From NCBI RefSeq assembly GCF_021532375.1, contig NZ_JAKGAP010000013.1, positions 62,001 to 126,000 of the forward strand: 64,000 nucleotides of DNA, read 5' to 3'. The DNA comes from Paenibacillus alkaliterrae (lineage in GTDB: Bacteria > Bacillota > Bacilli > Paenibacillales > Paenibacillaceae). The position numbers and the translations under genes were made by a program. Shown piece by piece: positions 1-64,000 of the stretch. How positions within the stretch are numbered: the stretch's first letter is position 1; each line of letters starts with the position of its first letter. The notes under the pieces are model-generated. The model was not told the DNA's origin. It made no database searches and saw nothing but the letters and a program-made list of their open reading frames with translations.

Positions 1-260
1 ACGATATAATCGAAAGTATCGAAATCATCCGCGGTTACTAACCGCGCCTTCATCCCTTTATGCGGGATGCGGTGCTCATCCAGCAGCTTTCGTGTGCCTT
101 CATGCGGCGGGTGCCCCAAATGCCAATCCCCCGTTCCCGCTGAATCCACCTCAATCTGATCGCCTAAGTTAGCTTGTACCACTTGATAGCGCATAACGGC
201 CTCCGCCATGGGAGAGCGGCAAATATTACCCAAGCAGACGAATAAAATGCGAGCCTTCAT
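1..260 (-). CDS. Low-molecular-weight protein-tyrosine phosphatase, N-terminal part (runs off the window)
   Basis: The first 86 codons read from an ATG at 258-260 toward position 1; the C-terminal half lies outside the window. Residues 9-16 are CLGNICRS, the CX5R phosphate-binding loop of the low-molecular-weight phosphatase/arsenate reductase family, with Cys9 the expected nucleophile and Arg15 the phosphate-binding arginine. It is followed by the usual SPMAEAV helix and DSAGTGDWH segment. The start codon overlaps the stop of the upstream TRIC-like gene by four bases (ATGA), so the two are probably co-transcribed and translationally coupled. The family removes phosphate from phosphotyrosine (in some bacteria phosphoarginine) in the cytoplasm. 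The catalytic Asp near the C terminus cannot be checked here. Confidence 0.9.
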   Translation of the reverse strand, partial: MKARILFVCLGNICRSPMAEAVMRYQVVQANLGDQIEVDSAGTGDWHLGHPPHEGTRKLLDEHRIPHKGMKARLVTADDFDTFDYI

Positions 261-904
261 TGCGAATCTCCTTTCTGCTTCGATTCAACCGTTGCCGTCC
301 GGAGCGAACGGCGCGGCAGCTTCCACTTGTAATAAACCGACAGCATTCTAAAAGTAATAATAACGATAAATAAAAATAAAAGTTCAATCGTCGACTTAAA
401 CCAGCCAAGCCCGATCGCCAGTCCCGCGAGCATGGCCCACACCGCATATATTTCGTCCTTAAGGACCAGCGGCTTCCGCCCTGCCAGCACATCCCGAATG
501 ATTCCCCCGCCAATGCCCGTCAGCATTGCTGCGACAAGAACGGCGCTGAGGGGATGCTTCATCTGAGTCGCATACAGCGCGCCTTGGATCGCGAAGGCCG
601 ACAAGCCGATCGCATCGAAGAAAGCCTCGCTTCGCCGCCAGTGTTGAATCCATACGGCCGGCAAAATAAACGCGATCGTCATGGCAATTATCGCGATTTT
701 AAGCAAATATCCTTGGCTCCAAAGCGATGTAACCGGCATGCCGATTAATAAATTTCGTACGACCCCTCCCCCAAAGGCAGTGACCAAGCCGAGAACGAAT
801 ACGCCTAAAATATCGTACTCCTCTTCCATCGCGACAGTCGCTCCGCTGACCGCAAAGGCTATCGTGCCAATAATACTGAAGACGCCAAAAATATCTATGC
901 CCAC
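257..904 (-). CDS. TRIC-like cation channel / UPF0126 membrane protein
   Basis: A 215-residue polytopic membrane protein with about seven hydrophobic segments. Two halves each carry a glycine-rich motif, AFGGGVVRNLLIG and GIGGGIIRDVLAG, which marks the internal duplication of the UPF0126 (YicG/TRIC) family. Bacterial members form trimeric monovalent-cation channels; the ion is not predictable from this sequence. I chose the GTG at 902-904 because GAGGAG lies eight bases upstream and because the longer in-frame extension (to 1000) is not membrane-like and has no ribosome site. The gene overlaps the downstream phosphatase by four bases. Confidence 0.85.
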   Translation of the reverse strand: MGIDIFGVFSIIGTIAFAVSGATVAMEEEYDILGVFVLGLVTAFGGGVVRNLLIGMPVTSLWSQGYLLKIAIIAMTIAFILPAVWIQHWRRSEAFFDAIGLSAFAIQGALYATQMKHPLSAVLVAAMLTGIGGGIIRDVLAGRKPLVLKDEIYAVWAMLAGLAIGLGWFKSTIELLFLFIVIITFRMLSVYYKWKLPRRSLRTATVESKQKGDSQ

Positions 905-1123
905 TGAACAAACTCCTCGCTTCCCGTCCCGTGTACCAATCCAAATCATCGGTACTTCCTTCCCCATTTTAGCTGGGAGCATTCGGTTGCGCAACGACAA
1001 ATTTCGAGTTTTCCTCCATCGATTTTAGAAGCTTCTTGCTTCACCCTAGTTTTTATAGAACAATAGGATTTATACTTGTATTTGTTTGCAATGCCATTCC
1101 TCCATTTAGAAAGGACATTCTTC

Positions 1124-1762
1124 ATGCAGCAACGCATCGTCATATGTACCGGCGGCCAGCTGGGCGACTGGGCAATACAGCATATAAAACCCGGGGATTT
1201 GCTTATAGGAGCTGACAGCGGCGCGCTTTATCTCATCCTGCAAGGTTTGAGGCCGGATATTGCGATCGGCGATTTCGACTCGGTATCCGAAGAAGAACTT
1301 ATCTCCATTCGCAACAGCAGCGGGAAGACAATCGCCTGCGACCCAGTCGATAAGGACTATACAGATACGGAAATGGCTGTTCGGCTAGCGCTCGATATGC
1401 AGCCCAATGAGCTCGTTCTGCTCGGTGCGCTGGGCACAAGATTCGACCATTCGTTAGCAAACGTCCATTTACTGGCGCTGGCCGCACAGCAGCAGGTTCA
1501 TGTCGTAATTATAGACAACCATAATAAGATCACGCTGGCAACAGATCGCCTTATTGTGGAGCAGCAAGGATATCCCAACGTTTCTTTGCTTCCCTTGTCT
1601 ATGGAGGTTAAAGGCATAACGTTAACGGGATTTCGATATCCGTTAACCAATGCCAGCCTAACGCTTGGACAATCGCTTGGCATAAGCAATGTGCTGCTTT
1701 CTTCTACGGGCACCATTCAATTGGACGAAGGTCTGCTGCTTGTCATACAGAGCCGAGACTAA
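1124..1762 (+). CDS. thiN: Thiamine pyrophosphokinase
   Basis: A 212-residue enzyme that transfers pyrophosphate from ATP to thiamine to make thiamine diphosphate. The N-terminal ADSGALYLILQGLRPD...IGDFDSV block and the DKDYTDTEMAV segment are the ATP/Mg and thiamine site motifs of the TPK family. The later GTRFDHSLANVHLL segment is also typical. The start at 1124 is preferred over an upstream ATG at 1091 because AAAGGAC sits eight bases in front of it and the family begins at this point (MQQRIVICTGG). It is divergent from the TRIC-like gene and stands alone, followed by a weak hairpin. Confidence 0.93.
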   Translation: MQQRIVICTGGQLGDWAIQHIKPGDLLIGADSGALYLILQGLRPDIAIGDFDSVSEEELISIRNSSGKTIACDPVDKDYTDTEMAVRLALDMQPNELVLLGALGTRFDHSLANVHLLALAAQQQVHVVIIDNHNKITLATDRLIVEQQGYPNVSLLPLSMEVKGITLTGFRYPLTNASLTLGQSLGISNVLLSSTGTIQLDEGLLLVIQSRD

Positions 1763-1779
1763 TGGCGAAGATAGAAGAA

Positions 1780-1806
1780 GAGCCAAGGCAGACTTTGCTT
1801 TGGCTC
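1780..1806 (+). terminator. Weak terminator-like hairpin after thiN
   Basis: GAGCCAA...TTGGCTC can form a stem of about 9-11 pairs with one mismatch just after the thiN stop. The following bases (CGTTTATCTTT) are a poor U tract. It may serve thiN and the convergent MutS2-like gene. Confidence 0.45.
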
Positions 1807-1835
1807 TCGTTTATCTTTAGCTGCTAATGTGGCCA

Positions 1836-3809
1836 CTAATAATGATCTTCTTCCTTCGTAACAATCGTTAGTCCATCCATATGCTTGCGATTCATGATTT
1901 TGCGGGCTTTTCTATTTTCCTTTGAATCGAAAATAATGTCCATGTCATATTGTTCATCCGGATACAGTTCCGTCCTGGCAATATACAATTTAAGACGCTT
2001 ATGGTTAAACGCAAGCTTCTGGCCTTGTACCTGAACGATGACATTTCCCCGCTCATCGGCCGGGCGAAATACGACGCCTGCTCTTTTGAGCGGGTATATC
2101 CATACGGCGTCACCCTTCTCGAATCTTTTGCGTTTTAATTTTACCTGCTTGCCCTCGGTGCCTTCGCTATCCCCTTCAGCTATCGCCTTCCTCTTCGATC
2201 CCCCTCCATCTGCTGCTTCCTTGTCCATTATTTTTTTTGCATTAGGATTCGAATCAAGTATCGCGCTCAGAGCAGCATTCTCCTGCTTGTTGCCAAGCAA
2301 TTGCTCGGCTCGCTGCATCAAATCCTCCGGCAATCCGAACCTCCGGGCAATCGCCAAAGCATGGCTATCCCCCGCCTCCCCTATCTCCAGCCGATAAAGC
2401 GGCTTTAGAGTTTCCGCATCAAAGGCCATTTTTCCATTTTGACAGCCGGCAGTTCGAGCGGCGAATGATTTGATTTCGTTAAAATGGGTCGTTGCCGCGG
2501 TTAGTGCCCCGCTTTGCAGCAACCGCTCCAGAAGCGCGACGGACAGCGCAATCCCTTCGGAAGGATCGGTACCGGCAGCAAGCTCATCGAGCAGAAGAAG
2601 CGCTCTTGGACCCGCGCATTTCAGCATCTCTTTCAACACCGTAATATGAGAAGAGAACGTACTCAACGATTGCTCTAAGCTTTGGCCATCGCCCACATCC
2701 GCAATTATATGCTGAAAGACGCCGACTACGCTCCCCTCCTCCGCCGGGACCAGCAAGCCCGATTGCACCATTAACGCAAACAATCCGACCGTCTTCAACG
2801 TGACGGTCTTTCCGCCGGTATTCGGTCCTGTTATAATGAGCTGCTTCCAGTTATAGCCCAAATCGACATGTAAGGGCACGTTTCCACATCCCAGCAAAGG
2901 ATGCCGCGCGCCAACGAGCCGTATGACCGACTGGTCCGATAGTTGAACGCGCCTCCCATCGTAAGAGCGCGACAGCTTTGCCCTTGCCGTAATGAAATCA
3001 AAGGTGGCCATCGCCTCAACGTTGCGATGCAGCTCAAATGAAAACGATTCGGCAAGCTCCGACAAACGGGCTAAAATAATTGTACGCTCCCGCTCCTCTT
3101 CCGATTTCCATTGTTGCAGTTCTACCTGCAGCTCAGCCACATCAACCGGCTCGACAAACAAGGTCTGACCGCTGGAGGATTCATCCCATACCGTACCCGG
3201 CACCTGCTTTCGATGCTCACGCTTGACCGCGATGACGAAACGGTCACGCCTTTTGCTAATGAGTGCCTCCTGCAGGGATGAACGATACTTATGCATGGCT
3301 TGATCCATTTTTTTCTGGATTTTATCCTCCTTGGAATAAATATGTCTTCGCAGATAGGCAAGACCCGTACTTGCTTGATCGGTCAAATGTCCATACCGAA
3401 TACAACGGTTAAGCTCTTCCCGCAATGAGGGGCAATCAAACATGGATTCCGCGTAAGCTGCAATCGTAGGCGCGATATGGCGTTTGCTGTTCATGTACTT
3501 TTTCATTTGCAAGACGGAGGTGAGCCATACCGACAGCTGCTCCAGCTCCGATTCGTTATAAATCCGCCCTTTGCCAAGCAAGGATAGAAACGGGTCAATG
3601 CCTTCCATAGCCGATAACGGAATACTCGCTCCGCTCGCCAGCAATCCCGCCGCCTCCTCCGTTTCCTGCAGCCATGCTTCAACCTGACGAAATTTCGTAC
3701 TAGGCTCCAGTCGTTCTGCGAGCAATCTGCCTGCCGGCGAAACCGTATAGCTAATGACGCTTTGCTTAACCTTGTCAAATTCTAATTTTCTCCATGATGC
3801 TTCATTCAT
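1836..3809 (-). CDS. MutS2-like ATPase lacking the Smr domain
   Basis: A 657-residue MutS-family ATPase. The N-terminal core and long coiled-coil clamp region precede the ATPase with Walker A GPNTGGKT, Walker B LLLDELAAGTDPSEG and the ATTHFNEIKSFA signature helix. After the ATPase comes a KOW-like segment (GDAVWIYPLKRAGVVFRP) as in MutS2, but the protein ends shortly after with ...TKEEDHY; the Smr nuclease domain that completes typical MutS2 (about 780 residues) is absent. MutS2 acts on collided ribosomes and recombination intermediates; without Smr this one probably binds or remodels rather than cleaves. Start at 3809 has GAGGAGG about 11 bases upstream. It lies downstream of a short terminated leader (3841-3884). 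Confidence 0.85.
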   Translation of the reverse strand: MNEASWRKLEFDKVKQSVISYTVSPAGRLLAERLEPSTKFRQVEAWLQETEEAAGLLASGASIPLSAMEGIDPFLSLLGKGRIYNESELEQLSVWLTSVLQMKKYMNSKRHIAPTIAAYAESMFDCPSLREELNRCIRYGHLTDQASTGLAYLRRHIYSKEDKIQKKMDQAMHKYRSSLQEALISKRRDRFVIAVKREHRKQVPGTVWDESSSGQTLFVEPVDVAELQVELQQWKSEEERERTIILARLSELAESFSFELHRNVEAMATFDFITARAKLSRSYDGRRVQLSDQSVIRLVGARHPLLGCGNVPLHVDLGYNWKQLIITGPNTGGKTVTLKTVGLFALMVQSGLLVPAEEGSVVGVFQHIIADVGDGQSLEQSLSTFSSHITVLKEMLKCAGPRALLLLDELAAGTDPSEGIALSVALLERLLQSGALTAATTHFNEIKSFAARTAGCQNGKMAFDAETLKPLYRLEIGEAGDSHALAIARRFGLPEDLMQRAEQLLGNKQENAALSAILDSNPNAKKIMDKEAADGGGSKRKAIAEGDSEGTEGKQVKLKRKRFEKGDAVWIYPLKRAGVVFRPADERGNVIVQVQGQKLAFNHKRLKLYIARTELYPDEQYDMDIIFDSKENRKARKIMNRKHMDGLTIVTKEEDHY

Positions 3810-3840
3810 CTTTTATAAAGCCTCCTCTGTTTTTGGGTAA

Positions 3841-3884
3841 AAAAAAGACAGAAACAGAACGCGGGTGCGTTCCATTCCTGTCTT
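3841..3884 (-). terminator. Hairpin plus U-run just upstream of the MutS2-like gene
   Basis: On the minus strand an imperfect stem (AGACAG...CTGTCT with an inner GAACG/CGTTC pair) is followed by eight U residues. It sits directly before the ribosome site of the MutS2-like gene and after the structured RNA's own terminator, so it would end a separate short transcript or act as an attenuator of the MutS2-like gene. Confidence 0.55.
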
Positions 3885-3950
3885 CATCGACCTATTGCCG
3901 CTCCAATCCTATCCCGCTTTCATGATTAATCCTTAATCACAAATCGGGTA

Positions 3951-4191
3951 TAAAAAAACCGCGCTATGAGAGCACGGTGATTGGGCCGCTGTCGAAATGC
4001 ATGCAGGCGGAAATCCTCATGTCCAGAACTCTTGGCGTCAGATCGCAAATAGAGTCTTGCCGCACGATGCATTCGCACCGGGCTGGGTCGCAAGACATTT
4101 GTTCATCTGACCATATCCAATTTATGAGTTATGGACACCAGCAAACATCAAAATTTCCCCTTTAAACATTCTAATAAATAAAAATCTTTAC
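3951..4191 (-). ncRNA. Candidate structured RNA, about 240 nt, class not recognised
   Basis: Minus-strand transcript bounded by a good promoter (4198-4227) and a perfect terminator (stem 3958-3978: ACCGUGC/GCGCGGU, then U7). Between them at least six nested helices form one long rod: 4153-4158 with 4009-4014, 4132-4138 with 4019-4025, 4126-4130 with 4027-4031, 4105-4111 with 4037-4043, 4090-4096 with 4054-4060, and a tip 4075-4080/4065-4070 closed by a four-base loop. A second small stem (CCGC.UG/CAGCGG) lies before the terminator. No ORF with a ribosome site explains the stretch. A long rod with asymmetric internal loops recalls 6S RNA, but I could not match 6S consensus blocks; it is not SRP RNA, tmRNA, RNase P or a T-box by inspection. 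Confidence 0.6.
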
Positions 4192-4197
4192 TTTCTT

Positions 4198-4227
4198 AAT
4201 GTACAAAAAAGACAAGTCCAATGTCAA
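4198..4227 (-). promoter_or_regulatory. SigA-type promoter for the structured RNA
   Basis: Minus strand TTGACA (4222-4227), an 18-base spacer and TACATT (4198-4203). The -35 is a perfect consensus. Predicted start of transcription is near 4191, giving an RNA of about 240 nt up to the terminator. Confidence 0.65.
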
Positions 4228-4252
4228 GCTGCCATACAAATAAATAGCAATG

Positions 4253-5026
4253 CTATAGCGGTATTATCATTCCGGTTCGAGCAAACCGCATGTTTTCCGG
4301 CAAGGAATAGGACTTTCTAAGATCGATGTCATGAGACATATGCGTAAGCAGCGTGCGCTTCGCCCCCCATAACTCCGTCAAATCGACGGCTTCAAGCACA
4401 TCGTAAACGGAACGCGTTTCATAAGCGAACGGCTCCCGGTAGAAGCTTGTGCCGAGCACAAGCAAATCAAGTCCGTACAGCGGTTTCTGTTGCTGCTCCG
4501 TCAAACCTATCGAATCCGAGCAATAAACCCATCTGTAACCGCTTTGTACGTGCTCGAACCGGAATGCATACGCGTAGCCGTTCTTACCGTGATTGACGCG
4601 CCAACTGGTAACAAACCATTTTCCCAGTGTTATCGGCTGATCGAATGAAAGAAAGGTCAGATGATTACCCAGCCATGGAAACCGGGCTAATATTTCTTGA
4701 ATAACCTCTGAAGGAGCATAAGCGATACCCTTTTTGTTTAGCCAACGGCATGCGTCCGCCCACTCCACCAAGCCGCCGATATGATCGAAATGCGCATGGG
4801 TGATCAGCATCGTATCGATCTCTCTAATTTTGGCCGCTTCCATTTGCATTCCCCAATCAGGGCCGCAATCAATCCATATGGTTCCCGCATCCGGGTCCTC
4901 CATTTGCAGCGAGGATCTGAGGCGTCGGTTAACGTTTGTCGTCCGAGCTTCCATGCAAACGCCGCACTCGCAATAGACGCGGGGAACGCCCATGGAATCT
5001 CCGGTTCCTCTAAATATGAGCTTCAT
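4253..5026 (-). CDS. PhnP-like metallo-beta-lactamase-fold hydrolase
   Basis: A 257-residue metallo-beta-lactamase-fold protein. It opens with GTGDSMGVPR and a CxCxxC segment (CECGVC) that matches the structural zinc site seen in PhnP-type phosphodiesterases, then the metal motif THAHFDHIGG, a later YCSDSIGLT and TLLTHMSHD. PhnP opens cyclic phosphodiesters (5-phosphoribosyl 1,2-cyclic phosphate); the Gram-positive members without a phn operon have no settled substrate, and no phn genes are nearby. It lies 24 bases after the histidine kinase gene on the same strand and may be at the end of that operon. Confidence 0.82.
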   Translation of the reverse strand: MKLIFRGTGDSMGVPRVYCECGVCMEARTTNVNRRLRSSLQMEDPDAGTIWIDCGPDWGMQMEAAKIREIDTMLITHAHFDHIGGLVEWADACRWLNKKGIAYAPSEVIQEILARFPWLGNHLTFLSFDQPITLGKWFVTSWRVNHGKNGYAYAFRFEHVQSGYRWVYCSDSIGLTEQQQKPLYGLDLLVLGTSFYREPFAYETRSVYDVLEAVDLTELWGAKRTLLTHMSHDIDLRKSYSLPENMRFARTGMIIPL

Positions 5027-5050
5027 CTATGCAACCTCCATGCGCAACTT

Positions 5051-6409
5051 TTATGACTTCCGCTGTTTAAATTGCAGCGTAATCGTTGTACCAAGATCCG
5101 GCAAGCTGAAAACATCTACTTTGCCCTCATGCAAATCGACGATCCGTTTGGCAATGGACAAACCAAGGCCAACGCCGCCCGTAGTGCGGCTGCGGGCTCC
5201 ATCCACGCGGTAAAATCTTTCAAACAGATGGGGAATCTCGTTCTCCGGTATGCCCATCCCTTTATCCTTCACCTCAATCTTCACGATTTGCCGCGTAAGC
5301 GAGATGGTGACATCGATGGGATCCTTTGAATATTTAATCGCATTATCGAGTAATATGACCAGCAGTTGCCTAATTTTGTCCCTGTCGCCCACCATGCGAA
5401 CGACCTTGGACATCGCCTTAACGCGGATGGGACGTCCAAACGTCGTTTGCAGCATCGTGGCAAGCTCGTCGACTACATGCACGACGTCGAAAAGCTCCAG
5501 CCTCAGCCAATCCTCTTGCTCGGCCTCGGCAAGCATTAGCATCGATTTCGTTAAATTTTGCAAACGGTTTGCTTCTTTATCAATAGCCTCGATAGCTTCA
5601 TCACGCAAGCTTTCATCATCGCGTCCCCAACGCTTTAGCATCCCCGCATAGCTCGTAATAACCGTAAGAGGCGTTTTTAGCTCATGTGAGGCGTCGGCAA
5701 CAAATTGCTTCTGCTTAGCGAACGTACGGTCCAGCCGCTCGATCATTTGATTAAATGCGCGAACGAGCTGCAGCAATTCCGCAGATTCCTCTCGGCTGCC
5801 CAGTTCAATTTGCCGCAGCTTCCCGCTTCTGTCGATCTCCCGCATCGTATTCACCATTTGCTGTATCGGCGCCGTTAACCTTGACGTGAACCAATAGGTA
5901 CCGAATATAGCGAACAAAATGGCGCCTCCGCTCGTTATGCTGAGAGCAGCGACAAGCACCTGCAAATAATTGTCCAGCTCGTCCAAAATACGGTTAACCT
6001 CCAGCATGGCTATCACGCGGTTATCCTCGTAAAGCGGTACGCGCATAAATAAAATACGCTCTCCGCCTTTCGTAATCATACCTGTATGATGCAGAATCTC
6101 GAAGGTTGCAGGCAGCTGCAGCAGCAGCGGATCGGATCCCGTAATGTTGACTACCCTATTGTTTGGCACAATAATACGGATCATTTCATTCACGTTGTAA
6201 TATTCATTGAGCAGCTCCGGTGTATGGAGTCCTCGGCCGCTCTGTATTCGGGGATTCTCCAGCATGAGATTAACCTTATTCGCAATAACTTCCTCTTCAC
6301 TTTCCGTCGTGATCTTGATCACATAGAAGTAAACGAATATATTAAACAGAATCAAAATAAAAATAAGCCAAAATATGGTGAAAAGCGTGAACCTTTTGCG
6401 CAGTGTCAT
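5051..6409 (-). CDS. Membrane sensor histidine kinase (HAMP, HisKA, HATPase)
   Basis: A 452-residue class I histidine kinase. A first membrane helix (about 11-31) and a second (about 151-174) flank an extracytoplasmic sensor of roughly 120 residues; then HAMP, the H-box FVADASHELKTPLT with phospho-acceptor His242, and an HATPase domain with DNAIKY (N box), DKGMGIP (G1) and GGVGLGLSIAK (G2). Its start overlaps the end of the response regulator gene by four bases, so the pair is one operon. The signal is not evident from sequence. It resembles Gram-positive ArlS/CssS-like kinases in layout only. Confidence 0.93.
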   Translation of the reverse strand: MTLRKRFTLFTIFWLIFILILFNIFVYFYVIKITTESEEEVIANKVNLMLENPRIQSGRGLHTPELLNEYYNVNEMIRIIVPNNRVVNITGSDPLLLQLPATFEILHHTGMITKGGERILFMRVPLYEDNRVIAMLEVNRILDELDNYLQVLVAALSITSGGAILFAIFGTYWFTSRLTAPIQQMVNTMREIDRSGKLRQIELGSREESAELLQLVRAFNQMIERLDRTFAKQKQFVADASHELKTPLTVITSYAGMLKRWGRDDESLRDEAIEAIDKEANRLQNLTKSMLMLAEAEQEDWLRLELFDVVHVVDELATMLQTTFGRPIRVKAMSKVVRMVGDRDKIRQLLVILLDNAIKYSKDPIDVTISLTRQIVKIEVKDKGMGIPENEIPHLFERFYRVDGARSRTTGGVGLGLSIAKRIVDLHEGKVDVFSLPDLGTTITLQFKQRKS

Positions 6410-7104
6410 GCATCGGGCTCCTTTATCATGTAGCCTACTCCGCGAACGGTATGAATCAGCTTATGACGGTAGCCCTTGTCCAGCTTTTGCCTTAGATATC
6501 GGATATACACATCAACCAAATTCGTTTCGCCGATAAAATCGTAACCCCACACTTCCGACAAAATGTCTTCGCGAGATTTTTCATCGTTCTTGTTCTCTAC
6601 AAGATAAACAAGCAGCTCGAATTCACGCGGCGTTAATTCAATTAATATATCCTTGCGGTAAACCTTGCGCGTCCTCAGCTCGATGGTCAGATCGCCCACT
6701 TTAATCATATCCGAGCCTTCTGCTTCCCTGGGATGCTGCTGAAAAATTCGCAAAATATTACGAACGCGTGCCAGCAGCTCCTCCATCGCGAACGGTTTAG
6801 TAATATAATCGTTCGCGCCGTGCTCGAAGCCGCTAACTTTATCAGGAACGGTATCTCTAGCCGTTAATAATATAATAGGCACAGGATTACCCGCTTGTCG
6901 CAGCAGTCTGAGCACCTCGATCCCGCTCATCTCCGGCAGCATGACATCCAGCAGCACTAGCTGCCAATCACCGGTAGAGGCCATCTCATAACCGGTACGT
7001 CCATCGGCGGCAGTGCCAACCGTATAGCCCTCATGCTCCAACTCGAGCTGCAAAATTCGAGAAATGCCTGCTTCATCTTCCACAACAAGAATACGCTCTT
7101 TCAT
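6406..7104 (-). CDS. OmpR/PhoB-type response regulator
   Basis: A 232-residue regulator: receiver domain with the acidic pocket EDE near residue 10, phospho-acceptor Asp53 in LLDVMLPEMSG, the conserved Thr in LLTARD and Lys in YITKPF, followed by a winged-helix DNA-binding domain (ELTPREFELLVYLVEN...VDVYIRYLRQKLD...RGVGYM). It is the first gene of a two-gene operon with the kinase. Two copies of GACTAATA-T lie 31 bases apart in the upstream region (near 7131-7174) and could be its own binding site; that is inference. Confidence 0.95.
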   Translation of the reverse strand: MKERILVVEDEAGISRILQLELEHEGYTVGTAADGRTGYEMASTGDWQLVLLDVMLPEMSGIEVLRLLRQAGNPVPIILLTARDTVPDKVSGFEHGANDYITKPFAMEELLARVRNILRIFQQHPREAEGSDMIKVGDLTIELRTRKVYRKDILIELTPREFELLVYLVENKNDEKSREDILSEVWGYDFIGETNLVDVYIRYLRQKLDKGYRHKLIHTVRGVGYMIKEPDA

Positions 7105-7224
7105 CTTAGAGGCTCACCTGCTTCCGGTTATCATTATTAGTCCAAATCATCATCTATACTCCAATATTAGTCTGCTGGTACCATTATTTTTATCATAATG
7201 AAGCTGTTTCACAAAAGCAAGCAA

Positions 7225-7251
7225 GCCGGCCTACAGGAAAAGTAGACCGGC
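7225..7251 (-). terminator. Terminator overlapping the chromate transporter stop codon
   Basis: Minus strand GCCGGTCTAC-TTTTCCT-GTAGGCCGGC is a near-perfect 10-pair stem that includes the last codons and TAG stop of the transporter gene, followed by a mixed U-rich tract (TTGCTTGCTTTTG). Confidence 0.6.
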
Positions 7252-8442
7252 AATTGCCGCGAGCAAGACCACTTGCCACGGCGGACGCTTCCATAATTGA
7301 ATCATAGCGAAGAAAACCAAAACAAAAACGAACTGAATTGTCGTGTTAACCGTGTCTACGAATATAGGGTCATATAAGGCAGCCAGTAAAATACCTACGA
7401 TTCCGGCATTTACACCCTTAAGCGCAGCTTGAGCTGCCCGATTTTGCTTTAAAGCTTCCCAGAAAGGCAGCGTCCCGATCAAAAGCAGAAACGATGGCAA
7501 GAAAATAGCGAAGAGCGCTATAAAGGCATAAATCATCCTCATCGGCCCCGTCTGCATGGCCGCTCCGATATAAGCTGCGAAGGTAAATAAAGGGCCGGGT
7601 ACAGCTTGCACCGCTCCATATCCAGCCATAAACTGGCCGTGAGTCAGCATCGGCTCACCCTTGCCTACAAGCTCTACCTCAAGCATCGGCAATACGACAT
7701 GTCCTCCGCCAAACACAAGCGAGCCGGCGCGATAAATGCTATCAACAATGGCTATTAAGGATCCGCCGCCCCAATGACTGACGATGGGCAAACCAATCAG
7801 CAGAAAAAAAAATATAACGAGCATGCTTCCTCCGAAGCGTCGGCTGATCTTGGGCATATTTTCCTCAGGCTCCGCAGTCAGATCAGCATCAGTTTTCGGT
7901 TTTAACATCCAAATTCCAATTACCGCACAAACGATCAGCGGCAGCAGCTGTCCCCACATATGAGGGATTAAGATGGCCATGCATGCTGTTCCGAGAGCTA
8001 ATGCCGCACGGAACGAATCAGGAGCCAAAGTGCGCGCCATGCTCCAAACGGCCTGAGCCACGATAGCGACAGCAGCCAGCTTCAATCCCTGCAGCCATCC
8101 TGCATCCGCTATGTTTAAGGAGCTCGCACTGTAAGCGAACAGAATCATAAGCAGCGCTGACGGGAAGGTGAAGCCGATCCAAGCCGCAACCGCTCCCCAT
8201 GCCCCTGCACGTTTCGCGCCGATCGCCATGCCGAGCTGACTGCTGGCAGGCCCCGGAAGAAATTGGCAAAGCACGACAAGATCGGCGAAAGCGCGATCAG
8301 TGAGCCATTGCCTACTCTCAACATACTCATTGCGGAAATAGCCGATATGTGCAACTGGTCCGCCGAAGGAGGTAAGTCCAAGCTTTAAAGCTGCCAAGAA
8401 CACCTCCCATAGAGAACCGATACCATATACTCGCCTATTCAT
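7231..8442 (-). CDS. chrA: Chromate transporter, two-domain (ChrA family)
   Basis: A 403-residue membrane protein of the long CHR family, made of two homologous halves. The N half carries LTSFGGPVAHIGYF and LCQFLPGPASSQLGMAIG; the C half carries SLVFGGGHVVLPMLE and MAGYGAVQAVPGPLF, the duplicated signature of chromate exporters. Known members export chromate using the proton or sulfate gradient; many Firmicute paralogues are untested, so the substrate is by family only. The start at 8442 (MNRRVYGIG) was chosen because GGGGTGAT precedes it and because it begins 13 bases after the end of the ABC-F gene; the longer frame would overlap that gene. Confidence 0.88.
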   Translation of the reverse strand: MNRRVYGIGSLWEVFLAALKLGLTSFGGPVAHIGYFRNEYVESRQWLTDRAFADLVVLCQFLPGPASSQLGMAIGAKRAGAWGAVAAWIGFTFPSALLMILFAYSASSLNIADAGWLQGLKLAAVAIVAQAVWSMARTLAPDSFRAALALGTACMAILIPHMWGQLLPLIVCAVIGIWMLKPKTDADLTAEPEENMPKISRRFGGSMLVIFFFLLIGLPIVSHWGGGSLIAIVDSIYRAGSLVFGGGHVVLPMLEVELVGKGEPMLTHGQFMAGYGAVQAVPGPLFTFAAYIGAAMQTGPMRMIYAFIALFAIFLPSFLLLIGTLPFWEALKQNRAAQAALKGVNAGIVGILLAALYDPIFVDTVNTTIQFVFVLVFFAMIQLWKRPPWQVVLLAAIAGLLFL

Positions 8443-8455
8443 CCATTGATCACCC

Positions 8456-10006
8456 CTAGCTTTGCATCGACCAGGCTTCAACATCCCATATTTTCGTTAC
8501 CCAATCCTCATAGAAGTCAGGCTCGTGGGAAACGAGAACGACTGTGCCCTTAAAGGCTTGCAGCGCACGCTTTAGCTCCGCCTTGGCAACGACGTCCAAG
8601 TGGTTCGTCGGCTCATCGAACAGAATCCAATTGCTTTCGCGCATCATTAGCTTACATAGACGGACCTTGGCCTGCTCGCCGCCGCTCAATTGATTAAGCG
8701 CACGGGTAATATGCTCATTTTTCAAGCCGCAGCGTGCAAGCGCAGCACGCACCTCATGCTGGTTCATGAACGAGAACTCGTTCCATACATCGTCAAGCGG
8801 CGTCATTGTAGGAGCCTTAGCCTCCTGCTCGAAATAAGCGGGATTCAAGTAATCCCCACGATAAACGTTGCCGTCAAGCGGAGGAATTACACCCAGGATG
8901 GTTTTCAGAAGCGTCGATTTACCGACTCCGTTACAGCCTACGATAGCAATTTTATCTCCGCGCTCAATAAGCACATCCATCTTTGGAAGCAGCGGCCTAT
9001 TGTAGCCGATTACCATGCCGTCAGCCTCGAATACGGTTTTGCCGCTCGTTCTGGATTCTTTGAAGCCGAAAGTCGGTTTTGCCGCTTCCTCCGGACGGTC
9101 GATACGATCGATCTTATCCAACTGCTTCTCGCGGCTCTTCGCACGTCCGGAGGTTGACGCACGAGCTTTATTGCGCTGAATAAAATCTTCCTGCTTCTTA
9201 ATGAATTCCTTTTGCTTCTCGTAAGCGTCTATATGCTGCGCCTTGTTCATGTCCGCCATTTCAAGAAACTTCTCGTAGTCAGCCGAATAACGGGTAAGCT
9301 TCGTGAATTCAAGATGATAAATGACATCGACAACTTGATTCATAAAGCCCGTTTCATGGGAAATGAGAACGAATGCGTACGGGTAATTTTTCAGATAGTT
9401 AGTCAGCCAGTTAATATGCTCTTCATCCAAATAGTTCGTAGGCTCATCGAGGAGTAAGACGGTCGGCTTCTCGAGCAGCAGCTTCGCAAGCAAAACCTTT
9501 GTCCGTTGTCCCCCGCTTAGCGCCGTTACGTCCCGGTCAAGCCCAATGGCATTCAGGCCCAAGCCGTTAGCCATCTCCTCTACCTTGACATCGATCAAAT
9601 AAAAATCGCCGATATCCAGTTCTTCTTGAATTTCGCCCATTCGCACAAGTAATTGATCAAGCATATCCGGATCGGCGTCGCCCATTTGCATTGCGATCTC
9701 GTTCAGCTCCTGCTCCAATACAAGCATCGGTGCAAAGGCATCCTTCAACACATCGCGAATCGTTTTGCCGGCTTCCAGCTTCGTATGCTGATCCAAATAC
9801 CCGTAACGAACGCGGGGCGTCCATTCTACTTTTCCTTCATCCTTCAGCAGCTTGCCGGTCATAATATTCATCAGCGTCGATTTTCCGGTTCCGTTCGCGC
9901 CTACAAGACCGACATGCTCGCCTGCCAGCAAACGGAATGAAACATTTTTAAATAAAACGCGATCGCCGAACGTATGTGATAATTGCACTACCGTTAACAA
10001 ACTCAT
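8456..10006 (-). CDS. ABC-F family ATPase (YfmM-like)
   Basis: A 516-residue protein with two ABC ATPase domains and no membrane segments. Walker A GANGTGKST and GCNGVGKST, signatures LSGGQRTKV and LSGGEQAKV, Walker B VLLLDEPTNYLD and WILFDEPTNHLD. The linker between domains is long and rich in Lys/Arg (about residues 250-310), as in translation-associated ABC-F factors that enter the ribosomal E site. Length and layout agree with B. subtilis YfmM. Whether it gives antibiotic resistance or is a housekeeping factor cannot be told. Start at 10006 (MSLLTVVQL) has GGAG upstream; seven extra in-frame codons exist. It is 13 bases upstream of the chromate transporter start. Confidence 0.9.
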   Translation of the reverse strand: MSLLTVVQLSHTFGDRVLFKNVSFRLLAGEHVGLVGANGTGKSTLMNIMTGKLLKDEGKVEWTPRVRYGYLDQHTKLEAGKTIRDVLKDAFAPMLVLEQELNEIAMQMGDADPDMLDQLLVRMGEIQEELDIGDFYLIDVKVEEMANGLGLNAIGLDRDVTALSGGQRTKVLLAKLLLEKPTVLLLDEPTNYLDEEHINWLTNYLKNYPYAFVLISHETGFMNQVVDVIYHLEFTKLTRYSADYEKFLEMADMNKAQHIDAYEKQKEFIKKQEDFIQRNKARASTSGRAKSREKQLDKIDRIDRPEEAAKPTFGFKESRTSGKTVFEADGMVIGYNRPLLPKMDVLIERGDKIAIVGCNGVGKSTLLKTILGVIPPLDGNVYRGDYLNPAYFEQEAKAPTMTPLDDVWNEFSFMNQHEVRAALARCGLKNEHITRALNQLSGGEQAKVRLCKLMMRESNWILFDEPTNHLDVVAKAELKRALQAFKGTVVLVSHEPDFYEDWVTKIWDVEAWSMQS

Positions 10007-10093
10007 GATTTCATTAGCTCCATTCAAGCATTTCAGTAATAAGAAGCGACGGCTATTGCCGATTTCGCCCGTATTATTGTAACACAGTTAAAG

Positions 10094-11713
10094 CTAATTT
10101 GTATTAATTTCATTGTAAAGCAATGTGAAAACCGGTTGAAAAGCTCGAAGCATTCGTTTTCTTACCTGCGCATGATCAGTGATCCAACGGCCGGCCCATT
10201 GTGCCTGAAGAATGGAATGCGAAGATAATCGCGGGATAACCGCGAGCGGTCTCGAAGGAAAAAGCGTGAGCCATTCCTTTCGTCCTTCAAAGTCGATATC
10301 CTTATTCGCAATCCACGCAAGAGAACCCCCGTTATTTTGGATCTCTGTTTCTAATTGATTAAGCTTTTGCAGCTCGGCTGCCTGCCACTTAAACACAGCT
10401 GGATCCCCAACGGCAATGACGACCCGCGATTGCCTCAATAGCTCGATTGCCTGCGGCTCCTGCCATTTATGAGACAAATCAATGATGTTGATAGAGCTTG
10501 CGGTTTGACCCAGCATCCGTTCGAATATTTGTTCCTCATTTACAGATTTGGACATCCTAACAGGATTAATGGCCAACCAGTTTACCTTATGATCCTGCTG
10601 GATGTATTGAATATATCTATCGTCGCAGGCGAATTTGCCGCTGGATGCTGCCATCGTTTGTCGATCGCGCTGCGATAAAATGGCATGCCACTCCGGCCTT
10701 AAGCCGCTGTATTCAACTGCTGAAACGGATTTGTTCCGGTGTCCTAGCAAAGCGGCTAATGTAAGCGTCAAGAAACTCGCGCCTGCACCCGGAGATAATG
10801 AAATCATGCTGATAAGCAAATACTCCGGGTGAAATAAAGGCGGTGCCTCTCTAAAGGATCCCTCCTCTTGTTTCCTTATGCTCTGCCGTTCTATCGACTT
10901 TAACTCCTGCTCCACTTCAGCCATAGAGCGATACCTGCTGGATGGGACAGGCTGCAGCATCCGGTCTAGAAACGCTTTGAAGTCATGGGATACATCGGCT
11001 TGCATAAGAGCAAATGGATCCTTTCTTTCAAGAAGCCTGTCATCCCGGCGAAAGACCGTGCCGCCGGTTGCCATATAATAAAGCAAAGCTCCTAATCCAT
11101 AGATGTCCGTTCTGCCGTCACTCTGGCCATTATTTCCTCCTTGCTCCGGTGCCGCGAAGCCCACGGTTCCGAGTTGAACGGTATCCTGCGAACCGCCCTC
11201 CTTATAGTATCTTGATATGCCAAAATCAATGAGCTTCACGAGCCCCTTGCTGTCAACCATCACATTCGAAGGCTTTAAATCTCTATGGATAATTGGCGGA
11301 TCTTGACCATGGAGATACCTGAGCGCGGAGCAAAGTTGTAAAGCAATATGTACAATCTGTTGATAGGTAAACCCGGCAAACAGCTTACCATAATAGGCTG
11401 CAATCGTCTGTCCCTGAAAATAATCCATAACAAGCGCACTGTAACCCTGTTCACCCATCTTCAAGTAATCAATAATCTGAGGCAGGTGAGGATGGTTCAG
11501 CTTCATGAGCATAACCGCTTCTTCAGAGTAGGCGAGACTCCCGTCCGTTTGCTGCGATGTTATTTTAACAGCTCTAAGCATGCTGCCCAGCTTTAAATCC
11601 TCTACGGCATATACGACTCCCATTCCGCCTTTGCCGATCATGCCGACGATACGGTAACGCTCTCCGATAATATCTCCCGTATTTAGCTGAGAAATGGACA
11701 TGTCACGATTCAT
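10094..11713 (-). CDS. Soluble Ser/Thr protein kinase fused to a degenerate ParA/MinD-like domain
   Basis: About 539 residues. The N-terminal 270 form a Hanks-type kinase: glycine loop GKGGMGVVY, catalytic Lys in RAVK (about 50), HRDLKPSN (about 143), DFG (about 163) and APE, all key residues present. The C-terminal 235 residues look like a P-loop ATPase of the ParA/MinD/CpaE type: ISLSPGAGASFLTLTLAALLG sits where GGxGKT would be, but the Walker lysines are missing; later segments NIIDLSH and VIAVGDPA mimic the Walker-B and following strand. There is no membrane helix and no PASTA repeats, unlike PrkC. Start at 11713 has AAGGGGAG upstream; a second ATG at 11701 is possible. No partner phosphatase is adjacent. 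Confidence 0.85.
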   Translation of the reverse strand: MNRDMSISQLNTGDIIGERYRIVGMIGKGGMGVVYAVEDLKLGSMLRAVKITSQQTDGSLAYSEEAVMLMKLNHPHLPQIIDYLKMGEQGYSALVMDYFQGQTIAAYYGKLFAGFTYQQIVHIALQLCSALRYLHGQDPPIIHRDLKPSNVMVDSKGLVKLIDFGISRYYKEGGSQDTVQLGTVGFAAPEQGGNNGQSDGRTDIYGLGALLYYMATGGTVFRRDDRLLERKDPFALMQADVSHDFKAFLDRMLQPVPSSRYRSMAEVEQELKSIERQSIRKQEEGSFREAPPLFHPEYLLISMISLSPGAGASFLTLTLAALLGHRNKSVSAVEYSGLRPEWHAILSQRDRQTMAASSGKFACDDRYIQYIQQDHKVNWLAINPVRMSKSVNEEQIFERMLGQTASSINIIDLSHKWQEPQAIELLRQSRVVIAVGDPAVFKWQAAELQKLNQLETEIQNNGGSLAWIANKDIDFEGRKEWLTLFPSRPLAVIPRLSSHSILQAQWAGRWITDHAQVRKRMLRAFQPVFTLLYNEINTN

Positions 11714-11741
11714 CCTTATGCACGCTCCCCTTATTGGATAC

Positions 11742-11794
11742 AAAAAAAAGCACCCTGATGCCGTTGCTTTTCAGCAAGCGGCATCAGGATGCTT
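11742..11794 (-). terminator. Strong bidirectional terminator between the GH105 gene and the kinase
   Basis: A long stem (AGCATCCTGATGCC... paired with ...GGCATCAGGGTGCT, about 16 pairs) is followed on the minus strand by eight U residues at 11742-11749. It closes the carbohydrate cluster, separating it from the kinase gene. Confidence 0.85.
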
Positions 11795-11865
11795 TCCCGA
11801 TACGTTATTCGATTACTCTACAATAACATATCCCTTTTCAACTGTACAACCACTATTTCAACTGA

Positions 11866-12903
11866 CTAGAATACTCGTTTCTTCGAATTTAGCAGCTCAG
11901 CCAGGAAAGCCAATGCAAGTCCTTGTCCCCAACCCTGCACCCGCTTGTGAGCTACGTCGCGGTAGCCTTGCAAATCATTCATGACCGCCGTCCCCGCTGA
12001 CACGTTCAAGACGGCGCCATCCTCGGTAATCTGACTCAAAATACCGTCTATCGAGCGTTGGATATATTTGTTGTACAGCGTGCCAAAGGCGAATAGTCCA
12101 GTCGCAATCCCCGCCGAGCCCGACGTTTCGAAATAAGAAGTCTCATCATTAAGAACCGTATGCCACAATCCGTTATCCGCTTGCATGCGGACAAGCGTGC
12201 TAAGCTGATCTCGCAACGAGCCTTCAATGATCATAAACGACGGATGCTGAACGGCAATATGCGGAAAAGCCTTCGCCATCGTTAGGGAAGCCCAGCAATT
12301 GCCGCGCGCCCAGAAGATCGATGACATATGATTTTGTGCGATATTGTCCCAGCCATGATAATACAAATTAGTAACCGGATCCTGCAGGAAGCGCTCATGG
12401 CCATGATACTGCTTGAGGCCATCCTCCAAATAATCCGAACGATCGAGCAGATGGCCCATGCGTATGAGGAAATAACCTGCCATCATCATCGTATCAACCC
12501 ATGCCTGCTCAGGGAAATTATAGTTCTCCGAGTTAACCGTATGCTGGAAAATCCCATCCGCGAAGCGAACCGCGTCATGCTTTAAGTACTCTGCCATTTG
12601 AATGGCTACATCTAAATATTTTTGATCATCGGTTGCTTTGTACAAGGAAATCAATGAATGTCCGATGGATACGCCATTTACGGACAGCTTAGGCAGTCCA
12701 TCCTCAAGCTTCTCGTCAACCCATTCCTTAAGCAATTGAATATAGCGCTCGTTACCCGTTGCTTCATAAGCTTCCGCCACACCGTAGAAAGCGACGCCTC
12801 CCGGCCAATCCCAACTAAAATCCATTCTAAATGTACGGTCTATTACACGATCGATTACGTCACGAATATGATTTTCATCAAATTGAAGTTGAGGCATTTC
12901 CAT
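11866..12903 (-). CDS. GH105 unsaturated rhamnogalacturonyl/glucuronyl hydrolase (YteR/YesR-like)
   Basis: A 345-residue (alpha/alpha)6-barrel-type protein without signal peptide. Features of GH88/GH105: DFSWDWPGGVAFYGV near the N terminus, EQAWVDTMMMAGYF holding the catalytic Asp (WVDTM), NHMSSIFWARGNCWA and GSAGIATGLF. The family removes the unsaturated uronic acid left by polysaccharide lyases; members use water to open the 4,5-unsaturated sugar in the cytoplasm. It is the last gene of a cluster with an ABC importer and YesM/YesN regulators, an arrangement seen in B. subtilis for pectin fragments. Exact oligosaccharide is inference. ATG at 12903 or 12897 are both possible. Confidence 0.88.
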   Translation of the reverse strand: MEMPQLQFDENHIRDVIDRVIDRTFRMDFSWDWPGGVAFYGVAEAYEATGNERYIQLLKEWVDEKLEDGLPKLSVNGVSIGHSLISLYKATDDQKYLDVAIQMAEYLKHDAVRFADGIFQHTVNSENYNFPEQAWVDTMMMAGYFLIRMGHLLDRSDYLEDGLKQYHGHERFLQDPVTNLYYHGWDNIAQNHMSSIFWARGNCWASLTMAKAFPHIAVQHPSFMIIEGSLRDQLSTLVRMQADNGLWHTVLNDETSYFETSGSAGIATGLFAFGTLYNKYIQRSIDGILSQITEDGAVLNVSAGTAVMNDLQGYRDVAHKRVQGWGQGLALAFLAELLNSKKRVF

Positions 12904-12931
12904 CTTCCTCTCCCCTGATTCACTTAAATTT

Positions 12932-13768
12932 CTATTTTAAACCACTTGTACTGATGCCTTCAACAATATACTTCTGAAAGGCAAAGAAAATTGCCAATAC
13001 GGGAATTAAGCTGACGACCGACATCGCGAACATCGCACCCCAATTTGAAACCGTATCGCTGTCAAGGAACATCTTTAAGCCCATCGAAACCGGATATAAA
13101 CTTGGACGGTTCAAATAAAGGACCGGTCCGAGCAAATCCTCCCAGCGCCAGTAGAAGGAGAAAATCGCTGCAGTCGCGAGCGCCGGCACAACGAGCGGCA
13201 ATATGATACGGAAAAATAGGCGGAATTTTCCGCAGCCGTCAATCGTCGCTGCTTCGTCAAGCTCGTTCGGAATCGTCCGAATGAACTGGATGAGCAAGAA
13301 AATGAAGAAAGGTATACCGAAATATTGAGGAATGACGATTGGTTTAATCGAATTTAGCCACTCAATCTTCGCAAACAATATATATTGCGGTACGAGTACG
13401 ACATCATGAGGCAGCATGAGCGTAACCATCATCACCGCAAACCAAAAGGTTTTGCCTGCGAATTGAAGCCTTGCGAAACCGAACGCGATGAAAGCAGATG
13501 ACAGCACGGCTCCGATCGTTGACAATACAACGATTTCGAGCGAGTTCATAATAAAATTGCCGAAGGATTGACCCGCAATTCCGATCCATCCAATTTTGTA
13601 ATTCTCCCATATCCATGGCTGAGGAATAAGCGAGTCTGCCGTTGCAAATATAAGATTACTTGGCTTGAACGAGCTCATTAACAGCCACAAGACGGGATAA
13701 ATCATAACTAAGGCCAGAGCAGCTACAAAAATGTGGTAGATGGGCCACTTCAGTTTTTTGATTAACAT
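12932..13768 (-). CDS. ABC sugar permease, MalG/YesQ type
   Basis: A 278-residue inner membrane permease with six predicted helices. The EAA loop [29 protein letters not shown], which contacts the ATPase, is clear in the middle. It belongs to the carbohydrate uptake transporter-1 group. Two bases separate it from the preceding permease gene. No dedicated ATPase is encoded in the cluster; such systems in Bacillales share a multitasking MsmX-type ATPase, so one elsewhere is expected (inference). Confidence 0.93.
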
Positions 13769-13770
13769 GA

Positions 13771-14679
13771 CTAATGCCCACCCTTCGACTCATAATGAAC
13801 CCATTTTTTAGAAGTTGCAAACAGGACAGCTGTTAGAATGGCGATAATGATAAGCATCACCCAAGCCATTGCAGATGCATAGCCCATATCGAAATAAACG
13901 AAAGCTTGACGGAACAAGTAAAGCGAATAAAGCAGCGTACCGTCGAGCGGACCGCCTTCGCCTTTGGAAATAATGTAGGCCGGAACGAATGTCATAAACG
14001 CACCGATCGTTTGCATAATGGTGTTGAACAAAATAATCGGGCTTAGCATTGGCAATGTAATTTTGAAAAATCTTACGATTGGTCCCGCTCCATCTACGTT
14101 AGATGCTTCATATAATTCCGGCGGGATGTTTTTCAAGCCTGCAAGGAAGATAAGCATAGATGAACCAAACTGCCAGACTGACAAGGTAATAAGCATCCAT
14201 AGAGCAGCTATCGGATCTGCAAACCATCTCACGCTATCTAAACCGAGTACATTCAGAAAATGGTTAATGACTCCCTCGTCGCCATATAGGTTGCGCCACA
14301 TGATGGATACTGCGACGCTGCCGCCGATAATGGAAGGAAGATAATAAACCGTCCGATATAACCCGATTGCTTTCGAGGCTGTATTTAAAATCATAGCGAT
14401 AAACAACGCGAACGCCAAGCGAAGCGGTACACCGATAAAAACATATAGAAACGTGACCTTGAGTGAAGCCCAAAACTTCGAATCATCGGTGAACATCGAC
14501 GAGTAATTTTCTAATCCGATAAAGGATGGCGTAGATAATAGATCATAGTCTGTAACCGAGAAATATAAGGATGCGATCGCAGGAATCAATGTGAAAATCA
14601 AGAACCCGATTACGAACGGACCAATAAATGTGTATCCGATCAAGTTGTTTTTGAGCGATAGCGATTTCATCTTATCCAA
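13771..14679 (-). CDS. ABC sugar permease, MalF/YesP type
   Basis: A 302-residue permease with six membrane helices and the EAA loop [28 protein letters not shown]. It pairs with the MalG-type permease directly downstream to form the channel for oligosaccharide uptake. It follows the binding-protein gene after an 82-base gap that holds a hairpin. Confidence 0.93.
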
Positions 14680-14715
14680 CTCCTATACGAAGTCTAACGT
14701 GCCAATTAAGGAAGA

Positions 14716-14745
14716 GCGATGGCCGATCAAATGACCAACCATCGC
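14716..14745 (-). terminator. Intercistronic hairpin between binding-protein and permease genes
   Basis: GCGATGG and CCATCGC (7 pairs) close a 16-base loop. There is no U tract. Such stems after binding-protein genes often stabilise or partly terminate the message so that the binding protein is made in excess. Confidence 0.4.
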
Positions 14746-14761
14746 ATCTACTCAAACAATA

Positions 14762-16093
14762 TTACTTGTTTTTCTTTAGAATGGCGGTTGCTTCGTCTCT
14801 AAATTTCGTAGCTGCTTCTTCTGGCGTAATTTTGTTGTAGTTCATTTGCTCTGCAAGGCTTGTTAACGATTTGAATACTTCAGCGGAGCCGATAGGATCA
14901 GCAGGATCCATTGGGGAGCTGTTCGCTTCAGCCCAAGCTACATAGTCATAAACTTGAATTTGCGCTTCAGTGGAAACCGCTTTAAGCGCTTCTTTTACTT
15001 TTGCGGAAACCGGCACGCCGCGGTCACCCAAAATCAATTTGTTAGCTTCGACATCGTTTACGAAGAAGCTTATAAATTTAGCTGCTTCCTCTTTCGCTTT
15101 CGAGTTTTCAGAAACGGAGAAGAACATACTTGGCTTCAAGAACAAGCCTTTTTCCATGTTAGGGCCTGGCATAGGTGCAATTGCAAGCGGACGATTCGCA
15201 ACCTGCTGCAAACCTACGAATTGATTCGACCATTGCCATACGCCGATACCTTGATTAAGGACGAGGTGACTGTCTTCAGCGCCTTTGATTTGAGCAAGCA
15301 CGTCCGGAGAAGGAACAGCTCCGTCAATAACCAATTTTGCCAGCATGCCGAAGAAATCGACGAACATTTTGTCATCCTCATAGCCGAGTCCAGTACCTTC
15401 AGCGTTAAACAATGTTTTGTCTAACGTGCGAAGGTAGTAACCAAAGAATACTTCAGGGCGCATTCCATTATCGAAGAACAAACCAGCTTCTTTCGCTTTT
15501 CCAGCCATCTCTAGGTAGTTATCCCATGTAAGGTTTTCAGGAATGGAATCAATACCCGCTTTTTTTAGAAGCGCTGGATCATAGTTCAGACCAAGTGCGT
15601 TAACACCAAGGTTGAAGCCGTACAATCCATCGCCGAGTTTACCGCCATCGATCGCATTTTGACTAATGTCGCTAACGTCGATTTGATTGCCAAGGAACGG
15701 TGTCAGGTCAGCCAATTGATTTCTGCCTGCATATTGCGCATAGTTTTGCGTATCGATCTGTATGATGTCCGGAAGCTCGTTAGCTGCCGCTTGAGGAGCA
15801 AGCTTCTTCCAGTAATCGTCATAGTTCGCATATTCCATTTCGATCGAGACATGCGGATTTTTTTCCTTGTACATTTCAATAACCTTCATCGTGTAATCGT
15901 GTCGAGGCTGTCCGCCCCACCAAGCGATCCGAAGTGTGACAGGCTTAGCCTCGGTCGTTTCAGTGCCGCTGTTTTCAGTGCTCGGTTTGTTAGTTGCGTT
16001 CCCCGCATTGCCGGAGTTAGCACTGCCGCATGCGCTGACGAGAACGAGTGCAAAAGCCATTAGCAGCAAAAGCATTTTTTTCGGTGCTTTCAT
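14762..16093 (-). CDS. Extracellular sugar-binding lipoprotein of the ABC importer
   Basis: A 443-residue binding protein. It has a lipoprotein signal (MKAPKKMLLLLMAFALVLVSACGS) with lipobox VSAC, a low-complexity Ser/Asn/Thr linker, then a two-lobed family 1 solute-binding domain (TLRIAWWGGQPRHDYT at the start; WDNYLEMAGKAKEAG in the middle). It would sit on the outer face of the membrane and deliver an oligosaccharide to the two permeases. First gene after the regulator pair; the YesN terminator separates it, so it has its own promoter, probably activated by the YesN-type regulator. Confidence 0.93.
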   Translation of the reverse strand: MKAPKKMLLLLMAFALVLVSACGSANSGNAGNATNKPSTENSGTETTEAKPVTLRIAWWGGQPRHDYTMKVIEMYKEKNPHVSIEMEYANYDDYWKKLAPQAAANELPDIIQIDTQNYAQYAGRNQLADLTPFLGNQIDVSDISQNAIDGGKLGDGLYGFNLGVNALGLNYDPALLKKAGIDSIPENLTWDNYLEMAGKAKEAGLFFDNGMRPEVFFGYYLRTLDKTLFNAEGTGLGYEDDKMFVDFFGMLAKLVIDGAVPSPDVLAQIKGAEDSHLVLNQGIGVWQWSNQFVGLQQVANRPLAIAPMPGPNMEKGLFLKPSMFFSVSENSKAKEEAAKFISFFVNDVEANKLILGDRGVPVSAKVKEALKAVSTEAQIQVYDYVAWAEANSSPMDPADPIGSAEVFKSLTSLAEQMNYNKITPEEAATKFRDEATAILKKNK

Positions 16094-16189
16094 TTGTTAC
16101 GCCCCTTCCAGACTCTTTAATGTTGTTTACAAGCTTAATTATAGGGGGAATGTCGAAATGCCGGAATTAAAAAAACCGTTTTCTTTGTT

Positions 16190-16219
16190 AAAAAAACAGA
16201 GGTCGCCATTACGGCGACC
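16190..16219 (-). terminator. Terminator overlapping the stop codon of the YesN-type gene
   Basis: GGTCGCC-GTAAT-GGCGACC with seven U residues after it on the minus strand. The TAA stop of the regulator lies in the hairpin loop, so termination happens immediately at the gene end. Confidence 0.85.
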
Positions 16220-17765
16220 TTTTGTATTCGGATGGCGTGAAGCCCGTATATTTTTTGAAAACCTGACTGAAATATTGCGGATTATCTCCAAACCCTAATT
16301 TTTCGGCAAGCTCGAACACCTTCACGTCGCCCGTTTGCTCAATCTCTGACATTGCCCGTTCCATGCGAAGCCGCATCACATAATTTGAAAACTTATCGCC
16401 GGTCTCCTTCTTGAACAGCTTGCCTAAATAGTCGGCGTTCATATACAAGATCTCGCTGGCTACCCAGTTAAGCGAAAGCTCCGGATTCGCGATTTGCTCC
16501 TCGATAACGTGAAGCATTTTATGAATAATGATGGAATGCTTTTTCGTATGTGACTGAAAATTGTTCAAGCAAATTTGCTCCGTGTTTTCCATCACGAATT
16601 GTTCAATCGTCCGCAACGTATTAAATTGGTCGAAACTTACTATTTTTTGTAAATATTCATTAATTTCTTCCGGATTTCCTTGCCTAACGATCGATACGTA
16701 CAGCGGAATAACATAAGATTTGGATAAATGCGTATCCATCCTGCTCTCGGCCAGCAGTGTAAAATAGTTTTGAAGCTCCGCCTTCACATACGCCCAATCA
16801 CCCGATTTGACGTGCATGCAAAGCGGCTCTTCGTCATAAATAAAAGGTCTTAGAAAATCGTCATCTCCGCCCTCGATGTCGTTCTTCGTGATGATGCTGC
16901 CCTCGCCTAAATAAAATCGATAATTCAAGCACTCTAATGTGTCGCGGTACATTTTACGGGCATTGACGATATGGCCTAAATCGCTGACGGCAACCGTGGC
17001 GTCAAGTTTATAATAGGCTGTAAACGTTTGTTTGATTTCCATCAGCCTTGAGAATAGCGGCGGCGATTCATCCGTCTCCTTGATCAGAAGAAGGACATGC
17101 TTCCCAATTGTCGTGCTTAGGAGGACAATCGAATTGCCGAGTACGTCCTGCGCTATATTTTTGATGGCAAACATATGCTCGTATTCGAAATCTCCTTCGA
17201 TTTGAAACAGCAGCAGCTGAACCTTGTGATTATCAACGGTAATATGAAAAAGCCGTCCATAATCATCCCAGTCACGCTGACCGTACATTTTATTCGTTAC
17301 GAGCTCCTTCAGAAACTGCTCCTTTGCATGAGGAAGCACCTTAGACAGTTCCTTCTGAATATTGAGCATAAACGATTGTTGCGAATGCTGATTCTCCAGC
17401 TCCTCTATGACTTCGGTCAATGCTTCCGTGATCGTATTCTCGTTACAAGGCTTTAACAAATAATGCTTGACGCCAAACTGCATCGCCGTGCGGGCATAAT
17501 CAAATTCACTAAAGCCGGATAACAAAATAAAGGCGATTTGCGGAAATCTTTCGTAAACTTTTTCAACCAATTGCAATCCGTTCATGCCAGGCATCTTAAT
17601 ATCCGAAATGACAATGTCGGGCATATGCGTTTCAATAAAGGACAAGGCTTCAATCCCGTTTCGCGCTGTTCCAATTAGCTCCGTGTTATATGCTTCCCAA
17701 CTTACAGTAAGCGATATGCCTTCCACTATGATTCTTTCATCGTCAACCAAAAGCACTTTATACAT
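16209..17765 (-). CDS. YesN-type response regulator with AraC output domain
   Basis: A 518-residue regulator. Receiver domain at the N terminus with DDE near residue 9, phospho-acceptor Asp in VISDIKMPGMNG and Lys in HYLLKP; a long middle region; and a C-terminal pair of AraC helix-turn-helices (NWVASEILYMNADYLGKLFKK and VFELAEKLGFGDNPQYFSQVFKKYTGFTPSEYK). The start overlaps the kinase stop by eight bases. It very likely activates the adjacent sugar importer and GH105 genes, as YesN-type regulators do for neighbouring carbohydrate clusters. Confidence 0.95.
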   Translation of the reverse strand: MYKVLLVDDERIIVEGISLTVSWEAYNTELIGTARNGIEALSFIETHMPDIVISDIKMPGMNGLQLVEKVYERFPQIAFILLSGFSEFDYARTAMQFGVKHYLLKPCNENTITEALTEVIEELENQHSQQSFMLNIQKELSKVLPHAKEQFLKELVTNKMYGQRDWDDYGRLFHITVDNHKVQLLLFQIEGDFEYEHMFAIKNIAQDVLGNSIVLLSTTIGKHVLLLIKETDESPPLFSRLMEIKQTFTAYYKLDATVAVSDLGHIVNARKMYRDTLECLNYRFYLGEGSIITKNDIEGGDDDFLRPFIYDEEPLCMHVKSGDWAYVKAELQNYFTLLAESRMDTHLSKSYVIPLYVSIVRQGNPEEINEYLQKIVSFDQFNTLRTIEQFVMENTEQICLNNFQSHTKKHSIIIHKMLHVIEEQIANPELSLNWVASEILYMNADYLGKLFKKETGDKFSNYVMRLRMERAMSEIEQTGDVKVFELAEKLGFGDNPQYFSQVFKKYTGFTPSEYKRSP

Positions 17766-19518
17766 CGGAATCCCTCATTTCATAAGGAAGCATTAATATG
17801 ACCTTCGTGCCTCTGTTTGGCTCGCTTTCCACCGTGATGCCATACGCATCACCGTATAGCAGCTTGATACGGTCCTCTATATTTTTCAGTCCGAGTCCCG
17901 AGCCCTTTGTTTTCACTTGCCCGCTTAGTAATTGCGCGACAAAATGCTCCTCCATGCCTGTACCGTTATCCTCAACCGCAATGAACAAAAGCGCTTCTTC
18001 TACGTATGCATGGATCTTGATTGTGCAGGTATCGATCATTTGCTCAAGTCCGTAATTGATGGCATTCTCGACAAGCGGCTGCAGAGAAAGCTTGGGAATG
18101 CTGCAATGCAGCAGCTTCTCCGGTACATTGACATGAAAATCGAGACGTTCTTCAAAACGGTATTTCTGTATCGTGACATAATGGTTTATAATCTCCAGCT
18201 CTTTGCTCAGCGGGATTAGCGGCTCTTTTAAGTTTATAGAAGTCCTGAGCAGCGAACCAAGCGCTTCAACCATTTGCGAAATATGCGTTTGTTTGCTGAG
18301 CTTGGCCGACCAATTAATTGACTCCAGCGTATTGTATAGGAAATGCGGGTTAATTTGAGCTTGCAGCGCCTTGAATTCCGTATCGCGAATTGTCAGCTGT
18401 TTGACATAGTTTTCATGGATCAGCTCATTGATTCGTTCGACCATGATTCGGAAGTTTCGATGCATTTGCCCCGCTTCGTCCATCGCAAGCGCCCTTGCAT
18501 TCGGCTCATCCGTATAATCAAAATGCCCAAGCTGCACCCTTTTCATTTTTGCATTCAACCGCTCGATTGGCTCCGTAATTCCATTCGCAAAGCCAACGGC
18601 AATAATTAATATGGCAATAAACAAAATGACAGCTATAAGAAGGATCGTATTTTTAACACGTACAATTCGATCAAAAATATCATCGAATGGAATAAGCGTG
18701 TAATAGGTCCAATCTGTGTTAGTGGAGGCCATATAAGTCACAAAGTATTGCTTGCCATTGGATTTGATAACCTTATAGCCGTCATTTCCGGTCAAAGACG
18801 ATAGCTGCTCGACTGAAAAATCGGATGCGTCTGCATAAATCGCTTCGTTGTCTTTCATAATGATCAGCTGCGCTTCATTGCTATTCATGCCCTTGGCAAA
18901 ATCGTTGAACAGCTTCTTCATATCGATCCGGATTGCCAACGTACCGATATAATCCAGCTGTAATTGTGCGAACGAGCGAACCTGACGGGCTGCAATTAAA
19001 GAGTCACCTTTCGTGTCAGGTGCGATCCATGTATTTCCTCCCTTGTTAACGGCCGTTAGCTTCATGAATTTATATAACCGATTCTGGCTAACTGTTATCG
19101 AATTCGCGCCAACCGCATACTCGTTGTCATTCACGTCATAAAGCTGTGCAGACAACACATATTTATCGAGCGCACCAATATTAACCATTCGCTCTTGCAC
19201 CGTCGTTCTTACGACGTAATTATCATAATCGGACAAGCCGCTTTTAATCGATCTCAAATAGCTTTGTATCGTTGTGTCCGTCGCGATCATGAACGTTAGT
19301 TTTTCCATCTTTTTTAATTCATTCTCAATATTAAGGGAGGACAAGCTGAGCGCTTTGGACGATTGCTTGTAAATCTCCTGGTCATAGAAATCGTAAGCAT
19401 ATTGCTGCACAACCATTCCAATCACAGCAACCACAATCATAATGACGGATATAAGCACGAACATTTTGTGTTTAATACGCAAATTACTATAAAGCGCTTT
19501 CAGGCTATGCACTGGCAA
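17758..19518 (-). CDS. YesM-type sensor histidine kinase
   Basis: A 586-residue membrane kinase: membrane helix near 20-40, extracytoplasmic Cache-like sensor of about 250 residues, second helix (ILLIAVILFIAILIIAVGFA, about 290-310), HAMP, then a His_kinase-type H box LQAQINPHFLYNTLESINW and an HATPase domain (LSLQPLVENAINYG, DNGTGM, GSGLGLKNIEDR). This is the LytS/YesM subfamily. It is the sensor partner of the YesN regulator and probably detects the oligosaccharide or its binding protein outside the cell. Confidence 0.95.
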   Translation of the reverse strand: MPVHSLKALYSNLRIKHKMFVLISVIMIVVAVIGMVVQQYAYDFYDQEIYKQSSKALSLSSLNIENELKKMEKLTFMIATDTTIQSYLRSIKSGLSDYDNYVVRTTVQERMVNIGALDKYVLSAQLYDVNDNEYAVGANSITVSQNRLYKFMKLTAVNKGGNTWIAPDTKGDSLIAARQVRSFAQLQLDYIGTLAIRIDMKKLFNDFAKGMNSNEAQLIIMKDNEAIYADASDFSVEQLSSLTGNDGYKVIKSNGKQYFVTYMASTNTDWTYYTLIPFDDIFDRIVRVKNTILLIAVILFIAILIIAVGFANGITEPIERLNAKMKRVQLGHFDYTDEPNARALAMDEAGQMHRNFRIMVERINELIHENYVKQLTIRDTEFKALQAQINPHFLYNTLESINWSAKLSKQTHISQMVEALGSLLRTSINLKEPLIPLSKELEIINHYVTIQKYRFEERLDFHVNVPEKLLHCSIPKLSLQPLVENAINYGLEQMIDTCTIKIHAYVEEALLFIAVEDNGTGMEEHFVAQLLSGQVKTKGSGLGLKNIEDRIKLLYGDAYGITVESEPNRGTKVILMLPYEMRDSDV

Positions 19519-19571
19519 ATGCCTCCTTTATGCGTATACAGCCTTTACCTTGAGGCAACGGTCATCCGCCA

Positions 19572-19612
19572 TTATATAAAGAAAAGGAGCGCCCTTCAAG
19601 ATAGGGAGACTC
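19572..19612 (-). terminator. Terminator-like hairpin after the RlmM-like gene
   Basis: Minus strand AAGGAG...CTCCTT enclosing a second CCC/GGG pairing, followed by TTCTTT. The stem is short and interrupted, so this is a weak call. Confidence 0.35.
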
Positions 19613-19615
19613 TCC

Positions 19616-20632
19616 TTATTTTTTTTGCAGATACAAAGTAATTTCCTCGCGATTATGGAACAATTGCTTCGCCTTTTGAAGTTGAAACTCCGTCGAGAGC
19701 CTGGAAATGACATCGCGGATCGTTTGAAGGGGTTTCCGATGCATGAGCTTGACCGTAATTATCGCGGTTGCCCCCTTCGTAAGAGCCGGCTCGAGATCGA
19801 GCACAAGCTTACACATTAACATTGGACTCCAGCTCATATCGCAAACGAGTAAATCGAAAGTTCCTTCATTAAACTTCACCTCTGATGCGTTGCGCTTCAG
19901 ATAAGTCAAGGTTGGATAGGCCATTAGTGAAGGATGCAAATCAGCGGGATCGATGGCAGTTACGCGCAACCCCCGTTCAAGCAGAAGCGAGGTCCAACCG
20001 CCAGGCGCCGCGCCTACATCAAGTGCAAGCTGATGCTTGGCGTAATTCAGTCCAAACTCTCGCTCCGCTTCCAACAGCTTAAACTTAGCTCGCGAAATTT
20101 GGCCTTCCTCGCGTTGAAAGCGGACCGCTCCCCCAGGCCAATCAGACAGCATGTCCTGCGGCGTACCGAAACCAATATACAGCTCATTAACGGCTGCATA
20201 TATCGCAATAATAATTTCCGGCTGTTGAACAACCGGTTCAGCGCCTATTTCTTCCAGCACAGCGTCGAGCACCGCTTTCGTATCAGCGGCAGAGTATAGA
20301 TATTCCGTCTTTGAGGTGCGTCTTATATGAACCGCGGTCCGTTTATTTTCGAAAGTGAGCACTGCATTTCGCACCATGTCCGATAATTGCTCGAGGTCAT
20401 TTGCATTCCCGGCGATTTCGATCATGCGATCAACCGGCTGCACATGCCGCAAAAATATTGGCTCCTGCTGAAGGATTGCTTGCAGCGTCTCTTCGCGTCC
20501 CTGCGGACTGCTCATCAAAAACACTTCCCCAGCCGCTAGCTGCGTAAAGCCCACTCCCCCGATCAGCCGCCGAAGCTCTTCCATTGCATATGGCGCATAA
20601 CTTTGATTAGCCGTTCCAATCCATTGACTCAC
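19616..20632 (-). CDS. RlmM-like THUMP/FtsJ-type rRNA 2'-O-methyltransferase
   Basis: A 338-residue SAM-dependent methyltransferase. An N-terminal THUMP-like RNA-binding region (about 1-165) precedes a Rossmann domain with the SAM motif LALDVGAAPGGWTS. The K-D-K-E tetrad of FtsJ-type 2'-O-methyltransferases is visible: Lys in SRAKFKL, Asp in LLVCDMSW, Lys in ITVKLM and Glu in NREEITLY. In proteobacteria RlmM modifies C2498 of 23S rRNA; the target here is inferred. Translation starts at GTG (20630-20632) with AGAGG nine bases upstream; the repeat island begins about 30-50 bases before it, so its promoter must lie in or beyond the repeats. Confidence 0.85.
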   Translation of the reverse strand: MSQWIGTANQSYAPYAMEELRRLIGGVGFTQLAAGEVFLMSSPQGREETLQAILQQEPIFLRHVQPVDRMIEIAGNANDLEQLSDMVRNAVLTFENKRTAVHIRRTSKTEYLYSAADTKAVLDAVLEEIGAEPVVQQPEIIIAIYAAVNELYIGFGTPQDMLSDWPGGAVRFQREEGQISRAKFKLLEAEREFGLNYAKHQLALDVGAAPGGWTSLLLERGLRVTAIDPADLHPSLMAYPTLTYLKRNASEVKFNEGTFDLLVCDMSWSPMLMCKLVLDLEPALTKGATAIITVKLMHRKPLQTIRDVISRLSTEFQLQKAKQLFHNREEITLYLQKK

Positions 20633-20660
20633 TTTTGTATGCCTCTTTCACTTTAAATTA

Positions 20661-20870
20661 ACCCAAACCCTCATGGGGCTTCTACCCAAACCTTCAAAGG
20701 CTTCTACCCAAACCTTAAAGGCTTTCGAACCCTCCCAAACCCTCCCTTCCAAGGGAGGGCCCCAAGGACTGCGTCCTCTGGACACCTGCAATTGGACTAA
20801 CGCGGGAGAAAATGAGACGGTAGTGTGTTACGTTAGCTGTAGATCGCTTTCGTCCCTGCGGGACACGCTT
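20661..20870. repeat. Left arm of a long imperfect inverted repeat
   Basis: From about 20680 this arm pairs with 21884-22079 at roughly 85% identity by eye. It holds three copies of a ~21-base unit (TTCTACCCAAACCTT), a strong hairpin CCTCCCTT-CC-AAGGGAGG (20741-20759) and ends with a 26-base palindromic unit (20845-20870, core GTCCCTGCGGGAC). It carries no gene. Confidence 0.8.
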
Positions 20871-20958
20871 TCTGTTTGTGCGCACGTGTTACCTGAAACC
20901 AATAACTGAGTAACGATAATGGTATAGAGCCGGTATGTTGTAAAGGTTGAGCATGTCT

Positions 20959-20983
20959 CGCTTTCCTCCCGAGGGATATGCTT
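20959..20983. repeat. Degenerate copy of the 26-base palindromic unit
   Basis: CGCTTTC-CTCCCGAGGGA-TATGCTT matches the 26-base unit with several changes and is preceded by GGTTGAGCAT as in the right-hand copy, showing that a longer unit was duplicated. Confidence 0.5.
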
Positions 20984-21087
20984 TACTTTGGTGATTCCAT
21001 AATATAATACTAAATCATTAATAAAAAGAAAAAAGAAAAAAGAAAATGCAAAAAGAAATATGGCGCTCAAGCTAGCTCAGAAACACC

Positions 21088-21116
21088 TCGATATACGAAC
21101 GTACGTTCGATAAAAC
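21088..21116 (+). promoter_or_regulatory. Promoter of the IS-derived ORF with a central LexA-type box
   Basis: TCGATA (21088-21093), 17-base spacer, TAAAAC (21111-21116). The spacer contains the perfect 14-base palindrome CGAACGTACGTTCG (21096-21109), which fits the Bacillus LexA operator CGAAC-N4-GTTCG. The -35 and -10 are moderate matches. Confidence 0.6.
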
Positions 21117-21121
21117 AGAAA

Positions 21122-21135
21122 CAAACATACGTTCG
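21122..21135 (+). promoter_or_regulatory. Second LexA-type box before the IS-derived ORF
   Basis: CAAACATACGTTCG differs from CGAAC-N4-GTTCG at one base and has the same form as the two boxes at the yneA promoter. It lies between the predicted -10 and the start codon at 21148 and overlaps the edge of the ribosome site GGAG. Confidence 0.5.
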
Positions 21136-21147
21136 GAGATGATCTAT

Positions 21148-21624
21148 ATGACGAAGCAAGAGACGATGACGTTCAACAAGTTCCAACAGAGATTCGATTC
21201 AGAAAAAGCATGTCACGATCATTTATTTCAACTGAAATGGACGAATGGATTTAGCTGTCCGAATTGCCAGATGAATAGAGAGACCGTAGAGACGTTTGTG
21301 AAAAAAAATATTGAAGTGAACTCTACCCTTATTGCGGATGGCCATCGGACGATCCTAACGCTGATAGACAACTACACCATTGAAGCAAAGAAGTTTAATG
21401 CAAAGGAAGATCCAGAACATCTCAAGTGGGTACAAACGCTGATCTCTAACCTCAAATCGTTTGTGCACGGTATTTTTCACGGTCTTGATTCTCGTCACCT
21501 GCAAAGTTATTTAGACGAGTTCTGCTATCGGTTCAATCGCAAGAAGTTCGTTGGGGAAGGATTTAATCGACTCCTTCATTCTTGTTTAGCCACAAAGACC
21601 ATTACCTATACTGAGCTAACTTGA
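21148..21624 (+). pseudogene. IS1595-family transposase remnant with in-frame internal deletion
   Basis: An open frame of 158 residues, about half the usual length. The N terminus (FQQRFDSEKACHDHLFQLKW then CPNC) is the zinc-ribbon start of IS1595 transposases. Directly after it come C-terminal catalytic-domain blocks: IEVNSTLIADGHRT, LISNLKSFVHGIFHG and YLDEFCYRFNRKKF. The second half of the zinc ribbon and the first catalytic Asp region are gone, so it should not transpose by itself. The frame has stayed open, and there is a ribosome site (GGAG, nine bases from ATG 21148). Stop codon lies in the right terminal repeat. It may act as a DNA-binding repressor or be neutral. Confidence 0.7.
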
Positions 21625-21769
21625 TAGCCATAAAATGCTTTAATAGAGCATGTCTGAGATTAGCTTCAGTTTTTCCAGTTCATACTGCCGGTGTAGACTT
21701 GGTTTTGCATGATTGATTAGTTCAACTTATATAGTTTCACAAAATGATACTAATGTCCTCCTCGCTTGA

Positions 21770-21795
21770 AAGCGTGTCCCGCAGGGACGAAAGCG
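21770..21795. repeat. 26-base palindromic unit, copy 2
   Basis: Identical over 26 bases to 21884-21909 and, inverted, to 20845-20870. Core GTCCC-GCA-GGGAC with flanking AAGCGT and GAAAGCG. Confidence 0.8.
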
Positions 21796-21883
21796 TTCTA
21801 CGACGAAGATTTCTGCTACCCTCTCTGTAACTCAAACGTTTTTCAAGCCCATGAACTTTAGGTAACCCTAGCCGATCCAATGC

Positions 21884-22079
21884 AAGCGTGTCCCGCAGGG
21901 ACGAAAGCGTTCAATGCTCAACCGTAACTCGCGAGCGACTGTTCTTCTCCCAGGTTCGTCCAATTGCGGGTGTCCAGAGGGTGCAACCCTTGGGGCCCTC
22001 CCTTGGAAGGGAGGGTTTGGGAGGGTTCGAAAGCCTTTAAGGTTTGGTAGCAAAAGCCTTTGAAGGTTTGGGTAGAAAA
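21884..22079. repeat. Right arm of the long inverted repeat
   Basis: Begins with the third 26-base unit (21884-21909), then pairs with the left arm through the CCTCCCTT/AAGGGAGG hairpin (about 21998-22016) to TTTGGGTAGAAAA. Its outer edge abuts the stop codon of the receiver-like gene at 22080-22082, so insertion of the repeat may have replaced that gene's original 3' flank. Confidence 0.8.
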
Positions 22080-22412
22080 CTACTGACTAGCTATCTCATT
22101 TATTAACGCGTCCGGCATTGGGCCGTTGTATAGCTTGGTATGCGCGGGGGCATGAGAAGATAACATGTGGTACATCTGAATGCGCCCGGCGGCACTGGAG
22201 GTATGCAAGTAGATCCTTTCCGGATACCGGCCGGTCTCCACGATATGACGCACAACTTCATAGCCTGTAGGCTGAGCCCAGCCTAGGTCGAAATCGAGCG
22301 ATAAAATATCAACCTCTTCGAGATCAATCAGCTGCTTGCACTCCTCCGCATTGCTTGCTAATACAAACCCCTTTGGACATGCGCGGTAATCGTCTAAATA
22401 AACATGAATCAT
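22080..22412 (-). CDS. Stand-alone receiver-like protein (cREC type)
   Basis: About 110 residues. The pattern VYLDDYRACPKGF, VDILSLDFDLGWAQPTGYEVVRHIVE and IYLHTSS matches the small receiver-fold family often annotated as cyclic-phosphate-processing receiver (cREC), whose hallmarks are LDD-R-P and SLDxDLG. The second acidic site (LDFDLG) holds the position of the phospho-acceptor Asp. There is no output domain. Its biochemical role is not established to my knowledge. ATG at 22412 (MIHVYLDD) is chosen for GGGGGAT eight bases upstream. The stop is at the very edge of the repeat island, 43 bases downstream of the Fpg-like gene, same strand. Confidence 0.7.
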   Translation of the reverse strand: MIHVYLDDYRACPKGFVLASNAEECKQLIDLEEVDILSLDFDLGWAQPTGYEVVRHIVETGRYPERIYLHTSSAAGRIQMYHMLSSHAPAHTKLYNGPMPDALINEIASQ

Positions 22413-22455
22413 GAATGAATCCCCCATTCATAAGTAAGATTCAAAGCGTGCTTAT

Positions 22456-23271
22456 TCATTGATCCTGCTGAAAGCCCGGGCTAACGAATGCTTTGCGGCC
22501 AGAAACATCTATTTTTTCAATCGTTGTACCTGATTCCTCGCAAATTTGACCTTCGCGATTATAAACTTGAAGTTGCGAAGCGTAACCGCCCGTTAATTGA
22601 TCGTCTGCACTAAAGGGATGTACTCCGATTCCACCGCATGAAACCGCTTCCTTTAGTACTTTATGCATCGATTCATACAATCGTGCCCATGACTCGCGTT
22701 CGAAGACAGAAATTTTCGCATCAGGCCGGACGGCAGCCGCAAAGCAAATTTCATCGGAATAGACGGTTCCAATGCCAGAAATGACGTTCTGATCCATTAG
22801 TGCGGTTTTAATCGATCCGCGTTTTCTGGAGAACCGTTCAATGAAACGATTTAACGTTAAACTCTTCTGAAACGGATCTGGACCGAGATTTCCTAACTGC
22901 TCCTCAACTTCTCTTGCTGTCAGCAATTGCATATCGTCTGTGCGTAGTCCGACGAAATATAAGATCCGCTCTCCAAAATGAAGCTTCACCTGCGCTGAAC
23001 GACCTGGATGATCGTCTTCGCTGCCTTTATATAAGTAGGCTCCTTGGCCCAGGTGTATACGCAAACGTTTGCCATTGTCTAAATGGAACAGCAGAAACTT
23101 GCCGCGCCGTTCAACGAACCATACGCTTTTCAAAACGATATCCCGATCCCATTGCTCCTGACTTGCTTGAAAAGTTTTTGCGTTTATGACCTCAATACCG
23201 GTAATTTGAGCTCCGGCGAATTGCTCCGCTAATAAAGTCCGATAGATGTCCAGTTCCGGTAATTCCAGCAT
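22456..23271 (-). CDS. Fpg/Nei-like protein lacking catalytic Pro and zinc ligands
   Basis: A 271-residue homologue of formamidopyrimidine-DNA glycosylase in full length and order: N-terminal beta sandwich, H2TH region (DPFQKSLTLNRFIERFSRKRGSIKTALMDQ) and C-terminal hairpin. However it begins MLELPE instead of MPELPE, so the N-terminal proline nucleophile is leucine. The GIGNxY motif is GIGTVY (Asn to Thr at 169). Of the four zinc cysteines only Cys244 remains (CEESG, and FVSPGF at the end). Lys58 and the DNA-contacting Arg259 (SGRKAF) are kept. A good ribosome site (GGAAG, nine bases) fixes the start. It may bind lesions without cutting or use Glu3/Lys58 differently. Confidence 0.85.
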   Translation of the reverse strand: MLELPELDIYRTLLAEQFAGAQITGIEVINAKTFQASQEQWDRDIVLKSVWFVERRGKFLLFHLDNGKRLRIHLGQGAYLYKGSEDDHPGRSAQVKLHFGERILYFVGLRTDDMQLLTAREVEEQLGNLGPDPFQKSLTLNRFIERFSRKRGSIKTALMDQNVISGIGTVYSDEICFAAAVRPDAKISVFERESWARLYESMHKVLKEAVSCGGIGVHPFSADDQLTGGYASQLQVYNREGQICEESGTTIEKIDVSGRKAFVSPGFQQDQ

Positions 23272-23311
23272 GAAAGTTCTCTTCCTTCCTGTAGCCCTCG
23301 TATTGATTCTC

Positions 23312-24124
23312 TTATTTCCCTCTATAGTCAGAAATATACGAACGAAGCTCTTCTAAATGATTACAAATGATATCCGGCTTACAAGCTGCCTGCTCCATAT
23401 AATAACCCATATTTTGAGCGGTTGTCAGCCCCGTTAACACCAGTAAAGTTCCGCAGCCGGCAGCTTTGCCAAATGCGATGTCCGTCGCCATATTATCGCC
23501 GATCACCCATGTTTCATCCGCGGAAAGTCCGATGCTTTTCAAAGAATAGTTCATTAAAATAGATGATGGTTTCCCAATTAGCACGGGCTCCTTGCCTCCA
23601 GCCGCTTTAAGCATCGCGCCAATCGAACCTGCTCCTGGAATGAGACCGTCTCCCGAAGGGAGCAATAAATCGGGATTGGTCAATACGTAATGCGCTCCGC
23701 TATGGATATATCGTACCGCCTTCGCAAGCCGTTCATAGGTGAAGGTCCGGTCGATTCCTTGCAGGACAAAATCCGGCTGCTCCTCCGTTATAAATAATCC
23801 GGCTTCTTGAACAGCGCTTCTAAGCCCTGCCTCGCCAACCACGAAGACGGCTGCGCCGGGATGAACGGCTGCAATATGCTCTGCTGCCGCTTGCGCTGAT
23901 GTACAAACATCTTCCGGAGCCGCCGGTATTCCCATATTCAACAGCCGCTCGGCAACCTCTTTGGGTGAGGCGGATGAATTATTCGTTACAAAACGAAAAG
24001 GTAGAGCCGCATCCCTCAAATAGGAAATGAGTGTATCCGCACCGTCAATCCGATATGCGCCATGATAAAGTGTACCGTCGAGATCTATAAGAAAACCGCG
24101 CATCGCAGGCAGATTTACAGACAT
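23312..24124 (-). CDS. NagD-type HAD phosphatase
   Basis: A 270-residue HAD-superfamily phosphatase of the class IIA (NagD/PGP/AraL) type. Motif I LIDLDGTLYHG with nucleophile Asp, motif II VTNNSS, motif III IGKPSSI, motif IV VIGDNMATD. The large C2 cap lies between motifs II and III (about 90-190). Family members hydrolyse sugar phosphates, nucleoside monophosphates or pyridoxal phosphate with low specificity. Between the Fpg-like gene (40 bases) and mrfB (33 bases), all on the minus strand, likely one transcript. Confidence 0.9.
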   Translation of the reverse strand: MSVNLPAMRGFLIDLDGTLYHGAYRIDGADTLISYLRDAALPFRFVTNNSSASPKEVAERLLNMGIPAAPEDVCTSAQAAAEHIAAVHPGAAVFVVGEAGLRSAVQEAGLFITEEQPDFVLQGIDRTFTYERLAKAVRYIHSGAHYVLTNPDLLLPSGDGLIPGAGSIGAMLKAAGGKEPVLIGKPSSILMNYSLKSIGLSADETWVIGDNMATDIAFGKAAGCGTLLVLTGLTTAQNMGYYMEQAACKPDIICNHLEELRSYISDYRGK

Positions 24125-24157
24125 AGCATTGTTCCCCCTAAATTTAAAGCAGTACCT

Positions 24158-25441
24158 TTACAGAAGCAGCTTATCCTGCTTGCGTTTCAGCCGAGCGATC
24201 CGATTGCGTAATGACTCAAGCTCCGCACGTTTCTTCGAATCAAGTCGAGCCAGCTTAAAATGATTAAAAGCATGTTCAAATGCAAAATTGGCATGACTAA
24301 GCGCCGACTCGTAATCTTTAAGCTTATGCTCGTAATACATGGCAAGCTCAATGCTAGCCTCCAACGCGTCCGCTCCGACATTCGAAAAAGAATGAATGAC
24401 AGCCTTCTGCCACAATAACACAGCACGCATCCAATTTCCAGCCTTCTTATCGCGGGCGGCCAGCATTAAAAGTGTAGAAGGCTTAGCCGTTTCCGCCCTC
24501 ATAGCTGAATCGAACAAAAGCTCCGAAAGCTCCGTTCTCCCCATTTTTTCCAGCCAGAGACCGGTTCGCACCATTTCCTCGGGTTCATCCGGAAGTCGAA
24601 TATATTGATGAATGTCCCCGTTTAATAAATGGCCGAAACGAATAGCTAAGCAAGCAAGCGAAAGCATATCCGTTTCATTATGACGGTACACGCCCTCAAG
24701 CGTTGAAGGATTCCCGTCCGCCAAATATTGAAAATACAGCTGCGGAGCCATTGACCCCGGCACGTCGTCCTCACGGTGAATGCCGAGCCTTTCCTCTTCG
24801 ACGCGGCTTAGCTTGCAGGAAGCAAGCGTATTTCGCCAAATGGAACGCGCTGGGTGGAGAAAATCGAGATGATGCGGCTCCCATATTTTTCGGCCGAGCC
24901 CATTCATAATAAATCGATTTTGAACTAGCGGCCAATCAAAGGTCTTACCGTTGTAGGTTGCCAGATAGTTATAATGTTGAAGTTTCTCCGCTAAATAGGC
25001 TAACATTGCTCTTTCCTCGGCAGGATGTCTGATCAGCGTCTGCTCGATCACAAATTGCTCATCCAAAACGTATCCAAGTCCGATCATAAAAGGAATGTTC
25101 CCCGCTCCAATGCCTAGCCCCGTCGTTTCTAAGTCGAGAAACAGCACCTTCTCGGCAGAGGCTTGAAACGAAGGGTGAAATGCAGATAATCCGGATGCCG
25201 CTTTTCTCAGCTCCATAATCGCATGATGCCCATGGCGAAAGGAAACCGGATAAACGGTTTTCCGGAGTAAGAAGCTTCCTTCAACATTCGAGTATAGCTT
25301 AACACCAAATGTCTCCCATACCGGTGAAAGCCTATCTGATTCTTCATCCACAAAACTATGATCTTCTGCTTCAGCAATAAGAGCGTCATTCGATGCCGTT
25401 TCGCCCCGCAAACGGTTCATTCTATTCCGTAATCCGCTCAT
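24158..25441 (-). CDS. mrfB: MrfB (YprB) DEDD exonuclease of mitomycin repair
   Basis: A 427-residue protein with an RNase H-like DEDD 3'-5' exonuclease domain (about 90-270): VLFLDLETTG carries Exo I Asp/Glu, TYNGKTFDWP Exo II Asp, and YRHNETDMLSLA Exo III. The C-terminal part is helical and TPR-like (repeated helices with LLMLAARDKKAGN and AMYYEHKLKDYESAL). In B. subtilis MrfA and MrfB repair mitomycin C adducts independently of UvrABC. The start overlaps the end of mrfA by four bases (ATGA), so the two are coupled. Confidence 0.9.
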   Translation of the reverse strand: MSGLRNRMNRLRGETASNDALIAEAEDHSFVDEESDRLSPVWETFGVKLYSNVEGSFLLRKTVYPVSFRHGHHAIMELRKAASGLSAFHPSFQASAEKVLFLDLETTGLGIGAGNIPFMIGLGYVLDEQFVIEQTLIRHPAEERAMLAYLAEKLQHYNYLATYNGKTFDWPLVQNRFIMNGLGRKIWEPHHLDFLHPARSIWRNTLASCKLSRVEEERLGIHREDDVPGSMAPQLYFQYLADGNPSTLEGVYRHNETDMLSLACLAIRFGHLLNGDIHQYIRLPDEPEEMVRTGLWLEKMGRTELSELLFDSAMRAETAKPSTLLMLAARDKKAGNWMRAVLLWQKAVIHSFSNVGADALEASIELAMYYEHKLKDYESALSHANFAFEHAFNHFKLARLDSKKRAELESLRNRIARLKRKQDKLLL

Positions 25442-27723
25442 CCCAGCCCCTCCGCTTCATTCAGAAGCTCCAGCGCTTGCTTCTTCCCGAGAAGACCGAC
25501 CTCTTCGATTGGGCCTACGCAAGCCGGGCAGCCGCTCAAGCACGTGCATGAACGAATGAGAGACTTAGCTTGCCGAATGAGATCGTCATGAACTTCGAAC
25601 AAACGTTCGCTAAGTCCGATTCCACCCGGATACCTGTCGTAAAAATAAATCGTCGGCTTCTGCGTATGAACCGCCTTCACCTGAGGCACAACTCTAATAT
25701 CGAAAGGATCGCACATCAAATAAAGAGGTGCAATGTGGACGAGCACGTTAGCAATGCCTAGCAAAGCGTACTGCATCTCGTTTTTGCTCTTGCGGGCAGC
25801 GGCTTCTTCGCTAAACGAGAACCAGTAACCGCTCGTATGCAGTTCCTCTTCCGGCAAATGGATCGGACCGGAACCGATATTTTCATGTGTGCGGAGCTTG
25901 ATTTTCTTGAAAATGGTTGGCTTCGCATTAATAGCAAGCTCGCCGTATTGCCTGATCAAATCCCCTGATACCCGTTCTTTGTCCACATACAGCACCTTCA
26001 GCTCAACCGCTAAATTCGCGTCTGTGTAATAATCGACACTAACCTCCCGAACGTACGCCTTCTTCTCCGAATAATCAAGCTTTTCCACTTGATATTGCAC
26101 GCCTTCATGAATATAGATGGCTTCCTCATGAATAAGCGTTGGCGCGCTGAACCGATCCACCTCGCCAAGCACACGGCTGCCGTTCGTGTTATCGATAATG
26201 ACAAAATTCTCTTGCGCCGCTGTCCTTAAGGAGATATTGTGGGCAGGGAAAGATTGCGCCATCCAAAACCAACGGCTTCCCGCCTTGTGCAGCACCTTCT
26301 CTTCTACTAGAAACTCCATCATGTCCTCAAGCGATTCGGAGCCGAACTGCTCGCCAGCATCAAACGGAAGCTCGTAAGCGGCGCATTTCACATGATCGAT
26401 CAGCACGAGCAAATTATCGGGATGTATCAACGCTCGTTCCGGAGGCCGGTTGAAGAAAAAGTCAGGATTTTGAATCATATATTGATCGAGCGGGTTGCTG
26501 CTTGCAACCATGAACGTAACAGAGCCTTCTTGTCTTCTGCCTGCGCGGCCGGATTGCTGCCATGTGCTTGCTATCGTGCCAGGGTAGCCGTTTAATACGC
26601 ACGCCTGAAGCTGTCCGATATCAATTCCCAGCTCGAGCGCGTTTGTGCTGACGACACCACGTATTTCCCCTGATCGCAGCCCGCGCTCAATTTCACGGCG
26701 CAGCTTCGGCAAATAACCGCCGCGGTAACCCCGTATGGACTTATTGTTCAGCTTATCGCGAATTAATTCCTGCAAATACGTGAGCAGCAGCTCGACCCGA
26801 ACCCGGCTTCTTGCGAAGACGATCGTCTGTATGCCTTGCTTTAAGAGCAAACCAGCCAGCTTGCGGGTTTCAAGTACGCTGCTTCTGCGTATGCCTAGCT
26901 GTTTATTAACGATCGGCGGATTATAAAATACAAAATGCTTCTCTCCCATAGGTGCACCGTTATTATCGACTAGCGTTACCTTCTCGCCAATTAACCGCTC
27001 CGCATGCTCCTTAGGATTATCGATCGTCGCGGAAGCGCATATAAACTGCGGAGTCGATCCGTAAAACCGGCAAATGCGCTTCAAACGTCTTATAACATTC
27101 GCTACATGACTCCCAAATACGCCTCGATAGGCGTGAACCTCATCGATAACGATATATTTTATATTTTCAAACAGCTTCACCCATTTGGTATGATGCGGCA
27201 GTATCGCCGAATGCAACATGTCGGGATTCGTCACGACAATATGACCTGCATTTCTAATAGCCGACCTAACTGTAGGCGGCGTATCGCCATCATAAGTGTG
27301 CGTCTTAAGACCAACGTCCATTAAATCAGCTAATGCCTGCAATTCTGCAACCTGATCCTGAGCAAGCGCCTTCGTCGGGAACAGGTACAATGCCCTTCCC
27401 TCTTCATTCTCAAGCAACGATTGCATAACCGGCAAATTGTAGCACAGCGTCTTCCCGGAGGCTGTCGGCGTAACGGCTACGACATGATTACCTTCGCGGG
27501 CCGCTCGATAGGCCGCCGCTTGATGCGTATATAATTCACTTATCCCGCGGGAACGCAGTGCTTCCTTCCAAGCATGGTGGAGACCGTCAGGCAGCGGGGC
27601 GGTACGCGCCTCGCGCGGAGCAATGGTTCGCCAGTGCGTCACATTGTCCATAATCTCGGCATTTTGCCTCACATGCTGGAGCCACTCCTCCAAGCCGGAG
27701 GTTTTACCCGTAAAACGGTTCAT
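25438..27723 (-). CDS. mrfA: MrfA (YprA) DEAD/DEAH helicase of mitomycin repair
   Basis: A 761-residue superfamily 2 helicase. Motif I TPTASGKTLCYN, motif II IDEVHAYRG (DEVH), motif III SATI, motif VI QQSGRAGRR. The C-terminal DUF1998 region carries a four-cysteine cluster SCTCLSGCPAC near residue 735, a metal site needed in MrfA. B. subtilis MrfA is a 3'-5' DNA helicase that works with the nuclease MrfB. I start it at 27723 (MNRFTGKTSG) with GAGAGG seven bases upstream. Its promoter has a LexA-like box in the spacer (see 27760-27788). Confidence 0.93.
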   Translation of the reverse strand: MNRFTGKTSGLEEWLQHVRQNAEIMDNVTHWRTIAPREARTAPLPDGLHHAWKEALRSRGISELYTHQAAAYRAAREGNHVVAVTPTASGKTLCYNLPVMQSLLENEEGRALYLFPTKALAQDQVAELQALADLMDVGLKTHTYDGDTPPTVRSAIRNAGHIVVTNPDMLHSAILPHHTKWVKLFENIKYIVIDEVHAYRGVFGSHVANVIRRLKRICRFYGSTPQFICASATIDNPKEHAERLIGEKVTLVDNNGAPMGEKHFVFYNPPIVNKQLGIRRSSVLETRKLAGLLLKQGIQTIVFARSRVRVELLLTYLQELIRDKLNNKSIRGYRGGYLPKLRREIERGLRSGEIRGVVSTNALELGIDIGQLQACVLNGYPGTIASTWQQSGRAGRRQEGSVTFMVASSNPLDQYMIQNPDFFFNRPPERALIHPDNLLVLIDHVKCAAYELPFDAGEQFGSESLEDMMEFLVEEKVLHKAGSRWFWMAQSFPAHNISLRTAAQENFVIIDNTNGSRVLGEVDRFSAPTLIHEEAIYIHEGVQYQVEKLDYSEKKAYVREVSVDYYTDANLAVELKVLYVDKERVSGDLIRQYGELAINAKPTIFKKIKLRTHENIGSGPIHLPEEELHTSGYWFSFSEEAAARKSKNEMQYALLGIANVLVHIAPLYLMCDPFDIRVVPQVKAVHTQKPTIYFYDRYPGGIGLSERLFEVHDDLIRQAKSLIRSCTCLSGCPACVGPIEEVGLLGKKQALELLNEAEGLG

Positions 27724-27747
27724 GACCGTCCCTCTCCCATCAAACAT

Positions 27748-28044
27748 ATGTTTCTCTTTATTTTACAGAATACATGTTCGGGCTGCAATTTTATTTTTCA
27801 TGGATTACCTATTCAAACGAATCAAGCAGCAGCTAAATTTTATGTCATCGGCGGACTTCTCATCGTTGGAACGGCATTTATTCCTGCTCCGCTTCAATCC
27901 GTACTCTTCATTTGCATCATCATATTAGTCGTTCTGTACTCTATTTACATGTCTATTACTTTGCGAAAAAGACAAAATAATCCAAAAGAAAAAACGCGGG
28001 AATCCTCCGCGTTTTTCTTGTTCTCTATCGCTGCTCGCGTTTAA
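27748..28044 (+). CDS. Possible small membrane protein, uncertain
   Basis: A 98-residue frame with two hydrophobic stretches (AKFYVIGGLLIVGTAFI and VLFICIIILVVLYSIY) and then a basic tail LRKRQNNPKEK, which looks like a genuine membrane anchor followed by a positive cytosolic end. Against it: no ribosome site at the ATG at 27748, the first codons overlap the mrfA promoter on the other strand, and the last 20 codons run through the rnz terminator. I recognise no family. Confidence 0.3.
   Translation: MFLFILQNTCSGCNFIFHGLPIQTNQAAAKFYVIGGLLIVGTAFIPAPLQSVLFICIIILVVLYSIYMSITLRKRQNNPKEKTRESSAFFLFSIAARV
27760..27788 (-). promoter_or_regulatory. mrfA promoter with an imperfect LexA-like box
   Basis: Minus strand TTGCAG (27783-27788), 17-base spacer, TAAAAT (27760-27765). 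The spacer contains CGAACATGTATTCT (27767-27780): left half CGAAC perfect, right half ATTCT against GTTCG/GTTYC. The position equals that of the LexA box in the yneA promoter. Confidence 0.5.
27989..28016 (-). terminator. Terminator after rnz
   Basis: AACGCGG-AGGATTC-CCGCGTT with A tracts on one side and T tracts on the other; the minus strand gives six U residues. Directly after the rnz stop. Confidence 0.85.
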
Positions 28045-28960
28045 TCTCGATCATCATGAAATCAGTAGCGGCCGTAACCGCGGTGAATCGCTCGGCGGCC
28101 TCTTCCTCTAAACGAATTAAATCCTCATTGCCATATCTGCCGCTAAAATGGGTCATAACCAATCGCTTTGCATTAGCTTTAGCAGCCGTTTCCGCCGCAT
28201 CTATCGTTGTACAATGTCCGAATTCATGCGCCTTCTCCTCCAGACCTGCCGCGAAGGTCGCTTCGTGAACGAGCAAATCCGCATCCTTCGCCAGCTTGAC
28301 GGCATTCCCGCAAGGCTTCGTATCTCCAAGTACCGTCACAACTCTGCCAGCCTGTATGGGACCGGTTACATCCGCTGTTCGAACCACTGTTCCATTCGGC
28401 AATGCAATGGATTCCCCTTGCTTCAGCTTCCCATATAACGGTCCTGCTTCTACCCCAAGTTCCTTTAGCTTATCCACAAGCAGCTTGCCAGGCTGGTCAT
28501 GCTCCGTTATCCGATATCCGAAGCATGGCACACGATGGTCAAGCTGACCCGCTTCAACCTTGACCTGCCCATTGTCCGTAATAAAGCCTTCATCATCCGT
28601 AATCTCATGAATCTGAAGCTCATAATCAAGCTGAGTCCCGCTAATTTCAAAAACCGTTTCCATATAACGCTTCAGACCAGGCGGCCCGAAGAGCTGAACA
28701 GGCGAAATACCTCCATCGAAGGAACGGCTGCTCAATAAACCAGGAAGCCCATAAATATGATCACCGTGCAGGTGAGTCACAAATACGGCCTCCAGCTTGC
28801 TTAGCTTCAGCGGCGTTCGCATGAGCTGATGCTGCGTAGCTTCCCCGGCATCAAAAAGCCACCAGCCGCAGCTCGGCTCCGGCAGCTGTAGCGCAATAGC
28901 CGTAACATTGCGATGCTTGGACGGCCTGCCCGCCCCCGTTCCCAAAAACCAAATATTCAT
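28025..28960 (-). CDS. rnz: Ribonuclease Z (tRNA 3' endonuclease)
   Basis: A 311-residue metallo-beta-lactamase-fold endonuclease that removes 3' trailers from CCA-less tRNA precursors. Motifs: FLGTGAGRPSKHRNVTA at the N terminus, zinc site VTHLHGDHIYGLPG, LVHEATF, and late VMTHFSGRY. The central exosite arm region (PLYGKLKQGESIALPNGTV) is present. Single gene ending in a strong terminator, about 115 bases downstream of metH. Confidence 0.95.
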   Translation of the reverse strand: MNIWFLGTGAGRPSKHRNVTAIALQLPEPSCGWWLFDAGEATQHQLMRTPLKLSKLEAVFVTHLHGDHIYGLPGLLSSRSFDGGISPVQLFGPPGLKRYMETVFEISGTQLDYELQIHEITDDEGFITDNGQVKVEAGQLDHRVPCFGYRITEHDQPGKLLVDKLKELGVEAGPLYGKLKQGESIALPNGTVVRTADVTGPIQAGRVVTVLGDTKPCGNAVKLAKDADLLVHEATFAAGLEEKAHEFGHCTTIDAAETAAKANAKRLVMTHFSGRYGNEDLIRLEEEAAERFTAVTAATDFMMIEIKREQR

Positions 28961-29014
28961 TGTTTGTCCACCTCTACCTTAGCATCCGCCTCGCCTTTGC
29001 TTATTATGAAACAA

Positions 29015-29056
29015 AGAGCCCTCTCTGGCTCGGTTAGCCGAACGCCGGAGGGCTCT
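29015..29056 (-). terminator. Terminator after metH
   Basis: AGAGCCCTC paired with GAGGGCTCT (9 pairs) with an inner CGGC/GCCG pairing; minus strand continues CTTTGTTTC. Located 20 bases after the metH stop. Confidence 0.75.
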
Positions 29057-29076
29057 ACATTCCTTAAATTTACAAA

Positions 29077-32000
29077 TTACACTTTCTCAACATTAAAATA
29101 TTGCGCCTCCGGATGCGCGAACACCATAGCTGAAACGGAAGCCTCCGGCTCCATCATACAGCCTTCGGTCAGTTCAACGCCGATATCCTCGGGCTTCATC
29201 AGATCAAACAGCGGCTCCTGGTCCTCCAGGTTGGGACAAGCAGGATATCCAAAAGAAACGCGAATGCCTTGATAGCGTGCGCCAAGGCGCTGCTTCATCG
29301 TCATATCAGCCGGATCCGGGTATCCACAAATGTCGCGCATCATATGATGGACGCGCTCTGCCATCCCTTCCGCTACTTCCAGCGCAACCGACTGAAGCGC
29401 ATGCGACCGCAAATAATCGCCGCTATTCTTCCACTCATTCGCGAGATCGCGAATGCCGTGACCGGCAGTCACAACGAGGAACCCTACATAATCCATGACG
29501 CCGCTCTCCACAGACTTCAGGAAGTCAGCCAAACATAGATATGGATCTACATGCTGACGCGGGAAGGTGAACCTTTTTATTTCCTGAGTCGGGTTCTCCG
29601 GATTGTAGATGATAACATCGTTACCAGAGGACTGAGCAGGGAAGAACCGATACATCCCGTGCGCACGTATATACCCGTCCGAGCTGCCCTGATGCAAAAT
29701 CTCATCTACTGTTGCTTTCAGGTGCAACGCTTTCTCATTGCCTTCCTTAAGCAAATTGTCGACATTGCCCTTCAGCCCCAAATGATGACCGAGTAGCATT
29801 TGCATGTTGACATAAGGAATAATATGCGGAATAGGTACATCACGCAGCACATGTCTCTCTAAATCAGGCGGAGTGAATACTGGCGCATCAGGCGAAATTT
29901 TCGAACGAACGGCACGGGTTAGTTGCGGCAAAGGCTTCTTCTCTTCCTCTTCAGCCCCGCCCGACGCTTTGTAAGCCGCCATCTCATCCTCAAATCGCAC
30001 ACGGTGCTCAGGGTCCATCAGCTTATTCGCGATATCCAACCCATCCATCGCATCCTTCGCATAAAGCACGAGTCCGTCGTACTCAGGACCGATTCTTGTT
30101 TTCGTAAACTTGCGGGTGAGCGCTGCTCCTCCTACGAGGATTGGAGCATCGATACCTGCCGTCCGCAAATCCTGCGCCGTAATAACCATTTGCTGAGCGG
30201 ATTTTACAAGCAAACCTGACAAACCGATCGCATCTACTTTCTCTTTGCGGTATGCCTCGATAAGCTGCTCAGGCGGTACTTTGATACCTAAGTTAATAAT
30301 TTTATAACCATTGTTCGATAAAATGATTTCTACGAGGTTTTTGCCGATGTCATGAACATCGCCCTTCACCGTCGCCAAAATAATTTTACCCTTCACGGAG
30401 GACTCGTTTTTCTCCATGAATTGCTCTAAATAATTAACGGAAGCCTTCATGACCTCGGCGCTTTGCAAAACCTCGGCTACGATTAGCTCGTTCCCATTGA
30501 ATAAACGTCCGACTTCCTCCATCCCGCGCATAAGCGGTCCGTTAATGACATCCATCGCCGAATATTTCTTAAGCGCTTCGTCCAGATCGGGTAAAAGACC
30601 TTCCTTCGTTCCTTCGACAACATAAGAACCAAGTCGCTCCTCGAGAGACAAGTTCGAAATTTTCTCTTTCTTCTCTACCTTCTTATCCCGGAAAGCGGCA
30701 ACGAAGGAAGCTAGCGTCTCGTCCGTCGTATTGTATATAAGCTCCTCAGCCAGCTTGCGCTCTTCCTCCGGTATGGATGCGTAACGTTCAAGCTTCTCCG
30801 TATTCACGATTGCATAATCAAGACCTGCTTTGGTCGCGTGATAAAGGTAAACCGAGTTCAGCACCTCGCGCCCTGCATCCGGCAAGCCGAAGGAAATGTT
30901 GCTTAGTCCCAGAATGGTCTTCGCCAGCGGGAATTTTTCCTTAATCATCCGGATCCCTTCCAGCGTCTCTACTGCGGAACCGATATACTGCGGATCACCC
31001 GAGCCGACTGGGAACATGTTCGGATCAAAAATAATATCCTCGGGATTCATGCCATATTTATCGACCAATAAATTGTAGGAGCGTTCAGCAACCTCCATCT
31101 TCGCTTCGCGCGTAACCGCTTGTCCCCGCTCGTCGATCAAGATCATAACGACCGCTGCGCCGTAACGGTGAATGAGCGGCAATATTTTTTCGAACTTCGA
31201 TTCGCCGTCCTCCAGGTTAATGGAATTAATAATCGCCTTACCTTGCGAATATTTCAGCCCCAGCTCAATAATATGATCATAGGTGGAATCCAGCATAAGC
31301 GGCGCCTTGATCTTTTTCACGACTTGTGGCAAAAAGTGATGTACGGCATACGCTTCATCAATATCGGTATCCTGCAAGTTAATGTCTATGACATGCGCTC
31401 CGCCTTTCACCTGCGCTCTGGCAATTTCCGAAGCTTCGTCGAACTTTTCTTCCTTCAGCAGCCGCTTAAACTTTCGCGATCCCGAAATATTCGTACGTTC
31501 CCCGATCATGATCGGGCGATTTTCCGGCTCGATGTATACGGTATCGATACCTGAGACGGCATTCGGATGATCGCCTAGTTTATTGCGCGGCTCAAAGGTC
31601 GCCATCGACTCGGCCATCACGCGAATATGCTCAGGCGTCGTACCGCAGCAGCCGCCGGCAATATTAAGCCAGCCTTGTTCTGCGAATGCGGCCATTTTCT
31701 TCGCAAGCGACTCCGGCGACTCATGATAATGACCGTTCTCATCCGGCAAGCCGGCATTCGGGTAACAGCTGATTGCTGCTTTGGAAATGTCGCTCAGCGT
31801 CCGAATATGGTCACGCATGAATTCCGGACCTGTCGCGCAGTTTAGCCCGATCGAAATCGGCTTCAAATGCTCAAGCGAAATGTAGAAGGATTCAATCGTC
31901 TGACCGGCGAGCGTCGTCCCCATCGGTTCTATCGTACCCGAAATCATAATCGGCAGCTCCCGCCCGAGCGTCTCGAACGCATTCCGAATACCAATGCTGC

Positions 32001-32517
32001 CCGCTTTTACGTTTAACGTATCCTGTGACGTCTCCAGCAGCAATGCGTCTACATTACCCTCAATCAGCGCGAGCGCTTGCTCATAGTAGCTCTCGACGAG
32101 CTCGTCAAACGTCACGCCGCCCGTAACAGATAACGTTTTGGTCGTTGGTCCCAAAGCGCCTGCTACGTAACGCGGTTTATCAGGCGTACTGTATTTATCG
32201 CAGGCATCCCGAGCCAGCTTAGCGGCGGCAATATTGATTTCTCTTGCTTTCTCGGGAATATCATAATCGGCAAGCACGACGCTCGTAGCTCCGAACGTAT
32301 TCGTCTCCAAAATATCTGCGCCAGCCTCCAGGTACTGCTCATGTATCGATTGTATGACATCAGGGCGAGTCAGAACGAGCATTTCATTACAACCGTCCAG
32401 TTCTGGCCCTCCGAAATCACTCTCGTTTAAGTTCGCTTGCTGAATCATCGTACCCATAGCGCCGTCCAAAATGAGTATACGCTTTTGAAGCATTTGTTGC
32501 ATGGTCGGTTTCGACAA
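29077..32517 (-). CDS. metH: Cobalamin-dependent methionine synthase
   Basis: About 1146 residues with all four modules: homocysteine-binding barrel (about 1-320; zinc Cys in NCATGPEF and GGCCGTTPEH), methyltetrahydrofolate-binding barrel (about 345-610; IGERTNISGSRKF), cobalamin cap and Rossmann domain (about 640-880; KGDVHDIGKNLV with the axial His), and the AdoMet reactivation domain (about 900-1146; RLGARYQGIRVSFGYPACP). It methylates homocysteine from 5-methyl-THF in the cytoplasm. I set the start at a TTG (32515-32517) because GAAGGGTG is seven bases upstream and the family begins here; no ATG upstream has a ribosome site. I see no SAM or B12 riboswitch in the 140-base gap to mtnD. Confidence 0.93.
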   Translation of the reverse strand: MSKPTMQQMLQKRILILDGAMGTMIQQANLNESDFGGPELDGCNEMLVLTRPDVIQSIHEQYLEAGADILETNTFGATSVVLADYDIPEKAREINIAAAKLARDACDKYSTPDKPRYVAGALGPTTKTLSVTGGVTFDELVESYYEQALALIEGNVDALLLETSQDTLNVKAGSIGIRNAFETLGRELPIMISGTIEPMGTTLAGQTIESFYISLEHLKPISIGLNCATGPEFMRDHIRTLSDISKAAISCYPNAGLPDENGHYHESPESLAKKMAAFAEQGWLNIAGGCCGTTPEHIRVMAESMATFEPRNKLGDHPNAVSGIDTVYIEPENRPIMIGERTNISGSRKFKRLLKEEKFDEASEIARAQVKGGAHVIDINLQDTDIDEAYAVHHFLPQVVKKIKAPLMLDSTYDHIIELGLKYSQGKAIINSINLEDGESKFEKILPLIHRYGAAVVMILIDERGQAVTREAKMEVAERSYNLLVDKYGMNPEDIIFDPNMFPVGSGDPQYIGSAVETLEGIRMIKEKFPLAKTILGLSNISFGLPDAGREVLNSVYLYHATKAGLDYAIVNTEKLERYASIPEEERKLAEELIYNTTDETLASFVAAFRDKKVEKKEKISNLSLEERLGSYVVEGTKEGLLPDLDEALKKYSAMDVINGPLMRGMEEVGRLFNGNELIVAEVLQSAEVMKASVNYLEQFMEKNESSVKGKIILATVKGDVHDIGKNLVEIILSNNGYKIINLGIKVPPEQLIEAYRKEKVDAIGLSGLLVKSAQQMVITAQDLRTAGIDAPILVGGAALTRKFTKTRIGPEYDGLVLYAKDAMDGLDIANKLMDPEHRVRFEDEMAAYKASGGAEEEEKKPLPQLTRAVRSKISPDAPVFTPPDLERHVLRDVPIPHIIPYVNMQMLLGHHLGLKGNVDNLLKEGNEKALHLKATVDEILHQGSSDGYIRAHGMYRFFPAQSSGNDVIIYNPENPTQEIKRFTFPRQHVDPYLCLADFLKSVESGVMDYVGFLVVTAGHGIRDLANEWKNSGDYLRSHALQSVALEVAEGMAERVHHMMRDICGYPDPADMTMKQRLGARYQGIRVSFGYPACPNLEDQEPLFDLMKPEDIGVELTEGCMMEPEASVSAMVFAHPEAQYFNVEKV

Positions 32518-32591
32518 ATTACTACACCCTTCCCCAAAAATCATTAACCCATAGTTTATCAGAATACCCTCTAAGTGAAAAGGTACATCCA

Positions 32592-32620
32592 TCGACATTC
32601 CATTTGTTTTGTTTTATAAT
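32592..32620 (+). promoter_or_regulatory. SigA promoter of mtnD
   Basis: TCGACA (32592-32597), 17-base spacer, TATAAT (32615-32620). The -10 is perfect and the -35 has one mismatch. Confidence 0.65.
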
Positions 32621-32661
32621 AATTATATCATTTAATTTCTATAGGAAAAGAGGGAATGTTC

Positions 32662-33204
32662 ATGGCTGAAATAAGAATTCGCAATACTGAGGAACGGATC
32701 CAGGGTGAAGAGAATGTCCGTGCATTTCTTGAAAAGCAAGAGGTTCTGTATGAACACTGGAATCCGAAAAAATTAGAAGAAGACTTACAAGAGAAGTTTG
32801 TCCTCTCCGATGAAGATAAACAGCAAATACTAGCGGCTTTTGACGCGGAGATTCGGGATCTCGCTGAGCGTCGCGGCTATAAAACATGGGACATCATCGC
32901 ACTGTCCGATGCAACGCCTAATCTGGATGAACTGCTCAAAAAATTCGAAAACGTGCATACGCACACAGAAGATGAGGTTCGTGCCATCACTGCGGGCCGG
33001 GGCATCTTCATTATTAAGGGAACGGATGATGTCGGCTATTTCGACGTAGAGCTTGAGGCAGGCGATGTTATTTCCGTACCGGAATACAAGCCGCATTTCT
33101 TCACGCTGATGGATAATCGACAAATCGTAGCGGTTCGTTTATTTATCGAAACGGAAGGCTGGATCGCGCATCCTTTTGCCGATGAATCCTTTGCGTCGAA
33201 GTAA
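32662..33204 (+). CDS. mtnD: Acireductone dioxygenase
   Basis: A 180-residue cupin of the ARD family, the dioxygenase step of the methionine salvage pathway that forms 2-keto-4-methylthiobutyrate (iron form). The metal ligands are seen in VHTHTEDEVRAI (His, His, Glu) and, about 40 residues on, the His in YKPHFFTL. Start at 32662 has GAGGGA at proper distance; the ATG two codons before is too close to it. The other mtn genes are not in this window. It is divergent from metH, a sensible pairing since both serve methionine metabolism. Confidence 0.92.
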   Translation: MAEIRIRNTEERIQGEENVRAFLEKQEVLYEHWNPKKLEEDLQEKFVLSDEDKQQILAAFDAEIRDLAERRGYKTWDIIALSDATPNLDELLKKFENVHTHTEDEVRAITAGRGIFIIKGTDDVGYFDVELEAGDVISVPEYKPHFFTLMDNRQIVAVRLFIETEGWIAHPFADESFASK

Positions 33205-33229
33205 GCTTGATGCCTTTATAAAATAATGC

Positions 33230-33271
33230 AAACCCCTCGCTGGCAGCTAACACTGTCTGCGAGGGGTTTTT
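33230..33271. terminator. Strong bidirectional terminator between mtnD and the HAD gene
   Basis: AAACCCCTCGC paired with GCGAGGGGTTT (11 pairs) around a 17-base loop, T5 on the plus strand and an A-rich tract on the other. It serves both convergent genes. Confidence 0.9.
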
Positions 33272-33282
33272 CATTGTTATCT

Positions 33283-34071
33283 TTAAGCTTCCAGAAGCTG
33301 CAGAAGTTCCTCTAAATGCTTAATTTCATATGTTGGTACAATCTCGTCGTTTCTTACCGCGCCATGGCGATTGACCCAAACCGATGTCATGCCAATCGTG
33401 TTCGCGCCAAGAATGTCGGTCGTCAGCTTATCGCCTACCATAATCCCGTGATCCGGCTCGATTCCGAGACGCTCCAGAGCATGCTTGAAGATGGAAGCGG
33501 CCGGCTTACCCTCTCCGAACTCTCCAGAAATGATAATATGATCAAAAAAAGGCACCAGGTCCGGAACGCCCGCCAGCTTCTCTCTCTGCAAATCAGGCGA
33601 TCCATTCGTAAGCAGGAGCAGCTTGTATTTCCCTTTTAGGGCATCCAGCAAACGGAAGGTCTCTTCATAAACGATCGGTCGCGCGCGTCTTTCTGCAGGA
33701 AACTGTTCGGCTAATTTAGCACCAAGCTCTTCATTGTCAACCCCTAGAGCTTTAAGCCCTTTCGTCCAAGCCGCTTTGCGGTAGCCAGGCGCAAGACTCT
33801 CAAGCTTGCGGAATTCCTCTTGCTCGCCTTCGCGAAAGGGTGCCCACAAGCCTTCAAAAGGGTTTATTCCGATCATTTTCGTGAATGGGAATGTCTCATA
33901 GGATTCATACAGCGCTCGCGCTTCACGGCGAACCGCTTCCTCAAGCGCTTCAGGATCAACGCCGACTGCTTCAGTTGCAGATTGGCATGTCGCTTCAAAT
34001 GCTTCCTTTACGCTGCGGTCATCCCACAAAAGCGTATCGTCCAGATCAAATAATACTGCTTGTTTAGCCAT
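33283..34071 (-). CDS. HAD-family hydrolase (YjjG/YfnB-like)
   Basis: A 262-residue HAD phosphatase with a helical cap (about 20-125). Motif I FDLDDTLLWDD, motif II LLTNGSPD, motif III GKPAASIF, motif IV MVGDKLTTDILGA. The family covers house-cleaning nucleotidases and small-molecule phosphatases; the substrate is not predictable. Ends at a shared terminator. Confidence 0.88.
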   Translation of the reverse strand: MAKQAVLFDLDDTLLWDDRSVKEAFEATCQSATEAVGVDPEALEEAVRREARALYESYETFPFTKMIGINPFEGLWAPFREGEQEEFRKLESLAPGYRKAAWTKGLKALGVDNEELGAKLAEQFPAERRARPIVYEETFRLLDALKGKYKLLLLTNGSPDLQREKLAGVPDLVPFFDHIIISGEFGEGKPAASIFKHALERLGIEPDHGIMVGDKLTTDILGANTIGMTSVWVNRHGAVRNDEIVPTYEIKHLEELLQLLEA

Positions 34072-34095
34072 CGTTGTTCGAACTCTCCTACTTAT

Positions 34096-34602
34096 TTATT
34101 TTTGCTGAAAAGAAATGCCGTTCGTTTGCGCGAACTGCTTCAGCTTCTCGCCGATTTCTTCTGTTGGAAACCGATTCGTTAATTTTGAGAATACCCAGTT
34201 AGCGCCCTTTTGCTGTTCGATGATAACATAGCCCTTTTGAACGCTTATGGCTTTAATCGCGGATGCCGGCACTCGCTTGTCACCCGTCATACGACGCGTT
34301 TGAACATAGTCCTTGCCGATCGTTATATAAGGCCTGCGGAAATAAAATAATGCTGCTAACAGCACATAACAGCCTACCGTTACCCAAAACATCGTATCCA
34401 TTTTGAACTCGGTTGAGCTTTGCATGAGCACAACGTACATCCCAATGAACAAGATCAGAAGAATGGGTGCAATGAAATTGCGGCCAACGATTTTTTCTGA
34501 TTTTTCGGCATTAAATACGATTTGGCCCGACCCTTGCTTCTTGCGCTGCTTATTTACTACACTCATATTTTTGCGCACTTTGCGCTCCCAAGAACGTGAC
34601 AA
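34096..34602 (-). CDS. Hypothetical membrane protein with a YcxB/PH-like tail
   Basis: A 168-residue protein. A basic N terminus, two membrane helices (FIAPILLILFIGMYVVLM and MFWVTVGCYVLLAALFYF), then a cytosolic beta-rich segment (YITIGKDYVQTRR...VPASAIKAISVQKGYVIIEQ) like small bacterial PH-like domains. I do not recognise a named family. The start is TTG at 34600-34602, supported by AGGAGGAG seven bases upstream; an ATG 12 codons later has no ribosome site. It lies between an aldo/keto reductase and the HAD gene on one strand. Confidence 0.7.
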   Translation of the reverse strand: MSRSWERKVRKNMSVVNKQRKKQGSGQIVFNAEKSEKIVGRNFIAPILLILFIGMYVVLMQSSTEFKMDTMFWVTVGCYVLLAALFYFRRPYITIGKDYVQTRRMTGDKRVPASAIKAISVQKGYVIIEQQKGANWVFSKLTNRFPTEEIGEKLKQFAQTNGISFQQK

Positions 34603-34628
34603 GCTAACACTCCTCCTGATTGATATTC

Positions 34629-35618
34629 CTATTCGAATGGTCTGCGGAATTTGTGAATGAAGCGATTAGGATAATCATCCGGCAATGCGCTAACCTCATC
34701 CAATCGGCTCCACACCTCAGACGGAAGCTCCCAGCCGACTGCACCGATATTATCTTCAAACTGTTCCAATTTACTGGCGCCAAATATCGGGGAAGTCATG
34801 CCTTCACGCTGCAACAGCCATCTGAGCGCGACCTGTGCAGGTGTTTTACCTGCCTCCTGAGCCGCTTCCAACAGTGAGTCCAAGATAACAAAGTTTTTAT
34901 CAAGCGCACGATTTACCCAAGCGCTCTCGCCTGCTTTCGAGGTCAAGCGCCCCTCTTCCGGCATATTGCGATTGTATCGGCCCGTCAAGAAGCCTCCGCC
35001 AAGCGGAGCCCATGGGATGACACCAACCTTCTCCTCTATGCAAAGCGACATCATCTCGCGGTCCATCTGTCTGCTGACTAAGCTATATTGCGGCTGAATT
35101 GAAATGAATCGCACATATCGGTTAGCATCGCTGCAGGCAAGCGACTTCATCAGCTGCCAAGCAAAAAAATTCGAACAGCCTATGTAACGCACCTTACCGG
35201 AGGACACAAGATCGTCAAGCGTGCGCAGCGTTTCCTCGATCGGTGTTGCATGGTCCCATACGTGGACCTGGTATAAATCGATATAATCGGTTTGAAGCCG
35301 CTTTAAGCTGGCTTCAACGCCATCCATAATATGCTTCCGGGACAAGCCCACGCCATTAATATTACTGGAGGTGGTCATTCGAACCTTGGTGGCCAGTATT
35401 ATATCCGAACGTTTGTTCTTAATCGCTTTCCCGACAATTTCTTCAGACCGTCCGCTTACGTACACATCGGCCGTATCCAGAAAATTGCCCCCGCGGTCCA
35501 CGAAGCGATTAATCATTTCGATTGAATCTCCTTCGCTTGTCGTATTTCCAAACGTCATCGTCCCCAGACATAATTCCGAAACAGCGAGCCCGCTCTTACC
35601 TAACAGATTATATTTCAT
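34629..35618 (-). CDS. Aldo/keto reductase
   Basis: A 329-residue NADPH-dependent reductase of the (beta/alpha)8 AKR superfamily. FLDTADVYVSGRSEEIVGKA carries the catalytic Asp and Tyr, ATKVRM the Lys, and DLYQVHVWD the His. The C-terminal GASKLEQFEDNIGA binds the 2'-phosphate of NADPH. Closest in form to the YdhF/YhdN-like AKR11-13 groups. Substrate unknown. Confidence 0.9.
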   Translation of the reverse strand: MKYNLLGKSGLAVSELCLGTMTFGNTTSEGDSIEMINRFVDRGGNFLDTADVYVSGRSEEIVGKAIKNKRSDIILATKVRMTTSSNINGVGLSRKHIMDGVEASLKRLQTDYIDLYQVHVWDHATPIEETLRTLDDLVSSGKVRYIGCSNFFAWQLMKSLACSDANRYVRFISIQPQYSLVSRQMDREMMSLCIEEKVGVIPWAPLGGGFLTGRYNRNMPEEGRLTSKAGESAWVNRALDKNFVILDSLLEAAQEAGKTPAQVALRWLLQREGMTSPIFGASKLEQFEDNIGAVGWELPSEVWSRLDEVSALPDDYPNRFIHKFRRPFE

Positions 35619-35663
35619 CTCATACCCTCTCCTGGACTTTAAATGAGTTTACAACCGCGTAAT

Positions 35664-35855
35664 CTAGCGCTTAACTTCGTCTTCACCGTCTACGACGGTT
35701 ATATTATCTAATTGTTGACGGAAGTTTCTTTTGAAATTGTTTAAATATTGCTGCCGCAGCTCATTTCTTTCGGTTGTTTCCGCATCGGTCAAACCTACCG
35801 TTTTATTTTTACGAGACAGCTCGTTAATTCGCGCGATTATTTTCTCGAACTCCAT
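35664..35855 (-). CDS. DUF896 (YnzC) small protein
   Basis: A 63-residue helical protein: EKIIARINELSRKNKTVGLTDAE then ERNELRQQYLNNFKRNFR, the DUF896/YnzC signature. In B. subtilis ynzC lies in the yneA-yneB-ynzC operon and is SOS-induced; here the gene is downstream of yneA on the same strand, with the recombinase yneB missing between them. Function unknown. Confidence 0.93.
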   Translation of the reverse strand: MEFEKIIARINELSRKNKTVGLTDAETTERNELRQQYLNNFKRNFRQQLDNITVVDGEDEVKR

Positions 35856-35941
35856 GACCTCTTTCTACTCCTCTCTTGATGACAAAAGCTCTACTCTCTA
35901 CTTTTACATTTCAACCGACAGTTGTCAAGAAAACGTAGTAC

Positions 35942-35968
35942 AAGCAGCATAACATGGTTATGCTGCTT
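35942..35968 (-). terminator. Perfect hairpin between yneA and the DUF896 gene
   Basis: AAGCAGCATAAC-ATG-GTTATGCTGCTT, 12 pairs with a three-base loop. No U tract follows on the minus strand, so it may only attenuate or protect the yneA message. Confidence 0.5.
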
Positions 35969-35980
35969 ATTAGTTACACA

Positions 35981-36358
35981 CTATATTGAGGGAATTATAA
36001 GTTTCTGTCCCGGAATAATATCCACGCTTTCAAGACCGTTTCGATCTTTAATCAAGTAGATGACAAATCGGATATCTTCGGAGCCGTTTCCATATTTCTT
36101 AGCTATTTCCCATAACGTGTCTCCCGCGCTAACGGTGATGACCTGTTCCTGAGGGGAGGCAGCGGCAGGAGTAGTGCTAGACGCATCTGTTCCCATCATT
36201 AGAAAGCTTGTGAACAATAAGACGAACACAGCCAGACTAACCATAATCTTAGCTGCATGGCGTTTAATCCATAACGCTGCATTCCCACTCCACTTTTCCA
36301 CCGTATTGCGCTCTTCCCGCTTATGTATCGTTCTATAAAAACTCGGACTCATTATCAT
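35981..36358 (-). CDS. yneA: YneA-like SOS cell-division suppressor (LysM protein)
   Basis: A 125-residue protein with a membrane helix ([19 protein letters not shown], about 38-57) and a C-terminal LysM domain ([23 protein letters not shown]...[10 protein letters not shown]), which binds peptidoglycan outside the membrane. This layout and the divergent position next to lexA match YneA, which blocks septation during the SOS response. The promoter region holds two LexA boxes (36371-36412). Two start codons, 36358 and 36352, follow GGGGTGAT. Confidence 0.9.
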
Positions 36359-36370
36359 CTCTCATCACCC

Positions 36371-36419
36371 CAAACGTTTGTTCTGTTTTCAGGATACACG
36401 AACAAACGTTTGGTGTCAA
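36371..36419 (-). promoter_or_regulatory. yneA promoter with two LexA boxes
   Basis: Minus strand TTGACA (36414-36419), 17-base spacer, TATCCT (36391-36396). Box 1 CGAACAAACGTTTG (36399-36412) fills the spacer. Box 2, AGAACAAACGTTTG on the minus strand (36371-36384), lies just after the -10. Both fit the Bacillus LexA operator with one or two deviations. Confidence 0.8.
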
Positions 36420-36455
36420 CGAAAAATGCGAACTTTTGTACTTAAGAACTTATGT

Positions 36456-36484
36456 TTGTACGAACTCCGGTTCTATGCTATAAT
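36456..36484 (+). promoter_or_regulatory. lexA promoter with an overlapping LexA box
   Basis: TTGTAC (36456-36461), 17-base spacer, TATAAT (36479-36484). CGAACTCCGGTTCT (36461-36474) is a GAAC-N4-GTTC operator starting at the last -35 base, so LexA should repress itself. Confidence 0.8.
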
Positions 36485-36515
36485 TTTTTACAAAACTACT
36501 AATGGAGTGATCGCA

Positions 36516-37136
36516 TTGTCGAAGATTTCGAACCGACAACATTCGATTCTTGAATTTATTAAGAACGAAGTCCGGGAGAAAGGCTACCCACCATCCGTTC
36601 GAGAAATCGGCGAAGCTGTTGGATTATTGTCAAGCTCTACCGTACACGGACATTTGGACCGATTGGAGAAGAAGGGTCTTATTCGTCGCGATCCAACCAA
36701 ACCGCGCGCTATTGAAATTTTAGACCAAGAGGGCGTTGACGGAATTATACCGCTCGCCGTATCCAAAGTGCCGATCGTCGGGAAAGTAACAGCTGGCGTA
36801 CCGATCACCGCAACGGAAAACATCGAAGAATATTTCCCGCTTCCTTCACATTTCGTCGGCGACAGCAGCGTATTTATCTTAAACGTCATGGGTGAGAGCA
36901 TGATCGAAGCTGGTATACATGACGGAGACTATGTCATCGTTCGCCAGCAACAGACCGCCAATAACGGCGAGATCGTCGTTGCGATGACTGAAGATGATGA
37001 AGCAACGGTAAAGACGTTTTACAAGGAGAAAAATCACATTCGATTACAGCCGGAGAATTCCACGATGCAGCCGATTTTGCTCCAGAACGTTACGATTCTA
37101 GGCAAGGTCATCGGGCTTTTCCGCGATATTCATTAA
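36516..37136 (+). CDS. lexA: LexA, SOS repressor and self-cleaving protease
   Basis: A 206-residue repressor. Winged helix at the N terminus (about 1-65: [21 protein letters not shown]). Cleavage site Ala-Gly in [10 protein letters not shown] (about 92), catalytic Ser in VMGESMI (about 130) and catalytic Lys in ATVKTFYKE (about 168). I start it at a TTG (36516-36518) because GGAG lies ten bases upstream and the family starts SKISNRQ; the frame upstream to 36378 contains the promoter and operator. RecA-stimulated cleavage releases SOS genes; here yneA and probably mrfA and the IS-derived ORF are local targets. Confidence 0.97.
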
Positions 37137-37165
37137 TTCAAATGAAAATGCAATAAATAAAGACG

Positions 37166-37212
37166 AGGCAGAATCAAGGTGCATATGCACAATGGATTCT
37201 GCCTTTTCTTTG
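37166..37212 (+). terminator. Terminator after lexA
   Basis: GGCAGAATC...GATTCTGCC (9 pairs) with inner GTGCATATGCAC palindrome, followed by TTTTCTTTG. Confidence 0.8.
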
Positions 37213-37262
37213 TTTCCTTTCGACGTTTACTAGAATCGTCTTTATGTCAAGAACTATAACTG

Positions 37263-37369
37263 AACCAACTCGTTATGTTGGATTTCTCCAGTAACTTCAG
37301 CCTCATACGTCTCAACCAACGCTTTATGTTGGATTTTTCCAGTAACGTCAGTCTCGTACGCTTCAACCG
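37263..37369. repeat. 51-base tandem repeat, two copies and a fragment
   Basis: Unit starts AACCAAC and contains TTATGTTGGATTT and CCAGTAAC; copies begin at 37263 and 37314 (43 of 51 bases equal) with the start of a third at 37365. CCAAC and GTTGG inside each unit can pair. A 63-codon frame crosses it on the minus strand but has no ribosome site or family likeness, so I treat it as non-coding. Confidence 0.7.
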
Positions 37370-37407
37370 ACGCGCTGTTTAGATGATCTTCCTGCAATAA
37401 TACGAAA

Positions 37408-37448
37408 GGATTGCCCAAAAGCAGCAACCAGCTGCTTTTGGGCAATCC
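37408..37448 (-). terminator. Terminator after glnA
   Basis: GGATTGCCCAAAAGCAGC is perfectly paired with its complement across a five-base loop (18 pairs). The minus-strand U tract is weak (TTTCG), the plus strand has CTTTT. Ten bases after the glnA stop. Confidence 0.75.
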
Positions 37449-37457
37449 CTTTTCTGA

Positions 37458-38786
37458 TTAGTAAAGAGTCAAATATTGATCGCGTTCCCATTGATGAACC
37501 TGCGTGCGATACATATCCCACTCGATTTCCTTCAGCTCATAGAAATGCGCTAGAGCGTGTTCGCCGAGTGCCTCGCACACGATATCGCTTCTTAGCATCT
37601 CATCAAGCGCTTCCTTCAGATCAAGCGGCAGGCTTGGAATTCCTGCATCCTGACGCTCTTCCTCCGTCATGATGTAGATATTACGGTCCGTAGGAGCCGG
37701 CAAAGGCAGCTTGTTGTTGATGCCGTCAAGACCTGCTTTGAGCATAACCGCAAGAGCCAAATACGGATTCGCGGCAGGGTCCGGGTTACGAACCTCTACA
37801 CGAGTGCTTAAACCGCGCGAAGCCGGAATACGGATCATTGGCGAGCGGTTGCTTGCGGACCAAGCAACATAACATGGAGCTTCGTAACCAGGGACAAGAC
37901 GCTTGTACGAGTTGACCGTCGGGTTCGTAATGGCAGCCATCGCACGCGCGTGCAGCAATATGCCAGCCATGTAATGGCGAGCGGCTGCGCTTAATCCAAG
38001 CTTGTCCTTCTCATCGTAGAACACGTTTGTATTGCCTTGGAATAGCGATTGGTGACAGTGCATGCCGGATCCATTAACGCCGAACAACGGCTTCGGCATA
38101 AAGGATGCATGCAAGCCATGCTCGCGGGCGATCGTTTTTACAACTAGCTTAAAGGTTTGAATTTGGTCTGCCGCTTTAATCGCGTCAGCATATTTGAAGT
38201 CGATTTCATGCTGACCGGGAGCAACCTCATGGTGAGAAGCTTCGATTTCAAAGCCCATCTCTTCAAGTGTCAGCACGATTTCACGGCGACAGTTTTCACC
38301 CATGTCCATCGGTGCCAGGTCGAAATATCCGCCTTGGTCATTCAGCTCTGTAGTAGGCTCGCCGCGCTCGTCCGTTTTGAACAAGAAAAACTCAGGTTCA
38401 GGTCCTACGTTCATTGCCGTGTAGCCAAGTTCCTGGGCCTCCTTAAGCGCACGCTTCAAAATTCCGCGCGGATCTCCCGCGAACGGAGTGCCGTCCGGCA
38501 TATAAATATCGCAAATCAAGCGGGCTATGCGATCATGTGCTACCCATGGGAAAACGACCCAAGTATCCAAATCCGGGTATAAGTACATGTCAGACTCTTC
38601 AATCCGCACATAACCTTCAATGGACGATCCGTCGAACATCATTTTATTGTCGAGTGCTTTATCCAGCTGACTTACCGGTATTTCAACATTTTTGATCGTA
38701 CCCAGCAAATCGGTAAATTGCAGACGAATAAAACGAACATTTTGTTCCTGTGCAATACGCTTGATGTCATCTTTAGTGAAGCTCAC
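37458..38786 (-). CDS. glnA: Glutamine synthetase type I
   Basis: A 442-residue GSI-alpha type enzyme (no adenylylation insert), making glutamine from glutamate, ammonia and ATP in the cytoplasm as a dodecamer. Motifs: [17 protein letters not shown], the ATP site [12 protein letters not shown], and NRSPMIRIP with [21 protein letters not shown]. In Bacillales the feedback-inhibited form binds GlnR and TnrA and controls them. It follows glnR by 46 bases in the usual glnRA operon. Confidence 0.97.
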
Positions 38787-38832
38787 ATAATCATCTCCCT
38801 TGTTTGCGAATCGTTTGTTTATTGTAGCATTC

Positions 38833-39243
38833 TTAACGCTTATTTAAGAAACGAGTCAATTGACCTTGAATAAGAGACGCTTGACCCGGCCTTTTCTCCA
38901 ATAGTTGCTGCTTAAGCATGCGATGAAGCTGTTGATCGGATAGCTCCCTGCGCTTCACTTCAGACTGTTCGCTGACGATCGTCGCTTCCTCCGACTCCTT
39001 CGAAACCGGATTCATAACTTGCTTGATGCCTGCAATGTTAACGCCCTTCTCAATCAAAGCTTTAATTTCCAAAAGCCGTTCTACGTCATTGAACGAGAAT
39101 AACCGTTGGTTCCCCGACGTTCTTGCAGGCACGATCAATTCGTGCTGCTCGTAATAGCGTATTTGGCGGGCCGTTAAATCCGTCAGCTTCATTACGATAC
39201 CGATGGGAAATAAGGCCATATTTCTGCGAATATCATCAGCCAT
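38833..39243 (-). CDS. glnR: GlnR, MerR-type nitrogen repressor
   Basis: A 136-residue MerR-family repressor: [46 protein letters not shown] is the winged helix; a short dimer helix and a C-terminal tail ([16 protein letters not shown]) that in B. subtilis is autoinhibitory and contacts glutamine synthetase. It represses glnRA when glutamine is plentiful. The upstream promoter reads TTGACA-18-TAGAAT on the minus strand; a TGTCA half-site adjoins it, but I do not find a perfect TGTNAN7TNACA. Confidence 0.95.
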
Positions 39244-39277
39244 GTCGCATCAACCTTCCAGTCGCTCTTTTATATGT

Positions 39278-39307
39278 TTATTCTAAACGTTACTCCATAA
39301 ATGTGTC
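39278..39307 (-). promoter_or_regulatory. glnR promoter
   Basis: Minus strand TTGACA, 18-base spacer, TAGAAT (about 39278-39307), directly downstream of the ynbB-like stop. The adjoining TTACATAACTTGACA resembles half a GlnR/TnrA operator. Confidence 0.5.
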
Positions 39308-40598
39308 AAGTTATGTAAGGTTTAGTCACAATTAAACCGCTGTCCACAAGTCGGTATAGCGCTGTCAAAATACCATATTTCGCATGAGCGTAAGTCAGTC
39401 CGCCTTGCATATAGGCGATGTAAGGTTCTCGAATCGGAGCATCGGCTGACAGCTCCAGACTGCCCCCTTGAATGAAAGTACCGGCTGCCATGATGACCGC
39501 ATTTTCGTAGCCGGGCATGTCCCATGGCTCGGGCACGACATGCGAATCTACCGCTGCCGCTTGCTGGATTCCTTGCACGAAAGCAATAAGATGCTCGGCT
39601 TGTCCGAAGCGTACCGCTTGAATTAAATCGGTACGCGGTTCATCCCACCGCGGCTTCGTCTCAAATCCAATCTCCTCAAACAAAGCAGCGGCAAGTACGC
39701 TTCCTTTAATGGCTTGTCCGACCAAGTGAGGCGCTAGAAACAACCCCTGAAACATTGCCCGCAGCGTCCCGAGCATAGCTCCGACCTCGCCGCCGATACC
39801 TGGCGCTGTCAGCCGATAAGCGGCAGCTTGCACGGCAGCGGCAGTTCCGGCAATATATCCGCCGGTTTCTGCCAACCCGCCGCCGGGATTTTTAATAAGC
39901 GAACCTGCCATTATATCGACGCCTGCCTGTGTAGGCTCCAGCAGCTCCGTGAACTCACCATAGCAATTGTCAACGAAGACGAGCACATCAGGCTTCAGCG
40001 CTTTAACCCGCTGAACGGCAGCTTCAATTTCCGCGACGGTAAAGGACGCACGCCAGTCATAGCCGCGCGAACGTTGTATCCCGATTACTTTCGTCTGAGA
40101 GGAAATAGCCTTCTCGATCCCCTCCCAATCCAGTCCGCCGTCCGATAGGAGAGGAACCTCGGCATATTTCACGCCCCAGTCCTGCAGCGAACCTTTGCCG
40201 TCGCCTGGTTTACCAATCACTTTATGCAGCGTATCGTAAGGCTTGCCGGTAACATAAAGAAGCTCGTCTCCCGGACGCAGGACACCAAATAAAGCACAGT
40301 TGATCGTATGCGTGCCGGAAACAAAATGCGGCCTGACGATTGCCGATTCTGCTCCCATCACGTCCGCAAAGACGAGATCCAGAATTTCACGGCCGCGATC
40401 ATTATAGCCATAGCCCGTTGATCCTGTAAAATGAAAATCGCTCACTTTATGCCGTTGGAAGGCTTTAATAACTTTCCACTGATTTCGCTCCGCTATCCGC
40501 TCTGCTTTGCGGAACGAATCAGCGGCACGCTGCTCTGCATCCTCTGCAAGCTTCTCCAGCTGTTCCCAAACCTTCTGCTTTTCTTGCTGCTCATTCAT
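39306..40598 (-). CDS. YnbB-like PLP enzyme (aluminium-resistance / methionine gamma-lyase family)
   Basis: A 430-residue fold-type I pyridoxal-phosphate protein. SGTHTINCALFG and VFVDNCYGEFTE carry the cofactor-binding Asp, and GSLIKNPGGG the Schiff-base Lys. This family (Cys/Met metabolism, often named aluminium resistance protein) sits next to glnR in Bacillales. Its reaction is not well established; C-S or C-C lyase activity is inferred from family. Same strand as hflX, 39 bases apart. Confidence 0.88.
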   Translation of the reverse strand: MNEQQEKQKVWEQLEKLAEDAEQRAADSFRKAERIAERNQWKVIKAFQRHKVSDFHFTGSTGYGYNDRGREILDLVFADVMGAESAIVRPHFVSGTHTINCALFGVLRPGDELLYVTGKPYDTLHKVIGKPGDGKGSLQDWGVKYAEVPLLSDGGLDWEGIEKAISSQTKVIGIQRSRGYDWRASFTVAEIEAAVQRVKALKPDVLVFVDNCYGEFTELLEPTQAGVDIMAGSLIKNPGGGLAETGGYIAGTAAAVQAAAYRLTAPGIGGEVGAMLGTLRAMFQGLFLAPHLVGQAIKGSVLAAALFEEIGFETKPRWDEPRTDLIQAVRFGQAEHLIAFVQGIQQAAAVDSHVVPEPWDMPGYENAVIMAAGTFIQGGSLELSADAPIREPYIAYMQGGLTYAHAKYGILTALYRLVDSGLIVTKPYIT

Positions 40599-40637
40599 TC
40601 CGTTATCTTCTCCCCTTGTATACGCAAACCTTGCTTT

Positions 40638-41927
40638 TTATTCGACATATTCCTGCAGACGCTGTCCATGCTGCTCAAAGTCCTGTCTGCTTACCTGTAC
40701 CGTCAGTCTCATATTTTCCTCATCGACCTCTTGATTTATGACCTCGCCGCTTCTATAAGCAAGCGCAATGAGATCTCCACGCTCGGCAGGCACGTTGAAA
40801 GTCAGCGTATCTCCGCTAAGCCTGTCTTGAATCGTTTCACGCAGCAAATCAAGATCGGCCGGCTCATATGCGCTTATTACCAAATTACCGCCGCCGTTTA
40901 CCGGCAGGTCCATCCATGTCCCGCTCGCCTCGACCAAATCCTTTTTGTTATATACCATTACGGTTGGCTTGTCGGCAGCGCCCAGATCACCCAAAATGTT
41001 ATTAACGACATTAATTTGTTCATCCCGCATTACAGAGCTGCTGTCAATAACATGAAGCACAAGATCCGCTTCGCATACTTCCTCCAGCGTCGCACGAAAT
41101 GCGGCTACAAGGTCATGCGGCAGATTCTGTATGAAACCTACCGTATCGGTTAATACCACTTCGCGGCCATTTGGCAGTACAAGCGAACGAGAGGTTGGGT
41201 CGAGTGTCGCAAACAGTTGATTTTCCACATAAACATCCGCCTTCGTCAGCTCGCGCAGCAAGGTTGATTTGCCCGCATTCGTATAACCTGCCAGAGCTAC
41301 TTGTATGACGCCCGCTTTTTTGCGGCGCTCCCTATGGAGCTTTCGGTGACGGACAACCTCCTCGAGTACCGTCTTCAAATCAGAGATTCGATCCCGAATA
41401 TGACGGCGATCCGTCTCCAGTTTAGATTCACCGGGCCCTCGTGTTCCGATGCCGCCGCCTAAACGCGACAGGTTTTTGCCGTGTCCAGATAAACGGGGAA
41501 GCAGGTAGCTGAGTTGGGCCAGCTCTACTTGAATAATGCCTTCGCGGGTTTTGGCGCGGCCGGCAAAGATATCCAAAATTAACTGCGTGCGATCCACGAT
41601 TTTCAGATCGAGCGTCTCTTCAAGATTCCGCACCTGGGCTCCCGATAGCTCTTGGTCAAAAATCGCAGTCGTGGCGCCAAGCTCATCCGCCATAGCCTTT
41701 ACTTCCTGTACCTTGCCCTTACCGATGAACCATTTGGAGTCTACCGATTCTTTATTTTGGGTAACGGTCGCAAGCACCTCGACGCCCGCCGTTTCCGTAA
41801 GCTGCACAAGCTCCTGCAAGGAATGCTCAGGATCTCCGCCCTTACGCTTATCATTGGACGTAACCAGGCTGATCAGAATTGCCTTCTCCACTAAATTCGT
41901 ATTGGTTTCAAATGTTTTCTCGCTCAT
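40638..41927 (-). CDS. hflX: GTPase HflX (YnbA)
   Basis: A 429-residue ribosome-associated GTPase. N-terminal HflX domain (nucleotide-binding-like, to about 195) with the glycine-rich loop LSRLGGGIGTRGPGES, followed by the G domain: G1 GYTNAGKST, G3 DTVGFI, G4 NKKD. HflX splits stalled or hibernating ribosomes. Between spoVK and the ynbB-like gene as in B. subtilis. Confidence 0.95.
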   Translation of the reverse strand: MSEKTFETNTNLVEKAILISLVTSNDKRKGGDPEHSLQELVQLTETAGVEVLATVTQNKESVDSKWFIGKGKVQEVKAMADELGATTAIFDQELSGAQVRNLEETLDLKIVDRTQLILDIFAGRAKTREGIIQVELAQLSYLLPRLSGHGKNLSRLGGGIGTRGPGESKLETDRRHIRDRISDLKTVLEEVVRHRKLHRERRKKAGVIQVALAGYTNAGKSTLLRELTKADVYVENQLFATLDPTSRSLVLPNGREVVLTDTVGFIQNLPHDLVAAFRATLEEVCEADLVLHVIDSSSVMRDEQINVVNNILGDLGAADKPTVMVYNKKDLVEASGTWMDLPVNGGGNLVISAYEPADLDLLRETIQDRLSGDTLTFNVPAERGDLIALAYRSGEVINQEVDEENMRLTVQVSRQDFEQHGQRLQEYVE

Positions 41928-41952
41928 GCTTTGCTCCTTTTAAACTTCAGCT

Positions 41953-42951
41953 TCATTGTATTTTCGTTTCCCACTTCAAATCCTCCGGCCGTATCGACAT
42001 AAGCTCCTGTTTCGGGGGAACAGAGTTTGCATAATGGCTGAGCAGACGAACCGCTTGATACCGAATCGCCTTCTCGATCGAATTTCTTACGTATCTTGCG
42101 TTACTGAACGAGAACATGGCGCTTTGCTTCTCCTGCATCAAATGCTGTCTTAATTTAAATATGGTCTGCGGCTGCAAAATATAATCCCGCTCTTTCGCCA
42201 TGAGCTCACTGATTTGGATCAATTGATCTACCGAATAGTCGGGAAACTCGATCTGAATCGGAAACCGCGAGGGCAGGCCCGGATTTGTCTGCAGAAAATC
42301 ATCGATCTCCGCAGGATAACCAGCTAATATAAGCACAAACTGATTGCGATGATCCTCCATTGCCTTCACGAGCGTATCGATAGCTTCTTTTCCGAAATCC
42401 TTTTCACCGCCGCGCGCAAGGCTGTAAGCCTCATCAACGAACAGAACGCCGCCGATCGCTTTCCGTACAAGATCTCTTGTTTTTTGAGCCGTATGTCCGA
42501 TATATTCGCCAACCAGGTCTGCGCGCTCAACTTCAATTAAATGCCCCTTAGTCAAAACGCCCATTTTCTGAAACAGCTTCGCTACGATGCGGGCAATCGT
42601 CGTCTTCCCTGTGCCCGGATTTCCTTTGAAAATCATATGGTACACCTGAGAGCCGCCAAACAGTCCGGCCTCCGTGCGCATACGGCTAATATAAAGCAAA
42701 GCATATATTTCATAAACGAGCGACTTCACATTATCCATTCCGATCATCGGCTCAAGCTCTTTCTGAATATCGGCGTAATGATCCATACTCGGCAGCGGCT
42801 TTACGGCAGGCAGCGTTTCTGCTTCAAGTGCGTGCGCGGAAGCACCGTTCTGGAACGTTTCCTGATTTCTAAGGACCACATTGATTTGACGGGAAGGCCT
42901 TGCGGTTCCATTACCGGGTCCTGATATGACGTGTCCACTCATCGTTCGCAT
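41953..42951 (-). CDS. spoVK: SpoVK, AAA ATPase of late sporulation
   Basis: About 332 residues, CbxX/CfqX-type AAA protein. A short disordered N terminus, then Walker A GNPGTGKTT, Walker B GVLFVDEAYSLARGG, sensor 1 LILAGY, and the arginine-finger segment NPGLPSRFP. SpoVK is required for spore maturation in B. subtilis. Start at 42951 or 42942; both have a ribosome-site match (AAAGGA or AGGTGAT). Confidence 0.9.
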   Translation of the reverse strand: MRTMSGHVISGPGNGTARPSRQINVVLRNQETFQNGASAHALEAETLPAVKPLPSMDHYADIQKELEPMIGMDNVKSLVYEIYALLYISRMRTEAGLFGGSQVYHMIFKGNPGTGKTTIARIVAKLFQKMGVLTKGHLIEVERADLVGEYIGHTAQKTRDLVRKAIGGVLFVDEAYSLARGGEKDFGKEAIDTLVKAMEDHRNQFVLILAGYPAEIDDFLQTNPGLPSRFPIQIEFPDYSVDQLIQISELMAKERDYILQPQTIFKLRQHLMQEKQSAMFSFSNARYVRNSIEKAIRYQAVRLLSHYANSVPPKQELMSIRPEDLKWETKIQ

Positions 42952-43033
42952 CACCTATCCTTTGCATCGAAAGCGAAATAGCGGCTGACCGCACTACAAG
43001 TTTATTCTAGCTTACAGCCGCATATTAGCAGAT

Positions 43034-43711
43034 TTACAGCATCGTATCAGAAGAGCGTATTCCTAATGAGAGGAGGAGCCGGTCGAGCTTCCATTTGGTG
43101 AAGGCAAGTACCTCACGCGACTCGTTGTATACCGGATTTAAAACTTTGGACTTGGTTGCCGCAATCTGAAAATGTTCAAAATCCAGCTGTTTCGCCACTT
43201 CTTTCGCTCGCGCTGCATGATAGTCATGCGTGATGACAACGAGCTTGGACAGTTTTTTTTCATTGGCTATTTTTTGGCTGAATCGCAAATTTTCGTACGT
43301 GCTTGTCGCATCGCTCTCTAGCAACAGCTTGTCAGCTGAAATACCTTTCATCACTAAATAGTCGCGCATGCCGGCCGCTTCCGTCTTCGTCGAACCGTTT
43401 GCGCCCAAACCTCCGGACAAAATAAGCTTGTCCACAATGCCTACCTCATATAGATGTAAGGCGAAATCTAACCGTTCCTTCAATGCCGGACTTGGCACAT
43501 CGTTCCAAAGGGCAGCGCCCAGTACAATGCCGGCATCAGCTTTAAGTAAAGGCTTGCTTGTATCGTACCCATTAATTAACCACAATAAATATCCGCACCA
43601 AAACACGCCTGCACAGATAAGCCAGGCAGCAACGCGAAACAGGAGCAGCCGCGGACGAGTTTTTTTCGTTCGTTTACGCGGTCTGCTCCTTCGGCTTGTT
43701 GCAGCAATCAT
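43034..43711 (-). CDS. DUF218 / YdcF-like membrane protein
   Basis: A 225-residue protein: basic N terminus, one membrane helix (VAAWLICAGVFWCGYLLWLI), then a DUF218 domain with IVLGAALWNDVPSPALKERLDFALHLY, LSGGLGANGSTKTEAAGMRDYL, LESDATSTYENLRFS and VVITHDYHAARA. Related to SanA/ElyC/YdcF proteins linked to envelope integrity. The start overlaps the DUF402 gene stop by four bases. Confidence 0.88.
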   Translation of the reverse strand: MIAATSRRSRPRKRTKKTRPRLLLFRVAAWLICAGVFWCGYLLWLINGYDTSKPLLKADAGIVLGAALWNDVPSPALKERLDFALHLYEVGIVDKLILSGGLGANGSTKTEAAGMRDYLVMKGISADKLLLESDATSTYENLRFSQKIANEKKLSKLVVITHDYHAARAKEVAKQLDFEHFQIAATKSKVLNPVYNESREVLAFTKWKLDRLLLSLGIRSSDTML

Positions 43712-44265
43712 GATTCACTTAACTCCCCGCTTCTCTCGAGCAAGCTCTTTCTATGCTTTAGACTTAATGTGAAATAACGAAATCTGCCATTGCGGATGCT
43801 TGAGAGCAGTTTCCCTGCCGTCTTGCGGGCAAGCGCGACATCCTTACCGTTCACGTCGCCTTGGCGCAGAGCGTCCTCCAGCTCATCCTCATCCATAAGA
43901 AACACTTCTCCGCTTGGAAGAACGACGACGTCCAAATAGAGATCATCGAACCAAGGCACCTGCTGGTCGGTTAAGCCCTGCGTTTTACAAACATCGATAT
44001 ACCACTGTACGACGCGTCCTTTGTCATCGAACATTGTCGTGACGACAAAATGCTCGCCTCTTGGAAAATGCTGCATCCATAAGTAGCCGCGGTCAGCAAG
44101 GCAAAGCCGTCGTCCGTTATATTCCTTCCAAAGCGGCTCACGCAATTCATGAATCCGGTAAAACGTCACGAGACCTTTGAACTCCTCGCCGTCGAGCGCC
44201 AGACATGTGTAGCTCTTGCGCAAGATACGCCGCCAGTTAGCCCGGTCTGAAAATTTTCTCTTCAT
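43708..44265 (-). CDS. DUF402 protein (nucleoside phosphatase-like)
   Basis: A 185-residue protein of the DUF402 family (FomD/YgaC-like). GRVVQWYIDVCKTQG, VPWFDDLYLDVVVLPSGEVFLMDEDELEDAL is the typical metal-binding acidic block. Relatives hydrolyse nucleoside di- and triphosphates. It starts an operon with the DUF218 gene. Confidence 0.88.
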   Translation of the reverse strand: MKRKFSDRANWRRILRKSYTCLALDGEEFKGLVTFYRIHELREPLWKEYNGRRLCLADRGYLWMQHFPRGEHFVVTTMFDDKGRVVQWYIDVCKTQGLTDQQVPWFDDLYLDVVVLPSGEVFLMDEDELEDALRQGDVNGKDVALARKTAGKLLSSIRNGRFRYFTLSLKHRKSLLERSGELSES

Positions 44266-44455
44266 ACGGAACGTACCTTTCCGTTCATTTGGGGATAGCC
44301 TGTTACATCTTGCGATTGCTTATTCATATTGAGCTTAAGCAACCTCCACCACGCGACTGACGACAATTGAAATCATCCTATAAAAAAAGATTACCATATC
44401 TTAACGTCCATCTCCAGCCGACAGCCAAAATAAACCAAGCATCAGCTGTAAAATA

Positions 44456-44486
44456 AAAAACGCTGCCCGCGCGGGACAGCGTTTTT
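44456..44486 (-). terminator. Terminator after the cyclophilin gene
   Basis: AAAAACGCTG.CCCGCGCGGG.CAGCGTTTTT, a near-perfect stem with U5 on the minus strand, starting three bases past the stop. Confidence 0.9.
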
Positions 44487-44488
44487 CG

Positions 44489-45139
44489 CTACATTTCTTG
44501 TATGACGATCGATTCGATTAGGATTTCTTCGCTCGGGAAGTTATTTTTGGTCGGAGTTTTGGCGATCGCCTGAACGATATCCATTCCGCTGTTCACCTTG
44601 CCAAAAATCGTGTATTTAGGCTCCCGGTTTAAATTAGCCGCATCCGGCCCGGTACAAATAAAAAACTGACTGCCTCCTGAATTCGGCTTGTTGGCGTTAG
44701 CCATGGCAACAATGCCTTCCTCATATTTCAAATCGGTGTCCAGTTCATCAGGAATGGAATAGCCCGGCGTACCGGTTCCATTCCCTTTCGGGTCGCCGCT
44801 TTGTATCATAAACGACTCGATGATGCTATGAAACGCCAGTCCCTCATAGAAGCCCTCTCGCGCAAGAAAGACGAAATTGTTCACCGTTACCGGCGCCTCA
44901 TTGGCGAACAGCGTAACTGTAAACTCACCTTTGGTTGTATGAAACTTCGCGATATAAGACTTATTGAGATCAATCGTCATCTCTGGCATTTTATCCCAAT
45001 CCAACATCTTCGCGGAAGCCGCTGCGCTGTTTCCTTGTGCTCCCCCATCATCGCCATTGCCGCCGCAGCCTGCTAATAGCATAACTCCGGCCAATAGTGC
45101 GATGAAAAAAGAAAATCGCGCATTCTTTGTACTCGCCAT
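44489..45139 (-). CDS. Cyclophilin-type peptidyl-prolyl isomerase lipoprotein
   Basis: A 216-residue secreted cyclophilin. Lipoprotein signal with lipobox LLAGCGG, a short linker, then the cyclophilin barrel: FHSIIESFMIQSGDPKGNGTGTPGYSIPDE holds the catalytic region (Phe, Gln of FMIQSGD; the usual catalytic Arg in FHRI is Ser here) and GSQFFICTG. It acts outside the membrane on protein folding. Two bases separate its ATG from the PBP stop, so it is likely co-transcribed with the penicillin-binding protein. Confidence 0.9.
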   Translation of the reverse strand: MASTKNARFSFFIALLAGVMLLAGCGGNGDDGGAQGNSAAASAKMLDWDKMPEMTIDLNKSYIAKFHTTKGEFTVTLFANEAPVTVNNFVFLAREGFYEGLAFHSIIESFMIQSGDPKGNGTGTPGYSIPDELDTDLKYEEGIVAMANANKPNSGGSQFFICTGPDAANLNREPKYTIFGKVNSGMDIVQAIAKTPTKNNFPSEEILIESIVIQEM

Positions 45140-45141
45140 TA

Positions 45142-47628
45142 CTAACCACCCGCTCCTTGCGTATTGCCGCCGGTATCCGTGTTTTCAAAAGCGTCATTGC
45201 CATTCTCGCTGCCTTCAGTTTCGATTGGCGCAGGGCTTGGCTCTCCTGTGCCGTTACCTGCACCAGGCTCCTCCGTTCCGCCAGGCTGCTCTGTCCCGTC
45301 GCCGGGCTCTGGAGAGGCTTCTTCGCCGCCTTCGTCAATCGGAGTAGTCACATCTCCACCGTCCGGGACGGTTGGATCCGGTTCCATTGGGATATCAGGT
45401 ATGATCTCCGTTTCCGGTATGGCAACCTTTATCGTCGGTGAAGGCGAGCTTTCCAAATCGTTCCCGGCGTCATAAGCAACGACGTAATACTCATAGGTGA
45501 GACCCGGAAATGCACTCATATCATCGACACCCGTCGAAGTAAGCGAATCGACGAATCGGATAAATTCGGTCTCGGAAGCCTCTTTCCGGAATACCTGATA
45601 CGTGACCTCTCCATCCTGGATAGGATTCCAGGACAACTGAACCTTCATTTCTTCTTCAATAAATATCGCGTTAAAATTCGTAATGGTTGCCGGCGGCTCT
45701 TCTTCTATTAACTCTTGCGGCTTATTAAAGCTGGACTTCGGCACATTTTTCATCGCGGCCTTCATAACCTTAGCGAACATGGCTGCCGACTGACTGCTGC
45801 CAGACTTTAGGATATGATCCTTGTCCGTCTTATCGTATCCCATCCATACGGCTGCTGTCCACTCTGGCGTATAGCCTACGAACCATGCATCCTTTATGCC
45901 CGGGCCGTTATAATCCGGAATGCCGTGCTGAGTCGTTCCGGTTTTGCCCGCAACCGGACGGTCGATCGCGGCTCTAGTGCCTGTGCCGCCCTTCTGTACG
46001 ACGGTCTGCATCATGTCCGTCAAATAATACGCCGTTTGAGCCGACATCAGCTGCTTGGAAGCTGGGGCTTGATACGTATACGTATAATTTTTCCCTTCCA
46101 TTCTGACAATCGAATGGGGATCGACCGACTTTCCGCCATTTGCGATAACGCTGAAGGCGGCAGCCAATTCCATCGGCGTCGTCCCGTGCGTTAAACCGCC
46201 GAGTGCAGCAGACAAATTGCGGTCCTCATTGTCAAGTTCGAAGCCCAGCTTGCCCGCAAATGCAAAGGCGCGTTTCAGCCCGATCTCATTAAGCGTCCAT
46301 ACCGCTGCTAAATTTCGCGAGTCCTTGATCGCCTGTGTCATTGAGACAGGCGCAGGTCCCCACTTGTCGGTAGGGCAATAGTTGCCAAAGCATTTCTTAT
46401 CGTTTTTCAATATGGTCGATGCCGACATCTCGCCGGTCTCCAGTGCCGGACCGTAAACGATAATCGGCTTGAAAGCAGATCCGGGCTGGCGTTTCACTTG
46501 AACGCGATTATGAGTTAACCCTTTATTTATATAGTCTCTCCCGCCGGCCATCGCCTTGATGGTTCCGTCGCGGTGATCGATAATGACCATAGCTCCCTGA
46601 ACGATCTGTTCATCCTTGCTCTTCTCGAAATTTTCGTTGTTCGCAAACTGTTCGTCCATTGCTTGCTGCGCCTGCTGATTAAGAGTCGTATAGATCTTGA
46701 AGCCTCCGACACGCAGCTCCTCCTCGGAAAGCTTCGTGATCTCCATCGCTTCCTCCACGACATAATCAATAAACTCTTGAAAGTTCTCAGATTGGCCATC
46801 TTCATGGCTATCCGGCCGTTCATAGACAACTGCCTTCGCTTCTTCTGCCTCAGTTGCCGTAATATAGTCCTGTTCCTGCATCAGATTCAAAACGACGGCG
46901 CGCCGGTTCATGGAAGATTCCGGGTCAATAATCGGATTATACCTGTTCGGCGCTTTCGGCATAGCAGCCAACGTTGCGATTTGCCAAAGCTCCAGATCCT
47001 CGAGCTCGGTATCGAAATAATACTTGGAAGCGGCTTTAACGCCGGAAACGCCTTTACCGAAATAAATCCGGTTCAAATACATCGTTAAAATTTCCGGCTT
47101 CGACATTTGATGCTCCAGCGCAACGGCGATGGATGCTTCCGTCGCTTTGCGGAAAAAGGTTTTGTCCGCGTTTAGAAAAACATTTTTAGCAAGCTGCTGT
47201 GTAATCGTACTGCCGCCCTCGACGGCGCTTCTGGCGATCACGTCCTTGACGACAGCCCGTCCGATCGCAAAGAAATCGATCCCCGCATGCTCGTAGAACC
47301 GCTGGTCCTCCGTCGCGACAATCGCATTCAGCAATTGCTCCGGAATTTCTGAATATTCAGCGATTTCCCGGTTGTCTGTTCCTATTTTTATTCTGGCAAT
47401 CTCCTGCTCGTTCGCGTCGTAAATGATGGAGGCTTCGCCAAAATTGAGTTTGCTGCCATTTTCGGTTAAGATCCTCTCTCCGTTCAAAATGATAAGTAAA
47501 TACCCGATAATCCCGCATACGATTGCGATTGCCGCCGTAAAGAACAGCCCGTAAAACCATGTGCGTCCTGACATTCTTTTTTTCTTCTTTTGTTTTGATG
47601 CAGATTTACTGCGTGGTCGCTCAGCCAT
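45142..47628 (-). CDS. Class A penicillin-binding protein (PBP1A family)
   Basis: An 828-residue bifunctional peptidoglycan synthase. Cytosolic basic tail, membrane helix (about 25-50), GT51 glycosyltransferase with EDQRFYEHAGIDFFAIGRA, and a transpeptidase with SxxK in QPGSAFKP, SxN in DSRNLA and KTG in AGKTGTTQ. After that a fibronectin type III-like domain (about 645-745) and a low-complexity C terminus rich in Gly, Glu, Pro and Thr. It builds and crosslinks the wall. A TATC repeat (about 47665-47680) lies in its upstream region. Confidence 0.95.
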   Translation of the reverse strand: MAERPRSKSASKQKKKKRMSGRTWFYGLFFTAAIAIVCGIIGYLLIILNGERILTENGSKLNFGEASIIYDANEQEIARIKIGTDNREIAEYSEIPEQLLNAIVATEDQRFYEHAGIDFFAIGRAVVKDVIARSAVEGGSTITQQLAKNVFLNADKTFFRKATEASIAVALEHQMSKPEILTMYLNRIYFGKGVSGVKAASKYYFDTELEDLELWQIATLAAMPKAPNRYNPIIDPESSMNRRAVVLNLMQEQDYITATEAEEAKAVVYERPDSHEDGQSENFQEFIDYVVEEAMEITKLSEEELRVGGFKIYTTLNQQAQQAMDEQFANNENFEKSKDEQIVQGAMVIIDHRDGTIKAMAGGRDYINKGLTHNRVQVKRQPGSAFKPIIVYGPALETGEMSASTILKNDKKCFGNYCPTDKWGPAPVSMTQAIKDSRNLAAVWTLNEIGLKRAFAFAGKLGFELDNEDRNLSAALGGLTHGTTPMELAAAFSVIANGGKSVDPHSIVRMEGKNYTYTYQAPASKQLMSAQTAYYLTDMMQTVVQKGGTGTRAAIDRPVAGKTGTTQHGIPDYNGPGIKDAWFVGYTPEWTAAVWMGYDKTDKDHILKSGSSQSAAMFAKVMKAAMKNVPKSSFNKPQELIEEEPPATITNFNAIFIEEEMKVQLSWNPIQDGEVTYQVFRKEASETEFIRFVDSLTSTGVDDMSAFPGLTYEYYVVAYDAGNDLESSPSPTIKVAIPETEIIPDIPMEPDPTVPDGGDVTTPIDEGGEEASPEPGDGTEQPGGTEEPGAGNGTGEPSPAPIETEGSENGNDAFENTDTGGNTQGAGG

Positions 47629-47696
47629 TGCCGACTCCCCTCCTGTTGAACCGTAGTCCTTCCGTCTATCTATCTATCTTTACCACGAAATGAAAA

Positions 47697-47724
47697 GAAC
47701 AACCCAGCTTGGAGCGGGTTGCTC
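47697..47724 (-). terminator. Terminator after hfq
   Basis: GAGCAACCCGC-TCCAA-GCTGGGTTGTTC followed by TTTTC on the minus strand. Confidence 0.75.
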
Positions 47725-47786
47725 TTGCATGCCGCTATCTAGTTAAACGAAGCACGATATTAGAAAGTTTCACTATTCGCCATCAC

Positions 47787-48032
47787 TTATGTCAAGGAAC
47801 CGCCAGGATCCTGCTGCATGAGCGATACATTCCGCTGCGGAGTGAACGTGGAAATCGCGTGTTTATAAACCATTTGCTGACGGCCTTCGCTGTCAATAAT
47901 AATCGTGAAATTGTCGAATGCTTTAATAACGCCACGAATTTGGAAGCCATTCATTAAGAAAACCGTCACCGGTATGTTGTCTTTGCGCAGCTGATTCAGG
48001 AACGTATCTTGAATATTGATTGTTTTGTTCAT
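47787..48032 (-). CDS. hfq: RNA chaperone Hfq
   Basis: An 81-residue Sm-like protein. Sm1 region [26 protein letters not shown] with the Asn-Gly turn, and Sm2 signature VYKHAISTF (YKHA). It forms a hexameric ring that binds small RNAs and poly-A. Located 16 bases after miaA as is usual in bacteria. Confidence 0.97.
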
Positions 48033-48048
48033 TGGACGTTACCCCCGT

Positions 48049-49050
48049 CTAAAAAGATTGATTAGAAATATATTCAAGATCAACTTGAAACTTTCCTGCT
48101 ATTATACCATGAATGGAAAGCAAATTGTTGTGAAAATTTTCCCCCATGTCGATCCAGTGAATATTCTTCATATGGCGAAACCATGACAGCTGCCGTTTCG
48201 CAAACCTGCGTGTATCGCGTTTTAACCGCTCGACTGCTGCCTCAAGCGTGCAATTCCCATGCAAATAATCAGCCATTTCTTTGTAGCCCAGCCCCTGCAT
48301 GGCCACCGCATGCGATGGCAGGTTTCGCTCCAGCAAACGCTTTACCTCGTCTATTAATCCCTGCTCCATCATCAGATCCACCCGCGCCTCTATTCTGCGG
48401 TACAGCTCCGCGCGGTCCATAGTTAGTCCGATTATACAGAGCTTATAGGGAGATTCCTTCGTCTGCCCTGCCTGCTGCTCGGAGAAGGTCTGCCCCGTCA
48501 TATGATAGACCTCCAGCGCGCGAATGACGCGCCGCAAGTCGTTCGGATGCAAACGTTGACCCGCCAGCGGATCAACGGCCGCTAAACGCGCGTGAAGCGC
48601 TTCTGCGCCGAACTCCGCCGCATATCGCTCCTGCTCTTGACGGAATGCTTCATCGGACCCGTTATCGGCGAATTGATATTGATAGCATACCGACTCGACA
48701 TAGAGGCCGGTACCGCCGACGATAAACGGCAGCTTGCCCCGTTTAGTGATTTGTTCGATGGCAGCAGTCGCCCCTGATTGAAAATCGGCGACGGAATACG
48801 ATGACTCCGGCTCGCAAATATCGATAAGATGATGAGGGATCCCTTCCCGCTCATCCGGAGCGATCTTGGCGGTACCGATGTCCATGCCGCGGTATACCTG
48901 CATGGAATCGCCGGAAATGATCTCTGCGTCCCAAGCTTTCGCGATATCGAGACTCATTCTTGTCTTGCCGACCGCCGTCGGACCAATGAGTACGAGCAGC
49001 GGCTGCTTGCGTGCAGGCGCTCCTTCGGCTGCTTGCTGCGCCTTCATCAT
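48049..49050 (-). CDS. miaA: tRNA dimethylallyltransferase
   Basis: About 333 residues. P-loop LIGPTAVGKTRMS, SGDSMQVYRGMDIGTAKI (catalytic Asp and Thr), HHLIDICEP, PFIVGGTGLYVES and RRVIRALEVY. It adds a dimethylallyl group to A37 of tRNAs reading UNN codons. The ATG at 49050 (or the next at 49047) follows AAGG; a TTG at 49062 overlapping the methyltransferase stop is also possible. Confidence 0.95.
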   Translation of the reverse strand: MMKAQQAAEGAPARKQPLLVLIGPTAVGKTRMSLDIAKAWDAEIISGDSMQVYRGMDIGTAKIAPDEREGIPHHLIDICEPESSYSVADFQSGATAAIEQITKRGKLPFIVGGTGLYVESVCYQYQFADNGSDEAFRQEQERYAAEFGAEALHARLAAVDPLAGQRLHPNDLRRVIRALEVYHMTGQTFSEQQAGQTKESPYKLCIIGLTMDRAELYRRIEARVDLMMEQGLIDEVKRLLERNLPSHAVAMQGLGYKEMADYLHGNCTLEAAVERLKRDTRRFAKRQLSWFRHMKNIHWIDMGENFHNNLLSIHGIIAGKFQVDLEYISNQSF

Positions 49051-49058
49051 ATCTACCT

Positions 49059-49835
49059 TCAAAGCTCTATCACTCCATATGCAATTTTTGACGTATTCAC
49101 ATGTCGGCGCTCGAATCCAAGTCGGGCAAATTCGCCGCTGGCCTGATGTTCCTTCATGATGATAGTCTTACGAGCGACACGTTTCGCATGTTCAATAACC
49201 TCGAATGACAGCGCGGCCATATTCGCGATCGAACGCAGCGGCCCCATTGAGCTTGATTCGTTGAGCGGCTGCCGAAACATGGGGTCAAAATAAAGGATAT
49301 CCGCACTGTTTTCCGGCAAGCCCTTCAAATATTCAAGATGATTAACGCCATGCATGACAATTCGTCGCATCGCATCGTTCACATCGGGCAGTCCGGTATC
49401 ATAACCGGCCAGCCCTTCGCGCACGAGCGCGCAAAGGACAGGCTCGCTCTCAATGGCCGTTACGCTTCCGCCAGCTCCAACCGCATAAGAGAACACGAGA
49501 GCATCCGAAGCCAGCCCCGCTGTGCAATCGATGACATGGTCGCCCTCCGCGCAGCGGGACAGCTGAATGAGCGGATCCGTTTCTCCCCGGCGCAGCCGCT
49601 TCACGCGTACGAACGCCATGCTGGGATGAAAGTAGAGCGGCTCGTCAGATTGTCCGGCATAATACCTTACCTCCAGCTCCGTTACGACAAGGAGGCGTTC
49701 ATCCGGACTCATCGACAGGAGCTTGCGGACCGTCAGGTTGCCGCGAGGCTTCAGTTGTCCGGCCAGCTCGATTGCCAGCCTTGCCGCCAGCGCCTGCGAA
49801 CTTGAAGACGGTTTCGCCGTAGTCGTAACAATCAC
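49059..49835 (-). CDS. RsmJ-like class I SAM methyltransferase
   Basis: About 258 residues. N-terminal region begins VIVTTTAKPSSSS and is followed by a Rossmann SAM domain: HVIDCTAGLASDALVFSYAVGAGG (motif I), TAIESEPVL, and ILYFDPMFRQP (motif IV, DPMF), which match the DUF548/RsmJ family that methylates G1516 of 16S rRNA in E. coli. Translation starts at GTG (49833-49835), overlapping the mutL stop by four bases (GTGA); the longer frame into mutL is a shadow. Confidence 0.85.
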   Translation of the reverse strand: MIVTTTAKPSSSSQALAARLAIELAGQLKPRGNLTVRKLLSMSPDERLLVVTELEVRYYAGQSDEPLYFHPSMAFVRVKRLRRGETDPLIQLSRCAEGDHVIDCTAGLASDALVFSYAVGAGGSVTAIESEPVLCALVREGLAGYDTGLPDVNDAMRRIVMHGVNHLEYLKGLPENSADILYFDPMFRQPLNESSSMGPLRSIANMAALSFEVIEHAKRVARKTIIMKEHQASGEFARLGFERRHVNTSKIAYGVIEL

Positions 49836-51754
49836 GACATCACCCGCTTGAACATTTTTTCCAGCTGATAAGTAGAAAGATGAACGATAATCGGCCTGCC
49901 ATGCGGGCAGGTATAGGGTTGATTGCAATTTGACAACCTGGCAAGCAGCGTTTCGCCTTCCTCCCGGTTCATCCGGTCATTGGCTTTAATCGACGCTTTG
50001 CATGCGCACATAATTGCCGCCTTTTCGCGCAGCTTGGCGATATTGATCGACTTTCGCTCCGAAATGATTAATTCGGCCATCTCCTCGATCAGCGATTGCT
50101 CCTCTCCCTGCGGCATCCATTCCGGATAGGAGCGAACGAGAAAGGTCTGCGCGCCGAACGGCTCAATCTCCACCCCCGCTTGCGCAAACAACGGCAACAA
50201 CCCGCGAAGCTGCTCAGCCTCCCCTGACGTAAATTCCAGCGTCAAAGGGACAAGCAGCGTCTGGCTCGCATCTTCAGGATTCCCAAATTTATGAAAAAAG
50301 TATTCATAATTGATTCGTTCATGGGCCGCGTGCTGATCGATCAAGTAAAGCCCGTCCTCTGCCTGCGCAACGATATAGGTGCCATGATGCTGACCGATCC
50401 AGTGCAGCTCAGGGAAAGCGGGCTGTTCGGCTTCAGCCTGCTCGGGGGCAGATTGCTCCTCAGATGAGCCATTCGTATCCTTGATCTCAAAGGGCAGCTC
50501 CTCTGCTTGCTGCTGGCCGGCAGGTTCGGAGGCCGAATACGCGGGTGACAGCTGTGAATCGTTTGGCGCGGCTGGGGCCGCTTGCTCCCAGTATGCCGCC
50601 GTCTCGCGGACGGCAAGCAAATCCTCTTTTGCCGAAAGAGGCGGCGAATACAGCTTCTCCGTAGCTTTGGACGGGATGTAGGTCTGATGAAATGAAATCG
50701 CATCCTGCACAAATGCCGGTTTCGACCTTTCTTGCCTGCGGGTTGAGTCTGGACCCGGAATATGACGCTGACGGGTCAGCGCCTGCTTCACCGCAGCCTC
50801 GATGAGCGTACGCAGCTCAGGCTCCTTGCTGAACCTTACCTCCATTTTAGAAGGATGGACGTTCACGTCCAGCAAACTCGGATGCATGCCAAGCTCAATG
50901 ACCGCTAGAGGAAACCGATTGATCGGAAGCAGCGTATGGTAGGCCTGCAGCAGAGCCTGGTTAATCGCATGGCTTCGAATGAAACGTCCATTCACGACAG
51001 CTGTAATGCCGTTGCGGTTCGCGCGCGTGAGCTCCGGTTTGGAAATATAGCCCCGAAGCTCGTAGTCGGCATTTTCGGCCTCGACCGGCAGCATGACTTT
51101 GGCGGTATTCGTACCGTAAACCGCAGCGATCACCTGCAGCCTGTCGCCCGTGCCAAGCGTACGCAAAAGGATGTTTCCGTTGTGCTTGAACGTAAATGCA
51201 ATACCGGGATGCGCAAGCGCGATTCGATTGATATAGTCGGAAATATGGCCCAGCTCGGTTTGGATCGCCTTCATATATTTGAGGCGGGCAGGCGTGTTAT
51301 AGAACAAATCGCGCACCGTCATATCCGTTCCTTGCGGCGCATTCGCCGGCTCGTCGATCGTCACGGTTCCGCCTTCGATAACGATCCGCCTGGCAAGACC
51401 GGAAGCGGTCTCCGACGACAGGCATTGAAGGCGGGAGACAGCGGCAATACTCGGGAGCGCTTCGCCGCGGAAGCCCAGGCTGGCAATGCGGAACAGATCG
51501 CTGCCCGTAGATATTTTGCTGGTTGCATGGCGTTGGAAAGCCGTTACGATATCCGACGCCTCGATACCGAAGCCGTTGTCTACGACTCGTATGAAGGCAA
51601 GTCCGCCTTCCTCGATCGAAATGTCGATCGTCGTGCTCCCGGCGTCAACCGCATTTTCAACAAGCTCCTTTACGACCGATGCGGGACGCTCAACGACTTC
51701 TCCGGCGGCTATTTGGTTGGCAAGCTGCTCGTCCAGCACTTTGATTTTTCCCAT
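49832..51754 (-). CDS. mutL: MutL, mismatch repair endonuclease
   Basis: A 640-residue MutL with an N-terminal GHKL ATPase (ELVENAVDAG, VDNGFGI, SLGFRGEAL) to about 330, a disordered acidic and proline-rich linker (about 345-445), and a C-terminal domain with the nicking motif DQHAAHERINYE, ACKASIK and CPHGRP. This is the latent-endonuclease form used by bacteria without MutH. Immediately downstream of mutS (33 bases). Confidence 0.97.
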   Translation of the reverse strand: MGKIKVLDEQLANQIAAGEVVERPASVVKELVENAVDAGSTTIDISIEEGGLAFIRVVDNGFGIEASDIVTAFQRHATSKISTGSDLFRIASLGFRGEALPSIAAVSRLQCLSSETASGLARRIVIEGGTVTIDEPANAPQGTDMTVRDLFYNTPARLKYMKAIQTELGHISDYINRIALAHPGIAFTFKHNGNILLRTLGTGDRLQVIAAVYGTNTAKVMLPVEAENADYELRGYISKPELTRANRNGITAVVNGRFIRSHAINQALLQAYHTLLPINRFPLAVIELGMHPSLLDVNVHPSKMEVRFSKEPELRTLIEAAVKQALTRQRHIPGPDSTRRQERSKPAFVQDAISFHQTYIPSKATEKLYSPPLSAKEDLLAVRETAAYWEQAAPAAPNDSQLSPAYSASEPAGQQQAEELPFEIKDTNGSSEEQSAPEQAEAEQPAFPELHWIGQHHGTYIVAQAEDGLYLIDQHAAHERINYEYFFHKFGNPEDASQTLLVPLTLEFTSGEAEQLRGLLPLFAQAGVEIEPFGAQTFLVRSYPEWMPQGEEQSLIEEMAELIISERKSINIAKLREKAAIMCACKASIKANDRMNREEGETLLARLSNCNQPYTCPHGRPIIVHLSTYQLEKMFKRVMS

Positions 51755-51787
51755 GACGTTACCGCTCCTCCTTTCTTATCGTTTCAT

Positions 51788-54475
51788 TTAACTATTTAGC
51801 TTGCTCTTCATTTCGTTCAGCCATTGCATCGCCTGCATCGGCGTCAAATTAAACAAATCAAGCTTGCGCAGTTGCTCAGCCAGCTGCTCCGCCTTCGGAC
51901 TCGCCTTGCGTCGGACGGTCTCTGTCTCCAGAGCTGCCGCCGGTTCGTCGAATATCGACAGTTGGACGATTCCGCGATGCTCCGCAACGCTTTCGGTTTT
52001 ATTTTCGCGTTTGGTAAAGCTTGTTGACGGGGCTGTATAAAGATTCTGATTGCGCGATGCTGCATTTGGTTCAACTGCAGCCTTAGACGTTACGACACCG
52101 GAATTGTCAAGAAGCTCATACGCCCTGCCGATAATCGACTGCGGAAGACCCGCCAGCTGCGCGCAATAAATACCGTAGCTCGTACTCGCCGCACCCGGTA
52201 TGAGCTTACGTAAAAACGTTACATTATCGCCGCTTTCCTCGACAGCCATACGCGCGTTGGTTAAAGAAGGCAATGATTCCTCCAGATGCGCCAGCTCATG
52301 GAAATGAGTCGATACGAGCGCTTTGCAGCCGATATGATGATGTACATATTCAATTACGGCCTGCGCGATCGCCATTCCTTCGCCCGTCGAGGTTCCGCGC
52401 CCCAATTCATCAATGATAACCAGACTGTTCGCCGTTGCTTTCTCGGTCATAATTTGAATATCCTTCATCTCGACCATAAACGTGCTTTGTCCGCCGATGA
52501 GATCGTCGGCAGCGCCGATACGGGTGAAGATCCGGTCAATCAGCGGAATAACCGCCGACTTCGCAGGAACAAAGCAGCCAATCTGGGCCATGATGCTAAT
52601 GAGAGCTACCTGACGCATATAGGTGCTTTTGCCCGCCATATTCGGCCCGGTAATAAGCAACATCCACTGCTCGCCCTTTTGCAGGGAGGTGCCGTTCGCA
52701 ATAAACGGCGTACCGTCCATCATCGCCTCGACGACCGGATGTTTTCCTTCTTCTATGAGTAGATCGTAGCCTTCGTTCACGCGCGGGCGCGAGAAGCGGC
52801 GCTCGGCGCTGACCGCAGCCAAGGATTGATAAACATCCAGCTCGGCAATGATTGCCGCAGCCTGCTGCAAACGATGCAAGTGAAGAGCCAATTGATCGCG
52901 CAGCTCGATAAATCGCTCATATTCGAGATCGACCATTTTGTCCTCGGCTTCCAGAATGAGCCGTTCCTTCTCCTTCAGCTCCGGCGTGACGTATCGCTCT
53001 GCGTTGGCAAGTGTCTGTTTCCGCTCGTACCGGCCTTCGGGCAGCATGTTTATATTCGCTTTGGATACCTCCAAATAATAGCCGAAAACCTTGTTGTAGC
53101 CGATCTTCAGTGATTTGATGCCGGTTGCCTCGCGCTCTTGGCGCTCTAATTCGGCTAACCATTTCTTGCCGTTCATGCTGGCCTCGCGCAACTGATCGAG
53201 GTAAGCATCGTAGCCGACCCGAATAAGCCCGCCCTCTCTTATGGAAACTGGCGGCTCGTCCACCAGCACGGTTTCGATCAGATCGGCCAAATCCGCGCAG
53301 TCATCGGTTCCTGCGATTACGTCTTGAAGAACTTTCGAGCCGGATTGCTCGCAGAGCGCGGTCAGCCTTGGAATGCGGCGCAGGGAGCTTCGAAGGGCAT
53401 TGAGATCGCGTCCGTTCGCGTTGCCGAAGGCTACCCGGCCTACGAGACGCTCCAGATCGTAGATCGGCTGAAGCTCCCCCCGAATATCTTCGCGCAGAAT
53501 CAGGTCGAGATACAAGGTCTCAACGGCGTCGAGTCTGGCCTCTACCGCCGCGCTGCTTAGCAGCGGCTTGTCGATCCAGCGTCGCAATAAACGGGCGCCC
53601 ATTGACGTCTGCGTCCGGTCAAGAAGCCATAAGAGCGAGCCCTTTTTATTACGGTCACGGACCGTTTCAGTAAGCTCAAGGTTGCGCCTCGTATAGTGAT
53701 CCAAAATCATATATTGATTCGGCTCATAAGCTGTAATCGTTCGAACATGGCCCAGCGAGCGCTTCTGAGTCTCATCCAGATAGCCGGTCAAAACGCTGAC
53801 GGCCCGCAAACGCGAACCGGACAGGTTGCTGAGCTCGGCCTTTCCATATTGCTCGACAAGCCTCTCCTCCGCCATCGGCTCGCGCGCCGTCATCGGCAGC
53901 TGGCGGTTCCAGACCGAAGCGGCCTGCACGTTGTCCAGCAGCTCTCTGTCGCCTACGAGCTCAGCGGGCTGATAGACATTAATTTCATCAATTAACGCTT
54001 CGAGCTGCTCCGGAAAGGAGGTGACGTACAACTCTCCCGTCGACAAATCGCAGGCCGAAAGACCTAACATGCCGCCTTCGCGAACGACAGCAGCTATAAA
54101 ATTGTTCGTCTTGCCTTCGAGCGACTTCGACTCCATGACGGTTCCGGGCGTAATGATGCGCACGATTTCCCGCCGCACGACGCCCTTTGCCGCGGACGGA
54201 TCCTCCACTTGTTCGCAAATCGCGACTTTATGGCCCTTTTCGACCAGTCTGCTTATATAGTTCTCCGCGGAGTGGTAAGGTACGCCGCACATCGGAATTT
54301 TTTGCTCGCCGCCGCCTTCCCGGCCGGTCAGCGTAATTTCCAGTTCCCGCGATGCCGCGATCGCGTCATCGAAAAACATTTCATAAAAATCGCCGAGCCT
54401 GAAAAATAAAAAAGCGTCCTTCGCTTCTTCCTTTATCGCAAGATATTGCAATATCATCGGAGTATATCCAGCCAT
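51788..54475 (-). CDS. mutS: MutS, mismatch recognition ATPase
   Basis: An 895-residue MutS. Mismatch-binding N terminus with FFRLGDFYEMFFDDA (the Phe-x-Glu-type wedge is FYEMF), connector, lever and clamp, then ATPase with Walker A GPNMAGKST, Walker B SLVIIDELGRGTSTGEG and STHFHEL. A C-terminal beta-clamp/oligomer region holds VQLSIFDEP, a QLSLF-type clamp-binding motif. Start at 54475 (MAGYTPM) has AGGAGG six bases upstream. Confidence 0.97.
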   Translation of the reverse strand: MAGYTPMILQYLAIKEEAKDAFLFFRLGDFYEMFFDDAIAASRELEITLTGREGGGEQKIPMCGVPYHSAENYISRLVEKGHKVAICEQVEDPSAAKGVVRREIVRIITPGTVMESKSLEGKTNNFIAAVVREGGMLGLSACDLSTGELYVTSFPEQLEALIDEINVYQPAELVGDRELLDNVQAASVWNRQLPMTAREPMAEERLVEQYGKAELSNLSGSRLRAVSVLTGYLDETQKRSLGHVRTITAYEPNQYMILDHYTRRNLELTETVRDRNKKGSLLWLLDRTQTSMGARLLRRWIDKPLLSSAAVEARLDAVETLYLDLILREDIRGELQPIYDLERLVGRVAFGNANGRDLNALRSSLRRIPRLTALCEQSGSKVLQDVIAGTDDCADLADLIETVLVDEPPVSIREGGLIRVGYDAYLDQLREASMNGKKWLAELERQEREATGIKSLKIGYNKVFGYYLEVSKANINMLPEGRYERKQTLANAERYVTPELKEKERLILEAEDKMVDLEYERFIELRDQLALHLHRLQQAAAIIAELDVYQSLAAVSAERRFSRPRVNEGYDLLIEEGKHPVVEAMMDGTPFIANGTSLQKGEQWMLLITGPNMAGKSTYMRQVALISIMAQIGCFVPAKSAVIPLIDRIFTRIGAADDLIGGQSTFMVEMKDIQIMTEKATANSLVIIDELGRGTSTGEGMAIAQAVIEYVHHHIGCKALVSTHFHELAHLEESLPSLTNARMAVEESGDNVTFLRKLIPGAASTSYGIYCAQLAGLPQSIIGRAYELLDNSGVVTSKAAVEPNAASRNQNLYTAPSTSFTKRENKTESVAEHRGIVQLSIFDEPAAALETETVRRKASPKAEQLAEQLRKLDLFNLTPMQAMQWLNEMKSKLNS

Positions 54476-54540
54476 CCCGATCCTCCTCACAAGTAAACAT
54501 CAGAAGTCCATTATACCAAGCGGAACAGATGTGCGCCATA

Positions 54541-54580
54541 AGCATAAAGCAGGGATGGAGATCCGACCCTGCTTTATGCT
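54541..54580 (-). terminator. Strong hairpin between the amidoligase-like gene and mutS
   Basis: AGCATAAAGCAGGG paired with CCCTGCTTTATGCT (14 pairs). No good U tract on either strand; likely still ends the amidoligase transcript or separates it from mutS. Confidence 0.55.
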
Positions 54581-54642
54581 GATTCTATAAAGAGCGATCG
54601 GTTGCTGGATAGTTGCTTTAAATAGGTATTTAGAAGGTATTC

Positions 54643-56088
54643 TTATTGATGCGGTATGCGCCACTTGACGCGTATATCGGTGCGTTCGTCCCAGGCGGTT
54701 CCGCGGCGGGCCGCTTCGAGCAGCGGCTCGATATACGGCGCTAGCGCCGGATAGCTGGGGGCGGAGGCGAGGGACGACGCCACCCCGTTCAGGCAGCCGG
54801 CCAGCTCCGAGCGATCGCCGGCATAGTAGGCTGAGACATACCGCTCATCCAGAGCAGGTATGTAGGGCAAGGTCATCGCTTCGCGGGCGCAGAGGAGCGC
54901 CAGCGCGAAGACCGCTTTGGCCGCTGCCGGGGAGATGAGCCAGCTCGGCAGCGTCCGGTACTCGAACCCGCCATGCGGCTGCTGGCGGAAGTCCCCGAGC
55001 GTTCCGTATCGGGGACGGCGGGCCCGCCCGGCGGGGTCCTCCACCAGCGCGAGCGGGAAAGCCGCGTAGCTGTCGAGGAGGCGGAGCAAGCGGCTGGTAA
55101 GCGGCGCTCCGCTCAGGTGGATGTGCCCGCCGAGCGCCAGCCCCGGCACAGGCATCGCTCCTGCGGCCCAGCGCAAAGCGGGGTCGCGGATGCGGTCGGC
55201 GGCGCGCAGCAGCAGCCGCCGCACGTTCGCGGCGAGCGTGGCCGGGTCCTCGGCCGGCTCGGGCCGCAGTTCGGCGACGGGGTACAGCAGCCGCCGCCCG
55301 ACAAGCACGGCGTCGGCTCCCGCGGCCCCGCCTACGCCAGCGCCAAAAAACCGCGACGCCGCCGCCACCTTGCCGGCCGGCGTCACAAGCACAAACTCCG
55401 GATCGGCGCCGATCAGAAGCCGCCGATCCGCCGTCTCCGCTCCCGCCGCCGCATGCCACGCGGCGAATCGCCTCAAAGAAACCGCCTCCAGCCTCGTATC
55501 CCTCAGCTTCGGCCAAGCCGCGCGGACGGCTGTTCGCCCGTCTCCGCCCAGCGCGACCTCGGCCTCGCCGATATCGAGGCCAAGCGCATAAAGCGCTTGC
55601 GCCGCAGTGCGCGCCACCCGCCGCAAAGCCGGATCCTCCGGCAGGCGGCCGATACTCCTATCGGCCGAAAGCGAACCACTCCCTATTGCTCCTTCCAGTT
55701 CGTTTAACTGCCCTCTGCCCGACACATCGATGCGAACCATTTCCACCGGCTCCAAATGGACGATGCTGACGCGATACAGCCGCTCGCTTTCAAGAGGCGA
55801 TCCGCCGCTTAATCCCGCCCGCACCCAGATCCGCCGCTTCTCCTCGCCGTCCATCCGCGCCGCGAGGCTGCCGTTTACATTCAAAATCCATGCGCCGGCA
55901 AAGCGGACACTATCGATCGGACGCATATCCGACCAAGCCAGCACGGCGTCGCCCGGATCTACTGCAGTCCAAGGACGCGCCGAAAGCGGCTGTCCGTTCC
56001 TCTCGCCCGACGTGTGAACCTGCTTCCCTGTACTTGAAATTTGTTCCAGCCGGTCGTAGCTGCCGCGCCAAATCCACGTTGAAGCCAT
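54643..56088 (-). CDS. Putative COOH-NH2 ligase (amidoligase) domain protein
   Basis: A 481-residue protein. The C-terminal half carries the pattern of the putative amidoligase family with a glutamine-synthetase/GCS-like fold: LLIGADPEFVLV, VAELRPEPAED, GGHIHLSG, and a YGTLGDFRQQPHGGFEYRTLPSWLISP block. The N-terminal 200 residues have no motif I know. Such enzymes would join an amine to a carboxylate using ATP; no substrate is known. It lies between cotE and mutS, so a role in modifying spore coat proteins is possible. The gene is strikingly GC-rich (middle part well above 70% by eye) compared with neighbours, which also opens long shadow frames. Confidence 0.75.
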   Translation of the reverse strand: MASTWIWRGSYDRLEQISSTGKQVHTSGERNGQPLSARPWTAVDPGDAVLAWSDMRPIDSVRFAGAWILNVNGSLAARMDGEEKRRIWVRAGLSGGSPLESERLYRVSIVHLEPVEMVRIDVSGRGQLNELEGAIGSGSLSADRSIGRLPEDPALRRVARTAAQALYALGLDIGEAEVALGGDGRTAVRAAWPKLRDTRLEAVSLRRFAAWHAAAGAETADRRLLIGADPEFVLVTPAGKVAAASRFFGAGVGGAAGADAVLVGRRLLYPVAELRPEPAEDPATLAANVRRLLLRAADRIRDPALRWAAGAMPVPGLALGGHIHLSGAPLTSRLLRLLDSYAAFPLALVEDPAGRARRPRYGTLGDFRQQPHGGFEYRTLPSWLISPAAAKAVFALALLCAREAMTLPYIPALDERYVSAYYAGDRSELAGCLNGVASSLASAPSYPALAPYIEPLLEAARRGTAWDERTDIRVKWRIPHQ

Positions 56089-56188
56089 CCTGCTTCCCGT
56101 CCTTTGTCCTATTCTAGTACCACGAGAGTGCTGTTCCGCCGGTCATCAGCTAAACGCAGGTACTTGCCTTTCCAATTTTATTGCCAAA

Positions 56189-56214
56189 TAAAAAAAAGGA
56201 GGGCTTTCGCCCTC
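56189..56214 (-). terminator. Terminator after cotE
   Basis: GAGGGC-GAAA-GCCCTC with a GNRA tetraloop, followed by C and eight U residues on the minus strand. A textbook intrinsic terminator. Confidence 0.92.
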
Positions 56215-56269
56215 GAATTTGCCGCTTGCGCAGCATATGATACCTTGACAGCAAAGCTTCCCGGCTTGC

Positions 56270-56833
56270 TTACAGCTCGTCGTCCAGCAGATCCGGATCC
56301 AAATCCTCATAATCGTTATCGCCGAGGCTGAACTCCAAATCCTTGCCGTCCAGGTCGCCGCAACCGCCTGGAAGAACTGCAACGCAAACCTTAGTCTCGG
56401 CGACCAGCTCCACCGCAAACTCACGCTCCACACGGATCACAACTCCCGAACCGTTCGAAGAAATATTCGCTTCGATACAATTCGGCTCCTGAATCACATC
56501 GGCAGACACTTCCACCGTAGAAGGCCGATGCTTCGGATCTACATAGGAGAGGTTAACATGCTCGACGTAATGGACGGATTCCTTAGCCACGTCCGTTTGC
56601 GAGTTTTTGCTGTACGAATACCAAATGTTGATATCGTAAGTACCGATTACCTCAATGCCGTCGCCCGAACGGACCGCTTCATACTGATGGTTGATAATCC
56701 ATGCTCCCAGAATGCTGGTCGGCTGATGAGGCGGCGTTACGGTATGGGTTACAGTGGAAAACTTACGACCTTTTCCGCAGACAGCTTTCGTAATAATTTC
56801 TCTGTACTGGAGCTGTTTATCTGCAATAGTCAT
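56270..56833 (-). CDS. cotE: Outer spore coat morphogenetic protein CotE
   Basis: A 187-residue protein matching CotE: QYREIITKAVCGKGRKFSTVTH at the N terminus, PTSILGAWIINHQYEA, GTYDINIWYSYS and VVEREFAVE-like strands, ending in a very acidic tail (DLEFSLGDNDYEDLDPD). CotE drives outer coat assembly in B. subtilis and its gene precedes mutS there too. Start at 56833 has AGGAGG eight bases upstream. The promoter region shows a sporulation-type -10 (56868-56894). Confidence 0.93.
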   Translation of the reverse strand: MTIADKQLQYREIITKAVCGKGRKFSTVTHTVTPPHQPTSILGAWIINHQYEAVRSGDGIEVIGTYDINIWYSYSKNSQTDVAKESVHYVEHVNLSYVDPKHRPSTVEVSADVIQEPNCIEANISSNGSGVVIRVEREFAVELVAETKVCVAVLPGGCGDLDGKDLEFSLGDNDYEDLDPDLLDDEL

Positions 56834-56867
56834 TGATTTAACCTCCTCCATACAATCATTCATTTAA

Positions 56868-56894
56868 AGTGTATGCAGGACATTCGTCTAGGGT
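56868..56894 (-). promoter_or_regulatory. Sporulation-type promoter of cotE (SigE/SigK-like)
   Basis: Minus strand CATACACT (56868-56875), which fits the SigE -10 CATACANT; ACC (56892-56894) lies 16 bases before it, the spacing of a SigK -35. In B. subtilis cotE is transcribed by both factors. Inference from consensus. Confidence 0.45.
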
Positions 56895-56935
56895 GACTGT
56901 TTCTTTTTCCGAAACGAATTTTTTCCCTCTATATT

Positions 56936-57904
56936 CTATGGCTGAAGATCGGACGAAATGACTTTTCTTTTTTTCAGCCGCTTCGCGATGCCAAGATACC
57001 TCTCCAATTCGTGCAAAAGCATATGAAGCGCGGCGCGAACCTCGAATTCATCACGCGTTTTCGGGAGCTCCATCGTCCGAAACAGCTGTGCCAGCTCATA
57101 GAGCCGCTCTTCCACGGAGCCTTGGTATACATCCGATTTCACATCGCTGGGCAGCTGCTCAAGCAGCTCCGCAATCATGGCTGCCTGCGGAAACTTCTCG
57201 TAGACGAACGCCAGCTCCACGAGCATCTGCTGGACCGATTCCAACTGCTGACGCCTCATTTCGAAGTAAGTCGACCAATACTGCTCCTGCCCCCATAACC
57301 GGTTTTCTCGATTGCGCACGGAACGCTGCGCGCCTTCTTCTATCGCCTGGTGAGCCTCCAGTATTTCGCTGCCGTTCCATACATGCGACGGATTACGCAG
57401 CGTGATCGCCATTTCTTTGAAAATAACGCCAAAGCTACGCTCGATCGCCTCGCGGTAATAGGTCAGCCGATGCTCATCCTTCGGCATGTAAATGATATTG
57501 ACGATCGTCGCCCAGCCTAGTCCGGCGAGCAGGAGCATAACCTCATTACCAATAACATGGGTGGTCACTTCAGCGCTGTCGAACAAATGAAAGACGATAA
57601 CCGAGCTCGTGACGATGCCGTCCTTCAACTGAAAGCGGGACAATACCGGGAATGTAATGAGAATGAATACGGCGACCGCCCAAATGTGAAAGCCGAATAC
57701 GGTGAAAATTAACGATGCGAAAAAAAGTCCAAGCACCGAAGCGATGAAACGAACGAAGGCGCTTTTCAGCCCTTTCATCCTCGTTACTTCAACGCCTAAG
57801 ATAGCCAGGATGCCGGCGCCGAGCGGCGGCTCCAGTCCGAAATATACAGCAGTGTAAATGGCTGCGATAGCTGCTAGTGCTGTTTTAATAATACGAATGC
57901 CCAT
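56936..57904 (-). CDS. Aromatic acid exporter family protein (DUF939-like)
   Basis: A 322-residue protein. Six membrane segments in the first 140 residues (ALAAIAAIYTAVYFG, LASVLGLFFASLIFTVFG-like and so on) followed by a long helical cytosolic domain with a basic end (LGIAKRLKKRK). This is the ArAE_1 (DUF939) plus ArAE_1_C layout. Substrate unknown. Stands between cotE and the Ssu/Tau-type ABC genes. Confidence 0.83.
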   Translation of the reverse strand: MGIRIIKTALAAIAAIYTAVYFGLEPPLGAGILAILGVEVTRMKGLKSAFVRFIASVLGLFFASLIFTVFGFHIWAVAVFILITFPVLSRFQLKDGIVTSSVIVFHLFDSAEVTTHVIGNEVMLLLAGLGWATIVNIIYMPKDEHRLTYYREAIERSFGVIFKEMAITLRNPSHVWNGSEILEAHQAIEEGAQRSVRNRENRLWGQEQYWSTYFEMRRQQLESVQQMLVELAFVYEKFPQAAMIAELLEQLPSDVKSDVYQGSVEERLYELAQLFRTMELPKTRDEFEVRAALHMLLHELERYLGIAKRLKKRKVISSDLQP

Positions 57905-57942
57905 GTAATAACCTCGCGCAGGGTAAGATTTATTTCTTCATC

Positions 57943-58866
57943 CTACCGCTCGCGCCAGCCTGCCGTCAACCGTCTCTCAAGCGCGGCTACGAGCTGATAC
58001 ATAACCGTCGCAACCGCTGCAATGACGACAAGACTTGACAATACAAGCGTAAAGTTGAATACCTGAAAGCCATAAATGATCAAGTAGCCGAGTCCAAGAT
58101 TCGCCACGAGAAACTCGCCCACAATGACGCCGATCCATGCCAGCCCGACATTGACCTTTAGCGTCGAGATGATGACGGGGAATGATCCCGGCAAAATAAC
58201 GAACCGAAACAATTGAGAGCGCGATGCCCCGAACAGCCGCACGACCTTGATATAGCCGCTGTCGATTTCCCGAAATCGGTTATATATATTTAAAGTCGTA
58301 ATAATAACCGTGACCGATAAGGTAATCGCCACGATCGACATGAAGCCGGGGCCGAGGCCTACGATGAAGATTGGACCTAAAGCTACCTTTGGCATGCTGT
58401 TTAATACGACTAAGTAAGGATCGAATACGCGCGATAGGAAAGGAAACCACCATAGCGCCGCTGCGATCGCCGTTCCAAGCAGCGTCCCCAGCACAAAGCC
58501 TACCACCGTTTCAGATACCGTTATGACGATATGGGGCCAGAGCGAGCCGTCAGCCATTGTCTTCCATAATTGATTAAACATTTTAGACGGGTAGCTGAAC
58601 AATAAAGGATCGATCCATTTATTTCTTCCCGCAGCTTCCCACAGGCTTACGAATAACAGAAGCAATACGACTTGGGTCGTTATAACAGCTGCCGTTATCA
58701 GGCGCTTGCGCGCCTTGAACCGGACATGCAGCTCATTCATCCAGTCGCGGCGGTCCTCTTGAATGCCGGAAACAGCCGCGAGCTCTTGCTCAGCCTCCAT
58801 GCCCGATACGACTGCGGTCTCGCGCCCCACTTGGCCGGGCGGCCTCTGCTCATTGCGGTCATCCAT
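57943..58866 (-). CDS. ABC permease, SsuC/TauC type
   Basis: A 307-residue permease with six helices and an unusual 45-residue hydrophilic N terminus. The binding-protein-dependent transport signature is in SGYIKVVRLFGASRSQLFRFVILPGSFPVIIS (EAA loop variant). Start at 58866 overlaps the ATPase stop by eight bases and has AAGGGGG upstream. Partner of the next two genes. Confidence 0.9.
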   Translation of the reverse strand: MDDRNEQRPPGQVGRETAVVSGMEAEQELAAVSGIQEDRRDWMNELHVRFKARKRLITAAVITTQVVLLLLFVSLWEAAGRNKWIDPLLFSYPSKMFNQLWKTMADGSLWPHIVITVSETVVGFVLGTLLGTAIAAALWWFPFLSRVFDPYLVVLNSMPKVALGPIFIVGLGPGFMSIVAITLSVTVIITTLNIYNRFREIDSGYIKVVRLFGASRSQLFRFVILPGSFPVIISTLKVNVGLAWIGVIVGEFLVANLGLGYLIIYGFQVFNFTLVLSSLVVIAAVATVMYQLVAALERRLTAGWRER

Positions 58867-59656
58867 CGCTTCCGCCCCCTTCATCGTCCTCCGCATCAAG
58901 CTCCGCCCACAACTGCTCGAACAGCTCCTGAAAACCAGGATGCTTGCGAGCAGCCATCGGAGTTGCCCTTCGAATACCCTCAGATATTTCCAGCTCGCGC
59001 CGAATGCGGCCCGGATTTCGTCCTAACACGATCACGCGATCGCTCATCGCAGCCGCTTCCGCTAAATCATGCGTGACAAGCACGGCTGTCTTGCCAAGCC
59101 GTTTAAGCATTTGATGCACCAAATCCTCCAATTGAAGCTTGATATGCAAATCAAGCGCAGAGAACGGCTCATCGAGCAGGAGCACCTCCGGCTCTGTCGC
59201 CAATGTTCTTGCGAGCGCGACGCGCTGCCGCATGCCTCCCGACAGCTCATGGGGATAACGGCTGCCCGCGCCTGGAAGTCCGACCTCTTCAAGCAGCGCA
59301 TCCACAGCTTCGAGTGCACGCGCGTTTTTGCCTCCGCTTATTTCAAGTCCCACGGCAGCATTATCTCGTATCGTGCGCCAGGGAAACAAATAATCCTGCT
59401 GCAGCATATAGCCTACCTTGGGCGAGGGTGCTGTCACCTGCTCGCCATTCAGCAGAACCTGCCCTTTCGTTGGGGGAAACAGGCCGGCAAGCAGGCTCAG
59501 CACCGTCGTTTTTCCGCATCCGCTAGGACCGACCAGGCTAATAAATTCCCCGCGCGATACCGCAAGCTCAATCTTCTCGATTGCGAGCGAGGCTCCTTTC
59601 TCGTTCACATAAACATGTGATAATTGCTGCAGCTCAAGCACTGGTTGTTGCTTCAT
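58859..59656 (-). CDS. ABC ATPase, SsuB/TauB type
   Basis: A 265-residue ATPase: Walker A GPSGCGKTT, Q loop MLQQDYLFPWRT, signature LSGGMRQRVALART, Walker B VLLLDEPFSALD, H loop VTHDLAEA. It powers the transporter. Start at 59656 (MKQQPVLE) has GGGGG seven bases upstream. Confidence 0.92.
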   Translation of the reverse strand: MKQQPVLELQQLSHVYVNEKGASLAIEKIELAVSRGEFISLVGPSGCGKTTVLSLLAGLFPPTKGQVLLNGEQVTAPSPKVGYMLQQDYLFPWRTIRDNAAVGLEISGGKNARALEAVDALLEEVGLPGAGSRYPHELSGGMRQRVALARTLATEPEVLLLDEPFSALDLHIKLQLEDLVHQMLKRLGKTAVLVTHDLAEAAAMSDRVIVLGRNPGRIRRELEISEGIRRATPMAARKHPGFQELFEQLWAELDAEDDEGGGSDG

Positions 59657-59685
59657 GCCTAAGCCCCCATTTCCTGCCTCCACGG

Positions 59686-60696
59686 TTATTTCAACGCTTC
59701 GATTGCTTTCTCGGCAAAGCTGGTATTTACGATCTCGCTATGCTCCGTCCGATTCTCCAACTCGCCTGCTGTCGTCATGACATCTAGCAGATTGTTCCAT
59801 TCCGCTTCGTCAATGATCGGATCCGTAGCGAATGATCCTTGCTGCTTATATCGGTCTATAGAGCTGATCAAAATATCGAGATCAACATTTTCGAAATACG
59901 GCAGCACCGCGTCCGCAATCGCTTCTGCGTTGTTGCTGTCCACCCATAGCTGCGCTTTATGGACGGCATTCGTAAAGGCTTGAACCGTTTTTTCATTCTT
60001 GTTGATAAAGCTTTGCTTTGCCATAAATACGGTATAAGGCAGATGGCCGCTTTCAGTGCCAAAAGATGCGACGACACGGCCTTTGCCTTCCTTCTCGAAG
60101 ATCGATGCCGTTGGCTCGAACAACTGCACATAATCCCCTGTACCTGAAGCGAAAGCGGCGGCAATGTTGGCAAAATCAACGTTTTGAATAAGCTCGAGAT
60201 CAGCCTGCGGATCGATGCCCTTCTTTTTCAGAGCAAATTCGCCTGCCATTTGCGGCATTCCGCCTTTTCTTTGTCCGAGAAATACGCTCCCTTTCAAAGC
60301 ATTCCAATCAAAGCCGTCGTCTGCCTCTCTCGCCACCAGAAAAGTGCCGTCGGTTTGCGTTACCTGCGCGAAATTAATGATCGGATCATCCGAGCCCTGC
60401 TGATGTACATAAATCGACGTCTCGGAGCCTACAAGCGCAACATCGATCACATTGGACAGCAGCGCTGTCATCGTTTTGTCGCCGCCCGGCGTCGTCGTCA
60501 ATTCCACCTCCAAGCCTTCCTCCTCGAAGAAGCCTTTCGCCATGGCCACATACTCCGGAGCATAAAATAACGACCGCGTTACCTCACCGATCCGAATTTT
60601 CACCTTCTCCGAATCTCCCTTGCCGCAGCCTGCCAGCACGGCAGTCGTGACAAGCGCCGCTGCAAGCAGCAGCGACAAGAAAATACGTCTTTTCAT
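59686..60696 (-). CDS. ABC substrate-binding lipoprotein, NMT1/SsuA-like
   Basis: A 336-residue lipoprotein (lipobox VLAGCGKG) of the NMT1/ThiY/SsuA class: YAPEYVAMAKGFFEEEGLEVELTTTPGGDKTMTALLSNVIDVALVG. Such proteins bind aliphatic sulfonates, nitrate, taurine or thiamine precursors (HMP). I find no TPP riboswitch or sulfur-starvation leader upstream, so the ligand stays open. First gene of a three-gene operon (binding protein, ATPase, permease). Confidence 0.9.
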   Translation of the reverse strand: MKRRIFLSLLLAAALVTTAVLAGCGKGDSEKVKIRIGEVTRSLFYAPEYVAMAKGFFEEEGLEVELTTTPGGDKTMTALLSNVIDVALVGSETSIYVHQQGSDDPIINFAQVTQTDGTFLVAREADDGFDWNALKGSVFLGQRKGGMPQMAGEFALKKKGIDPQADLELIQNVDFANIAAAFASGTGDYVQLFEPTASIFEKEGKGRVVASFGTESGHLPYTVFMAKQSFINKNEKTVQAFTNAVHKAQLWVDSNNAEAIADAVLPYFENVDLDILISSIDRYKQQGSFATDPIIDEAEWNNLLDVMTTAGELENRTEHSEIVNTSFAEKAIEALK

Positions 60697-60749
60697 TTTG
60701 GGTCCCTCCTGCGCGTTTTGCGTTTAATAGATGTACTCCAACCTATGCG

Positions 60750-60768
60750 TCACCGGCATGGGCGGTGA
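60750..60768. promoter_or_regulatory. Inverted repeat upstream of the ABC operon
   Basis: TCACCG-GCATGGG-CGGTGA, six-base arms, about 55 bases before the binding-protein start. A possible operator; no regulator assigned. Confidence 0.25.
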
Positions 60769-60783
60769 ATGGATGCACAAAAA

Positions 60784-60826
60784 GAAGGCTGCCCGCATAA
60801 CGTCGCAAGACGCGCGGACAGCCTTC
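60784..60826 (-). terminator. Terminator after the M32 carboxypeptidase gene
   Basis: AAGGCTGTCCGC paired with GCGGGCAGCCTT (one mismatch), minus strand continues CTTTTTGTG. About 33 bases past the stop. Confidence 0.8.
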
Positions 60827-60858
60827 CGATCAATACACGCTCGGTTAGCCTTCGAACT

Positions 60859-62373
60859 CTACAGCTTATAAATATCTTTATACTTGTTCGTGAGATACGT
60901 GACCAAATGCTGTGGATCAAGCGGCTTACCGGTTACATGCTGAATAAGCTCTGACGGAGTTCTCAGCTTGCCGTATTTGTAAATGCGCTCCGTCAGCCAC
61001 TGCTTGATCGGAAGCAGGTTCCCGCTTTCGACGAATGACCAGAAGCCCTCCAGCTCGCGCTCCATCGTGTCCGATATTTGCGCGGCGTACATGTTTCCAA
61101 GCGAGTATGACGGGAAATAACCGAAGGCTCCTCCCGACCAATGCACGTCCTGCAGCACGCCCTCCGTATCATTTGGCGGCGTCACCCCTAAATACTCTTT
61201 GTATTTATCGTTCCAAAGCGCGGGCAAATCCGACGCCTTCGCGCCTTCATTGAAAATCAGCTTTTCCATCTCATAACGAATAATGATATGCAAATTATAC
61301 GTAAGCTCGTCTGCTTCAATCCGTATGAGGGACGGCTGAACGACGTTATTTCCTCGATAGAACTGATCGACAGTAACGTCCAGCTGACCCGGGAAGCGCT
61401 TCTGCAGCTCGCCGAAATAACGATTCCAGAACGGCCTGCTGCGGCCAATTACATTTTCCCAGAAGCGGGATTGGGATTCGTGTATGCCCATGGACGTTCC
61501 TGTGCACAGCGTCGTCCCGATAAGCTCCTCCATAATATTTTGCTCGTATAGCGCATGACCGCCCTCATGAATCGTTCCGAACAGCGCGCTGGTCACGTCA
61601 TCCTCTAAATAACGAGTCGTAATACGGACGTCGCCCGGGCTCAGGCCTGTCGCAAACGGATGAACGCTTTCATCCAGGCGGCCCGCCTCAAAGCTGTACC
61701 CCATTTGCTCCAATATGTATAAGCTGAAATCCTTTTGAGAAGCCTTATTGTACTTTTGCCGCAAAAAAGACGTATCCGGCTGATGCGGCGAGCCCGCGAT
61801 CGCGGCAGCAAGCGGTACGAGCTGCGAACGTAAGCCGCCGAATACGCGATCCAGCTCGGCCACCGTCATGCCTGGCTCATACTGGTCCAGCAGCGTATCA
61901 TAACGGGTTGCTTTCGCCCCCCACAGATCGATAAATTGATTCGTATAGGCAATGACCTTTTCCAAATAAGGCTGGAAGCCTGCATAGTCATTGCTCTCCT
62001 TCGCTTCCTCCCATTTCGATTCCGACTGTGAGGCCAGGACGACGTATTCCTGATAGAGCTTAGGCGGAATTTTGACGCTGCGGTCGTATTCCTTGCGTGT
62101 CTCCGTCACGAGCCGCTGCTCGATTTCCGTTAAGCCGGAATAGACGGAGCTTTCTTCTAACGTCGACAGCCATTCACCAAGCTCCGGGGAGGTTGACAGC
62201 TTAAACATATCGCCAGACAAAGCGCCAATGACTTCTGATCTCGTATCCATGCCCTTGCGAGGCGCGCCTGTGCGCAAATCCCAATAAAGGACGCCAAGCG
62301 CCTCCTCATAGCTCTTTATTTTACGAATAGTTTCGGTGAAGCTTTGCAGCGCTCCGTGATGTTTGGTTGTCAT
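60859..62373 (-). CDS. M32 family (Taq-type) metallocarboxypeptidase
   Basis: A 504-residue, mostly helical zinc carboxypeptidase. The HExxH motif is HEGGH (TIHEGGHALYEQ), with the third ligand Glu in GIHESQSRFWENV, and the M32 blocks DVRITTRY and RIEADELTYNLHIIIRYEME. It removes C-terminal amino acids from peptides in the cytoplasm. Length is normal. Single gene. Confidence 0.95.
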   Translation of the reverse strand: MTTKHHGALQSFTETIRKIKSYEEALGVLYWDLRTGAPRKGMDTRSEVIGALSGDMFKLSTSPELGEWLSTLEESSVYSGLTEIEQRLVTETRKEYDRSVKIPPKLYQEYVVLASQSESKWEEAKESNDYAGFQPYLEKVIAYTNQFIDLWGAKATRYDTLLDQYEPGMTVAELDRVFGGLRSQLVPLAAAIAGSPHQPDTSFLRQKYNKASQKDFSLYILEQMGYSFEAGRLDESVHPFATGLSPGDVRITTRYLEDDVTSALFGTIHEGGHALYEQNIMEELIGTTLCTGTSMGIHESQSRFWENVIGRSRPFWNRYFGELQKRFPGQLDVTVDQFYRGNNVVQPSLIRIEADELTYNLHIIIRYEMEKLIFNEGAKASDLPALWNDKYKEYLGVTPPNDTEGVLQDVHWSGGAFGYFPSYSLGNMYAAQISDTMERELEGFWSFVESGNLLPIKQWLTERIYKYGKLRTPSELIQHVTGKPLDPQHLVTYLTNKYKDIYKL

Positions 62374-62429
62374 AGATATTCCGCCCTTCTATCTCGAATA
62401 AGATAACATTCCATTCTTTGGAACTTAAC

Positions 62430-62458
62430 TTGATCTTACTTATTTCAGTCCTTATAAT
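62430..62458 (+). promoter_or_regulatory. SigA promoter of the Fe-S family gene
   Basis: TTGATC (62430-62435), 17-base spacer, TATAAT (62453-62458). Confidence 0.6.
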
Positions 62459-62513
62459 CAACTTAAACCTGCTGGACTTGCAAGAGTAACAGATAGAAAG
62501 AGAGGATACTCGT

Positions 62514-62831
62514 ATGCATATTACCTTTTCGAATTGTGCCGTAGAGCGGCTGTCGCCTTATCTCAGTGATGGAACAAAACAGTTAAAGCTGCTTCATGAT
62601 ACAGAAGGCTGCGGCTGTGTCGTAAGCGGGGTGCCGGCGCTGCAACTCATAATGGAATCATCGGTGGACGACAAGCTGGCGCATGGAGAGCCTTTTCCCT
62701 TCTACTACGAGCCGCGCCATGAAGTCTATTACGAACCGAGATTGCGCGTCGATTATGATCCGCAGCGCAGCTGCTTTAGCCTGAAGAGCGATAGTCAAAT
62801 TTATACTCTTCACCTTCGGTTCTTAAGCTAA
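62514..62831 (+). CDS. HesB/YqkB-like Fe-S cluster family protein
   Basis: A 105-residue protein of the FeS_syn family in its YqkB-like branch. GCGCVVSG has the only two cysteines of the usual A-type carrier set; the C-terminal Cys-x-Cys is absent, as in YqkB-like relatives (a single Cys lies in QRSCFSL). Function in Fe-S assembly is therefore uncertain. GAGAGG precedes the ATG. Confidence 0.8.
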   Translation: MHITFSNCAVERLSPYLSDGTKQLKLLHDTEGCGCVVSGVPALQLIMESSVDDKLAHGEPFPFYYEPRHEVYYEPRLRVDYDPQRSCFSLKSDSQIYTLHLRFLS

Positions 62832-62871
62832 TCGATTCGTTGTTTAATCATTACGAGGAGGAAGTGCACCG

Positions 62872-63204
62872 TGAACAAGCTCGACGATATTTTAACTTTT
62901 AACAAGTAATTCGTGCAAAGCCGTGAGTATGAGAAATACTCCACAAGCAAGTTTCCAGACAAACGTATGGTCATCGTTACCTGTATGGACACACGATTAA
63001 CGGAAATGCTGCCAAAAGAGATGAATCTTAAAAACGGCGACGCCAAAATTATTAAAAATGCAGGCTCGTGACAGCGTTTTGAATAGCGTAAGTATCATAA
63101 AAAACCATCCATTGTAGCCCGCGAATATTGTTATCCATGGATTAATCATTGATCCCGATACAGGGGAACTGGAACTCGCGGATTGCTCGCCGAGCATAAC
63201 CTAA
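62872..63204 (+). pseudogene. Decayed beta-class carbonic anhydrase
   Basis: GTG start with GAGGAGG upstream, then NKLDDILTFNK and a TAA at codon 13. Beyond it, in frame, FVQSREYEKYSTSKFPDKRMVIV and TCMDTRLTEMLPKEMNLKNG-DAKIIKNAGS match the N-terminal third of YvdA-type beta-carbonic anhydrases, including the zinc Cys of CMDTR. After a junction near 63069-63076 the frame shifts to DSVLNSVSIIKNHPL, a TAG, and NIVIHGLIIDPDTGELELADC, the C terminus of the same family. The middle, with the HxxC zinc ligands, is deleted. Two nonsense codons and a deletion make it non-functional. Confidence 0.85.
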
Positions 63205-63225
63205 ATTGAAGGAAGCGTTCCGGCA

Positions 63226-63765
63226 TTAAACCATGCCGTCGCGCTCCCTTTTTTTCGCCTCATACGCCGCCAGCCTTGCCGCAATGACGTCGGTCCGGTC
63301 ACGCAGCTTATGCCGCTGAATGATCGAAGCATCCTCAATCGGACTTGGCTTTCCCCACTCCCATCCGCGCTCAGCGCATTCGGCCAGACAGCGAGACCAT
63401 AATTCATCGTTAATAATGTTCAAATCGATATCGGCATAGTCCGTATGGCTGTCATCCCTTAATGCAGCCAATCTTTGCGACAGTTGCTCCAGCAAGCTTT
63501 TCTTTTCGATACCCAGTGACTCTAAAGGAGAATCCGTCAGACGACGCTCCGTTTGTTCGAGCATTTTCAAAGCGCCCCTCTTATTGCCTCGCCGTTCATG
63601 ATAGAGTCCGACTGCAAGCTGTATGAAGCCTACCCATGTATCCGCCAGCCCATCGCCGGGATGCTCCTTCCAATACTCTTCGAGCAGCTCATGGCATTCA
63701 AAATAATCCCTTGAAGCATGAAATTCAACCAAATAGGACACATAGGCATTAGGAAAAGTTATCAT
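63226..63765 (-). CDS. DUF309 protein (YpuF-like)
   Basis: A 179-residue protein. FHASRDYFECHELLEEYWKE and FIQLAVGLYHERRGNKRGALKMLEQ are the DUF309 signature (a helical bundle with conserved HE-LE-W). The C terminus is rich in charged residues. No function known; B. subtilis YpuF has the same core. Confidence 0.88.
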   Translation of the reverse strand: MITFPNAYVSYLVEFHASRDYFECHELLEEYWKEHPGDGLADTWVGFIQLAVGLYHERRGNKRGALKMLEQTERRLTDSPLESLGIEKKSLLEQLSQRLAALRDDSHTDYADIDLNIINDELWSRCLAECAERGWEWGKPSPIEDASIIQRHKLRDRTDVIAARLAAYEAKKRERDGMV

Positions 63766-63902
63766 TTTCTTCCTCCGACCCGCTTATATTTTCATAAATA
63801 ATAACCAAGACTAATATATTAAATGAAACCTTTGTTTATCTTAGCCGTATTTTATATGGTTAGCAATGCTTATACTAAGCAAATCAGGAGGAGAAAGAAC
63901 TG

Positions 63903-64000
63903 ATGAAAAAAGGATTCATGGTTATGCTGGCGTTAGCTCTATTCTTCACATTGGGGTTCGGTCAGTATGCCGATGCAAAACCGCGGGGCGGCATTAAATC
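63903..64000 (+). CDS. Start of a secreted protein (partial)
   Basis: ATG at 63903 with GGAGGAG upstream; the first 32 codons give a clear signal peptide (MKKGFMVMLALALFFTLGFG) and likely signal-peptidase site after ADA, followed by KPRGG. The rest lies beyond the window, so the family cannot be told. Confidence 0.8.
   Translation, partial: MKKGFMVMLALALFFTLGFGQYADAKPRGGIK

Follow-up and report, generated by a model that had tools for sequence, protein, structure and literature searches.

What becomes of a transposase gene that has lost its middle and kept its promoter, and can such a remnant be turned into a small protein made in response to DNA damage? The question is raised by a locus in Paenibacillus alkaliterrae, contained in a stretch of 64,000 nucleotides that was analysed as a whole and is here called the window. 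The original prediction described an IS1595 remnant with an in-frame deletion and twin LexA-type boxes, and proposed that it had been exapted as a small protein; the description stands, and the exaptation is not supported. The main weight of the finding lies with the clade of the element and its DDE-less relatives, and not with the remnant alone.

Anatomy of the deleted element

The element in the window belongs to the IS1595 family and has an internal deletion and two LexA-type boxes, as first observed; it also retains both ends. Its features, all on the plus strand, are as follows (genomes, contigs and loci carry G, C and L numbers).

21059..21632, plus strand: IS1595-family element, internally deleted, 574 bp, with ends TATGGC...GCCATA as in the copy L039 of genome G044; also from alignment to the fuller copy G000:C167
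21059..21080, plus strand: left inverted end, TATGGCGCTCAAGCTAGCTCAG; read from the sequence and from comparison with the fuller copy and the G044 copy
21088..21093, plus strand: putative -35-like hexamer TCGATA (TTGTTG in the fuller copy), placed by comparison
21096..21109, plus strand: LexA-type box 1, CGAACGTACGTTCG, inside the 17-nt promoter spacer; site scan and comparison
21111..21116, plus strand: -10-like hexamer TAAAAC; comparison with 15 other IS1595-type twin-box starts, all ending in T
21122..21135, plus strand: LexA-type box 2, CAAACATACGTTCG, starting 26 nt after the start of box 1; site scan and comparison
21148..21624, plus strand: 158-codon open reading frame (ORF), half a zinc ribbon fused to the transposase's C-terminal half; ORF list, Pfam and alignment
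21270..21271, plus strand: deletion junction, 429 nt or 143 codons, in frame; alignment to the fuller copy G000:C167
21611..21632, plus strand: right inverted end, overlapping the stop codon of the ORF; read from the sequence and from comparison with the fuller and G044 copies

The element is placed at 21059-21632 because its inverted ends (21059-21080 and 21611-21632) are those of the intact G044 copy, which encodes 303 amino acids, starts with TATGGC, ends with GCCATA and has TAAATTTA on either side as an 8-bp duplication. Translation may start at the ATG at 21148 (158 codons) or at an upstream ATG at 21139 (161 codons), and the TGA ends at 21624. The ORF matches the zinc ribbon PF12760 with 30.4 bits (cut-off 25.4), over profile positions 2-27 of 46 only, and PF12762 with 60 bits, over positions 61-153 of 153; both IS1595 domains are above cut-off and both are partial, so that the middle of the transposase is missing. 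These partial matches, together with the in-frame gap of 143 codons relative to G000:C167, bear out the claim of an ORF that has lost the transposase middle and kept its frame open. The alignment to the fuller copy shows that the second half of the zinc ribbon, the HTH-like segment YPTAWLMLHKIR, which we take to be the helix-turn-helix of the transposase, and the first catalytic Asp pair have been lost. The IS1595 catalytic set, DDNK, is incomplete in the window copy, with the first Asp pair deleted and the DGH and N-x-K segments remaining.

The draft genome of the window (169 contigs) holds one fuller copy, G000:C167, which at its 3′ end gives way to foreign sequence at the edge of its contig. 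Since this sole fuller copy is itself cut off, no intact parent was seen in the draft genome, from whose assembly one could be absent. A contig scan with N-terminal patterns only gave one locus, apparently the G044 copy itself, in JAQSXN010000006.1 (Paenibacillus sp. MAG; 100% identity), and searches of plasmids and phages returned 12 and 2 records, respectively, all at less than 60% identity.

LexA-type boxes and the promoter

Two LexA-type boxes, the first in the promoter spacer, had been claimed for the remnant, and both were found, at 21096-21109 and 21122-21135. When the pattern CGAACRTRYGTTYG is searched on both strands with up to two mismatches, the window yields 20 rows in 12 places; shuffled windows average 4.8 rows, and none of 100 shuffles reaches 20. 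Across the genome, single GAACRNRYGTTY sites are at background (76, versus 72 for the reversed pattern), so that only the pairing of the boxes and their conserved place carry weight. The proposed likeness in box geometry to two other loci in the window is real: paired boxes stand at 36371 and 36399, in the intergenic region of genes that we take to be lexA and yneA, and at 27741 and 27767, at a helicase gene, presumably mrfA as it was named originally. Predicted sites of the operator GAACN4GTTC, which marks the LexA regulon, lie in the promoters of the window copy and of its IS1595 clade.

A sigma-70 scan requiring a final T in the -10 recovers no promoter in 21000-21700. At the -35 the remnant agrees with the consensus in 4/6 positions and the fuller copy in 3/6, the remnant being no worse. 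Two-mismatch LexA-like sites also occur in the window at 5719-5732 and at 35406-35419, the latter inside an aldo/keto-reductase-like ORF, where it looks like chance.

Conservation of the box pair across the IS1595 clade

The fuller copy bears the boxes CGAACGTATGTTTG and CAAACATACGTTTG at positions equivalent to those of the remnant, which rules out that the remnant gained them anew, and the same pair precedes 14 other IS1595-type starts in Paenibacillaceae. A scan of 394 Paenibacillaceae genomes for twin boxes with a -10 (up to three mismatches) gave 27 rows, or 25 distinct sites in 22 genomes, and the reversed pattern gave no site in the same genomes. Sixteen of the 25 sites are IS1595-type ORF starts (13 recognized by phmmer and three short starts by eye; L075, L076 and L090 belong to the DDE-less family treated in the next section), three are helicase starts and six are others. 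The last -10 base, left free in the scan pattern, is T at 15 of the 16 IS1595-type starts and C only in the window copy. Twin LexA-type boxes before non-IS1595 ORFs were seen in other genomes at L077, L080, L081, L083, L084 and L085.

At the level of the class, 21 of 398 genomes match, some of them with copies of the window's own family. Leaving aside L218, L219 and L227 (no usable ORF) and six loci of the window's family, 19 of 28 loci remain, and a core with up to one mismatch precedes 17/19 of them and a perfect core 11/19, compared with 3/19 and 0/19 in the control. Among the 13 with an intact DD the counts are 11/13 and 8/13 (control, two and none); two of the rows counted as lacking DD, L240 and L241, are short fragments. 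Because intact IS1595 transposases of other families carry cores, the LexA-box trait either predates the loss of the catalytic set or has more than one origin. The clade shares with the IS1595 family (NCBIfam NF033547; PF12760, PF12762) the zinc ribbon and DDE-type domain, the inverted ends and, at the intact G044 copy, the 8-bp duplication, but it differs from the IS1595 outgroups in the LexA-type twin operator of its promoter, a core being present in 0/4 outgroup elements and 0/1 in L183, a DDE IS1595 of another subgroup.

A DDE-less sister family

Searching the genus also yields IS1595-like proteins at about 30-45% identity. By profile search, 20 of the 51 genus genomes have genes without the DDE set, 29 in all, with one to four per genome and none containing internal stops; 27 of the 29 were read, with no locus for one gene of G026 and one of G043. 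Of the 394 family genomes, 97, spread over 12 of the 19 genera, match at E <= 1e-50, a count that takes in DDNK copies. Eight genomes were scored in full and gave 44 (G099), 21 (G074), 12 (G317), 11 (G128), 7 (G325), 6 (G309), 1 (G326) and 1 (G241) matches, of which only part were read as loci; the sole match in G241 is a broken DDNK copy.

The DDNK set is lost in 60/60 aligned DDE-less rows and kept in 9/9 IS rows, four of which come from another class or phylum; two DDE-less rows (G074c and G074d) keep an Asp in the first catalytic column only. Of the 23 members of set A3, two of which are IS rows, all have the zinc ribbon PF12760 and 10 match the Pfam DDE model (E <= 0.01). A branch of the tree with support 98/99 has the DDE-less rows on one side, and the G099 rows and IS rows meet as long branches, on which the tool issued a warning. 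The DDE-less proteins constitute a large, full-length and seemingly undescribed IS1595-derived family: a literature search without most subscription journals found no publication describing an inactive or DDE-less IS1595 family, and none tying IS1595 to LexA; two papers that mention both terms seem to concern other matters.

A core GAACN4GTTC with up to one mismatch lies between -300 and -60 of the KWxxG anchor at 59/60 DDE-less loci; at the sixtieth, L132, which has a long N-terminal extension, a box pair is located further upstream. Perfect cores, in a near-fixed place, are present at 49/60 loci, and core pairs 24-34 nt apart (up to two mismatches each) at 35/60. Control windows contained perfect cores in 0/57, 0/57 and 0/59 cases and cores with up to one mismatch in 6/57, 3/57 and 3/59, with a shuffled mean of 4.4/60. 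Left out of the count were L123 and L141 (no anchor; IS-type), the IS rows L038, L129, L122, L074 and L096, and L076 and L090 as duplicates of L153 and L165; the shuffles, here and for the ends below, were of single bases, with one per locus in the end test. Chance as the source of the conserved box pair is ruled out by the reversed, control-window and shuffled controls. The general notion behind the original proposal, an IS1595 protein without catalysis placed under LexA-type boxes, finds support in this different, full-length family.

Inverted ends and dispersed repeats

Inverted ends like CTTTGNNYACTATCCCNTNNGCTCAGGAA flank many DDE-less genes. End scores exceed the best shuffled control at 29/60 loci, for one of which (L155) the best match is not the end motif, and the motif is visible by eye at many other loci, with none at L111, L121, L126, L133 and L139. 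The end sequence varies by lineage, being for example CCGAAATCCCGCTCGCTCAGG in G074 and GCACGATTATCCCTTTCG in G099. Within the genus, the 20 genomes that carry a DDE-less gene contain 215 sites of the motif CACTNTCCCNTNNGCTCAG (up to one mismatch; the genes' own ends are counted), and the 31 that lack one contain 9 (Mann-Whitney p = 3e-10, a value that overstates independence because the genomes are related). In the three genomes where sites were told apart, 13/20 (G000), 4/6 (G002) and 5/7 (G005) lie away from the gene, and the dispersed sites of G000 occupy nine places, four of which are inverted pairs 37-91 nt apart. The motif tracks the gene and, at low copy number, is dispersed in G000; it may be a cognate repeat of the protein. 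Tandem arrays with one end motif per unit were observed beside two DDE-less genes, at L037 441-775 (G000:C46; six copies at 60 nt) and at L109 1661-2093 (G045:C28; 7.5 copies of a 57-nt unit).

Vertical inheritance and mobility

In G002, G034, G047 and G048 the DDE-less gene stands in shared, syntenic surroundings, as single copies in four species, and dN/dS ranges from 0.16 to 0.31 in the six pairs among them. It is nonetheless a substantial possibility, short of the likeliest, that full-length DDE-less elements are still mobile, by way of an unrecognised catalytic centre or of a transposase acting in trans. The 44, 21 and 12 matches in G099, G074 and G317 point in this direction, as do the similarity of copies (89-90% among those compared in G099, 98% for one pair in G074) and the inverted ends that score above the best shuffled control at 29/60 loci. 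The multi-copy elements of G074 and G099 are, however, similar past their end repeats, so that their boundaries cannot be fixed, and the 98% pair of G074 is among those sharing sequence beyond the ends. Mobility is further opposed by the syntenic single copies, by the second half of the protein, in which no acidic residue is plainly kept across genera when the alignment is read by eye, and by the lack of any PF12762 match at E <= 1e-8 in G099, G128 and G317.

Fate of the remnant

The remnant is best regarded as a decaying and probably dead copy, since two of its changes fall on conserved residues, H96Q (column H 7, N 2 in nine DDNK rows) and T109I (T in 9/9), and its -10 is without the final T; decay of promoter and coding sequence would be read here from single or few changes. 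A search for further copies of the deleted element, suggested as a check on the exaptation, found no second one among the 51 genus genomes (E <= 1e-20). The suggested look at selection gave a mixed answer: on the remnant branch (G044 as outgroup), 124 codons carry 10 changes that are synonymous and 6 that are nonsynonymous, with sites at about 1:4, so that nonsynonymous changes are fewer than under neutrality, but selection on the 158-codon ORF is unsupported because these changes cannot be dated relative to the deletion.

It is improbable, then, that the remnant was exapted as a damage-induced protein of 158 residues acting against its own IS's transposase, for instance in mixed oligomers formed through the C-terminal part. 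The constraint that such a small protein could be under, given 10 synonymous and 6 nonsynonymous changes against a neutral ratio of about 1:4, may predate the deletion; and the open frame, the in-frame deletion and the two retained boxes, all of which would suit the idea, have to be set against a single copy, a -10 without its final T, two altered near-invariant residues, the loss of the HTH-like segment and half the zinc ribbon, and an intact parent that was not seen. The boxes, moreover, come with the IS. An SOS-induced small protein accordingly finds no support in these comparisons, nor does a dominant-negative regulator of the parent IS, whose fuller copy is cut off at the contig edge.

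A model for LexA control and its place among known systems

The reading of the remnant as a decaying copy can be placed in a wider model. In the intact IS, box 1 fills the spacer between -35 and -10 and box 2 is located just downstream, an arrangement that is conserved. LexA on these boxes would block transcription of the transposase, and DNA damage would lift the block by the RecA-driven LexA cleavage through which SOS genes are released. The window copy would have inherited this LexA-type operator and lost 143 codons, after which promoter and coding sequence would have begun to decay. In the DDE-less family the same release would yield a DNA-binding protein acting on end-type repeats, including those beside its own promoter, and its anatomy would suit a protein that protects, marks or regulates repeats once damage has occurred. 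Judged from sequence, there is a strong likelihood that the window holds a probably dead, deleted IS copy from a Bacilli IS1595 clade with LexA-type promoter operators; its DDE-less sisters would act as SOS-induced DNA-binding proteins on end-type repeats, not as ordinary DDE transposases. Although LexA binding is a prediction and the boxes adjoin the ends, where the transposase binds, it is very improbable that another palindrome-reading regulator or the transposase itself occupies them, for they match the B. subtilis operator GAACN4GTTC (as given in PMC4234289) as well as the window's own lexA boxes, and the end sequences differ from the box sequences.

Few insertion sequences have so far been shown to be under LexA control: according to PMC13393415, ISCR1 and ISCR8 are reported to be SOS-controlled, SOS is involved for IS10, and the case of Tn5/IS50 is disputed. 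These elements resemble the present clade in having transposase expression tied to LexA or SOS, here by prediction, but they belong to other families and hosts, and here the operator is conserved across the whole Bacilli clade. A survey of C. difficile includes one transposase with a predicted LexA box (excerpts of PMC4234289). For Leptospira, nine ISlin1 transposases with predicted SOS boxes are described, of which one was tested and was not induced by UV-C (excerpts of PMC3789691), so that predicted boxes need not mean induction here. Internally deleted, non-autonomous IS derivatives resemble the window copy in keeping the ends and losing the middle, yet the window copy is single and gives no sign of movement after the deletion.

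The DDE-less family invites comparison with RAYT (TnpA-REP) and REP sequences, in which a transposase-derived gene goes together with scattered palindromic repeats whose sequence varies with the protein (PMC8266576), much as the end motif seems to do here. RAYTs are HuH enzymes, whereas the DDE-less family, IS1595-derived by profile and not of the HuH tyrosine nuclease type, has a DDE-type fold without catalytic residues and LexA-type boxes; its repeats are also far fewer than REPs, a genome having 1-35 motif sites when the ends of the gene itself are counted. Only tentatively, and with some doubt, may it be proposed that Bacilli, above all Paenibacillaceae, carry a large, catalytically dead, transposase-derived family that is made on damage and binds scattered end-type repeats, a DDE-derived and SOS-controlled counterpart of RAYT/REP descended from, or sister to, the IS clade that answers to LexA.

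With the operator kept inside promoter spacers in different families of Bacilli, transposition triggered by DNA damage would be open to testing in many hosts. The DDE-less family, whose proteins probably recognise the neighbouring repeats, poses the sharper question of why a transposase without an active site is kept, and in some genomes even multiplied to tens, under LexA-type boxes.

Surroundings of the remnant

Target duplications in the IS1595 family are 8 bp in length. The window element has no such duplication, its flanks being AAAAGAAA and AAATGCTT. To its right, at 21633-21735, there is a repeat of about 100 bp with 19 other places listed in the genome; in the ten of these 19 that were read, the sequence to the left of the repeat is unlike the left flank in the window. 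The element is not a simple fresh insertion, because it has no target duplication and its left flank is unlike that of the ten repeat copies read. Unrelated long inverted repeats bracket the element at 20680-20832 and 21923-22077 (125 nt with 87% complementarity, plus 24 nt that are perfect), and more copies of them are present elsewhere in the genome, on six or more further contigs.
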